Positions 1-52,017 of a DNA stretch of 52,017 bases are shown one piece after another. The DNA is from Apilactobacillus apinorum (GTDB taxonomy: Bacteria; Bacillota; Bacilli; Lactobacillales; Lactobacillaceae): positions 691,592 through 743,608 of the forward strand of contig NZ_KQ440396.1 of NCBI RefSeq assembly GCF_001281175.1, written 5' to 3'. A program made the position numbers and the translations under genes. Position 1 is the stretch's first letter. Each line of letters opens with the position of its first letter. The notes beneath the pieces are model-generated. The model worked only from the letters and a program-made list of their open reading frames with translations, was not told the origin of the DNA and did not search any database.

Positions 1-23
1 ATCCTATTAAATAGCACTCTTTT

Positions 24-620
24 TTAGTATTCATCATTTTGATCAACATGAATTGATTTTTCGATTTCTTTTTCTCTTTGCGCATTTTCAATGCGGATTA
101 ACATTTCCATTTGAAGTTGGTTCAATTGGCTTTGATGTTTGTTATATTTAGTTTGTAAATCAACTTTAGCATGCAACAATTTCAATTCTTCTTCAGAACG
201 AAGGTTAACGTGGTAGTCGTTACGACGGTTTAAATCGTCCTTTTCACCAGCACGGTTTTGACTCATCATGATAATAGGTGCTTGGATTGCAGAGATACAT
301 GATAGTGCTAAGTTTAATAAAATAAATGGATATGGATCGAAGTGCCAGCCGAATAATTGCATTACGTTAATGAACATCCAAACGACTAAGAAGACGATAA
401 ATGAGATTACAAATCCCCATGAACCACCGACTTTAGCCACTTTATCAGCTAAACGTTTACCAAAAGTATAGTTTTCTTGTAGTGCTTGATCAGTATCAAT
501 CACTTTAAAATCTTCATTATTAATTTTTTGAGTTAAGCGACGGTCAATCTTATTAAAAGCAGCTTCATCTTTGCGCATCGCTTTTTTAATATCAGCATAT
601 TGTTGGGCGTAATTTTCCAT
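24..620 (-). CDS. DUF1003 family membrane protein
   Basis: A 198-residue protein whose core matches the DUF1003 family: a GGSWGF motif (about residues 66-71) opens the first membrane segment, a DPYPFILLN segment begins the second, and the block IMMSQNR with a basic tail and a DYHVNLRSEEE stretch follows. The two hydrophobic helices are short, and both ends are hydrophilic and probably cytoplasmic; the last 45 residues are charged and may form a coiled coil. The start is an ATG with TAGGAGTG 7-8 bases upstream. No function is established for this family. It stands alone, downstream of the pur operon terminator, and no terminator of its own is visible before the window edge. Confidence 0.85.
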   Translation of the reverse strand: MENYAQQYADIKKAMRKDEAAFNKIDRRLTQKINNEDFKVIDTDQALQENYTFGKRLADKVAKVGGSWGFVISFIVFLVVWMFINVMQLFGWHFDPYPFILLNLALSCISAIQAPIIMMSQNRAGEKDDLNRRNDYHVNLRSEEELKLLHAKVDLQTKYNKHQSQLNQLQMEMLIRIENAQREKEIEKSIHVDQNDEY

Positions 621-697
621 ATTGTCACTCCTAAATGTTTATATATCTTGATTTTATACTTATTAGCGACCAGATACAAAAATTATTTGCGATAAAT

Positions 698-726
698 AAA
701 AAGCAGATCATTACGATCTGCTTTTT
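698..726 (-). terminator. Terminator after purD
   Basis: Perfect 12-base arms (698-709 and 715-726) around a five-base loop, with A-runs and T-runs at both ends, directly after the purD stop codon. It ends the pur operon and could also act on the other strand. Confidence 0.85.
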
Positions 727-728
727 AA

Positions 729-1979
729 CTATTGAAATGCCTTTGAGCCAATATCAGTTCTATATGAATAAAGGTTAGCATCAACTGTATCTTGAATCAC
801 TTGGTTAACCCTAGTTTGAGCTTGCTTTAAGTCTTCATCTGATGAAATCACCATCATGATACGACCACCAGAACTAACTAGCTTTTCGTCTTGTTCTTTC
901 ACTCCAGCATAATCAACATCAATACCTGATTGAGTGAATTCTGGCAACGTTAATGCATCTAAGTGTTGTTGTGGATATCCCTTCGCTGCTAACACATTTC
1001 CTAAATAATAACGGTCAGTACTCCAGTGAACTGTTGGTTGTTGATGATTCATTAATTGCTTAATAACTTCACCAAAATCATCTTGTAATTGAGGAAGGAT
1101 AACTTGAGTTTCTGGGTCACCCATTCGAACATTAAACTCAATTACTTTGATGCCATCGTCAGTCATAATTAATCCGGCGTATAGAAATCCTTGGAATAAA
1201 ATGTCACGTTTGTGCATTTCATCTAAGACTGGTCTAATCACCTTCACTAACCCAGCTTCGACAACATCATCACCGAATTGAGGCAATGGACTATAAGCAC
1301 CCATTCCACCGGTATTCAACCCTTTGTCACCATCATAAATACGCTTGTGATCTTGCGCTAGTGGCATGGTAACAACATCTAAATCATTAACCATTACAAT
1401 CATCGAAAATTCTTGGCCGACTAAGTAATCTTCCATTAAAATTTCTTGATTAGCTTCGTTTTGATAAACATCATTAACGATTGCTTGAGCGTCAGATTTA
1501 GTTTCAGCGATAAAGACTCCCTTACCGGAAGCTAATCCGTTTAACTTAATCACAACTGGAAAACTAGTTGTCTCTAAATATTTCAATGCTTGTCTTTGAT
1601 TATCAAAGGTAGCATATTGAGCGGTAGCCACTCCAGCAGATGTCATTACATCTTTCGCAAATTCCTTGGAACTTTCTAGTTGGGCTGCAGCTTGTTTGGG
1701 ACCAAAAATATTTAATCCCGCCGCTTGAAAACGATCAACAACACCTTCACTAAGTGGCTTTTCTGGTCCTACTAATGTCCAATCAATTTGATTTTGTTGT
1801 GTAAATTCGATTAGGGCATCAAAATCACACTCATCAATATCTAAAGTTTCAACGTTTTTTAAAATATTCATCATCGGATTTCCAGGTGCGACATACACAT
1901 GACGATTATCATTCTTTGTTAGCTGCTTTGCCATCGCATATTCGCGACCACCAGATCCAATTAACAACCAATTTTCCAT
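729..1979 (-). CDS. purD: Phosphoribosylamine-glycine ligase (GARS)
   Basis: PurD joins glycine to 5-phosphoribosylamine with ATP, giving GAR, the second step of IMP synthesis. The 416-residue product has the usual family length. The N-terminal nucleotide-fold motif LLIGSGGREYA is at residues 5-15, VGPEKPLSEG at about 70-79, and the ATP-grasp part carries VIKLNGLASGKGV, DHKRIYDGDKGLNTGGMG and EFNVRMGDPETQ. Start is ATG with AGGAG nearby. It is the last gene of the pur operon, 16 bases after purH, and a strong hairpin follows at once. All key motifs look intact, so an active cytosolic enzyme is expected. Confidence 0.97.
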   Translation of the reverse strand: MENWLLIGSGGREYAMAKQLTKNDNRHVYVAPGNPMMNILKNVETLDIDECDFDALIEFTQQNQIDWTLVGPEKPLSEGVVDRFQAAGLNIFGPKQAAAQLESSKEFAKDVMTSAGVATAQYATFDNQRQALKYLETTSFPVVIKLNGLASGKGVFIAETKSDAQAIVNDVYQNEANQEILMEDYLVGQEFSMIVMVNDLDVVTMPLAQDHKRIYDGDKGLNTGGMGAYSPLPQFGDDVVEAGLVKVIRPVLDEMHKRDILFQGFLYAGLIMTDDGIKVIEFNVRMGDPETQVILPQLQDDFGEVIKQLMNHQQPTVHWSTDRYYLGNVLAAKGYPQQHLDALTLPEFTQSGIDVDYAGVKEQDEKLVSSGGRIMMVISSDEDLKQAQTRVNQVIQDTVDANLYSYRTDIGSKAFQ

Positions 1980-1995
1980 TTATTCCACTCCTATT

Positions 1996-3528
1996 TTAGT
2001 GCTTGAAGTGACGATTGCCACTAAATACCAACGCAATTCCTAATTCATCTGCTTTATCAATTGAATCTTGATCACGAATACTACCACCCGGTTCAACGAT
2101 TGCTGTAATACCATGTTTAGCAGCATATTCAACACAATCATCCATTGGGAAGTACGCATCTGAACCTAATACTGCGTTTGCATAGTTAGGTTTAACTTCG
2201 GCCTTCTTGATTGCAATCTTAGTAGAATCAATACGGTTTGGTTGACCTGAACCAATTCCTAGCGTTTGGTTATCAGTAGTAACAACAATCGCATTACTCT
2301 TAACATGCTTAACTGAGTTTTGCGCGAATGCTAATGCCTTCATTTGTTGTTCAGTTGGTTGTTTCTTAGAAACAACTTTGTATTCTGATTCATTTTCATG
2401 CATTAAGTCACGTTCTTGAACTAACATCCCGCCTAATACAGAAACCATGTCCGGTTTAGTTTGGTTAATCTTTGCAAAGTCGACTGTCAGTAAACGAATA
2501 TTTTTCTTCTTAGCTAACACATCGTAAGCTTCATCAGTAAATGATGGTGCAATTACGATTTCCAAGAAGATAGCGTGCATCTTTTCAGCAGTAGCTAAAT
2601 CAACTTCACGGTTTAATGCGATAATTCCACCGAAGATTGAAGTAGAATCTGATTCGTATGCTAAATTCCAAGCAGTTAATAAATCATCCGCACTTCCAAT
2701 TCCACATGGATTCATATGCTTCAATGCAACTACTGTTGCTTGATCTGGGAATTCAGCCACAATTCTTAGTGCGGCATCTGCATCACGAACATTGTTGTAT
2801 GAAAGTTTCTTTCCGTGAAGTTGTTTAGCATTTGCTAATGAGTATGTTTCAGGAATTGGTTCCTTGTAGTAAGCAGCTTGTTGGTGACTGTTTTCACCAT
2901 AACGCATATCTTCTACTTTTTCATAAGTAACAGTTAACTTATCTGGGAATTCTTCCTTAGTTAAGTAATTTGCAATCAATGCATCATAAGCAGCAGTATG
3001 TCTGAATACCTTAGCAGCTAGACAGCTACGGTATGCTAAATCAATGTTGCCTTCATCGTATCTTTTAATGTAGTCAGCGTAGTCATTTACATCAGTAATA
3101 ACGATGACATCTTGGCTGTTTTTAGCAGCTGCTCTTAGCATTGAAGGACCTCCGATATCAATATTTTCAATTGCATCGGCATATGTAACGTCTGGTTTTT
3201 CAATGGTTTCTTTAAATGGATATAAATTGACACAGACTAAGTCAATTAAACCAATCGATTGTTCTTTTAATTGTTCCATGTGTTCTGGATTATCACGACG
3301 CGCTAGGATTCCAGCATGGATGCGAGGGTGTAATGTCTTTACACGACCGTCTAACATTTCATTGAAGTTAGTGATTTCTTCAACAGCCGTAGCGGCAACA
3401 CCATTGTCTAAAAGTGTTTTTAAAGTTCCACCGGTTGAAATAATTTCAAAATCTCGTTCTACCAATTGATTGGCAAATTCTACAATTCCATTTTTATCTG
3501 AGACACTTAACAATGCTAACTTTTTCAC
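1996..3528 (-). CDS. purH: Bifunctional AICAR transformylase/IMP cyclohydrolase
   Basis: PurH carries out the last two steps to IMP: formyl transfer from 10-formyl-THF to AICAR, then ring closure. The N-terminal MGS-like cyclohydrolase domain is recognised by [28 protein letters not shown] and NLYPF. The C-terminal transformylase domain carries LRYGEN-type (MRYGENSHQ) and LKHMNPCG motifs. I place the start at GTG 3528 because an AAGGGAG ribosome site lies 8 bases before it and the product ([12 protein letters not shown]) then matches the family N-terminus. A TTG 21 bases upstream is in frame, but its codons would contain that ribosome site. Product about 510 residues, normal length. Confidence 0.96.
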
Positions 3529-3529
3529 T

Positions 3530-4120
3530 TTAAATTTCTCCCTTTTCAATTAAATTCAAAATTGTACGTGGATACAATTGATGTTCTACTGCATGAATCC
3601 GACTCTCTAAATCATCTAACGTATCACCTTCTTTACGAGGAACTACTTCTTGGGCAATAATTTGGCCAGAGTCAATTTCTGCATTAATGAAATGAATCGT
3701 TACCCCAGTTTCACTAACTCCAGCGTTATAGGCGTCCAAGATACCTTGTTTTCCTGGAAAACTTGGTAGTAATGCTGGATGAATATTCACAATTTTTTGT
3801 GGATATTCATTCAGCAAGGTTTCACCGATAATTCGCATATATCCAGCCAGAAAAATCACTTTAACGCCAGCATCATGAAGTGCCTGCAAGATTTTCCCCT
3901 CGCGTTGAACACGGTTTTCACCCTTGGTGACCTCGGCAATAAAGACATCAACGTTAAACTTTTTAGCTCTCTCTACCACATATGCATCATGATGATCACA
4001 AACCAATAACTTAATATCGATTGGCAAATCGGCTTCAGCAATCGCTTCAAAATTAGTTCCATTCCCCGAAGCAAATATCGCAACTGGAACTTTATTTAAG
4101 TTGGACTGCTTGTTTGTCAC
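3530..4120 (-). CDS. purN: Phosphoribosylglycinamide formyltransferase
   Basis: PurN transfers a formyl group from 10-formyl-THF to GAR. The 196-residue product has the expected [12 protein letters not shown] phosphate-binding loop near residue 16 and the catalytic [12 protein letters not shown] block (Asn, His), followed by the [19 protein letters not shown] region with the catalytic Asp. The start is GTG, with GAGGTGG seven bases upstream; it overlaps the end of purM by 29 bases, so translational coupling is likely. No alternative PurT is seen in the window, so the operon uses folate for this step. Confidence 0.96.
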
Positions 4121-5126
4121 GTTTTACCACCTCACCAATTTCAAAATATTCTTGTCCGGCCTCGGATAAGTAATCAGTAACTGCTTGTTCGTATTCTTGT
4201 GGTACAACTAGAATCATTCCAATCCCTTGGTTAAATACCAAGTCCATATCAGATTGATCTAGATGCCCCCACTCTTGTAGTTTTTTGAAAATAGTTGGTA
4301 CTTCCCATGTATGTCTGGAAATCATGGCTGTTAAATCATCTGGAATCACTCTAGATAAATTATCAGCAATTCCACCACCGGTAATGTTAGCAATTGCGTG
4401 CAATGCACCAGATTCGACAATGCCCTTAATGTAATGGTAGTAAAGATGAGTTGGCGTTAATAGTTCATCAATTAATGGTTGATTGAAACCGTCATATTGT
4501 TTGTTTAAGTCTAACTTCGCATCATCAATAATTTTACGAACTAATGAAAAACCATTGGAATGAATTCCAGAAGATTTTAAACCAATTAAGATGTCGCCTT
4601 CGCGTACATTTTCAGCTTTTAAAAGGCGTTTCTTATCTGCGATACCAACAGCAAAACCACTTAAATCATAGTCGCCAGTCTTATAGATACCTGGCATTTC
4701 CGCCATTTCACCACCAATTAGTGAAAGACCTGCTTGCTTACATCCCATCACAACTCCTGAAACGATTTCTTTAACTTCTTCAGGAAGCAATTTACCGATA
4801 CCAATGTAATCTAAGAAAAATAATGGCTTCGCACCTTGCGCCAAAATATCATTGGCACACATCGCAACTAAATCGGCCCCGATTGTGTCATGACGATTAA
4901 CTTGAATTGCTAGCATCAATTTAGTTCCGACACCATCAGTACCAGAAACTAGCACCGGATTATCATACTTGGCAAAGTGAGATTGAAGAGAATACATTGC
5001 CCCAAATCCACCAATATCATCGACGACGCTTTGATCATATGTGGATGCGACCATTCCTTTAATCGCAGTTACTGCTTTTTCACCGCTTTCAACGTCGACA
5101 CCTGCTTGTTTATATTGATCAGTCAT
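4092..5126 (-). CDS. purM: Phosphoribosylformylglycinamidine cyclo-ligase (AIR synthase)
   Basis: PurM closes the imidazole ring, converting FGAM to AIR with ATP. The 344-residue product shows the family blocks GGFGAMY, LVSGTDGVGTKLM, GADLVAMCANDI, LFFLDYIGIGKL, GGEMAEMPG and NITGGGIADNL, typical of the PurM/ThiL/SelD ATP-binding fold. Start is ATG behind GAGGAGG. Its start overlaps the end of purF by eight bases and its end overlaps purN, the tight packing expected of co-translated operon members. Confidence 0.97.
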   Translation of the reverse strand: MTDQYKQAGVDVESGEKAVTAIKGMVASTYDQSVVDDIGGFGAMYSLQSHFAKYDNPVLVSGTDGVGTKLMLAIQVNRHDTIGADLVAMCANDILAQGAKPLFFLDYIGIGKLLPEEVKEIVSGVVMGCKQAGLSLIGGEMAEMPGIYKTGDYDLSGFAVGIADKKRLLKAENVREGDILIGLKSSGIHSNGFSLVRKIIDDAKLDLNKQYDGFNQPLIDELLTPTHLYYHYIKGIVESGALHAIANITGGGIADNLSRVIPDDLTAMISRHTWEVPTIFKKLQEWGHLDQSDMDLVFNQGIGMILVVPQEYEQAVTDYLSEAGQEYFEIGEVVKRDKQAVQLK

Positions 5127-6582
5127 TCACTTTTTCCTCCTCATAAAGATGTAATCTCTTTGCTTCTCGGTCATAAGTTTCTTGGTAATCATACAAAGAA
5201 GTTGGATATTTACCATCGAAGTACGCTGTACATAGACCGCGGTATTGGTTATCACACTTCAAATCGATGGCTTCAATTAAGCAGTCAACACTTAAGTATT
5301 TCAAAGTATCCGCACCAATAATGTCTCTAATTTCATCGACTGAATAATTAGCCCCAATTAATTCACTTGGCTTTTGAATATCAATTCCGTAGAAACAAGG
5401 ATATTTCAAATCAGGTGAAGCAATTCTGACGTGGACTGATTTGGCACCAGCATCTTTAAGCATTTTAACGATAAACTTGCTGGTAGTTCCACGCACAATT
5501 GAATCATCAACTAAGACAACGTCTTTACCAGCGATTACTGATTTAACCACGGAAAGTTTCATTGAAACACCGCGTTCACGACGTTCTTGGGTAGGTTCAA
5601 TAAATGTTCTCGCTACGTATTGGTTTTTAATCATTCCCATTTCATATGGAATGCCACTTTCAATCGCATAACCCATTGCAGCAGATAGAGAGGAATTAGG
5701 AACTCCAATAACAACGTCAGCGTTAACTGGATGTTCTCTAGCAACTAATGCCCCCATTCTCTTGCGAGCTTCATGAACTGATACCCCATGAATGACTGAA
5801 TCAGGACGGGCGAAGTAAACGTATTCCATTGAGCAAATTGTTAACTCAGTATCTTCAGTGAAGTGATCAATTTTAATTCCGGTATCATCAACAATGACTA
5901 CTTCACCAGGTTGAACATCTCGAATGTATTTAGCACCAACTTGATCTAGTGCGCAAGTTTCACTACAAATTACTACCGCACCGTCTTCACGTTGACCAAC
6001 CACTAGTGGTCTCAATCCGTTCGGATCACAGACTGCATACATTGCAGTTGGACTTAACAATACATAAGCGAAACCACCGTGCATTTGGTTAGCAGCCTCT
6101 TTAATTCTGTCGACAAAATTTTCTTTATTACTAATTTCAATTAAGTCACCAAAAATTTCACTATCTGAATCTGATTGAAAAATAGTTCCAGTCTTCAATA
6201 GCATTTTTCTTAGCGTATCAGCATTAGTTAAGTTTCCATTATGTGATAGCGCAAAGTGAGTTTCAGTGTTTTCAAACATAAACGGTTGTACGTTGTTGAT
6301 GGTATGACTACCAGCAGTAGCGTATCTGATGTGGCCTAAACCAGCTTTACCATGTAATCTATCAAAAGAATGTGGATCATCAAAAATCGCTCCTAATAGG
6401 CCTTGGCCACGGAAACGATTCAAACGTTGATTCGCATCAATCGCTAAAATTCCCGCTCCTTCTTGGCCACGATGTTGTAGTGCATGTAGTCCACTGTAGA
6501 CTACTTTAGCGGCTGGACCTTGAACGCCCCAAACACCAAAGACACCACATTCATCGTTTAAGCTTTTAACTTCATTTGGCAT
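5119..6582 (-). CDS. purF: Amidophosphoribosyltransferase
   Basis: PurF makes the committed step, PRPP plus glutamine to phosphoribosylamine. I choose ATG 6582: GGAAGGACGG lies just before it, and the product then begins [11 protein letters not shown] with Cys12, matching the Bacillus-type enzyme in which an 11-residue propeptide is cut off to expose the catalytic N-terminal Cys. An in-frame TTG at 6600 would swallow the ribosome site. The Ntn-hydrolase domain shows [16 protein letters not shown] and SHNGNL; the PRTase domain shows [13 protein letters not shown]. Four Cys near the C-terminal half (including CFYG and CDNQYRGLC) fit the Fe-S cluster of the Bacillus type. The start lies inside the end of purL. 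Confidence 0.96.
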
Positions 6583-8780
6583 GATAAACCGTCCTTCCAA
6601 ATTGATTTCAAAGTGGCTACATCATCAACGTAATTGCCGTCATTTAAGGCTAAATCAATTTGATGACTGTCATTAGTACGACCAATTAAATGGGCTGATT
6701 GACCAGCCATTTCTTCAAAGGCATCTTGGTCAGCAGGACTAATTGAAACCACATATCTTGATTGTGTTTCTGAGAATAATTGAGCTGCATCTAAATCCAA
6801 TTGACCACTTAATCCTAAGTTTTGGTCGAATAGTGATTCTAGTATCGCAGTGATTAATCCACCTTCGCTAACATCATGAACTGATTCAACTAAGTGTGCG
6901 TGGATTAGTTTTAAAATTAATTGTTGATTAGCGTATTCAGTTTCTAAATCGAAATGAATTTGGCCATAGATAGTTTCTTCTAGATATTTTTGAATTTCTG
7001 AACCAGCGAAATCATTGTTAGTCTCCCCAATGACATAGACCAATTCACCTGATCCTTTGATATCTGACTTGGTAATAAATTGATTGTCTTCAATCAATCC
7101 CACCATGCCAATCAAAGGAGTTGGGTAAATTGCTTCGTTGTCTGTTTCATTGTATAAAGAGACGTTTCCTGCGATAACCGGGGTATCAAATTTTTCACAG
7201 GCTTTAGAAATTCCTTCAACAGATTGATCCATTTCGTAGTAACTATCTGCATCGTCTGGGTTTCCAAAGTTCAAACAATCGGTAATCCCAATTGGAGTGG
7301 CACCACTTGCTACAATGTTTCTAGCTGCTTCAGCAACGGCGATTTGACCACCTAATTTAGGGTCTAGGTAAATATAGCGACCGTTGGCATCTGTTGTCAT
7401 TGCAAGTGACTTGTTAGTGCCGCGGACACGAATTACTCCTGAATCACTACCGGGTTGGACAACCGTATTTGCTTGTACACGGCAATCGTATTGACGGTAA
7501 ACTGATTCTTTTGAAGCAATCGTTGGTTTAGCAATGATGGTTTTGACCATGTCATTTAAGTCATCGATTTGAGGAATGTTAGCTTCCGCAACGTTCTTTA
7601 GACGTTCTGGTTGAATCACTTCATGAGTGTATTCAGGTACATCGTTTACCAAACTAGAAGTTGGAATATCACAGACAGTTTCGCCATTGTGGAATAAACG
7701 GTATTGGTTATCACCATTAACATGACCGATAACGACTGCGTCTAGATGATGTTTTTTAAACACTTCTAAAATTTCTTCTTCGTGACCAGCCTTCACACAT
7801 AGCAACATTCTTTCTTGTGATTCTGAAAGCATGATTTCGTACGGAGTCATGCCGATTTCCCTTTGTGGAACTAAATCAAGGTTTAAATCAACACCACTGT
7901 TGGCCTTATCAGCCATTTCAGCTGATGATGAAACTAATCCAGCAGCACCCATATCTTGGATTCCAACTAACGCATCTTTATGTTGGTGAGTAACTTCTAC
8001 ACATGCATCAACAAGGAGTTTTTCCATGAACGGATCACCAACTTGAACAGCTGAACGGTCTGATTCTTCTTCACTATTAAATTGGCTAGAAGCGAAAGTG
8101 GCACCGTTGATACCATCACGACCAGTCTTAGCACCGACATAGATGATTGCATTGCCGACACCAGAGGCACGACCAGCTTCAATATCAGCTTGGTCCATTA
8201 GACCCACACACATTACGTTAACTAGTGGATTTCCGTCGTAACAAGGATCAAAACTAATTTCACCACCAACTGTTGGCACCCCGATACAGTTACCGTATCC
8301 AGCAATTCCAGCAACGACTTTATCTAATAGAAAAAGGTTCTTAGGGTTAGTTAATTCACCGAATCTAAGACTATCTAGCGAAGCCACTGGTTTGGCACCC
8401 ATTGAGAAGATGTCTCTGATGATTCCGCCGACACCGGTAGCAGCACCTTCATATGGTTCAACATAACTGGGATGGTTATGACTTTCGGCTTTGAAAACCA
8501 CCGCTTGACCATCACCAATATCTAAAACTCCGGCACCTTCACCAGGTCCTTGGATAACACGTGATCCATCAGACCAGAATTTACGAAGGACTGGTTTGGA
8601 ATTTTTGTAAGAACAGTGTTCACTCCACATGCCTGAATACAATCCTGTTTCAGTGTAGTTAGGTAAACGATGTAAAATTCCATTACAAATATATTCGTAT
8701 TCATCGTCAGTTAATCCCCATTGAGCGTAAATACGTTCTTCTTTAATATCTTCAGGGGTAATTGTCTTTGGCTTTTGCAT
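6558..8780 (-). CDS. purL: FGAM synthase, large catalytic subunit (small-type PurL)
   Basis: This 740-residue PurL is the short form that works in a complex with PurS and PurQ, amidating FGAR to FGAM with ATP. Visible blocks are [16 protein letters not shown] near the N-terminus, the ATP/phosphate segment [24 protein letters not shown] (split across residues about 90-115), [23 protein letters not shown] and the second PurM-like half with HDVSEGGL. It lacks the glutaminase and PurS-like domains of the long proteobacterial form, consistent with separate purQ and purS just upstream. ATG start with TAGGAG spaced nine bases. The 3' end overlaps purF by 25 bases. Confidence 0.97.
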
Positions 8781-8784
8781 TGTT

Positions 8785-9450
8785 TTAACTCCTAACGTGG
8801 TTTAATAGTGACTTAAATAGTTTTAATCCGTCAGTACCACCCAGAATACTTTCGACTGCACGTTCTGGATGTGGCATCATCCCTAAAACGTTTCCTTGTT
8901 CATTCACAACACCGGCGATGTTGTCGCAACTACCATTAGGGTTATCTTCATAGGTGAATACAATCTGATTGTTGGCTTTTAATTGGGCTAATGTTTCGTC
9001 GTCACAGTAGTAGTTACCTTCACCGTGAGCGATTGGAATATCGATGACTTCACCTTCATCGTAGCCATCACTAAACATAGTGTCATTGTTTTGGACTCTC
9101 AACTTTGACCAATCAGAGATGAATTCCATACTAGTATTATGTTGAAGTGAACCGGGTAATAGGTTTGCTTCAGTTAAAATTTGAAATCCGTTACAAACAC
9201 CTAAAACTGGTTTGCCATCTTCAGCCATTTGTTTAACTGATTCCATTACTGGTGCAAAACGAGCTACCGCACCACTTCTTAAGTAGTCGCCGTATGAGAA
9301 ACCACCGGGAATCATGACACCATCATAACCATCTAAATTAGTGGAGTCTGAAGGTACTAAATCCACATCTTCGCCAAGTGAATCACGAATGGCATAATAC
9401 ATATCCATATCACAGTTAGATCCTGGAAAACTAATTACTGCAAATTTCAT
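8785..9450 (-). CDS. purQ: FGAM synthase, glutaminase subunit
   Basis: PurQ supplies ammonia from glutamine to PurL. The 221-residue product has the class I glutamine amidotransferase triad: the nucleophile in GVCNGFQIL (Cys about residue 85) and the His/Glu pair in MMPHPERA near residue 194. The N-terminal [14 protein letters not shown] is diagnostic. ATG start with AAAGGACG upstream; the start codon overlaps the purS stop by four bases, so the pair is almost certainly coupled, as expected for subunits of one complex. Confidence 0.97.
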
Positions 9451-9701
9451 TTCGCCACGTCCTTTAATTCGTATTCAAATGCTTCCATGTTGTGGTTAAC
9501 TAATAAGTCTTTGCAAATTGATTCAACGACTTCTTTAGCTGCTTCTTTAGAGTCGGCTTCAATATTAGCTTCAAAGTATTTACCTTGAGTAATTGATGAC
9601 ACTTGTGAGTAACTTAGGCGGTGAAGTGCGTTTAAGACTGCTTCACCTTGTGGATCTAAAATTGAGGCTTTGTGATGAACATAAATTTTAACTTCAAACA
9701 T
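9447..9701 (-). CDS. purS: FGAM synthase, PurS subunit
   Basis: A small 84-residue protein with the PurS pattern [19 protein letters not shown], followed by an [12 protein letters not shown] helix and a C-terminal strand. PurS dimers bridge PurL and PurQ and help pass ammonia between them; PurS has no catalytic site of its own. The gene sits between purC and purQ, the conserved order in Bacilli. ATG start with GGGAGG upstream. The assignment rests on family pattern plus context and is secure. Confidence 0.95.
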
Positions 9702-9715
9702 TTTAAATATCCTCC

Positions 9716-10423
9716 CTAAATGGCCTTTTGAAGACGGTGTAGAATTTCAAGATAACCTGGCATCAAGTCACCAGTTTGTTTTCTAAATACATCTTTATCT
9801 AATGATTCGTTAGTGTCTTTATCTAACAGACGGCATGAATCTGGAGAAATTTCATCAGCTAAGATGATTTCACCTTCAGCATTTATACCGAATTCTAGTT
9901 TGAAATCGACTAAGGTAACGTTCATCTTGTTAAATAGGTCGGTCAAAACTTGGTTAACTTTTAAACCGGCAGCTTCTAGTTGTTCTAATTTTTCAGCTGA
10001 TAGTAAATCTAAACCAACTACATCTGATTTAGTAACGATTGGATCATGTAAGTCATTTTCTTTATAAAAAAATTCGACAACTGGTTGTTTCAATGTTTGA
10101 AGATAATCAGTGCCGAATCTTTTTTGGAAATGACCAGCAGCAAAGTTTCTTACGACAACTTCTAGCGGAATCATTTCTACTTTTTTATTTAATTGATCTG
10201 TTTCACTTACTTGTTCGATAAAGTGCGTAGCAACACCGTTTTGGTTTAGGTAAGCGAAAATCAAACTAGAAATTTGGTTGTTTACTGCACCTTTGTTATC
10301 GATTAATTCATTACGCAAACCGTCCCCTGCTGTAGTGTGGTCAGTATAATGTGCACGCAACACCCCATCGTTTTCAGTTGTGTAAAGTTCTTTAGTTTTA
10401 CCTGATGTAACTAATGTAGTCAT
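9716..10423 (-). CDS. purC: SAICAR synthase
   Basis: PurC condenses CAIR with aspartate using ATP. Diagnostic segments are SGKTKELY near the N-terminus, YTDHTTAGDG, EVVVRNFAAG and DFKLEFGINAEGEIILADEISPDSCR (read in two parts). The start is taken as ATG 10423 because AGGAG lies about seven bases upstream and the protein then begins MTTLVTSGKTKE as in relatives; an in-frame start 15 bases further upstream lies before that ribosome site. About 235 residues, normal. PurC product must pass to PurB, whose gene is not in this window. Confidence 0.96.
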   Translation of the reverse strand: MTTLVTSGKTKELYTTENDGVLRAHYTDHTTAGDGLRNELIDNKGAVNNQISSLIFAYLNQNGVATHFIEQVSETDQLNKKVEMIPLEVVVRNFAAGHFQKRFGTDYLQTLKQPVVEFFYKENDLHDPIVTKSDVVGLDLLSAEKLEQLEAAGLKVNQVLTDLFNKMNVTLVDFKLEFGINAEGEIILADEISPDSCRLLDKDTNESLDKDVFRKQTGDLMPGYLEILHRLQKAI

Positions 10424-10434
10424 CTTAATTCTCC

Positions 10435-11556
10435 TCATTTAAATAAATTTACTTCGTCTAATAATTGATCTATGTCTGAACCCACGACTGTAATATGGCC
10501 CATCTTTCTTTGTGGTTTAATGGCTGCCTTACCATAATCATGGAAATTCCAATTAGGGTGATTGAATAGTTCTTGTCTACCCGTGGTTAAGTCATCCCCC
10601 AATAAATTCACCATGACAGCAGAATTAATTAGTGATACTTCTGGTAGCTTTAAATTACAAATACTTAATATGTGTGCTTTAAATTGCGAAATACTGCAGG
10701 CCTCAATTGAATAGTGGCCAGAGTTATGTGGTCTTGGTGCTAATTCATTTACTAGTAACTTTCCATCTTCCATTTGGAAAAATTCAATTCCTAAAACGCC
10801 CATTAAATCTAATTCTTGTGCAATTTTAGTAGCGATATCTTTCGCATTTGTATGAACAGATTCATCTGTTCTGGCTGGAATAATACTAGTGTGTAAAATA
10901 TGATCTTTATGGATATTTTCACTTAGTGGAAAAACAGTCACCTTACCAGTGATATCTCGTCCAACCATGATAGAAACTTCTTTTACAAAAGATTGTTTCT
11001 TTTCATATATCCATTGAACTGAATTTAACTGGTTAGCAGCCGAATTCATATCAGCTTCGCTATTAATATCAAACTGACCATGGCCATCGTATCCGCCTTC
11101 CGCAGTCTTTAAAATCGCTGGAGTCCCGATAGCGCGATAGGCATTCATCAAATCAGATTGACTATTAACTTCGACAAATTCAGTTACTGGTGCACCAATT
11201 TTTTTTAAGAAACTTTTTTCTGTAATACGATTACTAGTAATCGTTAATTCGCTTATGGGTTGTGGTATGTAGGTCAGGTCGTTAACTTGCTGCATGGCAT
11301 CTTGATCAACATTTTCAAACTCGTAAGTTATTACATCGGATTTTTGTGCTAATTCTTTCATTGCATCTAAATCATCATAATCAGCAACAATTTGAAAATC
11401 AGCAACTTGAGCAGCGGGTGCATCTTTTGTTGGGTCTAATACGCCAACCTTATACCCCATCTCTTTGGCCACTAATGCCATCATCTGACCTAGTTGGCCT
11501 CCACCTAAAATTCCAATGGTCGCTGGGGGTAAAATTGGTTGATTATAATTGCTCAT
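10435..11556 (-). CDS. purK: N5-carboxyaminoimidazole ribonucleotide synthase
   Basis: PurK is an ATP-grasp enzyme that carboxylates AIR on N5 with bicarbonate and ATP. GILGGGQLGQMM sits near residue 13 and LKTAEGGYDGHGQ and ELAPRPHNSGH mark the ATP-grasp core and metal site. The open frame extends to 11625, but the start ATG 11556 has an AAGGGGGC site and gives the normal N-terminus (MSNYNQPILPPATIGIL), so the extra 23 residues are not used. It overlaps the end of purE by 14 bases, consistent with the paired function of the two enzymes. Confidence 0.96.
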   Translation of the reverse strand: MSNYNQPILPPATIGILGGGQLGQMMALVAKEMGYKVGVLDPTKDAPAAQVADFQIVADYDDLDAMKELAQKSDVITYEFENVDQDAMQQVNDLTYIPQPISELTITSNRITEKSFLKKIGAPVTEFVEVNSQSDLMNAYRAIGTPAILKTAEGGYDGHGQFDINSEADMNSAANQLNSVQWIYEKKQSFVKEVSIMVGRDITGKVTVFPLSENIHKDHILHTSIIPARTDESVHTNAKDIATKIAQELDLMGVLGIEFFQMEDGKLLVNELAPRPHNSGHYSIEACSISQFKAHILSICNLKLPEVSLINSAVMVNLLGDDLTTGRQELFNHPNWNFHDYGKAAIKPQRKMGHITVVGSDIDQLLDEVNLFK

Positions 11557-12022
11557 TGCTCTCGATTGCCCCCTTAGTTTGTTTTTCACGGAAATCATCA
11601 AGATTGTTCGCAATTTCGTCATCATTCAACGCTAGGATTTGTGCCGCTAATAATGCTGCATTTTTGGCACCGGCATCACCAATTGCGACTGTCGCTACTG
11701 GTACTCCAGCAGGCATTTGGACAATTGATAGTAGTGAATCCATTCCATTTAATGTGCTGGTCTTAATTGGGATTCCAATTACCGGTAGTGTCGTATTTGC
11801 CGCTAACATACCTGGCAAATGAGCTGCACCACCTGCCGCTGCAATAATCACACGATAATGTTCGTGTTTTGCAGAAAGACCAAATGCTTGTAATTCGCTG
11901 GGCATGCGATGAGCTGAGATAACTTGCTTATCATAACTGATATTTAGCTCATCCAAAATATCCAATGTACCCTGTATTTTAGGGTAATCAGAGATAGATC
12001 CCATTACAACTGCTACATCCAT
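11543..12022 (-). CDS. purE: N5-CAIR mutase (class I PurE)
   Basis: PurE converts N5-CAIR to CAIR. The 159-residue protein has the class I signature: VVMGSISDYP at the start, SAHRMP near residue 42, and AAAGGAAHLPGM in the middle. Together with PurK this gives the two-step bacterial carboxylation route. It is the first gene of the operon; the ATG is preceded by AAGAGGGGAG, and the promoter and PurR boxes lie within 110 bases upstream. No purine riboswitch aptamer is evident in the short leader. Confidence 0.97.
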   Translation of the reverse strand: MDVAVVMGSISDYPKIQGTLDILDELNISYDKQVISAHRMPSELQAFGLSAKHEHYRVIIAAAGGAAHLPGMLAANTTLPVIGIPIKTSTLNGMDSLLSIVQMPAGVPVATVAIGDAGAKNAALLAAQILALNDDEIANNLDDFREKQTKGAIESNEQL

Positions 12023-12054
12023 TTATCTAAACTCCCCTCTTAATCGTTAAATTT

Positions 12055-12083
12055 ATAATAACAACAGATTTTGCTTTCGTCAA
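12055..12083 (-). promoter_or_regulatory. pur operon promoter
   Basis: Read on the minus strand, TTGACG (12083-12078) is separated by exactly 17 bases from TATTAT (12060-12055). This leaves a leader of only about 25 bases before the purE ribosome site, which argues against an attenuator or riboswitch. Confidence 0.75.
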
Positions 12084-12087
12084 CACT

Positions 12088-12131
12088 AAATACGAACAAT
12101 ATTATATTTAAATTACATATAGTTCGTAAAA
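12088..12131. promoter_or_regulatory. Pair of inverted PurR boxes
   Basis: AAATACGAACAAT (12088-12100) matches the Gram-positive PurBox consensus AWWWCCGAACWWT at 12 of 13 positions. A second box on the other strand (12119-12131, TTTTACGAACTAT) matches 11 of 13. The CGAAC cores face each other with 24 bases between them, like the two-box layout known for Bacillus PurR. Both boxes lie upstream of the -35 element, so the sequence alone does not say whether PurR (not in the window) activates, as in Lactococcus, or represses. Confidence 0.75.
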
Positions 12132-12147
12132 ATAACGATTAGGGTAC

Positions 12148-12183
12148 AAAAAAAGACCAATTTTCTAATGATTGGTCTTTTTT
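12148..12183 (-). terminator. Terminator after dacA
   Basis: Hairpin with arms at 12148-12161 and 12171-12183 (GACCAAT pairing with ATTGGTC) flanked by A- and T-runs, just past the dacA stop codon. Confidence 0.85.
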
Positions 12184-12188
12184 CTTAA

Positions 12189-13112
12189 TTATTTAAATTC
12201 AGGGAATGTTTGGTAAATTAATTTGTACATTCTAGATTGATCGTATGCTTCATAGCGATCATTTAAAGTTACGATAATCACACGATTCTTACCAGGAAGT
12301 TGACTAGTACTTACTAGACAGTTACCAGCTAATGGTGTGTATCCTGTCTTCAATCCATCGACAAAAATAGAAGGAACGTATCTCAAACCACCTTGTAACA
12401 ACTCGTTAGTGTTATGCATAGTTTGACCACTTTGGTAGTAACGGTAGTATTTAGCATCGTTCACAATTGCTGGGTATAGTTTTAATAGTTGTGAAGCAAT
12501 CACTGCTAGTGCTTTAGCAGACACACGGTTGTAATCGTAACGACCACCATAACGAATGTAATATGGATATAAGTCGTAATTTTCCAAACCAGATGCTGAT
12601 ACAAAACGAGATTCAGATCCAATTCCAAATGCTTGTGCTTGTTGGTTCATTAATCGAATAAAGTTATTGTTAGTACCGGCTACCCATTGACCTAGCGCAA
12701 TCGCCGCACTATTAGAAGAAGCAATTAAGGTTGCTCGATATAAGTTTCTAACTGTATAGCTGTGGTTAGCTTTTAATACGTAACTACCTAATGATTTATT
12801 ACGACTCATTTTAGCCAAACTCTTTGAGATTTTAACCTTTTGATTCCAACCATTAGTATTTTGCGCTTTTTGCACCGCTAAATATAATGTCATTAACTTC
12901 GCAGTGGAAGCAACGGCACGCTTAGTATCGGCGTTTTTTTGATAATAAACTTGGTTAGTATCCATGTTCATAACATAGGTTGCACTACTATGTTTATTAT
13001 ATTTAGCCATTTGACTATTATAATCCGCACTTGCACTAACTGAAGCTACGGATGAACTAAATGTTACTACAGCGATTAATACCATCATCGCATTTCTTAC
13101 TTGTTTTATCAT
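12189..13112 (-). CDS. dacA: Secreted D-alanyl-D-alanine carboxypeptidase (PBP5-like)
   Basis: A serine DD-peptidase that trims the terminal D-Ala from peptidoglycan stem peptides. A signal sequence (residues 1-29, ending SVSASA) is followed by the three penicillin-binding motifs: STAK (Ser69-Lys72), SSN near residue 131 and KTG in DGLKTGYT near 246. At about 307 residues it is shorter than full PBP5 proteins: the C-terminal beta domain and membrane-anchoring helix are absent, so it may be released rather than anchored. Start ATG 13112 is preferred over an in-frame GTG at 13127; both are possible. The gene has its own terminator. Confidence 0.88.
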   Translation of the reverse strand: MIKQVRNAMMVLIAVVTFSSSVASVSASADYNSQMAKYNKHSSATYVMNMDTNQVYYQKNADTKRAVASTAKLMTLYLAVQKAQNTNGWNQKVKISKSLAKMSRNKSLGSYVLKANHSYTVRNLYRATLIASSNSAAIALGQWVAGTNNNFIRLMNQQAQAFGIGSESRFVSASGLENYDLYPYYIRYGGRYDYNRVSAKALAVIASQLLKLYPAIVNDAKYYRYYQSGQTMHNTNELLQGGLRYVPSIFVDGLKTGYTPLAGNCLVSTSQLPGKNRVIIVTLNDRYEAYDQSRMYKLIYQTFPEFK

Positions 13113-13213
13113 ATTGTCAATTTGCACCCCATTAAAAATCTTAATACATATAATTCTACTATGATTTCAGGGCGTTTAACGTTACAAATTATTACGTTTT
13201 TGTTATGGAATGT

Positions 13214-13250
13214 AAAAAAGACCACCCGAAAATCGGGTGGTCTTCTTTTT
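13214..13250 (-). terminator. Terminator after pepN
   Basis: GACCACCCGA pairs with TCGGGTGGTC around a three-base loop, with A- and T-runs outside. It directly follows the pepN stop. Confidence 0.88.
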
Positions 13251-13252
13251 AA

Positions 13253-15775
13253 CTATTTAATTGCTGAACGAACAGCATCTTTTTGTGTTTCAACTAATGC
13301 AACAGTACTTTCAATTGCGCTAGTATCCATCTTAATTTCTCTAGTTAATCCTGGAGTGTCTAGTTTTGGTTCAAAGAATGCTTTGAATTCATCTAAACGT
13401 TCTTGAGTATGGAAAATGTTAGAAATTACAGTAATGAAAGTAGCGAATTCCATGTCACCACCAACAGTATCTTCTAACCATTGCCATTCATCTCTAATCC
13501 AGTCCCATGCAAATTGTTGTCCGGCTGGGTTTCTTAATACTCCAGCGAACCATGCACGTAAATCTTGTGGTTTAACTACTGAACTATCTTCAAAGTTAGC
13601 AACTAGTTTACCAACTAGCTTAGCGTCCTTAGATGAAGTTACAGCGGCACAAATATCTGATTTAAAACTAGGATCTGTGCTTTGCTTGTATTCTTCGATT
13701 AATGCATCAAATGATTCAGCATTAGCATAGTTCTTCATTTCATTAGATAGGATGTAAACACGAGTATCAGCTGGTAGTGAGATTAAGTTGTCTTGGTGAT
13801 CCAAGTAAATCGCATGAGCTGCTTCTTGGAAGTCTGGGTTATCAGCATATAAAGCTGCCCCTAAGATGTATGGACGACTTAACTTGTCATTGTTGTCTTC
13901 ACCGTCAACACTAACTAGACCTAAACGATTTAATTGAGCATCACTTAGTTGACGAACAAATTTCTTCAAGTTATCTGAATCTTGACTACCTGGTTCTACG
14001 AATTTCTTCAATGCAGCAACGATAGTGTAAACAGCATCGTTAACCACGTTTGATTTACTGTCAGCAAATTGTTTTAAGACTGGCACTACTTCAGCGTAAG
14101 AAACTTGCTTAGCTTCTGATAGTAAACGGAAGTCTTGTAGTAATTGCATCTTAGCAGTTGCATCTAATTGATCAACATCAGATAAGATGTCATTTTGTAA
14201 TGTTTCATCGTATTTAACGATAAAGTGAGAATTGTTACCTACGTTAATTCTGAATGGTTTGCCATTTGAACTACGTAGTTCTTCGTAATCACCTAAATCA
14301 ATTGATTCTTCACTGAAGATTTCAGGAGCTTGATCGTAGTTAGCGTTTAAAGGAATTTGCCAACGACGTCCTTCATCCTTACCTGCACCCGTAAAGAATT
14401 GAGTTTGTGATAGTTTCAAGTGACCATCTTCAACGAAGGCACTTACCACAGGGTAACCTGGTTGTTCTAGCCATGATTCCATAATCTTACCTAAATCAAT
14501 GTTAGAAGCTTTACCTAAAGCATCCCATAGGTCACTACCCTTAGCATTGTTGTACTTGTGATCTTCGAAGTAGTTCTTTAGACCTTCACGTAATGCATCG
14601 TCACCGATTAAGGCACGAACCATTACTAACATTCTGGCACCCTTTGCGTAAACGATGGCACCATCAAATAATGCATCAATTTCGGCTGGATGGTTAACTT
14701 GAACGTGAACTGATTGAACACCGTCAACTGCATCACGTTTTAATGCTGCAGGAACATCGGTAGTTTGGAATACTTCCCAAATGTTCCATGAAGGTTCAAT
14801 TGCGTCGATAGCAACATATTCCATCATGTTGGCAAAACTTTCGTTCAACCATAGGTCATCCCACCATCTCATGGTTACTAAATCACCGAACCATTGGTGA
14901 GCTAGTTCGTGAGCAATTACAGTTGCGACTCTTTGTTTAACTTCAAATGAAGTATTGTCAGGGTCAACTAATAGGTATGCTTCACGGTAAGTAACTAGCC
15001 CCCAGTTTTCCATCGCACCGGCAGAAAAGTCAGGTAAGGCTAATTGCCATGAATGTGGAAGTGGGTATGGAGTTTGGTAGAAATCTTCAAAGAATTCAAT
15101 TGAACGTTTAGCAATATCTAAAGCAAAATCTAATTCTTTAGCAGCATGTGCTTTAGTACCGAAGACACCAACTTTTACTCCGCTCTTAGTTTCAGTCATC
15201 TTGCTTTGCATATCACCAAAGGCGAAAGCAACTAGGTAAGTTGACATCTTAACAGTTTCATCAAAGTAGTGAACACCATCTTCTACCTTAGTTTCAGGCA
15301 TGTTAGCAATGGCTGTTTCACCTGGTTGTTCATCAAATTTTAATGCTAAATTGAACTTAGCTTTAGCTTCTGGTTCATCAATACATGGGAAAGCTTGACG
15401 TGCAAAGTTAGTTTCAAATTGAGTTCCAACTAATTGTTTTTGTTCACCGTCAACTTGGTAGTATGAAGGGTAAATTCCCATCATAGTATCAGTTAGTTTT
15501 GCTGAGTATTCGATTGAAACAGCAACTTCTCCGGTGTGATCTAATTCAACATTGATAACTTCGTTAGCGTTATCTACATCAAATTTAACAGGAGTTCCAT
15601 CAACTGTTACCGCAGTAACATCAAAGTCTTTTTCATGAATCCCGATTGATTTTTCACTTGCAGTTCCATAAATGGTAGTTTTACCACTAAATTTCTTTTC
15701 GCTACGACTAACATCTAAAAAGATATCGTAGTGATCCGGTTGAAAGCGATTGAATAATCTTACTAAATCAGCCAT
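13253..15775 (-). CDS. pepN: Aminopeptidase N (M1 family)
   Basis: An 840-residue zinc metallopeptidase of the usual lactic acid bacterial PepN length. The exopeptidase motif GAMENWG (about residue 254) and the zinc site HELAHQWFGDLVT followed by LNESFA (HExxH plus downstream Glu) are intact. PepN removes N-terminal residues from peptides in the cytoplasm and serves general peptide use. There is no signal peptide. ATG start with GAGGAG spaced about eight bases. It is monocistronic: an own terminator follows and a long divergent intergenic region lies upstream. Confidence 0.97.
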   Translation of the reverse strand: MADLVRLFNRFQPDHYDIFLDVSRSEKKFSGKTTIYGTASEKSIGIHEKDFDVTAVTVDGTPVKFDVDNANEVINVELDHTGEVAVSIEYSAKLTDTMMGIYPSYYQVDGEQKQLVGTQFETNFARQAFPCIDEPEAKAKFNLALKFDEQPGETAIANMPETKVEDGVHYFDETVKMSTYLVAFAFGDMQSKMTETKSGVKVGVFGTKAHAAKELDFALDIAKRSIEFFEDFYQTPYPLPHSWQLALPDFSAGAMENWGLVTYREAYLLVDPDNTSFEVKQRVATVIAHELAHQWFGDLVTMRWWDDLWLNESFANMMEYVAIDAIEPSWNIWEVFQTTDVPAALKRDAVDGVQSVHVQVNHPAEIDALFDGAIVYAKGARMLVMVRALIGDDALREGLKNYFEDHKYNNAKGSDLWDALGKASNIDLGKIMESWLEQPGYPVVSAFVEDGHLKLSQTQFFTGAGKDEGRRWQIPLNANYDQAPEIFSEESIDLGDYEELRSSNGKPFRINVGNNSHFIVKYDETLQNDILSDVDQLDATAKMQLLQDFRLLSEAKQVSYAEVVPVLKQFADSKSNVVNDAVYTIVAALKKFVEPGSQDSDNLKKFVRQLSDAQLNRLGLVSVDGEDNNDKLSRPYILGAALYADNPDFQEAAHAIYLDHQDNLISLPADTRVYILSNEMKNYANAESFDALIEEYKQSTDPSFKSDICAAVTSSKDAKLVGKLVANFEDSSVVKPQDLRAWFAGVLRNPAGQQFAWDWIRDEWQWLEDTVGGDMEFATFITVISNIFHTQERLDEFKAFFEPKLDTPGLTREIKMDTSAIESTVALVETQKDAVRSAIK

Positions 15776-16245
15776 TATAACACTCCTCTTCTTATCATCA
15801 TTTTCTCATTATTTTTTAATTGTACGCTATTTGAGAATCAATTTCCATATATATATTGTAGTTGAATGAAAAAAATTTGCATACTTTTGGCATATTCTTT
15901 ATTTTAATTGTCAAAAATAGACATTTCTAACAATTGATTTATCGATTCTAAAATAAAATTCAAAAATCTCTTCTGTATAGTTAGTAAATTTTTAGAAAAA
16001 CTTTACTCTTTTCATAAAAACTTAACCTTATGTCTATAGCAATAGAAAGCCTTTAGATATACAATTTTTATATGTTATTATCACTCTTACAATCCACTAA
16101 AATGAATTTATAGTTATATTGTTTTTATAAAATATTAATTTCCTTTATAAAAAATTAATATTTTAATTATATACAAATGTATAAGTTGGTAATAGTATTT
16201 TAGACAGATAATATATTATTTAATTTTTTAAAAGAGGCGATTATA
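15776..16245. other. Divergent intergenic region (470 bases)
   Basis: A very AT-rich gap between pepN (leftward) and the LRR protein gene (rightward). No convincing extra gene, RNA or terminator was seen. It must carry both promoters, but I could not fix either with confidence. The only clear structure is the 13-base-arm inverted repeat at 16129-16164. Confidence 0.5.
16129..16164. repeat. Perfect 13-base-arm inverted repeat before LRR gene
   Basis: AAAATATTAATTT (16129-16141) and its exact complement (16152-16164) surround ten bases. It ends about 80 bases before the TTG start of the LRR surface protein and could be a leader hairpin or an operator. AT-only composition raises the chance background. 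Confidence 0.5.
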
Positions 16246-18429
16246 TTGAATAAATCAATCAAGACAGCTCTATTATTCTCTACATTATTTTTCGGTGCAG
16301 TCGAAGCACCATCTGTTGTTAGCCACAACGCAAACACCGCAATTATTGCTCACGCGGACAGCACATCCAGTGTAAACCAAGTCGGTGATACACAACCTAC
16401 CGATAACATTACTCCAGCACCTGCAACAGGTGACACCAGTACAACAAATATTCAAAACATTACTGATCCAACATTGAAATCATTCTTATTAACTGAAGTT
16501 AATAACGATTTATATAGTGGTCAAGGTCAACAAAAATATACTGACGCTTCACAAATTACTAATAGTGACTTAGCTAGACTTACCAAGATTAGTTTCCAAG
16601 GTGATGGTTCACAATCAATCAAGTCATTTAATGGAATTTCTCAATCAGTATTCCCTAATCTACAAATTGTTTCGATTAAAAACGTTTCTCTAAAGAACGC
16701 TGCTTTAACAAACTTCAATACTTTCACTACAATCAAAGTTGCACAATTCACTAATACAGGATTATCAAGTAATCCAAACGCAACATTAGGAAGTGTTGCT
16801 ACTATTGGCAGATGGGTAGATAACAACTTAACTTACCTAGACTTTTCAAACAACAACATTAGCGACCTATCATTTTTAAATAACATTTCAATTCCAAATG
16901 TTAAACACATTATTATCACTAATAACTCAATTTCTGATTTCACTCCTGTTGAAAATGTAGACTGGTCACAACTTCAAGAATTAAATGTAAGTTCTAACTT
17001 AATTCACGACTTATCTCCACTACAAAATTTCCAACATCAATGGACTAACTTAACAAGTTTAAATGCTTCAAATAACCAAATCTCTGATATTTCACCAATT
17101 TCAAGTTCTACTAACGGTCCTGGTGCTACATGGAAAAATTTAACTTCAATCAATGTGGACAATAACAACATCTCTGATATTAACCCATTCGCTCAAACAC
17201 AATGGTCAAACTTAACTACCATTAGTGCAAATGGCAATGATATCAGTAATGTTTCTTCTTTAAAAGGCAAGAACAATGTCTTCAGCAAACTAAACACATT
17301 CCTTGTGAAGAACAATAGTATCAATGATATTTCTTGGATGGCCGGTTACAACTTTAGCATTAATTCTTTTGCAAAAGATCAAATCATTAATGAAACAGTT
17401 AATGTAAACAAACCAGCTACTGTTGGTGCCTCTGTAACTGTTAATTTACCAGAAACAATTGCGGATGTTTCATTATCATCACCTTCATCGGGATACAATG
17501 CATCAGCAACACCATCCGGTCAATCATATGTAACTGTATCAAATGTTCCAGATGGTGTAACTGTATTAGGTAATGATGGAAATCCAAATGGAACTGTTAA
17601 CAATTCAAGTGTTACAAACGGTGTTAAATCAGTGAAATTAAATTATTCTGGTTCAGGATCAAATAGTTTGTCATTTAACTTTAACTCAACCCTAAACGTA
17701 GGTGTTCGCGATAGATTTAATGGTACTTACAACCTAACTATCAATTGGGTAGATCCTAATAGCAGCAATGGGTCTAACACCAACAACAATGGTTCAAGCA
17801 ACTCTGGTTCTAACACCAACAACGGTGGTTCAAGCAACTCTGGTTCTAACACCAACAACGGTGGTTCAAGCAACTCTGGTTCTAACACCAACGGAGGTAC
17901 TAACAGTTCTGATAATGGAGTAATTAACAACCACGGTAACAACTCTGGTAAAGCCGAAAAGACTGTTTACGGTAAGGTAATTGGAACTCGTAGCCTAAAC
18001 CTTTACAAGAAGAACGCTTTCACTAAGAAAAATAAAATCAAAGCTTACAAGAAAGCTACCGGAAACAAACGTCCACTATTCAAAGTCGTTAAGAAAGTAT
18101 TCTCATCAATTAACACTCCAAGATACTTTGTTTACCAAATCAATCCATTTACTAACAAAGAAATCAAAAACACTCGCGGTTACATTACTGCCAAATCAAC
18201 TTACGTTACACCTCTTTACTACACTAGCAGTGTAAAAGCAGTTAAAGTGTCTGGAAAATCAGTTACTTCATACAAAAAAGCTAATTTAAAGGATGCTTCT
18301 AAGAAATACAAACGAGGAACTGTTTTAAAAGTTAAGTCAGTTAAGAAGCATGGAAATGCTTACTCACTTCAACTTCAAAATGGTAAATTCGTTACAGCAA
18401 ACAAATACTTTGTTGTTAAAGTTAAATAA
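16246..18429 (+). CDS. Secreted leucine-rich-repeat surface protein
   Basis: 727 residues starting at TTG with AAGAGGCGA upstream. A signal peptide covers about residues 1-38 (ending AHA). Residues about 150-380 hold internalin-like LRR units of the form LTSLNASNNQISDISPI, built on a 22-25 residue period with Asn ladders. A beta-rich region follows, then a Ser/Asn/Gly linker made of 12-residue repeats, then a basic C-terminal domain of about 150 residues rich in Lys and Tyr (ending KYFVVKVK). I take that domain for the wall-binding domain common in Lactobacillaceae surface proteins (possibly DUF5776). No LPXTG motif is present, so attachment is probably non-covalent. A role in adhesion is inferred. 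The neighbouring convergent gene shares the C-terminal domain. Confidence 0.85.
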   Translation: MNKSIKTALLFSTLFFGAVEAPSVVSHNANTAIIAHADSTSSVNQVGDTQPTDNITPAPATGDTSTTNIQNITDPTLKSFLLTEVNNDLYSGQGQQKYTDASQITNSDLARLTKISFQGDGSQSIKSFNGISQSVFPNLQIVSIKNVSLKNAALTNFNTFTTIKVAQFTNTGLSSNPNATLGSVATIGRWVDNNLTYLDFSNNNISDLSFLNNISIPNVKHIIITNNSISDFTPVENVDWSQLQELNVSSNLIHDLSPLQNFQHQWTNLTSLNASNNQISDISPISSSTNGPGATWKNLTSINVDNNNISDINPFAQTQWSNLTTISANGNDISNVSSLKGKNNVFSKLNTFLVKNNSINDISWMAGYNFSINSFAKDQIINETVNVNKPATVGASVTVNLPETIADVSLSSPSSGYNASATPSGQSYVTVSNVPDGVTVLGNDGNPNGTVNNSSVTNGVKSVKLNYSGSGSNSLSFNFNSTLNVGVRDRFNGTYNLTINWVDPNSSNGSNTNNNGSSNSGSNTNNGGSSNSGSNTNNGGSSNSGSNTNGGTNSSDNGVINNHGNNSGKAEKTVYGKVIGTRSLNLYKKNAFTKKNKIKAYKKATGNKRPLFKVVKKVFSSINTPRYFVYQINPFTNKEIKNTRGYITAKSTYVTPLYYTSSVKAVKVSGKSVTSYKKANLKDASKKYKRGTVLKVKSVKKHGNAYSLQLQNGKFVTANKYFVVKVK
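17773..17893 (+). repeat. 36-base tandem repeat coding a Ser/Asn/Gly linker
   Basis: Three 36-base units (17773-17808, 17809-17844, 17845-17880) plus a partial fourth encode SNTNNGGSSNSG. Units two and three are identical at the DNA level; unit one differs at two bases. It forms a flexible stalk before the C-terminal domain. Confidence 0.9.
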
Positions 18430-18436
18430 TCAAATA

Positions 18437-18470
18437 AAAAAGCCTTGGCAAGATGCTAAGACTTTTTTAT
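18437..18470 (+). terminator. Terminator after LRR gene
   Basis: AAGCCTTGGCA pairs with TGCTAAGACTT (two G-T pairs) around a three-base loop, followed by a T-run, eight bases past the stop codon. Confidence 0.8.
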
Positions 18471-18515
18471 TTACAAAATATTTTACTGATCATAAAAAAA
18501 TCACTTTAGAAACAA

Positions 18516-18554
18516 TAAAAAGGGCATATCCTCTAAATGGATATGTCCTTTTTA
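18516..18554. terminator. Bidirectional terminator between convergent surface genes
   Basis: AAAAGGGCATATCC pairs with GGATATGTCCTTTT around a seven-base loop, with A- and T-runs on both sides. It lies 19 bases past the stop of the giant leftward gene and serves as its terminator. Confidence 0.85.
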
Positions 18555-18572
18555 TTTAAATCTTGTAGAAAG

Positions 18573-21500
18573 TTATTTAACTAATTTCACTAGGTTCTTG
18601 TTTGAACTTACATATTGACCATTGCTTAATTGTAATCTGTAAGTGGTTCCTAGTTTCTTAACCGACTTAACGTTTAAGACTGTGCCCTTCTTGTAAGACT
18701 TAACGAACTTACTTAGCTTAATGTCTTTGTATAAACGAAGTCCTTTTCCAATAACTTTTACCTTACGAACACTGCTTTGGTAGAACAATGGTTTCATGTA
18801 AGATTTTCTAGCTGTGATGTAACCAACCTTCTTATGGTTTAATTCAAAGGTTCCGTTAGTAATTTCCATTACCTTGTAACGTTTGTATCCATTCTTGTTA
18901 GTTACTACGCCAATAATCTTAAACATGTGTGCATTTGGTCGGTTGTACTTCTTGTATCCTTGTACTCGATTCTTCTTGTTAAAGTAAGCCTTTGAGTATC
19001 TGTAAAGCCCCTTCACCAAGTAAATTCGACGGCCAATAGCTTTATCCTTTGCCTTACCAGCATTATTCTTATGAGCATCAATAACATTCTTGTCTGAATT
19101 ATCGGGAACATTACTAATGTAGTTACTTTGGTGATCAGCATTAATTTGTGCTTTACCAGCATTAAAGGCTTTATCGATTTCATCGGATGTAGTTGCAGAA
19201 TCAATTGCTGCTTGTTCCTTTGATTTATCCGCATCTACTTTGGCCTTTTGGGCATCCTTTTCTGCTTGACTTAGTGTTGAATCATTATCAATATCATTTT
19301 TAACTTTTGTTGCTTCTGATTCCAAACTTGGTCTATGGTCAGCATCAATTTGCGCTTTTCCTGCATCATATGCATTCTTAATGCCGTCAGCTGTAGTAGC
19401 GGCATCAATCGCTTTATTAGCAGCTTCCTTATCAGTATCTACTTTCGCTTTTTGCGCATCTTTTTCTGCTTGACTTAATGTTGCATCATTATCGATGTCA
19501 CCCTTAACCTTAGTTGCTTCTGCATCTAAGTTATCTTTGGCTGATTGTTTTTGATCTTCTAGGCTCTTACCAGATGTATGATCTGCATCAATTTTGGCTT
19601 TACCATCGTTAAACGCTTTATTGATGTCATCAGCATTTGTTGCAGAATCAATTACCTTTTGGCCTGAATCTCTATCTGCATCTACTTTCGCTTTTTGTGC
19701 ATCTTTTTCTGCTTGAGTTAAAGTATTATCAGCATCAATTTCACCCTTAACCTTAGTTGCTTCCGCTTCTAAGTTAGGTCTGTGATCTGCATCAATTTGT
19801 GCTTTTCCTGCATCATATGCATTCTTAATGTCATCGGCTGTAGTTGCACTATTAATTGCCTTTTGACCTGAATCTTTATCTGCATCTACTTTAACTTTTT
19901 GAGCGTCCTTTTCTGCTTGACTCAATGTTGAATCATTATCAATATCATTTTTAACTTTTGTTGCTTCTGATTCTAAACTTGGTCTATGATCAACATCAAT
20001 TTGTGCTTTTCCTGCATCATATGCATTCTTAATACCGTCAGCTGTAGTGGCGGCATCAATCGCTTTATTAGCAGATTCCTTATCAGTATCTACTTTGGCT
20101 TTTTGTGCATCTTTTTCTGCTTGAGTTAAGGTTGCATCATTATCGATATCGCCCTTAACCTTAGTTGCTTCCACATCTAAGTTATCTTTAGCTGATTGTT
20201 TTTGATCATCTAGACTCTTACCTGATTGGTGATCTGCATCAATTTTGGCTTTACCATCGTTAAACGCTTTATTGATGTCATCAGCAGTTGTTGCAGAATC
20301 AATTACCTTTTGGCCTGAATCTCTATCTGCATCCACTTGAGCTTTTTGTGCATCTTTTTGCTCTTGAGTTAAAGTATTATCAGCATCAATTTCACCTTTA
20401 ACCTTAGTTGCTTCTGATTCTAAGTTAGGTCTATGATCTGCATCAATTTGGGCTTTTCCTGCATCATATGCATTCTTAATGCCGTCAGCTGTAGTGGCGG
20501 CATCAATCGCTTTATTAGCAGATTCCTTATCAGTATCTACTTTAGCTTTTTGCGCATCTTTTTCTGTTTGAGTTAAGGTTGCATCATTATCGATATCGCC
20601 CTTAACCTTAGTTGCTTCCACATCTAAGTTATCTTTAGCTGATTGTTTTTGATCATCTAGGTTCTTACCTGGTTGGTGGTCGGCATCAATCTTTGTTTTA
20701 CCATCGTTAAATGCTTTATTGATACCATCTGCTGTAGTTGCACTATCAATTGCTGATTGTCCTGCTGCTCTATCAGCTTCTACCTTTGCTTTTTGGGCGT
20801 CTTTTTCCGCTTGAATTAATGTATTGTCAGCATCTATTTCACTTTTAACCTTAGTTGCTTCTGATTCTAAGTTAGGTCTATGGTCAGCGTCAATTGCTGC
20901 TTTTCCTGCATTAAAGGACTTGTTGATGTCACTAGCTTTAGTAGCGTTATCAATTGCTGATTGTCCTGCTGCTCTATCAGCTTCTACCTTTGCTTTTTGG
21001 GCGTCTTTTTCCGCTTGACTCAATGTTGAATCATTATCAATGTCATTTTTTACTTTATCAGCCTCTGATGAAAGGCTTGGTCTGTGATCTGCGTCAATCG
21101 CTGCTTTACCAGCATTAAAAGCCCTATCAATATCATCGTCTGTAGTGGCATTGTCAATTGCTAATTGTCCTGCTGCTCTATCAGCTTCTACCTTTGCTTT
21201 TTGGGCGTCTTTTTCCGCTTGACTCAATGTTGAATCATTATCAATGTCATTTTTAACTTTAGCAGCTTCCGAAGCTAAGCTTGGTCTGTGATCTGAATCA
21301 ATTGCTGCTTTTCCTGCGTTATAAGCTTCATTTACACCATCGGCATTGCTTGCATTGTCAATTGATTTGTTCCCAGCATCTCTATCGGCTTCTACTTTCG
21401 CTTTTTGTGAATCTTTTTCAGCATCAGTTAAAGTGTCATCATTATCGATATCACCATTTACCTTTTCTGCCTCAGCATTTAAGTTGTTTTTAGCAACTTG

Positions 21501-24500
21501 CTTTTGAGATTCAAGGCTATTGCCTGGTTTGTGATCAGCATCAATTTTAGCTTTTCCATCGTTAAATGCTTTATTGATATCATCAGCTGTAGCGGCATTG
21601 TCAATTACAGATTGACCGCTTACTTTATCTGCATAAACATTAACTTTTTGAGCATTTTTTTCTGCTTGAGTCAATGTATTGTCCGCATCAATTTCGCCAC
21701 TTACCTTTATAGATTCCGCATCCAAACTAGGTCTGTGGTCAGCATCAATTTTGGCCTTACCTGAATCATATGCGTTCTTTATGTCATCGGCATTAGCTGC
21801 AGCATCAATAGCTTTATTGCCGGCATCTCTATCGGCATCTACTTTTGCTTTTTGCGCATCTTTTGAAGATTGACTTAATGTTGGATCTCCATCAATATCA
21901 TTCTTTATCTTCGATGCTTCATTGTCTAAATTAGATTTAGCGTTTGCTTTTTGTGAATCTATAGGTTGACCTGGGGTATGGTCTGCATCAATCGCTGTTT
22001 TACCTGCAGCATATGCGCTCTTTATACCGTCGGCATTAGTTGCTGCATCGATTGCTTTATTTCCAGCTTCCCTATCAGCGTCTACTTTTGCTTTTTGGGC
22101 TGCTTTTTCTGTTGACAATAAAGTGTTATCGGCATCGATTTCTCTCTTTATCTTGTCTGCTTCGGCATTTAAGTTTGACTTAGCATTTGCTTTTTGGTCA
22201 TCTAAACTTGCACCTGGGGTATGGTCTGCATCAATCGCTGTTTTACCTGCAGCATAAGCACTATTTATCCCGTCGGCATTAGTTGCTGCATCAATTGCAT
22301 TATTGCCAGCTTCCCTATCAGCGTCTACTTTTGCCTTTTGGGCTGCTTTTTCTGTTGACAATAAAGTGTTATCGGCATCGATTTCTCTCTTTATCTTGTC
22401 TGCTTCGGCATTTAAGTTTGACTTATCATTTGCTTTTTGGTCATCTAAACTTGCACCTGGGGTATGGTCTGCATCAATCGCTGTTTTACCTGCATCAAAG
22501 GCTTTATTTACTCCATCAACAGTAGTTTCACCATCGATTACTTTTTGATTTGATACTTTATCTGAATCGACTTTAGTTTTTTGTGAATTTTTTTCTGATT
22601 GAGTTAATGTAGGATCATTTTCGATATCATTTTTTACCTTTGTTGCTTCTTCTTCTAAACTAGGCTTATTTATTTTATATACAACATTCACAGTAATTCC
22701 ATCAGAATCACTAGATACCTCATCCTGTTTTGGCACAGAAGGATGTGATTGATCCAACAAAGTATACCCATTAATATTTGGTGATATAACTTCACCAAAT
22801 GAATTACCTGATGATGCTGTCCATGAATCATAATCTACTTTACCACTGTATTCATTGTATGCAGCAGTTCTGGTGAATGATAAAGTTTGAGTTACAGGTT
22901 GTTGTAATTGATTACCGTTTTCATCAACATAGTTAATAGTTCTAGTAACCGTTTTAGATAAATTATTAACTGCTGTTTTAAATAAATTAGAATCACCAGA
23001 AATATTACTGATAGTGTAATTAGCGGAAGGAACCACTTTAATCATTTTAACAAAAGTTTTATTATCCTTTTGTTGATTAGAATACAATGCCTTAAAATCG
23101 CTGGCACTATACTTTGGACCATTTGGATTATCCAAATCTCCAGTACCAACATCTTGTATATATTCATTATCAGATAATGATTCTACTTTAGGGAAACCAT
23201 AAATATTGGTTCCTAATGTGAAGGAAGCAATTAATGGGTTTAGACCAAACATTTTATTGTTATTTACTGCATTCTTAGTATCCCAATTACTAAAATCATA
23301 ATATCTCCCAACATTATTAACTTTTTGGTAAGTATCGAACATTTCAGTCATATCAATAACATTTGATAGATCCCATTTTGTCATTCCGTTTATGTTTTTA
23401 AGGTTATGATCACCGTAAAACATATAAAAAGCTTTTTTTACCGAAGATACTTTCCAATTAGATATATCATCAACATTATCGAGAGTATCGATATGTTCAA
23501 AAATGAAAGATAAATTAGTTACTTTTGAAACATTCCAGTTAGATAATCCAGATAAATTAGTTATGCTTGTAAAGCTAAAAGCATCCGAAAGATCCGTAAC
23601 ATTTGATACATCCCATCCACTTAATGGACTAAGGTCTTTTACCCCTGAACTATTCGAAAATAACCCGCTCATATCAGTAACATTTGATACATTCCACTTT
23701 GATAGTGGGGTAAGATCCAAACTATCAGACTTCATTGAGAAAGCACTATTTAAAGTAGTAACTTTTGATGTGTTCCAATTTTGTAATGGCTGTAAATCAT
23801 TTACATAAGACTGGAAAAATATCTGCTGCATGTCAGTGACGTTTGATACATCCCATCTACTTAGTCCTCTCAGATTCAAAACTTTTGTTTTTAAATAACC
23901 ATTACCAAAAGTATAGTGAAGGCTTTTAACATTCGATACATTCCACCCACTTAATGCAATAGTGTCTGTTATATTAGTTACATCAAATGCATACTCCAAT
24001 GTATTAACATTTGATACGTTCCATCCACTTAACGGACTAATATCAGATAGGCTAGAATCTTCATAAAAGATACCGTTTAAGTTTGTAACATTTGATACAT
24101 TCCATCCACTTAATGCACTAATATCGGTTAAATTAGGATCACTAAAGAACATCTGTTTTGCAATTGTCATAGAAGAAGTATCAACATTTACGTTGTTTGT
24201 TGACTTAATATCTGAAAGTTTTGGTAAATTAGAAAAAACATATGAAGCATCGCCCGTAATTTGCACAGATCCAGCACTTTGTCCATCAAACAAAATATGT
24301 TGAACGTCTGTTTTTGATAATCCACTCCATCCTTTTATAGCAGGTGAATATATTGTATCAGCTACTGGATTTTGAGAATTAATAACCCCACTATGAATAA
24401 CTAAAGTTCCTGCTTGATATTGATCAGTAGCATTACCATAGAAGTCCCATTTAACGGAACTATTTTGCGGTGATGAAACCGTAGGAGCGTTTCCGTCTCT

Positions 24501-24887
24501 ATTAGATAGAACTGCATCAGATGAACTAATACTATTGTTCCAGCTTTGATCAGAATCACTCGCTGCTGATGAAGCAGTTACACTAGCTGAACTTAAACTA
24601 TTCGAAGCAGTTAAAGAATCTACACTTGCACTAGAAACTTGGGCAGCACTTGAACTTGATGATGAACTAGCACTATTATCACTTGCTGATGATGAACTAA
24701 CAGCTGAAGAACTGGTTTGAGTAGCCACTTGTGTAACAGTATCAGCACTAGCAGTTGTAGTGCTTAACATAATTGATCCACCAAGGATAGACAATGTGGC
24801 AACAGACACTACCACCCATTGTTTCTTTACTTTTTTCAAAATTTTTCGATCACTTGATTTACTATACTGATTTTTATTAAACATCAT
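18573..24887 (-). CDS. Giant repeat-rich surface protein (BspA-type repeats, DUF1542-like repeats)
   Basis: About 2104 residues from ATG 24887 (GAGGGAGAAAAG upstream). The N-terminus FNKNQYSKSSDRKILKKVKKQW followed by a hydrophobic stretch is a KxYKxGKxW-type signal peptide, cut near ASADT. A Ser/Ala-rich stalk follows, then about ten BspA-type (DUF285) units such as LSGWNVSNVTNL, one MucBP-like domain (RTINYVDENGNQL), then 16 repeats ending in IDADH, each carrying K-IDxDxTLxQAEKDAQKAKV (DUF1542-like, helical and highly charged). The C-terminal domain of about 150 basic residues matches that of the convergent LRR gene. No LPXTG is present. A long adhesive fibre held non-covalently is the likely role. 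The frame is uninterrupted throughout. Confidence 0.88.
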   Translation of the reverse strand: MMFNKNQYSKSSDRKILKKVKKQWVVVSVATLSILGGSIMLSTTTASADTVTQVATQTSSSAVSSSSASDNSASSSSSSSAAQVSSASVDSLTASNSLSSASVTASSAASDSDQSWNNSISSSDAVLSNRDGNAPTVSSPQNSSVKWDFYGNATDQYQAGTLVIHSGVINSQNPVADTIYSPAIKGWSGLSKTDVQHILFDGQSAGSVQITGDASYVFSNLPKLSDIKSTNNVNVDTSSMTIAKQMFFSDPNLTDISALSGWNVSNVTNLNGIFYEDSSLSDISPLSGWNVSNVNTLEYAFDVTNITDTIALSGWNVSNVKSLHYTFGNGYLKTKVLNLRGLSRWDVSNVTDMQQIFFQSYVNDLQPLQNWNTSKVTTLNSAFSMKSDSLDLTPLSKWNVSNVTDMSGLFSNSSGVKDLSPLSGWDVSNVTDLSDAFSFTSITNLSGLSNWNVSKVTNLSFIFEHIDTLDNVDDISNWKVSSVKKAFYMFYGDHNLKNINGMTKWDLSNVIDMTEMFDTYQKVNNVGRYYDFSNWDTKNAVNNNKMFGLNPLIASFTLGTNIYGFPKVESLSDNEYIQDVGTGDLDNPNGPKYSASDFKALYSNQQKDNKTFVKMIKVVPSANYTISNISGDSNLFKTAVNNLSKTVTRTINYVDENGNQLQQPVTQTLSFTRTAAYNEYSGKVDYDSWTASSGNSFGEVISPNINGYTLLDQSHPSVPKQDEVSSDSDGITVNVVYKINKPSLEEEATKVKNDIENDPTLTQSEKNSQKTKVDSDKVSNQKVIDGETTVDGVNKAFDAGKTAIDADHTPGASLDDQKANDKSNLNAEADKIKREIDADNTLLSTEKAAQKAKVDADREAGNNAIDAATNADGINSAYAAGKTAIDADHTPGASLDDQKANAKSNLNAEADKIKREIDADNTLLSTEKAAQKAKVDADREAGNKAIDAATNADGIKSAYAAGKTAIDADHTPGQPIDSQKANAKSNLDNEASKIKNDIDGDPTLSQSSKDAQKAKVDADRDAGNKAIDAAANADDIKNAYDSGKAKIDADHRPSLDAESIKVSGEIDADNTLTQAEKNAQKVNVYADKVSGQSVIDNAATADDINKAFNDGKAKIDADHKPGNSLESQKQVAKNNLNAEAEKVNGDIDNDDTLTDAEKDSQKAKVEADRDAGNKSIDNASNADGVNEAYNAGKAAIDSDHRPSLASEAAKVKNDIDNDSTLSQAEKDAQKAKVEADRAAGQLAIDNATTDDDIDRAFNAGKAAIDADHRPSLSSEADKVKNDIDNDSTLSQAEKDAQKAKVEADRAAGQSAIDNATKASDINKSFNAGKAAIDADHRPNLESEATKVKSEIDADNTLIQAEKDAQKAKVEADRAAGQSAIDSATTADGINKAFNDGKTKIDADHQPGKNLDDQKQSAKDNLDVEATKVKGDIDNDATLTQTEKDAQKAKVDTDKESANKAIDAATTADGIKNAYDAGKAQIDADHRPNLESEATKVKGEIDADNTLTQEQKDAQKAQVDADRDSGQKVIDSATTADDINKAFNDGKAKIDADHQSGKSLDDQKQSAKDNLDVEATKVKGDIDNDATLTQAEKDAQKAKVDTDKESANKAIDAATTADGIKNAYDAGKAQIDVDHRPSLESEATKVKNDIDNDSTLSQAEKDAQKVKVDADKDSGQKAINSATTADDIKNAYDAGKAQIDADHRPNLEAEATKVKGEIDADNTLTQAEKDAQKAKVDADRDSGQKVIDSATNADDINKAFNDGKAKIDADHTSGKSLEDQKQSAKDNLDAEATKVKGDIDNDATLSQAEKDAQKAKVDTDKEAANKAIDAATTADGIKNAYDAGKAQIDADHRPSLESEATKVKNDIDNDSTLSQAEKDAQKAKVDADKSKEQAAIDSATTSDEIDKAFNAGKAQINADHQSNYISNVPDNSDKNVIDAHKNNAGKAKDKAIGRRIYLVKGLYRYSKAYFNKKNRVQGYKKYNRPNAHMFKIIGVVTNKNGYKRYKVMEITNGTFELNHKKVGYITARKSYMKPLFYQSSVRKVKVIGKGLRLYKDIKLSKFVKSYKKGTVLNVKSVKKLGTTYRLQLSNGQYVSSNKNLVKLVK
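19125..22665 (-). repeat. Sixteen tandem protein repeats in the giant surface protein
   Basis: Each unit ends in a GKxxIDADH-like motif. Two linker types follow: a short one (RPSLESEATKVK) and a long one (xPGKSLDDQKQSAKDNL then a helix), giving units of about 62-63 and 76-77 residues. Several units are nearly identical in DNA, pointing to recent duplication or gene conversion. Boundaries are approximate. Confidence 0.85.
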
Positions 24888-25237
24888 AATTATCTTTTCT
24901 CCCTCTATAATATTGAGATTACGATTCCTCATTATAATTATGAAGTTTGTGATTTGAACTTAAGTTTTACTAAAATACTTTAAACTTTTACGTAATAAAT
25001 AAATGATAAATATACTTTATGTAACCCAAATTATTTTAATTTACTGATATATAAGTATTGTCCAAATGTATTTTTTATCTTATTTATATATTTTGGACAA
25101 AAAGTTAAACGCTGATTTTTTACTAATTAAACAATATTTTAAAAAGCACTCACAAAAAGTTAGTGTTTTTTATTGCTTTTAATCTCAATACATGAAATAT
25201 TAGATATTATGGTTTTAATAAATTGGAGATGAAAATT
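24888..25237. other. Divergent intergenic region (about 350 bases)
   Basis: AT-rich gap between the giant surface gene and the YczE-like gene. It holds a 9-base-arm inverted repeat (25058-25066 with 25092-25100) and an imperfect hairpin with a T-run at 25141-25173. I found no gene or RNA and could not fix the promoters. Confidence 0.5.
25058..25100. promoter_or_regulatory. Inverted repeat TTGTCCAAA / TTTGGACAA
   Basis: Perfect 9-base arms separated by 25 bases in the divergent region. Centre-to-centre spacing is 34 bases, about three helical turns, so a looping repressor or paired operator is conceivable. No regulator is assigned. Confidence 0.4.
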
Positions 25238-25873
25238 TTGAAACATATTATTTTATGGCGCACGATTTTATACATAATTGGTCTAAATATCTTAGCGCTA
25301 GGAACTACTTTATTTGCATGTGGACAATTAGGAGTTAGTTCTTTAGTTTCCGTGCCACAAACATTATCTTTTATCATTCATACTACATTAGGACACGCCA
25401 CAACCATTTTCTTTGTGATTCTAGTAATTGTTGAAATGGTTATCTTACGAACCGTTCAAATCAAAATACTATTACAATTAGTACTATCTTTTGTATTTGG
25501 TTGGTTAGTTGATTTTTACGGCATTACAGTTGGTTTAAAAAAGATTCCACTAGAAGGATTCGGTGAACGCATCCCTGTTACTTTATTAGCAATTATTTGT
25601 ACCGCCTTGGGAATATTCATGATGGTAAAAGCAGACTTCGTTTTGATCCCAGCCGATGGCTTTGTAAACGTCATTAGTCAAAAGTTAAACAAACCTTTTG
25701 GTATGATGAAATTTAGTTTTGATGCATCTATGATCGTCATTACCATAATCTTAGGATTGGTATTTTTACACCGAATTGCATCAATCGGAATTGGTACATT
25801 ATTAGCAGTGTTATTCGTTGGTCAATTGATCAATCTATTTAATTACATTCTAGATAAAACTAAAAAAGCATAG
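25238..25873 (+). CDS. YczE/YitT-like integral membrane protein
   Basis: About 211 hydrophobic residues with five or so membrane helices. The N-terminal LYIIGLNILALGTTLFACGQLGVSS pattern (read in parts), the central LQLVLSFVFGWLVDFY and the motif VLIPADGFVNVISQK with a following FGMMKFSFD are typical of the YczE branch of YitT-like proteins. Function in this family is poorly known. I chose TTG 25238, which has GGAGATG nine bases upstream; the in-frame ATG at 25229 is too close to that ribosome site. It ends inside a shared bidirectional terminator with the convergent gene. Confidence 0.7.
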   Translation: MKHIILWRTILYIIGLNILALGTTLFACGQLGVSSLVSVPQTLSFIIHTTLGHATTIFFVILVIVEMVILRTVQIKILLQLVLSFVFGWLVDFYGITVGLKKIPLEGFGERIPVTLLAIICTALGIFMMVKADFVLIPADGFVNVISQKLNKPFGMMKFSFDASMIVITIILGLVFLHRIASIGIGTLLAVLFVGQLINLFNYILDKTKKA

Positions 25874-25895
25874 AGCAAGCGCTCTATGCTTTTTT
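25862..25895. terminator. Bidirectional terminator containing both stop codons
   Basis: Perfect 15-base arms (25862-25876 and 25881-25895) with a four-base loop. The rightward gene ends Lys-Lys-Ala-TAG within the left arm and the leftward gene ends Lys-Lys-Ala-TAG within the right arm. Confidence 0.9.
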
Positions 25896-26375
25896 AAATT
25901 TACGACGATAATCTGCATACATTCCAATAATTATTCCGACATTGCATACAACAAAATAAAAGAAGAAAAATCCACCAACATTATTAGACCATAATGCTGA
26001 CGTGTATAATAGCACCCACATGAAGATCAAAGTTAACATGTTTGAAAATATATAATTCTTTATACAAGCATTTCTTTCATCTTTGCTATCATACTCATAA
26101 TAGTCGAATCCATGCTTTTTAATGAGTCTTCCCATATAACCAGATGCTACAACAATTGCGATTAGATCCATAAATATCAATCCGGTTAAAACATTATACG
26201 AATTCAGAACATTGATTAATATCATCGATAAACAGGATGATAGTAGTAGAAAAGCAATTAGGCCAACTGCCACCTTATTACCAGCTTCATTGACCACTTT
26301 TTCAGAATACTCATCAAAAGGTCTATTGATTCCGTAATACCATTTAACCACTTTAATAAAGAACGTTTCTTTCAT
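25884..26375 (-). CDS. DUF3278-like membrane protein
   Basis: 163 residues with an N-terminal cytoplasmic segment (WYYGINRPFDEYSEKVVNEAGN) followed by four predicted membrane helices in two pairs, split by a charged stretch (YYEYDSKDERNA). The pattern matches the DUF3278 family of lactic acid bacteria, which commonly lies next to a small XRE regulator, as here. ATG start with GGAGATGAGG upstream, 12 bases after the XRE stop, so it is translated with that gene. Function unknown. Confidence 0.6.
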   Translation of the reverse strand: MKETFFIKVVKWYYGINRPFDEYSEKVVNEAGNKVAVGLIAFLLLSSCLSMILINVLNSYNVLTGLIFMDLIAIVVASGYMGRLIKKHGFDYYEYDSKDERNACIKNYIFSNMLTLIFMWVLLYTSALWSNNVGGFFFFYFVVCNVGIIIGMYADYRRKFKKA

Positions 26376-26387
26376 ATCCTCATCTCC

Positions 26388-26576
26388 CTAATGCCAAAAT
26401 AGTGTGTTTAAATCTGTTTGTAATTCTTCAGCTAGACTAACGCATAGTTTTAAACTGGGATTATATTCGCCCTTTTCAATCAAACTTAAAGTTTGACGAG
26501 AAATACCAACTAGTTGCGCAAGATCTTTTTGCTGAATATTCAATTTGGTTCGTATTTCCTTAACTCTATTTTCCAA
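26388..26576 (-). CDS. Small XRE-family DNA-binding regulator
   Basis: 62 residues made almost entirely of one Cro/C1-type helix-turn-helix: LNIQQKDLAQLVGISRQTLSLIEKGEYNPSL with the typical QxDLAxxxGxSRQTxxxIExG pattern. It resembles the YozG/YgzD group of minimal repressors often paired with membrane protein genes. TTG start with GAGGGG upstream. It sits between two DUF3278-like genes in one leftward operon and probably autoregulates it; its operator was not identified. Confidence 0.85.
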   Translation of the reverse strand: MENRVKEIRTKLNIQQKDLAQLVGISRQTLSLIEKGEYNPSLKLCVSLAEELQTDLNTLFWH

Positions 26577-26596
26577 GATAACCCCTCGCAGCGTCT

Positions 26597-27127
26597 TTAT
26601 TTTTGAATTTTATTTTTTAAAGTAATATATACAGCAAAGCCACAAATCACAGCAAAAACTAGCAACATTACATTATTCCATGGACTTAACACTCTCTCCG
26701 CAATGGTGTTACCGGCATTATTGGGACCACCAAAGATAACAATCGCTTTTTCCAAAACAAAAAACAATATTCCACAATTCACTCCACGACGTTTCGCCTT
26801 CTTTACCAATGTTTCATATGATTGTTCATTAGTTACATCAATTAAGTCAATTTTACTTTTACGTACTTTATATTTTAGAAACGCTAATGTTACTGACATA
26901 GCCAACAAGTTAATCAATAATATGACTGCTAATAAGTTATATAAAAAGTTTTCAGAAGATGAATTTAAAAAGATACATCCAGCAACCAAAAATTCAATAA
27001 AACTAAATATAAAATAAGATCCAAACGCAATAAAACCACTTTCGTATAAGACATTTTGTTGGTATTCATCCCTTTTAGATGGAACACCCAATTCATATTC
27101 GATAATTTTGCTTAATATTTTTTTCAT
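26597..27127 (-). CDS. DUF3278-like membrane protein, second copy
   Basis: 176 residues with four predicted membrane helices. The N-terminal YELGVPSKRDEYQQNVLYESGF corresponds to YYGINRPFDEYSEKVVNEAGN of the gene two places downstream, so the two are distant paralogues. A charged loop (KYKVRKSKIDLIDVTNEQSYETL) splits the helices. ATG start with AGGAAG upstream. It is the first gene of the operon and lies 20 bases before the XRE regulator. Function unknown; stress sensing or sensing of a membrane-active compound are possibilities only. Confidence 0.6.
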   Translation of the reverse strand: MKKILSKIIEYELGVPSKRDEYQQNVLYESGFIAFGSYFIFSFIEFLVAGCIFLNSSSENFLYNLLAVILLINLLAMSVTLAFLKYKVRKSKIDLIDVTNEQSYETLVKKAKRRGVNCGILFFVLEKAIVIFGGPNNAGNTIAERVLSPWNNVMLLVFAVICGFAVYITLKNKIQK

Positions 27128-27212
27128 TAGATATGCACTTCCTAATTCATTTTAGGTAATATATATATTCCATATGTAAACTATATATTACATGATTCAA
27201 AAATGCAAGCAT

Positions 27213-27243
27213 AAAAAAACTACGATTTACATCGTAGTTTTTT
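27213..27243 (-). terminator. Terminator after the 27248-28120 gene
   Basis: AACTACGAT pairs with ATCGTAGTT around TTAC, with A- and T-runs outside, just after the stop codon of the gene transcribed from the right. Confidence 0.88.
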
Positions 27244-27247
27244 ATTA

Positions 27248-28120
27248 TTATTTAACAATATTTTTAACTGCATCATAAACGCTATTTCTTTTATCATAAT
27301 ATGATCTTTGTGCTGAATAATGAATGGCTTGTTGAACATTTAAGTTCAAATGATAAATATCATTAATTGCACTCACTAATTTATAAGAATCAGTTCCAAA
27401 GCAAATTAATCCCTTTGGTTGTGTCCAATTAATCAAATTAATAAAAGATGGAATATCATATTTTACTAGTCTATCCATCAATTTATTTAAAATAGCTGGA
27501 TGACATGATGGACATTTGTTTGGTTCTTTTTCTTTATGCTCTGGATCAGTACAGTTACTTAAAATATCATCACATTTACCATTTTCCACTTTACTCATAT
27601 TAAAGTCTTCTGCAGTATTAACAGCTGGTGCATTCTTTTTTAATTCCTTAACTAAACTACCCACAAAACCCTTTAGATTAGTACAAGCAAACTTGTTGAT
27701 AATATCAAATGCAAAACTACCATACGCTTCTGATTGATCTAAGGATACAGAATATTTCACAACATCATCTGATTTATCCGTTTTATTAGCACCATGCATA
27801 TCAATTAAAGATACCGCAATATTATTATCTTTAGATTGTTTGTTTTTTGAATCATGCATTGTTCGGAAAGCTTTACCATCATATCCATCTTCTCTTTGGG
27901 CATAGTTTAATCCGATAAAGATAATGCCAGAATCTGTATTTATATCACGGACAAAATCATCACTATTTACAAATTCTTCGCTCATTTCGACGCTTGCGTA
28001 AGCGCCTGTTCCAATTACGTTATTCGCGTCAGCATTTGGATATACTAAAAAGGTTGAAACTTCATCATATCCATTTTTCTTGAGCTTATCTAGGAATTCT
28101 TTTTTATTACTTACAACCAT
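27248..28120 (-). CDS. Unrecognised protein, possibly uracil-DNA-glycosylase-like fold
   Basis: About 290 residues, no signal peptide or membrane helix. I do not recognise a close family. A strand-loop motif GIIFIGLNYAQRED (about residue 66) and a late KGLICFGTDSY recall the paired motifs of the uracil-DNA glycosylase superfamily, but the catalytic motifs are not clear. A Cys-rich middle (KCDDILSNC and CPSCHP) could bind a metal. The start is ambiguous: ATG 28120 has AAGAAG nine bases upstream, while ATG 28129 lies directly against it. It is monocistronic, between rlmH and the DUF3278 operon, where accessory genes often insert. Confidence 0.6.
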   Translation of the reverse strand: MVVSNKKEFLDKLKKNGYDEVSTFLVYPNADANNVIGTGAYASVEMSEEFVNSDDFVRDINTDSGIIFIGLNYAQREDGYDGKAFRTMHDSKNKQSKDNNIAVSLIDMHGANKTDKSDDVVKYSVSLDQSEAYGSFAFDIINKFACTNLKGFVGSLVKELKKNAPAVNTAEDFNMSKVENGKCDDILSNCTDPEHKEKEPNKCPSCHPAILNKLMDRLVKYDIPSFINLINWTQPKGLICFGTDSYKLVSAINDIYHLNLNVQQAIHYSAQRSYYDKRNSVYDAVKNIVK

Positions 28121-28202
28121 AATACTCATCTTCTTTTCTATATATGATTTAAATATATATAATCATTACCTATTTGTAAATTAAAATATACCTAATATTT
28201 CT

Positions 28203-28682
28203 TTATTTGTGATATGGGCTACCTTCATTAATCATAAAAGCACGATAGATTTGTTCAGTTAACACTAAACGCATTAATTGGTGCGGTAATGTAAAACGAC
28301 CAAACGAAATTTGTGTATCGGATCTTTTTAGCACTTTTGGCGCTAATCCTAGTGATCCACCAATCACAAAAGTAATATCGGAATGACCGTAGGTTGCTAA
28401 TTGATCGATTTCCTTAGCGAATTCTTCTGATGAACGTTCTTTTCCCAAAATCTCAAGCGCATAAACATATTCCTTATCCGCAATTTTATCTAAGATTTTA
28501 GTTCCTTCTTTATCCATCACATCGTTCATTTCAGACTCACTAAGCGATTCAGGCGCTTTCTCATCTGGAACTTCGATAATCCGAAACTTACAAAAACGTG
28601 ATAAACGCTTACTGTACTCTTCTATTCCGGCTTTAAAATACTTCTCTTTTAATTTTCCGACCACAACAAATTTAATATTCAT
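28203..28682 (-). CDS. rlmH: 23S rRNA pseudouridine1915 N3-methyltransferase
   Basis: RlmH methylates the pseudouridine at 23S position 1915 on assembled ribosomes, using SAM and a knotted SPOUT fold. The 159-residue product has the full-length pattern: [23 protein letters not shown] (in parts), [15 protein letters not shown], FVIGGSLGL and the invariant C-terminus [12 protein letters not shown] start with AAAGGAG. In many Bacilli the gene lies within tens of kilobases of the replication origin, and its 3' end is a known target of SCC-type elements in staphylococci; no such element or att duplication was seen here. Confidence 0.97.
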
Positions 28683-29100
28683 TTGTGAAATCTCCTTTTC
28701 TCATTTTTCGAACCACTATATTTAGTGTCTGTGAGTAATCACAACTACTACTAATATTGCATAAAAATTGTCAAGATTTTTCTTAGTTATCCACATTTGT
28801 GAATATGTCAAAATTAAGTGTGTAACACCTATAAACCATTATAATATCAACGTTTTAATGGTGTCAATTTAGCGTGGAACTTTCTTTTCCACACTTTTAT
28901 CCACAGAGTTATCCACAAGACGTGAATAACTTAAAAAGTGGCACAATTACTTGATAAATCAATAAAAAATCTACATCATCTAGTCATTGAATTTTTTAGT
29001 TATACACCGAATGTATGTTTTTTTCTTTGTGAAAACTTGTGAATGAAAATTTCACAAAGATTATTATACAAAATTTAGATATCGTTCGTAAAATCAAAAT
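28683..29100. other. Non-coding region with DnaA-box cluster (possible origin or DnaA-binding locus)
   Basis: Together with the dyp terminator this is a 457-base gene-free stretch. The DnaA box TTATCCACA occurs exactly at 28787-28795, 28897-28905 and 28909-28917, all on the plus strand, with a one-mismatch box TTTTCCACA at 28885-28893. Weaker two-mismatch sites (for example near 28798 and 28922 on the other strand, and TTATACACC near 29000) surround them. AT-rich sequence follows, then a 10-base-arm inverted repeat (29025-29059). Three perfect copies in 131 bases cannot reasonably be chance. No dnaA or dnaN is adjacent, so this may be a DnaA-titration or regulatory cluster rather than oriC. 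Confidence 0.7.
29025..29059. repeat. Inverted repeat CTTTGTGAAA / TTTCACAAAG
   Basis: Perfect 10-base arms (29025-29034 and 29050-29059) with a 15-base spacer that itself holds TTGTGAA. It lies in the DnaA-box region, far from both flanking starts. A Rex-like or replication-related site is possible. Confidence 0.5.
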
Positions 29101-29133
29101 AAAAAAGCATTGATTTCTAATCAATGCTTTTTT
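29101..29133 (-). terminator. Terminator after DyP peroxidase
   Basis: GCATTGATT pairs with AATCAATGC around three bases, with A- and T-runs outside, a few bases after the stop codon. Confidence 0.88.
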
Positions 29134-29139
29134 GGTTAA

Positions 29140-30090
29140 TTATTTGGCTGGTAATTTGTCTTCAACAATTTGGTCTAAAGTGGTTAATGAAGGAATGAAG
29201 AACATGTTTCCTGTCACTGGATCAGAGAAGTCTAGCAAACGGTCTGATTGACCAAACATGTTTTCTAACATGCGTTTAGTAACGCTCCAGTGTCTGGCAT
29301 ATCCAATGAAATAAGTTCCGGTAGTACCTTCACTAGGATTAGAAAATGGAACGTTCATTCTAACAATTTTATGTTCAATTCCATCATCGTTATCTTGAGA
29401 AGCAACGTTATGAGCATTTTCTAGTTTTTCGTCATCTTCTAATTCCAAATCTGAATACTTTTTACGTCCAATCGCTTTTTCTTGATCCTCAGTCTTTAAT
29501 GCATTCCAAGCATCCATATTATGGATGTATTTTTGAGCAAAGGCATATGAACCATTTTCAAAATCTGGGTCTTCATCCCCAATAATTGCATATGCTGATG
29601 CCTTTTGCACTTCAGGATTTTCAGTACCATCAACGAATCCAATAATGGCGCGACCTTCAAAATATCTGAATCCTTTGGTTTCATCTTGAACAGTCGTAAA
29701 GTCGCGATAGTAATTTCTAATTTGACTTGCTACTTCGTATACCACAGCTTCTGAATTAGCACGAATGTGGATAAATAAATCAGCTGGTGTGGCTGGTGAA
29801 GTATATTTAGGTCCTTTTACTGGTTGGAAGTCTTCTAATTCTTGTGGCTTCTTGTAATCTGCAAACAAGTAATCCCAAGCTGAATTAGCAAAACCAAAAG
29901 ATACTTTTAAGTGTTCTTCTGGGTATCTAATATTCATTGATCGTAAGATTGCTTGTTCTCTCGATACTAGCTCTGCGACCTTTTCACGGTCTTCATCAGG
30001 ATTACTTTTATTAATAGTTAAAGTTGTAAATAATACGTTTTTACCAGCATCTTTGTACACATCTTGTGCATCTGTTGGATCAAATGGCAT
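29140..30090 (-). CDS. DyP-type heme peroxidase
   Basis: 316 residues, no signal peptide, so cytoplasmic. The DyP signature GFVDGTENP (GxxDG, catalytic Asp) is near residue 151, and the proximal heme His is probably that in IEHKIVRMNVPF near 243, followed by TYFIGYARHW. The length and motifs fit the YfeX-like bacterial class, which uses peroxide with a bound heme. ATG start with AGAGGG. It is divergent from a catalase gene 182 bases away. Most lactic acid bacteria cannot make heme, so both enzymes probably depend on heme from the surroundings. Confidence 0.93.
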   Translation of the reverse strand: MPFDPTDAQDVYKDAGKNVLFTTLTINKSNPDEDREKVAELVSREQAILRSMNIRYPEEHLKVSFGFANSAWDYLFADYKKPQELEDFQPVKGPKYTSPATPADLFIHIRANSEAVVYEVASQIRNYYRDFTTVQDETKGFRYFEGRAIIGFVDGTENPEVQKASAYAIIGDEDPDFENGSYAFAQKYIHNMDAWNALKTEDQEKAIGRKKYSDLELEDDEKLENAHNVASQDNDDGIEHKIVRMNVPFSNPSEGTTGTYFIGYARHWSVTKRMLENMFGQSDRLLDFSDPVTGNMFFIPSLTTLDQIVEDKLPAK

Positions 30091-30272
30091 ATTGATACCC
30101 TCTTTCGTAATTTATAATCATTCTAAAATAATAAACAATATTATTATACTCTGAAAATCTAATTAGTTTCAAATCTTTTTTAAAATTTTATTAAATTATA
30201 AACGTCATGTTATGTATTTTACCCAAATGGGTTTAAAATGACCCTGTATTAAACCAAAAGGGGGGAATTACC

Positions 30273-31721
30273 ATGACTGATAAATTAACTACTGATGAAG
30301 GTCAACCATGGGCAGATAATAATCATTCTTTAACTGCCGGAAATCGTGGCCCTGTTTTATTACAAGACTACCAATTAATTGAAAAACTTGCGCACTTTAA
30401 CCGAGAACGAATTCCAGAACGTGTCGTTCACGCTAAAGGTGCTGGTGCCAAGGGTGTGTTCACTTTAACTAGAGATATGAGTGACTACACCAAGGCCGAT
30501 TTATTTAATGGAGAAGGTAAACAAACACCACTAACCATTCGTTTTTCTGAAGTTGCTGGTGAATTAGGTTATCCTGATACCATTAGAGATGTGCGTGGAT
30601 TCGCAATGAAATTCTATACTAATGAAGGAAATTACGACATCGTTGGAAACAACACCCCTATTTTCTTCGTTAACGATCCATTGAAGTTCCCTGATTTCAT
30701 TCATTCGCAAAAAAGAGATCCTGCCACTCATCTTCGTTCAGAAGATATGCAATGGGATTTCTGGGCACATTCTCCAGAATCATTACATCAAGTTACTTAC
30801 TTAATGGGTGATCGTGGTAATCCAGCCAGTTATGTCAACATGAATGGTTATGGTTCTCACACATTTAAATGGGTTAATGCCAAAGGCGAAGCATTCTGGG
30901 TTAAATATCACTTTATCTCAGAACAAGGAGTCAAGAATATGACTGAGGAACAAGCACAAAAAGTTGCTTCAGAAAATACTGACTACCTAATCCAAGACCT
31001 ATATGACAGAATTAAGAACGGTGAATTCCCTAAGTGGAAAGTTTGTGTTCAATTAATTCCATATGATGAAGGATTAAATTACAAATACGATATTTTTGAT
31101 GTTACTAAAACTGTTTCACATAAAGACTATCCACTCCAAGAAATTGGTGAATTCGTATTAAACGAAAATCCAGCTAACTACTTTGATGACGTCGAAGAAG
31201 CTTCATTCTCTCCTGCTAACTTAGTCCCTGGAATCGAACCTTCATTAGATAAATTACTTCAAGGTCGTTTATTCGCATACAAAGATGCTGCTAGATATCG
31301 TTTAGGTGCTAACTATGAACACCTTCCAGTAAACAGTCCTAAGAACGGTGCTCATAACTATGCTCGCGATGGATTCATGGCACAAGGCCAAGATGGCTCT
31401 GTTAACTATGAACCAACCGAAAAAAATAGCCCTAGAGAAGATCCACATGCACATATCCATGCTTATGATGTTTCAGGTCAAGTTGGCAACTACAAAACTT
31501 ATGATTCTGATCCTTACTCACAAGCAGGTGCACTATATAACATCTACTCTGAAGAAGAAAAAATGCGCTTAGTAGATACTATCGCTAGTCGTTTAGGTAG
31601 TATCGAAAGCCACAAAAACAAAGTTCTAGAAACTAGAATGTTCTACAAAGCTGACCATGATTATGGTACTCGAGTTGCTAACGCAATCGGCTTAGATATG
31701 GACGAAATTACTAAAGAATAA
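30273..31721 (+). CDS. katA: Heme catalase
   Basis: 482 residues, a small-subunit clade 3-like monofunctional catalase that splits hydrogen peroxide. The distal His53 is in RIPERVVHAKGAGA, the distal Asn in DIVGNNTPIFFVND, and the proximal heme Tyr in ARYRLGANY near residue 349. Other family blocks are RFSEVAGELGYPDTIRD and MKFYTNEGNYD. The ATG follows AAAGGGGGGAA. It is monocistronic with its own terminator. The heme-binding residues look intact, so activity is expected when heme is supplied. Confidence 0.97.
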   Translation: MTDKLTTDEGQPWADNNHSLTAGNRGPVLLQDYQLIEKLAHFNRERIPERVVHAKGAGAKGVFTLTRDMSDYTKADLFNGEGKQTPLTIRFSEVAGELGYPDTIRDVRGFAMKFYTNEGNYDIVGNNTPIFFVNDPLKFPDFIHSQKRDPATHLRSEDMQWDFWAHSPESLHQVTYLMGDRGNPASYVNMNGYGSHTFKWVNAKGEAFWVKYHFISEQGVKNMTEEQAQKVASENTDYLIQDLYDRIKNGEFPKWKVCVQLIPYDEGLNYKYDIFDVTKTVSHKDYPLQEIGEFVLNENPANYFDDVEEASFSPANLVPGIEPSLDKLLQGRLFAYKDAARYRLGANYEHLPVNSPKNGAHNYARDGFMAQGQDGSVNYEPTEKNSPREDPHAHIHAYDVSGQVGNYKTYDSDPYSQAGALYNIYSEEEKMRLVDTIASRLGSIESHKNKVLETRMFYKADHDYGTRVANAIGLDMDEITKE

Positions 31722-31728
31722 TTACATT

Positions 31729-31762
31729 AAGACCGTTATATCATTGATATAGCGGTCTTTTT
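31729..31762 (+). terminator. Terminator after katA
   Basis: AAGACCGTTATATC pairs with GATATAGCGGTCTT around three bases, followed by a T-run. Confidence 0.88.
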
Positions 31763-31901
31763 CTGTCTTTTGTTGCAAGAATGTAATATTTAATAATATA
31801 ACTGTAACGATGTACTAACGCTTTTGATATATTACTTCGATATAGTATTAACCATAGAAAAGAAATCGAAGTATTTAAAACAAAAGGAGTTAGATTTTAT
31901 T

Positions 31902-32273
31902 TTGAATAAAATTACCAAAACTTTTATCAAATTCTCAGTAATCGCATTTACATCACTTTTAATTCTATTCGCATTCAATATTGCTAAAAATAACGTTTCA
32001 GCAAGTGCCTCAGTAAACTGGCAACACGTTGCTGAACAAGGCCTAAGCAAAAAAGATATCGCTGCTAGACGTTGGATCTCATTCCATGAATCATCAAACA
32101 GATACTACGCAAGAAACGGTGTCTGTTACGGTAAGTTCCAACTAGACGTTAGTTACCTACACGGTGACCACTCAAAGAAAAACCAAGAACTAACTGCTAA
32201 CAAGTACGTTGCAAGTCGTTATGGTTCATGGTCAAACGCTAAAAAGTTCTGGCAACAACACCATTGGTATTAA
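31902..32273 (+). CDS. Small secreted lysozyme-like (Apf-type) protein
   Basis: About 123 residues from TTG 31902, which has AAAGGAG 12 bases upstream; in-frame codons further upstream lack a ribosome site. Residues 1-36 form a signal peptide ending VSASA. The mature part, RRWISFHESSNRYYARNG...YGKFQLD...YVASRYGSW...KKFWQQHHWY, is the C-terminal lysozyme/transglycosylase-like domain of aggregation-promoting factors: an E in the FHES motif is the likely catalytic residue. Unlike typical Apf proteins it has no LysM or linker region, so it is a minimal form. It has its own terminator. Confidence 0.8.
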   Translation: MNKITKTFIKFSVIAFTSLLILFAFNIAKNNVSASASVNWQHVAEQGLSKKDIAARRWISFHESSNRYYARNGVCYGKFQLDVSYLHGDHSKKNQELTANKYVASRYGSWSNAKKFWQQHHWY

Positions 32274-32276
32274 TCA

Positions 32277-32307
32277 AAACACCTAGTTAACCGCTAGGTG
32301 TTTTTTT
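32277..32307 (+). terminator. Terminator after Apf-like gene
   Basis: AAACACCTAG pairs with CTAGGTGTTT around seven bases, followed by a run of T. Confidence 0.85.
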
Positions 32308-32572
32308 ATTACAATTATATGTTTGAAAACATGTTTTGATAGAAGATAATTCAGGGATAGTATAGTTGGTAAAAAACATGAACCATACTTCATAATTAAA
32401 AATATAGTAAATGTCATTAAAGAAATAAAAATCATATTATTACCTAATATATATTAATGTCTTATATACACTATCTATGGATGTCAACTTATAGAATAAT
32501 CGTGATAGAATTGTAAATAAGGTTAAAATTGATTTAAAAATTAAAAACGTATAAATAATGAACGAGGCGGTG

Positions 32573-33013
32573 ATGACAATTAGTAAATATTATCTTGTCG
32601 ATGACTCTTTATTACCTGAAGCTTTTGGTAAAGTAATTGAGGCTCGTAAAATGATTGATAACGGCGAAGTGAAGAACGTTAGTGAAGCCGTTAAAACAGT
32701 CGGAATCAGTCGTGCCAGTTACTATAAATACAAAGACTATGTATATGAAGTCCAACAATCTTCATGGCAACGAAAAGCAGTTATCTCTTTTCTACTAGAT
32801 CATAAAAGTGGGATTTTGTCTCAAGTTTTAAATGCGATTTCTAATCGTGGAGCTAACATTTTAACAATCAATCAAAACATACCCATCAATGATTCAGCTA
32901 GTGTAGTCATTTCATTAGACTTGAGAAAAATTGATGGCACAATCGATGAATTAATCAAAGATATCAATTCAATCAATGGAACGAACAAGGTTAACCTAGT
33001 CGCTATTGAGTAA
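32573..33013 (+). CDS. pheB: ACT domain protein PheB (UPF0735)
   Basis: About 146 residues from ATG 32573, with GAGGCGG immediately upstream; the in-frame ATG at 32558 lies before that site. The N-terminal half has a helix-turn-helix-like segment (VSEAVKTVGISRASYYKYKDYVY) and the C-terminal half an ACT domain (KAVISFLLDHKSGILSQVLNAISNRGANIL, in parts), as in Bacillus PheB. ACT domains bind amino acids; PheB proteins are thought to act as amino-acid-responsive regulators, though this is poorly tested. No pheA or obg is beside it. Instead three small unknown genes follow in the same direction. Confidence 0.85.
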   Translation: MTISKYYLVDDSLLPEAFGKVIEARKMIDNGEVKNVSEAVKTVGISRASYYKYKDYVYEVQQSSWQRKAVISFLLDHKSGILSQVLNAISNRGANILTINQNIPINDSASVVISLDLRKIDGTIDELIKDINSINGTNKVNLVAIE

Positions 33014-33043
33014 TTAGACATAAAATGTTAACATCATGTCTAA
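33014..33043 (+). other. Hairpin between pheB and the small-protein trio
   Basis: TTAGACAT (33014-33021) pairs with ATGTCTAA (33036-33043), and the interval contains the palindrome ATGTTAACAT. No T-run follows. It may tune expression between pheB and the genes after it. Confidence 0.45.
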
Positions 33044-33063
33044 TAAATAGAGAGGAAATTACA

Positions 33064-33291
33064 ATGGATAAATTGCAATTTATGGATTACACTTTTGTGT
33101 TTAATCCCGAACATTCTACTTATACCAACAACGACGAAGTGTTAACCTTTTTTACTTTAGATGGTGAAGTTAGAATCAAAATTAGATTCAAAAATGAACA
33201 TCTTGTATTGCTACCACAATATGGCGTTACCATTAAAAAAGCCGATGGTAAGACATACCACATCATCGCCAACGAATACCAACCCGTTTAG
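33064..33291 (+). CDS. Small unknown protein A of a tandem trio
   Basis: 75 residues from ATG 33064 with AGAGAGGAAAT upstream. No known family recognised. The sequence alternates hydrophobic and charged residues, suggesting an all-beta fold, with a pattern MxxLQFxxYTFVF at the start, a middle FKNEHLVLLPQYG and a final VTIKKADGKTYHIIA. The same three blocks occur in the next two genes, so the three look like diverged paralogues. No signal peptide or membrane helix. It lies 50 bases after pheB, with a hairpin between. Confidence 0.75.
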   Translation: MDKLQFMDYTFVFNPEHSTYTNNDEVLTFFTLDGEVRIKIRFKNEHLVLLPQYGVTIKKADGKTYHIIANEYQPV

Positions 33292-33306
33292 GGCAAGGAG
33301 AGCTAA

Positions 33307-33531
33307 ATGAGAGAAGTTCAAATCAGACAGTACCATTTGAGATACGACGATAATCAAATTGACAGTTATTTCGACAAAAGTAACGAAAGACTGGCATTCA
33401 TAGCTGGCAGCAATTTATTGCTAGCAGTCGACATTGATAACGAGGAATTAACATTTCATCCCAATGGTGGCGACTATGTTTCCATTGAAGAAATCGATTC
33501 AACACATTACGAACTAAAATCTGACTTTTAA
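33307..33531 (+). CDS. Small unknown protein B of a tandem trio
   Basis: 74 acidic residues. ATG follows AAGGAGAG, 15 bases after the previous stop, so co-translation is likely. Blocks shared with its neighbours: VQIRQYHLRY at the start, YFDKSNERLAFI (compare FFDQKRDAILFI in the third gene), NEELTFHPN and YVSIEEIDSTHYEL at the end. No known family, no signal peptide. Function cannot be stated. Confidence 0.75.
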   Translation: MREVQIRQYHLRYDDNQIDSYFDKSNERLAFIAGSNLLLAVDIDNEELTFHPNGGDYVSIEEIDSTHYELKSDF

Positions 33532-33545
33532 ACTAGGAGAATTCA

Positions 33546-33788
33546 ATGCCTCAAATAACTTTTCACGGTTACACCATCTACTACCAAGACCATATGTTAC
33601 CCTTCTTTGATCAAAAAAGAGATGCTATTTTATTTATAAAATACTTAACTGAAAATGCGGGTGGTAAAGCATATGACGATGCACAACTAGTAGTTGAGTA
33701 TAATGACGGTATCGTATTTACGCCAATTTGGAACATTAAAATCAAACAAACTAACGATAAAGAATTCATTTTAGAATTCAAAGGATAA
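33546..33788 (+). CDS. Small unknown protein C of a tandem trio
   Basis: 80 residues, ATG with AGGAGAAT, 14 bases after the previous stop. Shared blocks: ITFHGYTIYY, FFDQKRDAILFI, YNDGIVFTP and IKIKQTNDKEFILEF. It carries a few more residues in the middle than its neighbours. It is the last gene before a bidirectional terminator, so pheB and the trio likely form one transcript. No known family. Confidence 0.75.
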   Translation: MPQITFHGYTIYYQDHMLPFFDQKRDAILFIKYLTENAGGKAYDDAQLVVEYNDGIVFTPIWNIKIKQTNDKEFILEFKG

Positions 33789-33823
33789 TAAAAAAAGACT
33801 CAGCCATTTTGGCTGGGTCTTTT
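33789..33823. terminator. Bidirectional terminator between trio and GPP34-like gene
   Basis: AAAAGACTCAGCCA pairs with TGGCTGGGTCTTTT (one G-T) around three bases, between convergent genes. Confidence 0.85.
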
Positions 33824-34517
33824 AAATTGTATTAATTTTAGTTCGATTCATATATGATGCTGGTTGTTCCTTTGCGACTAGAGCTGACACTTTACGCATA
33901 TGAACACCAAATTCATCGATTAATTCTTGAATGTGAGCGAATTCTGGATGTTCCATTAAATGTGCCATGCGTAAAGCAATCGCACGACGTTCACGACTCT
34001 TGAAGCATAACTTCAATTGTCGACTAATGGTTAACATCTTAGCCAAACAATAGACGTTTACAGTCATTGGTGCAGAACCCATCATTTGATCATAGATTTC
34101 ATCAATAATATCTTGATTTGTTTGTGACTTAGGGACAAAGGTTCTCACCTTATGCACTAATCCCTTTTTCTTTTCTAGCACATGACCGCCTTCATAAAAT
34201 TGTTCACCTAATGCCATGTAAGTATGTTTCATTACATCAACATTTTGTAATAACTTGGCAATCATTGTGTCCACATCTGCATCTTTATTTCTTTCAATTA
34301 AATCCATAAATGAATTTAAGAAATATAATTTATGTGGCAACGCATCGACAATTTCAATGCGGTTATCTTCATTTAATTTAATTACTCCAGCAGCCGCTAA
34401 ATCTAATAAACAACTGTCTACTAAATAGGCGCGTAGACGTACGTTTTTCAACATTACACGACTATCTTTGGACTTACTGGTGATTAAAAAATACATTTCA
34501 GCAGTTGTAAGTGCCAT
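33822..34517 (-). CDS. GPP34 (GOLPH3)-like protein
   Basis: About 231 residues from ATG 34517 (GGAGG eight bases upstream; an in-frame TTG-type extension to 34556 would include it). The opening LTTAEMYFLITSKSKDSRVM, then RLRAYLVDSCLLDLAAAGVIKL and a run of helices, fits the GPP34 family, whose eukaryotic member GOLPH3 binds PI4P at the Golgi. In bacteria the role is unknown, possibly membrane phospholipid recognition. It follows a glycerophosphodiesterase gene by about 40 bases in the same direction, a lipid-related neighbour that supports the guess. Family call is moderate. Confidence 0.55.
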   Translation of the reverse strand: MALTTAEMYFLITSKSKDSRVMLKNVRLRAYLVDSCLLDLAAAGVIKLNEDNRIEIVDALPHKLYFLNSFMDLIERNKDADVDTMIAKLLQNVDVMKHTYMALGEQFYEGGHVLEKKKGLVHKVRTFVPKSQTNQDIIDEIYDQMMGSAPMTVNVYCLAKMLTISRQLKLCFKSRERRAIALRMAHLMEHPEFAHIQELIDEFGVHMRKVSALVAKEQPASYMNRTKINTI

Positions 34518-34559
34518 TGTATAGCCTCCATGAGTAGGATAAAAGTATTCTAACACTTC

Positions 34560-35267
34560 TTATCTTTTTTTGTTAGCCTTTTTATTTGCGACGCTTTGTC
34601 GAATCTTCATTGCACGTTCGAAATTATTGGTGATGACAGCATCGACACCGTGTTTAATTAAGAAACGTAAACGTAATGATCCGTTAACCGTCCAAACTCT
34701 TTCTTTATTTTCAATATCTGGTTGGAAGAATTGAAGATGCAAGGCATCCAAGTGATTAGTTAACATGAATTCTTTTGGGTTATCGACTCTTCGGTCAGTT
34801 AAGTAGGCGAATTGAGCATCGTCGGTTAGTTCTTGGACAATTTTTACAGACGACAAATTAAATGATGAGTAAATAACTGGATGTAATAGTTCAAATTTAC
34901 TTACCATATCAACAACAATCTTTTCGATATTTGGGTAATGAATTTTATCAGTCTTAAATTCTAGATTAACCAAAACATCGCGTCCTTCAATCAGTGCTAA
35001 TAATTCTTCTAATTTTGGAATGCGTTCATAATTTTCAAGTGAAAATTGTGATAATTCTTCATAAGTATAACTATTAACCAAACCACGTCCGTCAGTGGTA
35101 CGATCAATACGTTCATCATGAATAACGACTGGGATATTATCTTTTGTTAAATGAACATCAAATTCTAGCCCATCAATGTGATGGTACAGAGCATAACGAA
35201 ATCCTTGTAGTGAATTTTCTGGATACAAATCTGGTACCCCACGATGACCAAAAACCAATGTTTTCAT
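34560..35267 (-). CDS. Glycerophosphodiester phosphodiesterase
   Basis: About 235 residues from ATG 35267, with AAGGGGGA upstream. GDPD-family blocks are clear: FGHRGVPDLYPENSLQGF (catalytic His and Glu region), GLEFDVHLTKDNIPVVIHDERIDRTTDG (read in two parts; metal ligands E, D and catalytic H), LVNLEFKT and the closing DAVITNNFERAM. No signal peptide, so cytosolic. It hydrolyses deacylated phospholipids to glycerol-3-phosphate and an alcohol. It is transcribed ahead of the GPP34-like gene. Confidence 0.92.
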   Translation of the reverse strand: MKTLVFGHRGVPDLYPENSLQGFRYALYHHIDGLEFDVHLTKDNIPVVIHDERIDRTTDGRGLVNSYTYEELSQFSLENYERIPKLEELLALIEGRDVLVNLEFKTDKIHYPNIEKIVVDMVSKFELLHPVIYSSFNLSSVKIVQELTDDAQFAYLTDRRVDNPKEFMLTNHLDALHLQFFQPDIENKERVWTVNGSLRLRFLIKHGVDAVITNNFERAMKIRQSVANKKANKKR

Positions 35268-35440
35268 TTTAAATATCCCCCTTTTGTTTCCTCTCAATTA
35301 ATAATAAATCTATTTTTTAATTTTGCAATATAATTACTCAATTAATTACTGTTTATTTTAAGATAAATATTTATTGGAATAATTTTTCTTTTCCAGCGTT
35401 TAACGTTATAATTTAAATATCAACTATCGCGGAGGAAATT

Positions 35441-35722
35441 ATGATCATAAATGATAAAAAACTACATATGATTACTAAGGCATTGGATAATTCATTACGA
35501 ATTCAAATCCTCTATTACTTAGAAGATAATCAACAAAGTAATGTCTCCAACTTAATGAATTACTTTGAAACTTCTCAACCTAATATTTCTCGTCATCTAA
35601 AAATATTAGCTGATGCTAACTTAGTTTACAGCCAAAAAGACGGACAAGAACGCATTTATCAACTTAGCGATAACCACGTTTCTCAACTACTAGCAACATT
35701 AAAAACACATATTAACGATTAA
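35441..35722 (+). CDS. ArsR-family metal-responsive repressor
   Basis: 93 residues with the winged helix of the ArsR/SmtB family: LRIQILYYLEDNQQSNVSNLMNYF, then SQPNISRHLKILADANLVYSQKDGQERIYQL. The C-terminal helix ends HVSQLLATLKTHIND, whose His and Asp residues could form an alpha-5 metal site as in SmtB/CzrA, suggesting zinc; there is no Cys. ATG with GCGGAGG upstream. The next gene encodes a metal-binding lipoprotein, and two identical palindromes overlap that gene's promoter, so it probably represses it. Confidence 0.9.
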   Translation: MIINDKKLHMITKALDNSLRIQILYYLEDNQQSNVSNLMNYFETSQPNISRHLKILADANLVYSQKDGQERIYQLSDNHVSQLLATLKTHIND

Positions 35723-35734
35723 AAAGTTTTATTC

Positions 35735-35763
35735 TTGACATATATCTATTTTAGTTATATAAC
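35735..35763 (+). promoter_or_regulatory. Promoter of the metal-binding lipoprotein gene
   Basis: TTGACA (35735-35740), 17 bases, TATAAC (35758-35763). The -10 element lies inside the first palindrome of the operator. Confidence 0.8.
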
Positions 35764-35780
35764 TATACTCGTTATATAAC
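35754..35780. promoter_or_regulatory. Twin palindromic operator, likely ArsR-bound
   Basis: The self-complementary decamer GTTATATAAC occurs at 35754-35763 and 35771-35780, centres 17 bases apart. The first covers the -10 box and the second the expected start point, the ideal layout for repression by the adjacent ArsR protein. Confidence 0.7.
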
Positions 35781-35813
35781 AGATTTAGATATATTTTTTA
35801 TTTGGAGGAAATT

Positions 35814-36704
35814 ATGAAAAAAATTAAAGCGATTAGTTTGATTGTCTTCATCGCAACATTCATCCTAATCTTAACCGGATGTTCAGCCAGCAAGAACGAT
35901 GCTAAAAAGAGTATCCATGTCACTTCATCAGTCAACTTCTACGGTGAAGTTGCCAAAAATGTTTTAGGAAAATACGGTAAAGTAACTTCAATTATCAACA
36001 ACCCTAACATTGATCCACATGATTTTAACCCTGCTAGTTCAGACGCTAAGAGCGTTTACCAAGCTAACTTAGTTATATATAATGGATTAGGTTACGACTC
36101 ATGGGCACAAAAACTATTAAGTAGTAACAAGAACGTCGATTCAATTAACGTTGGTAGTCTAATGGGTAAAAAGACAGGTGACAATCCACATATCTGGTAC
36201 AACGTAGCCACTATGGAAAAATTAGCTAACGAATTAGCTGCTAAATTCACTAAACTACAACCTAGCCACAAAAAAGACTTTGAAAATAACGCCAAAGCAT
36301 ACATCGCAAAACTAAAAGTGCTAAATACCCAATTAGCAGATATCAAGAAAAACAAAATTAACAAAACTGTCGCCGTTTCAGAACCAGTTTTTGATTACTC
36401 ACTTACTAACATGGGTTACACCGTTTCTGACAAATCATTTGAAGAAGCCACTGAAAAAGATAATGATCCATCCCCTAAGAGTATTCGTGAAATACAAAAC
36501 GATATTAAAGACCACAAACTAGCTTTCTTTGTTTACAACAAGCAAGTTAACAGTAAGACTGTCACTAACTTAGTTAAACTAGCTAAGCAAAACAATGTGC
36601 CAGTAGTCTCTGTGACTGAAACTAAACCAAGTGATGAACCAACTTACATCACATGGATGCAAAACCAATATAAAGAAATTCAAGCTATCCAAAACAAAAA
36701 GTAA
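35814..36704 (+). CDS. ZnuA/AdcA-type metal-binding lipoprotein
   Basis: About 296 residues from ATG 35814 (GGAGGAAAT upstream). A lipoprotein signal peptide ends in the lipobox LTGC near residue 25. The cluster A-1 metal-binding fold is indicated by NIDPHDFNPASSDAK and NPHIWYNVATM (His ligands), SEPVFDYSLTNMGY and the closing VSVTETKPSDEPTYITWM. It should deliver Zn or Mn to an ABC importer, but no permease or ATPase gene is next to it: it is an orphan in this window and must use transporter parts encoded elsewhere. Metal identity is inferred, with Zn favoured by the ArsR neighbour. Confidence 0.88.
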   Translation: MKKIKAISLIVFIATFILILTGCSASKNDAKKSIHVTSSVNFYGEVAKNVLGKYGKVTSIINNPNIDPHDFNPASSDAKSVYQANLVIYNGLGYDSWAQKLLSSNKNVDSINVGSLMGKKTGDNPHIWYNVATMEKLANELAAKFTKLQPSHKKDFENNAKAYIAKLKVLNTQLADIKKNKINKTVAVSEPVFDYSLTNMGYTVSDKSFEEATEKDNDPSPKSIREIQNDIKDHKLAFFVYNKQVNSKTVTNLVKLAKQNNVPVVSVTETKPSDEPTYITWMQNQYKEIQAIQNKK

Positions 36705-36706
36705 TG

Positions 36707-36742
36707 AAAAAAACATTTATCTATTCCGATAAATGTTTTTTT
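36707..36742 (+). terminator. Terminator after metal-binding lipoprotein
   Basis: ACATTTATC pairs with GATAAATGT around six bases, with A-run before and T-run after. Confidence 0.85.
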
Positions 36743-36819
36743 ATTTGAAGTCATTTGGAGAAAATATTAGTATATAATATAGATACAAAATACTATTCAG
36801 AATAAGGAGTTCAACCATC

Positions 36820-37275
36820 ATGGCAATTGCACTAGTAAATGAAATGTTTAACGAATTTAACGATCCTGATTTAAGTTACAAGGATTCCAGAGACGGATAT
36901 ACTGAATGGTTTAAATTATCATTTCTAGTTGATGATGGTTTCCATAAATTCGAAGATGGTAAACGTAAATTTATCGAAAAATATGATGCTGAACTACAAG
37001 AAGTAATGAGTAACTTCTTAAACAAGTATCAAAAGGAATTCGAATCTTCATTCATTAATGAAAAAGAATTTGAGGTTTTAGATCGTACTAAGGAAATCGT
37101 TAAAGATTTAAAATCCACTTTAGAAAAAGAATTTTTAGTTGATGATAAAATCACCATTTTCAGCATTGATTTAGTCGGTAGCTGGCAAGCATTTAAGAGT
37201 TCTGGTTCTTCTGCGCTAGAACAACGTTTCTACAATGACATTACTAATCACGTTGAACAACAACATCAAAAATAA
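36820..37275 (+). CDS. Hypothetical acidic cytosolic protein
   Basis: 151 residues, no recognised family. It is hydrophilic and acidic, likely mostly helical, with no signal peptide or membrane helix. A long central helix (KFIEKYDAELQEVMSNFLNKYQKEF, in parts) might form a coiled coil, and the end is Gln/His-rich (HVEQQHQK). ATG follows ATAAGGAG. It is monocistronic between two strong terminators, so it is expressed on its own. Function unknown. Confidence 0.75.
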   Translation: MAIALVNEMFNEFNDPDLSYKDSRDGYTEWFKLSFLVDDGFHKFEDGKRKFIEKYDAELQEVMSNFLNKYQKEFESSFINEKEFEVLDRTKEIVKDLKSTLEKEFLVDDKITIFSIDLVGSWQAFKSSGSSALEQRFYNDITNHVEQQHQK

Positions 37276-37307
37276 AAGAAGATAGGCATTGCCTATCTTC
37301 TTTTTTT
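37274..37307. terminator. Bidirectional terminator between convergent genes
   Basis: AAAAGAAGATAGGC pairs with GCCTATCTTCTTTT around three bases; T-run continues into the stop codon of the leftward ABC gene. Confidence 0.88.
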
Positions 37308-38001
37308 ATACCAAGACAGAGTCATCGGTATCGATGAATTCGCCTTGACCATCAACGATTCGATAATTTTTATCAACATAATTTAACAATCTGGAATCAT
37401 GAGTAATTACAATCACCGTTTTATTTTGTTTATGAGCTAGTTCTTGTAATAGTTCCATTGATTTAATTGCCATTTGACCATCTAATGCTGCTGTTGGTTC
37501 ATCAGCTAAGATGATATCAGGGTTAGTATATAGCGCTCTTAAAATGGCCACTCTTTGTTGTTGACCTCCAGATAATTCATCTGGATATTTGTTCATTAAG
37601 TTAGTCACTTTTATTTCTTCTGCTAGTTGCTGACATTCATCAACAGACATATTGCCAGTCTTTTTAACTTTATTAACCAGTTTAAATTGATCTTTCACCT
37701 TTAAGTAAGGTAATAAGTTGTATGCTTGTAAGATAAAACCGATGCGATTTAATCTGAAACGACTTTGTTGTTTAGAATTCATATCTCCGTAGTTAAGACC
37801 ATTAATCATGATTTCACCACTAGTGGCTGAAAGAATCCCACCTAAAATTTTCATAAAGGTAGATTTACCTGAACCAGATGGTCCAGTAATTGCGATAACT
37901 TCCCCTTTATTAGCAGAAAAATTAATATTGTTTAATGCTGTGGTGGCAGCTTCGTCGACACCAAAAACTTTATTAACGTTATTTAATTCAATTGTAGCCA
38001 T
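37306..38001 (-). CDS. ABC exporter ATP-binding protein (LolD/MacB type)
   Basis: 231 residues with Walker A GPSGSGKST near residue 40, the Q-loop at FILQAYNLLPYL, signature LSGGQQQR and Walker B IILADEPTA followed by the switch His in VIVITHD. The pattern is that of the LolD/FtsE/MacB group working with FtsX-type permeases, which is exactly what the gene two bases upstream encodes. It is the last gene of a tetR-permease-ATPase operon. The exported substrate is not evident; drug or peptide resistance is a guess from the TetR control. Confidence 0.93.
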   Translation of the reverse strand: MATIELNNVNKVFGVDEAATTALNNINFSANKGEVIAITGPSGSGKSTFMKILGGILSATSGEIMINGLNYGDMNSKQQSRFRLNRIGFILQAYNLLPYLKVKDQFKLVNKVKKTGNMSVDECQQLAEEIKVTNLMNKYPDELSGGQQQRVAILRALYTNPDIILADEPTAALDGQMAIKSMELLQELAHKQNKTVIVITHDSRLLNYVDKNYRIVDGQGEFIDTDDSVLV

Positions 38002-38003
38002 TA

Positions 38004-39071
38004 TTAAATTCCTCCCATTGCAGTTGCTGGGTCAATCTCAGTGACCGTTCTCATTGGAATAAGTGCTCCTATGATTGACATTAAAATAATCATGATAGAT
38101 ACAAATACCATCAAGGCAGGGTCAAATGTCATTGGAACAGCGGCTGGCATTGAAATTGCAGTTAAGAGTGTTAGTAATGCACTAATTGCGACTCCACTCA
38201 CAGCTAAGATAATCGCATTAGAAATTACGTTCATTGCAAGGTAGAAGTTAGATACCCCTTGCACCTTCATTACAGCGAAGTATGGTATTTTTTGCATCGT
38301 TAATACATATAAGAAAATCGAAATCACCACTAGTGTGATTAATAATAAGAAGACAATCATAAATTCAAAAGTTGAATTTTGGGCACTGTAACCGGGAATG
38401 TCTTGAATAAAATCTTCCATTCCCATTACCTGAGTACCACTAACAGTCTCTTTAGGGTCATTTCTGTAAATAATTGAACTAATCATAGCTTGGTCGTTTT
38501 TGCCAAACTTTTCTGATTGTACATTTTTCGAACTGGCGTAAATTACCGGTGCAACATTTAATTGATTATTTTTGACCGTTCCTACAATTTTAAATTGATG
38601 ACCGTTACTACTAAACTTAACATTTTCACCTAATCGGTAGTGATCTTGTGAGATTAAACTATCATCAACAACCACTTCATAATCATTTTTAAAGGTACGA
38701 CCTGAAGTGATTTTTAAATCTTTATAAATAAATTGGTTCTTATTTAAACCAATAATTTGTGAGCCAACTTTATTCCCATCATTAAACGTTTGAACATTGG
38801 CACTCATTTGAGTAATGTCGGAACGTTTGTTAGCTGGATATTGTCTTGCTTGTTGTTTAGTAATTGTAGATTGATCTAATAATCCATTCGCATCTGAATT
38901 TAAAACGATTTTTTCTGCGTTCCAAGAATCAATCGCTTGGCGATTAGCATTGCTTAATCCGTTAGCTAATGCAGTCAAAATAAAGATTAAATATGCAATC
39001 ATGATAATTACTAAACAAATTAAGCTATATCTTAATTTATTCTTTTTAATTTCTTGAATTGATAAAAACAT
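38004..39071 (-). CDS. FtsX-family ABC exporter permease (DevC-like)
   Basis: 355 residues. One N-terminal membrane helix (residues about 14-36) is followed by a large extracellular domain, then three C-terminal helices (about 230-350), the FtsX/MacB layout; the C-terminal TEIDPATAM is typical. The short N-terminus FLSIQEIKKNKLRYSLI resembles DevC. ATG with AAGGGAGAG, one base after the tetR stop. It pairs with the ATP-binding gene downstream. Confidence 0.9.
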   Translation of the reverse strand: MFLSIQEIKKNKLRYSLICLVIIMIAYLIFILTALANGLSNANRQAIDSWNAEKIVLNSDANGLLDQSTITKQQARQYPANKRSDITQMSANVQTFNDGNKVGSQIIGLNKNQFIYKDLKITSGRTFKNDYEVVVDDSLISQDHYRLGENVKFSSNGHQFKIVGTVKNNQLNVAPVIYASSKNVQSEKFGKNDQAMISSIIYRNDPKETVSGTQVMGMEDFIQDIPGYSAQNSTFEFMIVFLLLITLVVISIFLYVLTMQKIPYFAVMKVQGVSNFYLAMNVISNAIILAVSGVAISALLTLLTAISMPAAVPMTFDPALMVFVSIMIILMSIIGALIPMRTVTEIDPATAMGGI

Positions 39072-39072
39072 C

Positions 39073-39669
39073 TTACTCTCCCTTATTTTTTAATCCCTTA
39101 TTCAATAATTCCAAAAGACTTTCAAAGTCACTAAATAACTGTTCTTGGTTACCACCACTTAGCACGTTTCTAATTGTTTCATGTGCAGCACTAGTTGCCC
39201 ATTTATAAGTGATAATAATTTGTTCTTTATCACCAACTGGTCTCCCATCAACTAATAGCACCAAATATTCTTCGGGTATTTCACGATAGTCATATTCCTT
39301 ATGTTTTAATTCAAACTGATTATAAACAACATACTTTTGGTAAAAAGATTCATATTGAGTTCCTTTTAAACGCTCGATAAAAGACTTCGTTGCATCATAA
39401 AAAACTTTCAGTGAGTTTTGCTTTTCAGCTCTAATTTGTTGAAAAACCTCAAAGTGAACCTCTTTTAAAACTCGCTTTAAAGCATAATGATAACTATCAT
39501 TAATATCTTCAAAATATTTATAAAATGAACCACGTGCAATAGAACAGTCATTAATGATTCTGGCTACTTGAGCCTCCATTAATCGATATTGAGAAAATTC
39601 CTTAATCAAAGCATTAAATATTTGATTTTGTTTTTCTTCATTTAAGTTTAAAAACGTTTTTGTTGGCAT
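39073..39669 (-). CDS. TetR-family repressor of the ABC exporter operon
   Basis: About 198 residues from ATG 39669 (AAAGGGAGAG upstream; an in-frame codon at 39705 lies before that site). The N-terminal helix-turn-helix QVARIINDCSIARGSFYKYFED has the TetR pattern; the helical ligand domain has no close match that I recognise. It begins an operon with an ABC permease and ATPase. Two palindromes flank its promoter, so autorepression relieved by the exporter's substrate is likely. Confidence 0.9.
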   Translation of the reverse strand: MPTKTFLNLNEEKQNQIFNALIKEFSQYRLMEAQVARIINDCSIARGSFYKYFEDINDSYHYALKRVLKEVHFEVFQQIRAEKQNSLKVFYDATKSFIERLKGTQYESFYQKYVVYNQFELKHKEYDYREIPEEYLVLLVDGRPVGDKEQIIITYKWATSAAHETIRNVLSGGNQEQLFSDFESLLELLNKGLKNKGE

Positions 39670-39691
39670 TTTTCTCTCCCTTTCGACTAAG

Positions 39692-39742
39692 TGACATTGT
39701 GTCATTTTTCAATATAATACATCCAAGGTGACACCGTGTCAA
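39692..39742 (-). promoter_or_regulatory. TetR operon promoter with two operators
   Basis: Minus-strand promoter TTGACA (39742-39737), 17 bases, TATTAT (39719-39714). TGACACCGTGTCA (39729-39741), a perfect palindrome with a single central base, covers the -35 element. TGACATTGTGTCA (39692-39704), with five-base arms, lies just downstream of the expected start point. Centres are 37 bases apart. Confidence 0.8.
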
Positions 39743-39753
39743 CATATGTGCAC

Positions 39754-39783
39754 AAAAAAAGATGGAAATGATTCCATCTTTTT
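39754..39783 (-). terminator. Terminator after nox
   Basis: AAAGATGGAA pairs with TTCCATCTTT around ATGA, with A- and T-runs outside, five bases after the nox stop. Confidence 0.85.
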
Positions 39784-39787
39784 AAAA

Positions 39788-41149
39788 TTACTTGTTAATT
39801 TGTCTTACTGCTTCTTGAGCTGCTTCATTCATGATGTTCCAAGGACGATCAAATCCAGGTTGGAAGAAGAAGTCAGCATATGCTAAGTCGTAAACTGTAG
39901 CTTTTTGTTGGATTGCAAATGAGATTGTGTTGATGTTTGCAGTCACATCTCTAGTTGACATGATTTGACCACCAAGGATACGACCATCAGTTGGGTCAAA
40001 TGTAATCTTGAAGTAAACTTTAGCATTTCCAGCTTCTTCTGAAACGAATGGAGGAACTGCCCAGTCTTCTACTAATACTGATTTAGCATTAGTAACACCA
40101 CATTTTTCTTGAGTGTCTTGTTTAACACCAGTTGAAGCAAAGTGGTAGTTGAATACTGAAAGTGCTGATGAACCTGACACAGCAGTCATCTTTAATTTTC
40201 TTCCAGCAGCGTTAGCAGCAGCAGTACGTCCTTGACGACGAGCATTTGATGCTAGAGCAATTGATGATAATTCACCAGTTGGTGCGTATGGAACCTTAGT
40301 TGCGTCACCAACAGCGTAAATATCTTTAACACTAGTTTCTTGGTGTTCGTCAATCTTAATACGACCACGTTCGTCTAGGTCTAATAACCCATCAACTAAT
40401 GAAGTATTTGGAAGAACCCCAGCAGTTTCAACAACTAATTCAGCATCGAAAGTACCTTGGTCAGTTTTAACAGCCTTAACTTTACCGTCTTCGCCAACGA
40501 ATTCAGCAACGTTTACGCTACCAACGAAGTTAACGCCGTTTTCTTTAAATTCTTGAGTTAATTTTTCAGTGAATTCTGAATCTAAGTAGTTACCTAATAG
40601 ACGAGGATTGTGGTCTACGATAGTAACTTCCTTACCCGCTTTAGCAAATGCTTCAGCAGCTTCGATTCCAATGTAACCTGATCCGATAACAAAAACATGT
40701 TTTAAATCAGGATCTACCATTTTTTGTTTTAGCTTGATTGCCCAGTTACGACCACGCATAGCGTATAGGTTTTCTAGGTCCTTACCAGGAACGTCTAAAC
40801 GACGAGGAGTAGCACCAATAGCTAAGATTAGCTTATCGTAGCTTTCATCACGTTCTGAACCATCAGCTAAATTCTTAACATGAACTAATTTCTTCTTTTC
40901 ATCAATACTTGCAATTTCTTGTTGTACAAATACATGTACACCATCTTTTTCAGCATTTTCTACAGTTTCATACGCAACTGTATTTACATCCTTTACAGTA
41001 CCTTCTAGGTATAATTCCATACCACATGATAGGAAGGAAATAAAATCTCCTCTTTCATACCATTGAATTTCTGCTTCAGGGTTTTCTAAAAGCATTCCAC
41101 GAACGGCTTCGTATCCACCGTGTGAAGAACCGACTACGATAACTTTCAT
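39788..41149 (-). CDS. nox: FAD-dependent NADH oxidase
   Basis: 453 residues of the NADH oxidase/peroxidase/CoA-disulfide reductase family. N-terminal FAD motif VIVVGSSHGGYEA, His10, and the single redox-active Cys42 in SFLSCGMELY, the residue that cycles through sulfenic acid. The NAD-binding GSGYIGIEAAE is near residue 158 and the second FAD segment DIYAVGDAT near 276. The water-forming oxidase is favoured over peroxidase by overall resemblance to lactobacillar Nox but cannot be proved by eye. It would reoxidise NADH with oxygen, important in fructophilic metabolism. ATG with AGGAGG. Own terminator and an upstream palindrome. Confidence 0.9.
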   Translation of the reverse strand: MKVIVVGSSHGGYEAVRGMLLENPEAEIQWYERGDFISFLSCGMELYLEGTVKDVNTVAYETVENAEKDGVHVFVQQEIASIDEKKKLVHVKNLADGSERDESYDKLILAIGATPRRLDVPGKDLENLYAMRGRNWAIKLKQKMVDPDLKHVFVIGSGYIGIEAAEAFAKAGKEVTIVDHNPRLLGNYLDSEFTEKLTQEFKENGVNFVGSVNVAEFVGEDGKVKAVKTDQGTFDAELVVETAGVLPNTSLVDGLLDLDERGRIKIDEHQETSVKDIYAVGDATKVPYAPTGELSSIALASNARRQGRTAAANAAGRKLKMTAVSGSSALSVFNYHFASTGVKQDTQEKCGVTNAKSVLVEDWAVPPFVSEEAGNAKVYFKITFDPTDGRILGGQIMSTRDVTANINTISFAIQQKATVYDLAYADFFFQPGFDRPWNIMNEAAQEAVRQINK

Positions 41150-41557
41150 TAGTGTGGCCTCCTAATAATTTTTATATAATATTTCTATAATTTAACTTTG
41201 TGATATTTATCACATTACTTTACAACCAATATTTTACCTTTCGCCCGATTATTTAGCAAGCAATATTTAAAAAATACTTAAACTTTTTTAATCTTTTTAA
41301 ACTCAATAACAAAACAAATCTGCAAAAGTCTCTTTTCTTATTAGTTATAAAGATCAATTTTTTAATTAATTTACAAAAAATAGTTAATCCATCTCAATAC
41401 ACCTAATTAAATACTTTTATCACAAACTTTTTCAATCAAATGTTAAGGATTAATTTAAATGTTTAAATATTAATTAAGTTTCTTCCGTTTAATTGTTACC
41501 ACCCTTAAATGCTAGTAAAATTAGTTTTAAATAATAATTGTAAGGGAGTTAATCGCA
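41150..41557. other. Intergenic region between nox and SGNH hydrolase (408 bases)
   Basis: Very AT-rich divergent gap. Apart from the palindrome at 41199-41214 and the ribosome sites at both ends, I see no gene, RNA or hairpin worth naming; promoter boxes are too degenerate to fix. Confidence 0.5.
41199..41214. promoter_or_regulatory. Rex- or CRP/FNR-like palindrome upstream of nox
   Basis: TGTGATATTTATCACA is a TGTGA-N6-TCACA palindrome 50 bases before the nox start. It also fits the Rex consensus TTGTGA-N6-TCACAA except for one outer base. NADH-responsive control by Rex would make sense for an NADH oxidase. Confidence 0.6.
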
Positions 41558-42304
41558 TTGAAATACGGGTTTATTAAAACTGCATTAGTAACAGCCGCAG
41601 GTGCCGCTTTAATGAAAGCATCTAAGAAGAGCATTGATATTAGAAAAGCTAATAGTGAAATATATAGACCGTCTCGTGATTTCTTTGTTGATGGCAATCT
41701 TAACGGTAAAAAAATTGTATTCCTTGGTTCATCTGTAACGGCAGGACTGGCTGCTAAAGGAATCTCATTTGTAGACTTTTTACGTGTCGAACATGGCGTT
41801 CACGCAATTAAAGAAGCCGTGAGTGGAACAACTTTAGCTGATATTAATGAAAATTCATACATTAGTAGAATGAAAAATAATTTAAGCCGTGATGCTCACT
41901 ATGACTTATTCACTTGCCAATTATCCACTAATGATCAAAGAAACGGTATTGATATAGGTAAAATTAGTAATTCATACAATCCTGATGATTTTGATACACA
42001 AACCACGATTGGTGCGATCGAATACATCGCTGCAACAGTTCAAGAAGAATGGGATTGCCCATTAGTTTTCTATACTTGTTTAAGAAAACCTGAACCTGGT
42101 TACGAATTTTTAAGAGATAAATTATTTGAACTTCAAAAGAAATGGCATTTTGCTATTATTGATATTTGGAAAAACAAAACCTTAAAGAAAATGAACGAAC
42201 AAAACCCTAGTTTCATGTTAGATGATACTCACCCTACTTGTGCTGGATATCGTTACGGTTGGACTCCTATTTTCGTAAAAGAATTAGACCAAATGATAGA
42301 ATAA
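41558..42304 (+). CDS. SGNH/GDSL-family hydrolase
   Basis: 248 residues from TTG 41558 with AAGGGAG upstream. The SGNH blocks are visible: IVFLGSSVTAG (nucleophile Ser near residue 53), SGTTLADI, CQLSTNDQ (Asn) and DDTHPTCAGY (catalytic Asp and His). An N-terminal hydrophobic stretch (TALVTAAGAALMKA) may be a weak signal anchor. It is expected to be an esterase or acyl hydrolase; the substrate is unknown. It stands alone before the tRNA genes, and no clear terminator was seen after it. Confidence 0.85.
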   Translation: MKYGFIKTALVTAAGAALMKASKKSIDIRKANSEIYRPSRDFFVDGNLNGKKIVFLGSSVTAGLAAKGISFVDFLRVEHGVHAIKEAVSGTTLADINENSYISRMKNNLSRDAHYDLFTCQLSTNDQRNGIDIGKISNSYNPDDFDTQTTIGAIEYIAATVQEEWDCPLVFYTCLRKPEPGYEFLRDKLFELQKKWHFAIIDIWKNKTLKKMNEQNPSFMLDDTHPTCAGYRYGWTPIFVKELDQMIE

Positions 42305-42563
42305 TCAAAAAATATGTTGACGATAAACCTTGATATAATAGGATTTTGTTAACATATTTTTATTTTTATTAAAATTTGATGAAAAAAGGTTGTATTTTTT
42401 TAATAATAGTGTATTATTATAGTCAATGACAAAGACATAGTATCAAGTTACATTTTTACCGAATTAGCTTTAAAATGTTGGTTTGGTGGCACATATTCAC
42501 TACATAACATTTACGTTATTAGTTTTATAAGAAAAATGAAATTTCACATTTTTCTCTCATTTT

Positions 42564-42635
42564 TGCTCCGTGGTTCAATGGTAGAATAGCGCACTGTTAA
42601 TGCGATGGTTGCTGGTTCGAGTCCAGCCGGAGCAG
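42564..42635 (+). tRNA. tRNA-Asn (GTT), copy 1
   Basis: 72-base cloverleaf: acceptor stem TGCTCCG/CGGAGCA, D-arm with AATGGTA, anticodon loop CTGTTAA (anticodon GTT), T-arm GCTGG TTCGAGT CCAGC, discriminator G73. CCA is not encoded, so RNase Z processing and CCA addition are needed. A small hairpin (42638-42653) follows two bases later. Confidence 0.95.
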
Positions 42636-42637
42636 TC

Positions 42638-42653
42638 GAGTGATAATTCACTC
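42638..42653 (+). other. Hairpin directly after tRNA-Asn copy 1
   Basis: GAGTGA pairs with TCACTC around TAAT, two bases past the tRNA 3' end. It may help 3' processing; no T-run follows. Confidence 0.5.
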
Positions 42654-42763
42654 AACATAATTAGAGATGTTAACGATACGGTATCTTTCTAATTGTATGA
42701 GTTGATCTTTAACCCCTTTACTTATTTGGGATTAACTTAAATTATTAACACCCCTTTATTTAT

Positions 42764-42835
42764 TGCTCTATGGTTCAATGGTAGAATAGCGCACTGTTAA
42801 TGCGATGGTTGCTGGTTCGAGTCCAGCTAGAGCAG
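42764..42835 (+). tRNA. tRNA-Asn (GTT), copy 2
   Basis: Same 72-base cloverleaf as copy 1, identical outside the acceptor stem, which here is TGCTCTA/TAGAGCA. The two changed base pairs (positions 6-67 and 7-66) keep pairing on both sides. Anticodon GTT, discriminator G, no encoded CCA. Confidence 0.95.
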
Positions 42836-42851
42836 TTGGGAGAAATCCCAA
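42836..42851 (+). other. Hairpin directly after tRNA-Asn copy 2
   Basis: TTGGGA pairs with TCCCAA around a GAAA (GNRA-type) tetraloop, starting at the base after the tRNA. It is analogous in place to the hairpin after copy 1 but different in sequence. Confidence 0.5.
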
Positions 42852-42975
42852 GTTAGCTTTATCCCAATGTTAACTAATAAAGCAAATTGCTTTTCCATAT
42901 TTTTATTCATAATTATCTATAATTCCACATAATAAAAGAACTTAGCTATCCCGCTAAGTTCTTTTATTTTACTTA

Positions 42976-44001
42976 TTATTTATTGAACGCATCTGAAGCA
43001 ATCCAACCAATTCTATTACCACTGTAGATAGATGTTGCTAAGTAGTATGTCTTACCATTGTACTTAGATTGTGCTACAACAGCAACTTGCATCCCTTGAT
43101 AATTAATAGTTGTATCAACAGGAAGTGTTGCTTGATTATCACCATAAATATTTTGAGTAGCATTTGATGAAATTGTCATAGTCTTATCCATATTTTGAAT
43201 AGCAGGAATTCCACTTGTAGTGTTATTACTATCTGTGGTTGAAGTACTTGTAGTTGTTTGGGTAGGTTCTGTCGGTGTTGATACAGCAGTGATGTTATTG
43301 TTACTTGATGGGGTAGCAACATCACCAATAAACCAACTTTGATCAGTTCTCATCTTACTTGCATCGACTTTTTTATTTAAAGCTGCTGAGTAGTAACGAT
43401 CAGTGTATTGCCATAATACATGACTAACTGATGGTTCATGTTTAGTGTAAGCAGCTAACCAATATCCGTCATAAGCACTAAGTGCAGATTTAGCATAAGC
43501 TTTCATGAAGCTTTGGTAAGAATAAAATAGAATCTTTTTATTTCCGACTAGCGGACGCAAGGTTTGAACCCATTGTAATGTAGCAGCTCTAGCTGCGCTA
43601 CGACTTAAATAAGTAGATTCAAAGTCGTTTACATAAAACTTGGCATTTGGAGCTCTGTAATATAAATCACGAGCCTCACTTGCAGCGCTAGATTTTGATG
43701 TATATCTGCTGTATGAATATACCCCATATGGAACACCATATTTTTCTATCATTGCTTTATTATGATTGAATGTTTTGTCGTAATGTCTTGTACCATATTG
43801 AACTCTTAAAATTACAAAAGGTACTTCACTACTTAACTTTTTCGCTTTGTTGTCGCTTAACTTTCCTTGCCATTCTGACAAATCGTAAACATTATCAGTG
43901 CTTGCAGCATGAGCAGTTGCGTAGTTCCCCATTGCAACAGCTGCTCCTGATAGTCCGATTGAAGTGATCAACATCATCAATATTGATTTAAACTTAATCA
44001 A
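42976..44001 (-). CDS. Secreted GH25 lysozyme with C-terminal SH3-like domain
   Basis: 341 residues from TTG 44001 (TAGGAG upstream). Signal peptide about residues 1-33 (ending AHA). The GH25 muramidase barrel starts at VYDLSEWQGK (catalytic Asp), with the acid/base pair in FYVNDFEST and the closing WQYTDRYYSAALNKKVDAS. A Thr/Ser-rich linker (about residues 230-265) joins a C-terminal SH3b/GW-like domain (VAVVAQSKYNGKTYYLA, GWIAS) that should bind the wall. It cuts between MurNAc and GlcNAc and probably acts in cell-wall turnover; no phage genes surround it. Confidence 0.9.
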   Translation of the reverse strand: MIKFKSILMMLITSIGLSGAAVAMGNYATAHAASTDNVYDLSEWQGKLSDNKAKKLSSEVPFVILRVQYGTRHYDKTFNHNKAMIEKYGVPYGVYSYSRYTSKSSAASEARDLYYRAPNAKFYVNDFESTYLSRSAARAATLQWVQTLRPLVGNKKILFYSYQSFMKAYAKSALSAYDGYWLAAYTKHEPSVSHVLWQYTDRYYSAALNKKVDASKMRTDQSWFIGDVATPSSNNNITAVSTPTEPTQTTTSTSTTDSNNTTSGIPAIQNMDKTMTISSNATQNIYGDNQATLPVDTTINYQGMQVAVVAQSKYNGKTYYLATSIYSGNRIGWIASDAFNK

Positions 44002-44152
44002 TATACCACACTCCTATTTCTAACTGATTATATACTAGCAGTATAACCGCCGAATATTTCAAGAATAATATAGGAATGTTACAAATTATGACAATTTAAC
44101 CTTTTCTTAAGAATTTAAGGAAAAAATGCAACACTTTTTCCTATTTTGGTGA

Positions 44153-44180
44153 TTGTTTATATCAAAATTAGCCCTATAAT
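44153..44180 (+). promoter_or_regulatory. Promoter of MacB-like ABC gene
   Basis: TTGTTT (44153-44158), 16 bases, TATAAT (44175-44180). An inverted repeat GGAAAAA/TTTTTCC (44119-44125, 44135-44141) lies just upstream and might be an operator. Confidence 0.65.
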
Positions 44181-44221
44181 AGTCATTACAAATAAACAAT
44201 TATGAATAAGGAGTGAAAAAA

Positions 44222-46135
44222 ATGTCATTCTTAGAATTAAAAAATATCGAAAAATCATACTTCCTTGGCAAAGATGAATTTAAAGTTTTAAAAGGAATCG
44301 ATTTATCTTTTGAAAAAGGTGAAATGGTATCCATCTTAGGAGAATCCGGTGGAGGTAAATCCACATTAATGAACATTATCGGTGGTTTAGATAGTAAATA
44401 CTCTGGTGATGTTTTACTAAACGGAGAATCATTAAGACATGATACCGACAAACAACTAGACGAATATCGTCGTAAAACTATTGGATTCATTTTCCAAAGT
44501 TTTAACTTAATTAGTCATTTAACTATTTTAGATAACGTATTAGTACCACTTGAAATGACTACTCTTTCAAAGAAAGAACAAGTCGCTCGTGCGAAGGAAT
44601 TACTAACTAAAGTTGGTCTACAAGACCACATGAACAAATTTCCTAACCAATTATCTGGTGGTCAAAAACAACGTGTGTCAATTGCTCGTGCTTTAGCTGG
44701 TGATCCTGAAATGCTTATTGCCGATGAACCAACCGGTGCATTGGATCCAGAAAACACAACTGAAATTCTACAAATCTTAGACAACATTGCTAAGGAAGGT
44801 AAATTAGTTTTAACTGTTACCCACTCCGAAAAGGTTGCTGATTACGGTACTCGTGTTGTTCACATGACTGACGGTAAAATCGACGAAGATCGTACCCTTC
44901 GTGACAAATATGCCGAAAGTAAAGAAGAAACACTAGAATCCAAAACTCTATCATTTAAGTCAATCGTCAAAATGACTTGGGACAACATTAAGTACAATTC
45001 AAAGAGAAACCTTTTAATCATCTTTGGTGGTTTAATTGGTATCTTCTCAGTTGTTTTCATGTTAGGACTAGGTAACGGTATCCGCGGATACATTAACCAC
45101 GAAATTTACTCACAAGTTAACCCTAACAGTATTCAAATTTCACACAAGAATACTAATGATCATTCATCATTTAAAGACAGTGATGTTAGTCGTTTATCAG
45201 ACGTCAAAGGTGTTAAATCTGTCGACAAAGCATACGCTTCTAGTGGTATCCAATTAAAAGATGGTAAAAAATCAGCTCAAGTGGCATACATGACTTCAAG
45301 CATTGCTACTATTAATACTGATAACATCAAACGTGGAACAACCCCTAAAGATGGTGAAATTCTAATCACCAAAACTACCGCTAAGTCATTCAACAAAAAT
45401 AAACCTTACTCATTAGTTGGTAAGACCATTCAAGTAACATTCAACGCCATGAAGGATGGTAAGCCATATCCAATCACTACTGATCTAAAAGTTTCAGGTA
45501 TAGCTGATTCACAAAGTCCAATTAGTATTATTAACTACAATACTTTAGGAAAAGATTTATCAGCTAACGGAATTAAGATTGAACCAAACTTCTTAAACGT
45601 TAACATTTCAGGTGGTGTAAGCAACGTTACTCCTGTTCAAAACAGAATCAAAGCCCTAGAAGCTGATGGTAAGAAGCTATACAGCATCCAAGGTGCTGGT
45701 GCAATCGTTTCAACTCTAAACACTTACATCAACTTAGCTGTATACGTACTAGCTGCAATTGCTGGAATCTCACTATTAGTTTCAGCTATCATGATCATCG
45801 TTGTACTATACATCAGTGTTGCTGAAAGAACTAAAGAAATCGGTATCTTACGTGCTTTAGGTGCTACTAAGGGTAACATCAGAATGTTATTCGTTAGCCA
45901 AGCACTATTCCTAGGTATCTTCTCATCAGTATCAGCTGTAGTTCTTTCTTACCTAATTCAATTAGGAATTAACTCAACCGTTGACGGCATGATTCATTAC
46001 TCAATTATCCAAGTATCTATTGGTAATGCTGCCTTTGGAATTGTAATTGCTGTAATCATTAACTTACTAGCATCAATTCTTCCATCAAACAAGGGTGCTA
46101 AACTAGATCCTATCGAAAGTTTAAGCGCTGAATAA
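44222..46135 (+). CDS. MacB-like fused ABC ATPase-permease
   Basis: About 637 residues from ATG 44222 (AGGAG eight bases upstream; an in-frame GTG at 44213 overlaps that site). The N-terminal ATPase has Walker A GESGGGKST, signature LSGGQKQR and Walker B MLIADEPTGALD. After residue about 255 comes one membrane helix, an extracellular domain, and three C-terminal helices of the FtsX type, ending KLDPIESLSAE. Such proteins export peptides, bacteriocins or antibiotics or sense them. A tetR gene lies convergently just downstream. Substrate unknown. Confidence 0.9.
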   Translation: MSFLELKNIEKSYFLGKDEFKVLKGIDLSFEKGEMVSILGESGGGKSTLMNIIGGLDSKYSGDVLLNGESLRHDTDKQLDEYRRKTIGFIFQSFNLISHLTILDNVLVPLEMTTLSKKEQVARAKELLTKVGLQDHMNKFPNQLSGGQKQRVSIARALAGDPEMLIADEPTGALDPENTTEILQILDNIAKEGKLVLTVTHSEKVADYGTRVVHMTDGKIDEDRTLRDKYAESKEETLESKTLSFKSIVKMTWDNIKYNSKRNLLIIFGGLIGIFSVVFMLGLGNGIRGYINHEIYSQVNPNSIQISHKNTNDHSSFKDSDVSRLSDVKGVKSVDKAYASSGIQLKDGKKSAQVAYMTSSIATINTDNIKRGTTPKDGEILITKTTAKSFNKNKPYSLVGKTIQVTFNAMKDGKPYPITTDLKVSGIADSQSPISIINYNTLGKDLSANGIKIEPNFLNVNISGGVSNVTPVQNRIKALEADGKKLYSIQGAGAIVSTLNTYINLAVYVLAAIAGISLLVSAIMIIVVLYISVAERTKEIGILRALGATKGNIRMLFVSQALFLGIFSSVSAVVLSYLIQLGINSTVDGMIHYSIIQVSIGNAAFGIVIAVIINLLASILPSNKGAKLDPIESLSAE

Positions 46136-46153
46136 CAATTCATCCCCAAATAC

Positions 46154-46187
46154 AAAAAACACGCTATTTACAATAGCGTGTTTTTTT
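46154..46187. terminator. Bidirectional terminator between ABC gene and tetR
   Basis: AAAACACGCTATT pairs with AATAGCGTGTTTT around TAC, with runs on both sides; it serves the convergent pair. Confidence 0.88.
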
Positions 46188-46740
46188 AATACTCTCGATG
46201 CATTAAGAAATCATATACGTATTCTTTATCATAATCTTCAAAATGATGAATCCAAAAGATGATAACGCCTAAGGCTGTTGAGGAATTATATGCAGCAAAT
46301 AGTTTTCGCTTTTTCGGGTCCATTTCTTCACTAAAAACTTCTGTTGTTGATTCAACAAGTTCATTGAAAAATTGTAATAGTTTAATGGAGAAGCGAATTT
46401 CCCCTTTTTCACTAATTAGAACACTTAGAATTGGCTGATTTTCTTCGATTACAGTTAAAAAACTATATACGAATTTACCGGCTGCTGTATCGATATGTGC
46501 AACATCGGTTTCTTGGAAAAATTCGTTTGCATTTCTAATTTGATCAATTACACCATCTTCAACTTTTTCAATCAAGTCAAACTTATCGATATAGTGGCGA
46601 TAAAAAGTACTACGGTTTACATCAGCTTGTTTAATGATGTCGCTGACCGTTACAGCTGAGACTCCTTTTTCTTTTGCAATTGAAACAAATGCTTTTACGA
46701 TTTTATCTTTAGTTAATTGTCGTTTCTTTTCGTATTTCAA
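46186..46740 (-). CDS. TetR-family transcriptional regulator
   Basis: 184 residues. The N-terminal helix-turn-helix VTVSDIIKQADVNRSTFYRHYIDKFDL is typical of TetR/AcrR proteins; the C-terminal part resembles the short TetR_C regulators of the DhaS/YbhB-like group found in Firmicutes. TTG- or ATG-type start near 46740 with GGAGG upstream. It is convergent with the MacB-like exporter and divergent from a small membrane protein gene; either could be its target. A TGTAT/ATACA repeat lies in the 80 bases of the divergent gap. Confidence 0.88.
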   Translation of the reverse strand: MKYEKKRQLTKDKIVKAFVSIAKEKGVSAVTVSDIIKQADVNRSTFYRHYIDKFDLIEKVEDGVIDQIRNANEFFQETDVAHIDTAAGKFVYSFLTVIEENQPILSVLISEKGEIRFSIKLLQFFNELVESTTEVFSEEMDPKKRKLFAAYNSSTALGVIIFWIHHFEDYDKEYVYDFLMHREY

Positions 46741-46821
46741 AATTGATTATCCTCCATTATTTATTAAATTATGTATGGACAGTGGTATGATACAAACATT
46801 AATAGAAAAGAGATGTTTTAT

Positions 46822-47031
46822 ATGTTAGACGTTGAATTAATGTCTGGTTTAATTTTATTCTTGGTAGGTATATTATCGTTCTTTACATTTTTAGCGATTA
46901 TCGTTCGTCGAATTTATTTAAAGTCACCTATTCAAATGGATATTATATGCTTTGTGGTATCATCCATCGTGATTATCATTTCATATTTCCTTGATAGTCA
47001 CTTCATATTATTCATTCTATCATCAATCTAA
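46822..47031 (+). CDS. Small two-helix membrane protein
   Basis: 69 residues from ATG 46822 with AAAAGAG about nine bases upstream. Two hydrophobic helices (about residues 8-29 and 40-66) are joined by a short basic loop (VRRIYLKSPIQ). No known family. It is divergent from the tetR gene and lies upstream of the mscS pair, so it may be controlled by that TetR. The start could also be the ATG at 46813. Confidence 0.55.
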   Translation: MLDVELMSGLILFLVGILSFFTFLAIIVRRIYLKSPIQMDIICFVVSSIVIIISYFLDSHFILFILSSI

Positions 47032-47054
47032 TTAACTAAGTCCTTAACATTTTA

Positions 47055-47083
47055 TTAAGAAAACAACTTATAACTGTTATAAC
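47055..47083 (+). promoter_or_regulatory. Promoter of first mscS with overlapping palindrome
   Basis: TTAAGA (47055-47060), 17 bases, TATAAC (47078-47083). The 7-1-7 palindrome TTATAACTGTTATAA (47068-47082) overlaps the -10 box and resembles Fur/PerR-family boxes at 13 of 15 positions of the PerR consensus. Which regulator binds is unknown. Confidence 0.55.
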
Positions 47084-47140
47084 ACTTAATGTGATGTTAG
47101 GATATTAATATGACAATAATAATAGTAAGGAGTGTCGATT

Positions 47141-48007
47141 ATGTTGACAGTTGCAGCCAATCCCGACTTCATTAAAAGATATTTTTTAAGCTTTAACTGG
47201 GACGAAATTCTACGCAACATTACTAATATTGTGATTGATATTATTCTAATTTCAATTTTCTTCTTAATTTTAAGAACAATCGGAAAGAAAGTAATCAACC
47301 ACTTATTTAATAACTACGCCAAAAAGCAAACTGGCGTAGCAGAAAACAGACTAAAAACGCTTCACTCACTATCCACTAATGCCTACATGTACATTTTGGT
47401 ATTCTTCTGGATTTACTCAGTCCTAACATTCATCGGTGTGCCAATTGGAACACTACTGGCTGGTGCTGGATTATTCTCTGTAGCAATTGGTTTAGGTGCA
47501 CAAGGCCTTGCCAATGATATTATCAATGGTTTCTTCATCTTATTTGAAAAACAAATTAACATTGGTGACTATGTAACTATCGGAGACGTTACTGGTACTG
47601 TTTCTGAAATCGGTTTAAGAACCACTAAAATCAGAAGTAACAATGATGCATTAAATTTCATCCCTAACAGATACATTACTAACATTTGTAATATGTCTAA
47701 AGATCGAATGAAGGCTGAAATCAACATTCGTGTTAACCCTGATACTCCAATTACTGAAGTAATTAATATCATCAAACAAGTTAATGCTGAATATGTTCCT
47801 AAGACTAAGGGAATTATCGAAGACCCTCAATTACTAGGAACTGTTGATATGGGTGATGGTACTATCGCCGTTAAGGAATACATTCCTACTACCGACGAAG
47901 CTCGCTTTGATGTGCAATTTGAATACCTACAATTATACTTGGAAGCTATTCAAAAAGCTGGTATTAAACTACCAAACAACAAAGTTATCGCTGATATTTC
48001 CAAATAA
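47141..48007 (+). CDS. MscS-family mechanosensitive channel, copy 1
   Basis: About 288 residues from ATG 47141 (AAGGAG nine bases upstream; a GTG at 47132 overlaps the site). Two or three N-terminal membrane helices; the pore helix and following beta domain are marked by LLAGAGLFSVAIGLGAQGLANDI and GFFILFEKQINIGDYVTIGDVTGTV (each in parts), then FIPNRYITNICNMSK. It should open under membrane tension to release solutes during osmotic downshock. It is followed by a terminator and then by a close paralogue. Confidence 0.92.
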   Translation: MLTVAANPDFIKRYFLSFNWDEILRNITNIVIDIILISIFFLILRTIGKKVINHLFNNYAKKQTGVAENRLKTLHSLSTNAYMYILVFFWIYSVLTFIGVPIGTLLAGAGLFSVAIGLGAQGLANDIINGFFILFEKQINIGDYVTIGDVTGTVSEIGLRTTKIRSNNDALNFIPNRYITNICNMSKDRMKAEINIRVNPDTPITEVINIIKQVNAEYVPKTKGIIEDPQLLGTVDMGDGTIAVKEYIPTTDEARFDVQFEYLQLYLEAIQKAGIKLPNNKVIADISK

Positions 48008-48013
48008 AGTTTC

Positions 48014-48037
48014 AACGCCCACTTTCGGGCGTTTTTT
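48014..48037 (+). terminator. Terminator between the two mscS genes
   Basis: AACGCCC pairs with GGGCGTT around six bases, followed by a T-run. It probably reduces rather than abolishes read-through into copy 2, which has no obvious promoter of its own in the short gap. Confidence 0.85.
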
Positions 48038-48066
48038 ACTATCATTTTTGAAAGGAAGTTTTTAAC

Positions 48067-48936
48067 ATGTATAGATTAGCAACTAACCCTAGTATCTTGA
48101 AACAATACGTAGATAGTTTTAACTGGGGACACATTCTTCACAATTTAACTTTTGTGATTATCGACTTAGTTTTAATTTCAATTTTCTTCTTAATTATCAA
48201 AGTAATTGGTCAATCTCTAGTAAACCATCTATTTGGTAAATATTTACAAAAAGAAAAGAAGATTGGTCCTAAACGTGAAGGGACTCTTAAATCAATCGCT
48301 ACCAACACATTTAACTACATTTTGGAATTCTTCTGGCTATATTCTGTTTTAACTGTTATTGGTATTCCTGTTGGTTCACTATTAGCTGGTGCCGGACTAT
48401 TAACAGTGGCACTAGGATTAGGTGCACAAGGTTTAGCTAACGATATCATCACTGGTTTCTTCATTTTATTCGAACATCAAATTGATGTCGGTGACTTTGT
48501 TGTTTTAGACACTATCACTGGAACCGTTGAAGAAATTGGTCTTCGTTCTACTCAAATTCGTGGAGTCGATGACTCACTAAACTTCGTACCAAATAGATAT
48601 ATCACTAACATCTGTAACATGTCTAAAGATCGTTTGAAGGCTGAAATTAACATTCGTGTTAACCCTAATAGCCCAATTCAACAAATCATTGATATTGTCA
48701 AAGAAGTTAACGCCAAAAACATTCCACTTACAGATGGAATTATTGATGAACCACAATTGCTAGGAACTGTTGATCTAGGTGATGGAACCATCGCAGTAAA
48801 GGAATGGATTCCATGTAAAGACACCGCTAAATTCGCTGTTCAATTCAAATTCCTTCAATTATATTTAGAAGCCATTAATGATGCTGGAATTACACTACCA
48901 AACAATAAATTAATTACCCCAATCCCACAAAAATAA
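48067..48936 (+). CDS. MscS-family mechanosensitive channel, copy 2
   Basis: 289 residues, a tandem duplicate of the preceding gene: both start near NPxxxKxYxxSFNWxxILxN, share GAGLxxVAxGLGAQGLANDII and FVPNRYITNICNMSKDR, and end in LPNNK. Much of the beta domain is identical while N-terminal helices have diverged. ATG with AAAGGAAG. Copy 2 may have a different gating threshold or form mixed heptamers with copy 1; both are inference. Confidence 0.92.
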   Translation: MYRLATNPSILKQYVDSFNWGHILHNLTFVIIDLVLISIFFLIIKVIGQSLVNHLFGKYLQKEKKIGPKREGTLKSIATNTFNYILEFFWLYSVLTVIGIPVGSLLAGAGLLTVALGLGAQGLANDIITGFFILFEHQIDVGDFVVLDTITGTVEEIGLRSTQIRGVDDSLNFVPNRYITNICNMSKDRLKAEINIRVNPNSPIQQIIDIVKEVNAKNIPLTDGIIDEPQLLGTVDLGDGTIAVKEWIPCKDTAKFAVQFKFLQLYLEAINDAGITLPNNKLITPIPQK

Positions 48937-49084
48937 AGGATTAGTTAAAATTTAATCGATACACATCCTTTTAATTGACACCTAAATTATTGATTGATAG
49001 TATTAAATTAATCATCAACTAACCGCTATTTAATAGACTTCTTAGAGGTTGTTAACATTTTCGATTATTTTGTGTACAAATTAA

Positions 49085-49112
49085 TTGAAACTACGATTAA
49101 ATAGTGTACAAT
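49085..49112 (+). promoter_or_regulatory. Promoter of amino acid ABC importer operon
   Basis: TTGAAA (49085-49090), 16 bases, TACAAT (49107-49112). The -10 region lies in one of two TGTACAA direct repeats (49073-49079 and 49105-49111). Confidence 0.7.
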
Positions 49113-49174
49113 AGTATTGGATTTAAATATGCATTTCCAATGCTTTTTTAGTTAGAAAACAAAGGAGACAAAAT

Positions 49175-49876
49175 ATGAGTGCTTGGGAAATTATTCGTGA
49201 CTCAACACCGCAATTGCTTGCTGCATGTATTGCTTATACAATTCCAATTGCGATTGTGTCATTTATTATCGGTTTAACCATCGCTGTTATTACTGCTTTG
49301 GTTAAGATCTCCCCTCGTGGTGGACTATTCAATATCGTCAAAGCCATTTTCTACTTCTATGTTTGGTTATTTAGAAGTACCCCACTTTTGGTTCAATTAT
49401 TCATCGTATTCTTCGGTCTTCCATACCTAAGAATTGCAGGAATATTACCCGACGGAATTAGATTAACCCCTATCGTAGCTGGGATTATCACTTTTTCTCT
49501 TAACACTGGAGCTTACGCTTCTGAAACTATTCGTGGTGCGATTTTGTCAATCCCCGATGGTCAATGGGAAGCTGCATACTCACTTGGTATGACTAAGCGT
49601 AAAGTACTTTGGAGAATTATCCTACCTCAAGCTAGTCGAGTATCACTTCCACCTCTTTCAAATGAATTCATTGGTTTGGTGAAAGATACATCACTAGCAG
49701 CTTCAATTACGATTGTGGAAATGTTTGAAGTCAGTCAACAAATCGCTGCTGAAAACTATCAACCACTAATCATGTACATTTTAGTAGCTGCTATCTACGC
49801 AGTTATCTGTAGTGTTCTTACTATTTTACAAAGTTACCTAGAAAAACGAGTTTCTCGTTATTCTGTAAGTAATTAG
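49175..49876 (+). CDS. Polar amino acid ABC importer permease
   Basis: 233 residues of the HisM/TcyB-type permease family, with about five membrane helices. The N-terminal FRSTPLLVQLF motif and the EAA loop EAAYSLGMTKRKVLWRIILPQA (split here) that docks the ATPase are clear. ATG with AAAGGAGA. It starts a three-gene operon with an ATPase and a binding lipoprotein. Cystine is the best guess by resemblance to TcyABC, but related systems carry glutamine, arginine or histidine. Confidence 0.92.
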   Translation: MSAWEIIRDSTPQLLAACIAYTIPIAIVSFIIGLTIAVITALVKISPRGGLFNIVKAIFYFYVWLFRSTPLLVQLFIVFFGLPYLRIAGILPDGIRLTPIVAGIITFSLNTGAYASETIRGAILSIPDGQWEAAYSLGMTKRKVLWRIILPQASRVSLPPLSNEFIGLVKDTSLAASITIVEMFEVSQQIAAENYQPLIMYILVAAIYAVICSVLTILQSYLEKRVSRYSVSN

Positions 49877-49889
49877 AGAGGAGTATTAA

Positions 49890-50633
49890 ATGATTAATTT
49901 AAAAAACGTATCTAAAACATTTGATAATCAACATGCATTAGATAATATCTCCCTTCAATTCCCAGAAAATAAGACTACTGTAATTGTTGGACCATCCGGT
50001 TCTGGTAAGTCAACACTACTTAGATCTTTGAATCTACTTGAAACTCCTGAATCTGGTGAATATGATTTTAGCGACCTAAGCTTAAACTTTGCTGAAAAAA
50101 TCAGTTCAAAAACTGTTTTAAATATTCGTCGAAAAACCAGTATGGTATTTCAAAGCTTTAACTTATTCCCTCACCTTACCGTTTTAAAAAACGTAATGGA
50201 AGGTCAAGTCCAAGTACTCAACAAAACAAAGGAAGAAGCTAAAGAGACTGCTGAACAACTACTAAAGAAGGTTGGCATGTTGGATAAAGCAAATGCTTAT
50301 CCTAGTCAATTATCTGGTGGTCAAGCTCAACGTGTTGCGATTGCTCGTTCACTTGCAATGCACCCAGAATACATTTTGCTAGATGAACCTACTAGTGCTT
50401 TGGATCCTGAAATCGAATTAGAAGTTCTAAAAGTACTACTAGATTTAGCTAAAGAAAAACAATCACTAGTTATCGTTACTCATAATCTTACTTTTGCTCA
50501 ACGTGTCGCTGATAAAATTGTCTTTATCGAAGATGGTAAAGTTGGTTTTGACGGTGATACTAAGGACTTCTTCGAATCTGAAGACAAAAGAATTAAAGAT
50601 TTCTTAGCTGCGATGACACTACAAAATATTTAA
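49890..50633 (+). CDS. Polar amino acid ABC importer ATP-binding protein
   Basis: 247 residues with Walker A GPSGSGKST near residue 34, Q-loop MVFQSFNLFPHLTVL, signature LSGGQAQR, Walker B YILLDEPTSALDPE and switch His in VIVTHN. These are the classical features of the GlnQ/TcyC family. ATG with GAGAGGAG, 13 bases after the permease stop. It powers import with the gene before it and the lipoprotein after it. Confidence 0.94.
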   Translation: MINLKNVSKTFDNQHALDNISLQFPENKTTVIVGPSGSGKSTLLRSLNLLETPESGEYDFSDLSLNFAEKISSKTVLNIRRKTSMVFQSFNLFPHLTVLKNVMEGQVQVLNKTKEEAKETAEQLLKKVGMLDKANAYPSQLSGGQAQRVAIARSLAMHPEYILLDEPTSALDPEIELEVLKVLLDLAKEKQSLVIVTHNLTFAQRVADKIVFIEDGKVGFDGDTKDFFESEDKRIKDFLAAMTLQNI

Positions 50634-50644
50634 GGAGATTTATC

Positions 50645-51460
50645 ATGAAATTCAACAAATTAATGAAATCACTATCTGTTGCTTTGGCCGTATTAGGTAC
50701 TGGAGCTATCTTAGCTTCATGTGGTAACAGTTCATCAAGCTCAAAAGATTACAAATCAGATTTAACTCAAAGCGGTAAGCTAACTATCGGTTTGGAAGGA
50801 ACTTATGCGCCTTACTCATACCGTCAAGGTGGTAAACTAAAAGGTTTTGAAGTTGATTTAGCTACTGACATCTCAAAGAAGTTAGGTCTAAAAGTTAACT
50901 TTGTTCAAACTAAATGGGACAGTTTAATTGCTGGTCTAGGTAGTGACAGATACGATGCTGTTATGAACAACATGACTGTTACTCCACAAAGAGAAAAGCT
51001 ATACAAGTTCTCAGAACCATATGCTTACTCATACTACACTCTTATTACTAAGAGTGACAGCAAGATGATGAGCATCAAAGACATCAAGGGTAAGAACATT
51101 GTTGATGGTGCCGGTACTGATAACGCCGTTGTTGCTAAGAAGTTCGGTGCTAACGTTTCATCAACTCCTGACAACGCTACTGGTTATCAATTAATCCAAC
51201 AAGGTAGAGCAGATGGTACTGTCAATGCCGTTCCATCATGGAAATACTTTGCAAAACACAACTCAACTGAAGGTCTAAAAGAAATTGATGTTCCAACTAA
51301 GCTACAAGCTCCAGCTGAAACTTCAATCATGTTAAACAAGAAATCATCAGCTTTAACTAAGAAGATCAATCAAGCTATTGATGAATTAAGAAAAGATGGT
51401 ACTTTAAAGAAACTTTCATTGAAGTACTTCGGTTCAGACATCACTACAAAGAACAACTAA
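50645..51460 (+). CDS. Amino acid ABC importer substrate-binding lipoprotein
   Basis: 271 residues. Lipoprotein signal peptide with lipobox LASC (Cys26), a Ser-rich tether, then a type 3 solute-binding domain: LTIGLEGTYAPYSYRQGGKLKGFEVDLATDI (in parts), the ligand-binding Arg in TPQREKLYKFSEPY, and a second lobe with GTDNAVVAKKF. Resembles TcyA/cystine- or glutamine-binding proteins. ATG with AAGGAGA, 11 bases after the ATPase. The operon ends with a strong terminator. Confidence 0.93.
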   Translation: MKFNKLMKSLSVALAVLGTGAILASCGNSSSSSKDYKSDLTQSGKLTIGLEGTYAPYSYRQGGKLKGFEVDLATDISKKLGLKVNFVQTKWDSLIAGLGSDRYDAVMNNMTVTPQREKLYKFSEPYAYSYYTLITKSDSKMMSIKDIKGKNIVDGAGTDNAVVAKKFGANVSSTPDNATGYQLIQQGRADGTVNAVPSWKYFAKHNSTEGLKEIDVPTKLQAPAETSIMLNKKSSALTKKINQAIDELRKDGTLKKLSLKYFGSDITTKNN

Positions 51461-51471
51461 TTATAGATACG

Positions 51472-51503
51472 AAAAAGCCACTCAAATTAATGAGTGGCTT
51501 TTT
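51472..51503 (+). terminator. Terminator after ABC importer operon
   Basis: AAAAAGCCACTCA pairs with TGAGTGGCTTTTT around six bases. Confidence 0.88.
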
Positions 51504-51524
51504 ATTTACATATTTATATAGAAG

Positions 51525-51549
51525 AAAAGGACTTTAAAAGTCCTTTTTT
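51525..51549 (-). terminator. Terminator after serine-rich surface gene
   Basis: AAAAGGACTT pairs with AAGTCCTTTT around three bases, directly downstream of the leftward LPQTG gene; could act both ways. Confidence 0.8.
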
Positions 51550-51557
51550 AAATTCTA

Positions 51558-52017
51558 TTATTTATTTTTTCTTCTAAATCCAAACGCTGCCATTCCTAAT
51601 CCAATCAATCCAATTACCAGTCCGGCAATTGCTAATGATTTTTGGTTAGTTTGATCACCTGTTTGAGGTAATGATTGTGCGCTGGTGTTATTTACATGAT
51701 GTCCATCATTGTTATTATTTTCATTAACTATCTTGTTAGTATTTTCTTTCTTATCAGCATTACCATTATTGTTACCGTGTTCATCTACAGTAGGTGTGCT
51801 AGCAGAACTTGATGCTTGTGAGATAGATGAAGAGCTTTGTGATGAACTTGAACTTTGTGCGCTTGTTGATGAACTTTGTGATGTGCTTGAGCTTTGTGCG
51901 CTTGTTGATGAACTTTGTGATGCGCTTGAGCTTTGTGCGCTTGTTGATGAACTTTGTGATGCGCTTGAGCTTTGTGCACTTGTTGATGAACTTTGTGATG
52001 CGCTTGAGCTTTGTGCA
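51558..52017 (-). CDS. Serine-rich LPQTG cell-wall-anchored protein (3' part only)
   Basis: Only the C-terminal 152 codons or so lie in the window; the start is beyond the right edge. The visible part is a Ser/Ala/Gln/Thr repeat tract, a hydrophilic spacer (VDEHGNNNGNADKKEN, NDGHHVNN), the sortase motif LPQTG, a membrane helix (SLAIAGLVIGLIGLGMAAFGF, in parts) and the basic tail RRKNK. It is therefore covalently linked to the wall by sortase A. The Ser-rich tract suggests a glycosylated stalk of an adhesin. The same DNA read in another frame gives a spurious His/Gln-rich frame. Confidence 0.9.
   Translation of the reverse strand, partial: AQSSSASQSSSTSAQSSSASQSSSTSAQSSSASQSSSTSAQSSSTSQSSSTSAQSSSSSQSSSSISQASSSASTPTVDEHGNNNGNADKKENTNKIVNENNNNDGHHVNNTSAQSLPQTGDQTNQKSLAIAGLVIGLIGLGMAAFGFRRKNK
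51854..52017 (-). repeat. 39-base tandem repeat coding serine-rich stalk
   Basis: Units at 51854-51892, 51893-51931, 51932-51970 and 51971-52009, continuing past the window edge. Each encodes 13 residues of the form AQSSSASQSSSTS. Units differ by only one or two bases. Confidence 0.9.

Follow-up and report, generated by a model that had tools for sequence, protein, structure and literature searches.

In Bacillus subtilis, according to the parts of Smith and Grossman 2015 drawn on here (PMC4447404), eight chromosomal regions predominate in DnaA binding in vitro at low protein levels, and they coincide with the regions known from in vivo work. Number 8 of these strong DnaA regions lies upstream of yydA and holds 7 sites. 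The introduction of that paper describes the yyzF-yydD operon as apparently under direct repression by DnaA, and the section of a review used here places yyzF-yydABCD among the directly DnaA-regulated genes (PMC8203912). Removal of six B. subtilis clusters outside oriC leads to early initiation according to passages of two reviews (PMC5295017, PMC13220808), the effect being strong only when all six clusters are gone (PMC5295017); because of this, the contribution of any one cluster to titration may be small. Within the literature collection searched, no paper joined yydA with rlmH, or DnaA boxes with rlmH, with orfX or with titration in Lactobacillus, and a published claim of the conservation described below is possible.

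The window, meaning the whole stretch of 52,017 nucleotides that was analysed, lies on contig C2 of the Apilactobacillus apinorum genome (1.46 Mb, 9 contigs, 96.6% complete). The best match of the RlmH protein encoded in it was PDB 1TO0, named yydA (E 1.2e-61). Upstream of the gene, in the genomic place of the B. subtilis yydA cluster, four DnaA boxes are grouped in 131 bp, away from the intergenic regions at dnaA, and the site is homologous in place to the yydA cluster. An earlier note on this DNA had reported the boxes in one orientation inside a 457-base gene-free stretch; all four were confirmed at the stated positions on the plus strand, within a gap (28683–29139, 457 bp) bounded by the 5′ side of rlmH and the 3′ end of a peroxidase gene, both on the minus strand. 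The origin-like gene layout described in the same note was not borne out: the right-hand neighbour runs leftward, the gap is not divergent and the site is followed on the right by genes of both strands.

Table 1. Features in and around the gap upstream of rlmH (window coordinates)
Feature	Position	Strand	Remarks
rlmH, 23S rRNA methyltransferase H (SPOUT family), B. subtilis YydA homologue	28203–28682	-	
Ribosome-binding region GGAGATTTCACAA ahead of rlmH ATG	28683–28695	-	
Second TTGACA	28769–28774	-	12 bp past box 28787
DnaA box TTATCCACA, proximal	28787–28795	+	exact match; downstream of perfect promoter-like site
rlmH promoter candidate TTGACA-N18-TATAAT	28838–28867	-	12/12 consensus positions; between three-box array and box 28787
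DnaA box TTTTCCACA	28885–28893	+	in 12-bp-spaced array
DnaA box TTATCCACA	28897–28905	+	exact match; in 12-bp-spaced array
DnaA box TTATCCACA	28909–28917	+	exact match; in 12-bp-spaced array
Terminator-like hairpin	29100–29134		
DyP-type peroxidase gene	29140–30090	-	

Read toward rlmH, the gap presents three boxes in 12-bp steps, the promoter candidate, box 28787, the second TTGACA, the ribosome-binding region and then the gene itself. Boxes flank the candidate promoter, which is assigned from its consensus match only; promoter-like sites numbered 6 as compared with 3.5 in shuffles. The ribosome-binding sequence ATTTCACAAATG was present in 14 of the 15 genus loci, and the remaining locus carries one additional A. 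An exact box was also observed at 29766–29774 on the minus strand, within the peroxidase gene and ~1.1 kb upstream of rlmH, and 8/15 genus loci have an exact box at a similar distance.

A separate feature was observed in the leader, where the rlmH ribosome-binding site has a complement (29058–29050 with 28695–28684, minus strand). Perfect complements of at least 9 bases were present in 15/15 genus loci as compared with 4.7% of shuffled leaders, and outside the genus in 5/117 family loci (1.5% of shuffled leaders); TTTGTGAAA lies 344–378 bp upstream. The window leader folds with its two ends paired (z -3.67), to which the inverted boxes may contribute. RNA control of rlmH is possible if the transcript starts near 29056. 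Among the neighbouring genes, the DyP-type peroxidase gene and a catalase gene stand side by side (29140–31721) adjoining rlmH, where 89/153 loci of relatives have an HtrA-like gene, and 18573–24932 encodes a surface-type protein of 2119 aa that carries 14 DUF1542 repeats, a DUF285 domain and a Muc_B2-like domain.

The upstream region was read in 15/16 genus genomes (one was without a match), in all 121 loci of the family search together with one family genome from the order search, in 61/70 other order genomes, in 70 of the 88 matched genomes from the class beyond the order and in 28 of the 47 matched genomes from the phylum beyond the class. The genus, family, order and class searches supplied 263 loci, and rlmH was located in every one of them; these loci are related to one another and their counts represent non-independent events. 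The comparison of the rlmH upstream region in related species, which the earlier note had proposed, found the boxes conserved. In the 500 bp ahead of rlmH, at least two exact boxes were present in 15/15 genus loci (the window's own included), 83/117 in the rest of the family, 36/61 in the order and 25/70 in the class, with fewer than two in 34/117, 25/61 and 45/70 respectively. None of the 28 phylum loci outside the class had two or more boxes, exact or relaxed, within 600 bp upstream. The mean number of exact boxes per 500 bp was 3.00, 2.94, 2.05 and 1.16 upstream of rlmH for the genus, the rest of the family, the order and the class, and 0.145, 0.018, 0.042 and 0.011 elsewhere in the same loci.

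When the loci were divided into bins of 250 bp, the two that precede rlmH had densities of 1.52 and 0.75, and the remaining bins had 0 to 0.13. Among loci of 7 kb or more, exact boxes numbered 5.97 per kb in 88 rlmH gaps as compared with 0.34 in 361 other intergenic gaps of similar AT content, and at least two were found in 62/88 and 12/361 of these gaps respectively. For 300 permuted motifs the mean was <0.01 per 500 bp and the highest values were 0.41 to 1.0; the high-scoring motifs are taken to overlap a real box plus its neighbours.

Alignment within the genus indicated that boxes are mostly kept while the spacers diverge. Within 600 bp upstream of rlmH, 476 boxes were oriented against the rlmH strand and 139 along it. 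Of 190 same-strand pairs within 60 bp, 114 were spaced 10–13 bp apart, 62 of them by exactly 12. A box followed by N11..14-TTGACA was found in 12/15 genus loci and in 36/343 loci overall, all Lactobacillaceae (the 80 named loci in this total overlap the 263), and one control hexamer gave no peak at 11–14 bp after the box. A perfect TTGACA-N16..18-TATAAT was present in 2/132 family loci, genus included, and the perfect promoter of the window is thus not general.

The named loci were the best 80 of 579 and overlap the unnamed sets; among these 80 the closest RlmH was that of Apilactobacillus nanyangensis (95% identity), and 59/80 had at least two exact boxes within 600 bp of rlmH, including loci of Lactiplantibacillus plantarum, Bacillus mojavensis, B. 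tequilensis and members of Pediococcus, Limosilactobacillus and Enterococcus. All 7 named Lacticaseibacillus loci (L331, L332, L335, L337, L338, L339 and L343) were devoid of exact boxes in the 600 bp ahead of rlmH, a natural loss from which it follows that rlmH can do without the site. Several families of the class have rlmH near oriC yet carry no boxes. The absences within the class are real and clustered, as in Lacticaseibacillus.

The position of rlmH was compared among 62 few-contig genomes, where several genome lengths were rounded (e.g. G215) and some distances are off by a few kb. The gene was found to the left or to the right of dnaA, at distances from 2 kb to 1.1 Mb, with boxes on both arms, and the cluster was retained in five genomes with rlmH 250–520 kb from dnaA. 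The upstream neighbour, assessed in the 153 of 263 loci with enough upstream sequence, was HtrA-like (trypsin-like plus PDZ domains) in 89 and something else in 64; at least two exact boxes were present in 57/89 and 29/64 respectively. The neighbours fall into 40 groups, and loci with at least two relaxed boxes occur in 20 of these. The proposal that the boxes mark a coordinate near oriC and not a gene is weakened, as they follow rlmH, yet genomes with a distant rlmH carry them less often.

Same-strand pairs within 30 bp (tight pairs) were used to survey clusters genome-wide. Among 29 Lactobacillaceae genomes, 60 tight TTWTCCACA pairs were found, comprising 23 at oriC (11 genomes), 18 at rlmH (13) and 19 elsewhere (9); six of the 29 had none, and the reversed pattern gave 0. 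Among 28 class genomes, 31 exact-box pairs were found, by our own reading 10 at oriC, 11 at rlmH and 10 elsewhere. rlmH and oriC are the places most often marked by tight pairs, though not the sole ones; in the host genome, same-strand tight pairs occur at these two places only. A counterpart of the B. subtilis gcp/ydiF cluster was rejected for Lactobacillaceae, with 0 exact boxes in the flanks of 30 tsaD (gcp) family loci (61 genomes searched), three of which have a single TTTTCCACA. Other box clusters were observed within class Bacilli between an ABC-F-like gene and tsaD (L273 4863–5086), after an ABC-F-like gene (L280 4895–5166) and upstream of a Sua5/YwlC-like gene (L279 4288–5128), and these are reminiscent of the gcp/ydiF and ywlC clusters of B. 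subtilis. A tight pair far from rlmH (L276 5001–5020, L277 5001–5020) is common to G195 and G051, two genomes of the same genus, and lies between dipeptidase-like and ABC-transporter-like genes named by eye.

A chance grouping of boxes in AT-rich DNA would fit the number of matches with at most one mismatch in the window, which is not unusual (22 as compared with 19.2 expected). Exact boxes, counted genome-wide, numbered 35, as compared with 7 matches of the reversed pattern. Under a simple Poisson model, ~0.00017 groups would be expected to hold three exact boxes in a span of 131 bp. In a list of the 96.6%-complete host genome inspected by eye, no other group of at least three TTWTCCACA within 131 bp was present outside oriC; one opposite-strand pair, 12 bp apart, lies in coding sequence at C1:501341–501361. 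Given this estimate, the enrichment over other gaps and the conservation upstream of rlmH across family and order, chance is rejected as vanishingly improbable. The displaced or secondary origin suggested in the earlier note would account for a DnaA-box cluster within AT-rich intergenic DNA but is also rejected, and we regard it as very unlikely. dnaA stands at the start of contig C1 (G000:C1:19–1332), the end of C2 has eight relaxed-form DnaA boxes and a stretch judged by eye to be rpmH-like, and the dnaA-dnaN gap has five relaxed-form boxes and a CTACTACTG run. The oriC beside dnaA therefore looks ordinary in outline and ~97 kb from the rlmH site, provided that the C2 end adjoins the C1 start. 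GC skew was negative in 8/8 bins of 6.5 kb, with no sign switch at the rlmH site or elsewhere in the window, and boxes accompany rlmH at many distances from dnaA. A CTA repeat directly behind a box was not seen by eye at the rlmH site, unlike in the dnaA-dnaN gap. The earlier note had named two findings that would together count against its proposals, a canonical oriC beside dnaA and a lack of conservation of the boxes upstream of rlmH in relatives; the former is what was found, and the latter proved false.

A further alternative is that the boxes only sequester DnaA near oriC, their place before rlmH being historical. The joint effect of the six B. subtilis clusters on initiation timing, within the limits of the cited review passages, is compatible with such a role, as is the position of rlmH at most 160 kb from dnaA in 51/62 genomes. 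At least two relaxed boxes were present in 40/51 of these near genomes and 5/11 far genomes (Fisher p 0.056; Spearman rho -0.25, p 0.046), neither test being corrected for relatedness. In two genomes (G024 and G118; L193, L194) that place rlmH ~1.1 Mb away from dnaA, close to the opposite pole, the gene is without boxes. Against this, the cluster stays with rlmH across changes of arm and neighbour and in the five genomes noted above, box-to-start-codon distances are similar in several genera, and some boxes adjoin TTGACA. That the cluster moves with rlmH argues for a promoter function rather than a mere sink, and the dependence of a strong B. subtilis phenotype on loss of all six clusters (in the part of PMC5295017 used) also counts against sequestration as the whole explanation, which we judge unlikely.

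The likely explanation is that the boxes form a conserved regulatory site for DnaA binding within the rlmH promoter, restraining rlmH and also holding DnaA. Regulation of rlmH, probably repression, would be its best-supported role, with DnaA holding second. Both roles had been raised in the earlier note, and each gains support from the B. subtilis record as far as the cited portions extend: the homologous site (yydA being rlmH) is a strong DnaA-binding region and its operon is apparently DnaA-repressed, while the boxes are conserved at rlmH in relatives. For this organism the boxes, the promoter-like stretch that they enclose and the conservation were observed, and binding, direction of regulation and titration are inferred. 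DnaA would bind the three 12-bp-spaced boxes (28885–28917) cooperatively, together with the proximal box 28787, and so come to lie on both sides of the consensus promoter 28867–28838. Bound DnaA would then restrain, and most likely repress, rlmH transcription depending on the free DnaA level and the state of replication, a direction that is not readable from sequence. Placed early in the replication order, the site may also keep some DnaA off oriC, like the joint B. subtilis clusters outside oriC.

Knowledge of DnaA-box clusters away from oriC comes mainly from B. subtilis, and the rlmH cluster is one that is kept in many Bacilli. The type of cluster is already known from that species; what is new is the depth of its conservation. 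A wider reading, put forward tentatively and with more doubt than belief, is that the control of rlmH by DnaA represents an ancient circuit from replication to the ribosome in class Bacilli and that in much of Lactobacillaceae the rlmH site is the principal high-affinity DnaA-box cluster remaining outside oriC. If true, this would link the initiator to an rRNA methyltransferase, with one promoter both reading and setting free DnaA. Titration and regulation can be separated by experiment with the help of genomes that have few other clusters and of natural losses such as that in Lacticaseibacillus.

Among known systems, E. coli datA and DARS are likewise non-oriC DnaA-binding loci that act on initiation. 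datA differs in its use of IHF and in promoting the hydrolysis of DnaA-ATP (PMC5295017), and B. subtilis is described as being without IHF and without datA/DARS loci (PMC13220808), both as given in the parts of these reviews consulted. The gcp/ydiF, ywlC, ywcI, yqeG/sda and trmE/jag regions of B. subtilis share the grouping of boxes, but the trmE-jag boundary of the host genome (genes named by eye) is without a box. In B. mojavensis, of the B. subtilis group, part of the region upstream of rlmH is filled by a 56-codon ORF holding a box, which is taken as yyzF from the gene order in PMC4447404; no such ORF was noted in the window gap, which instead has the 12-bp-spaced array and a peroxidase gene upstream. 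With the B. subtilis yydA cluster itself, as far as the cited source describes it, the site shares a homologous downstream gene, several boxes before that gene and a position to the left of oriC.
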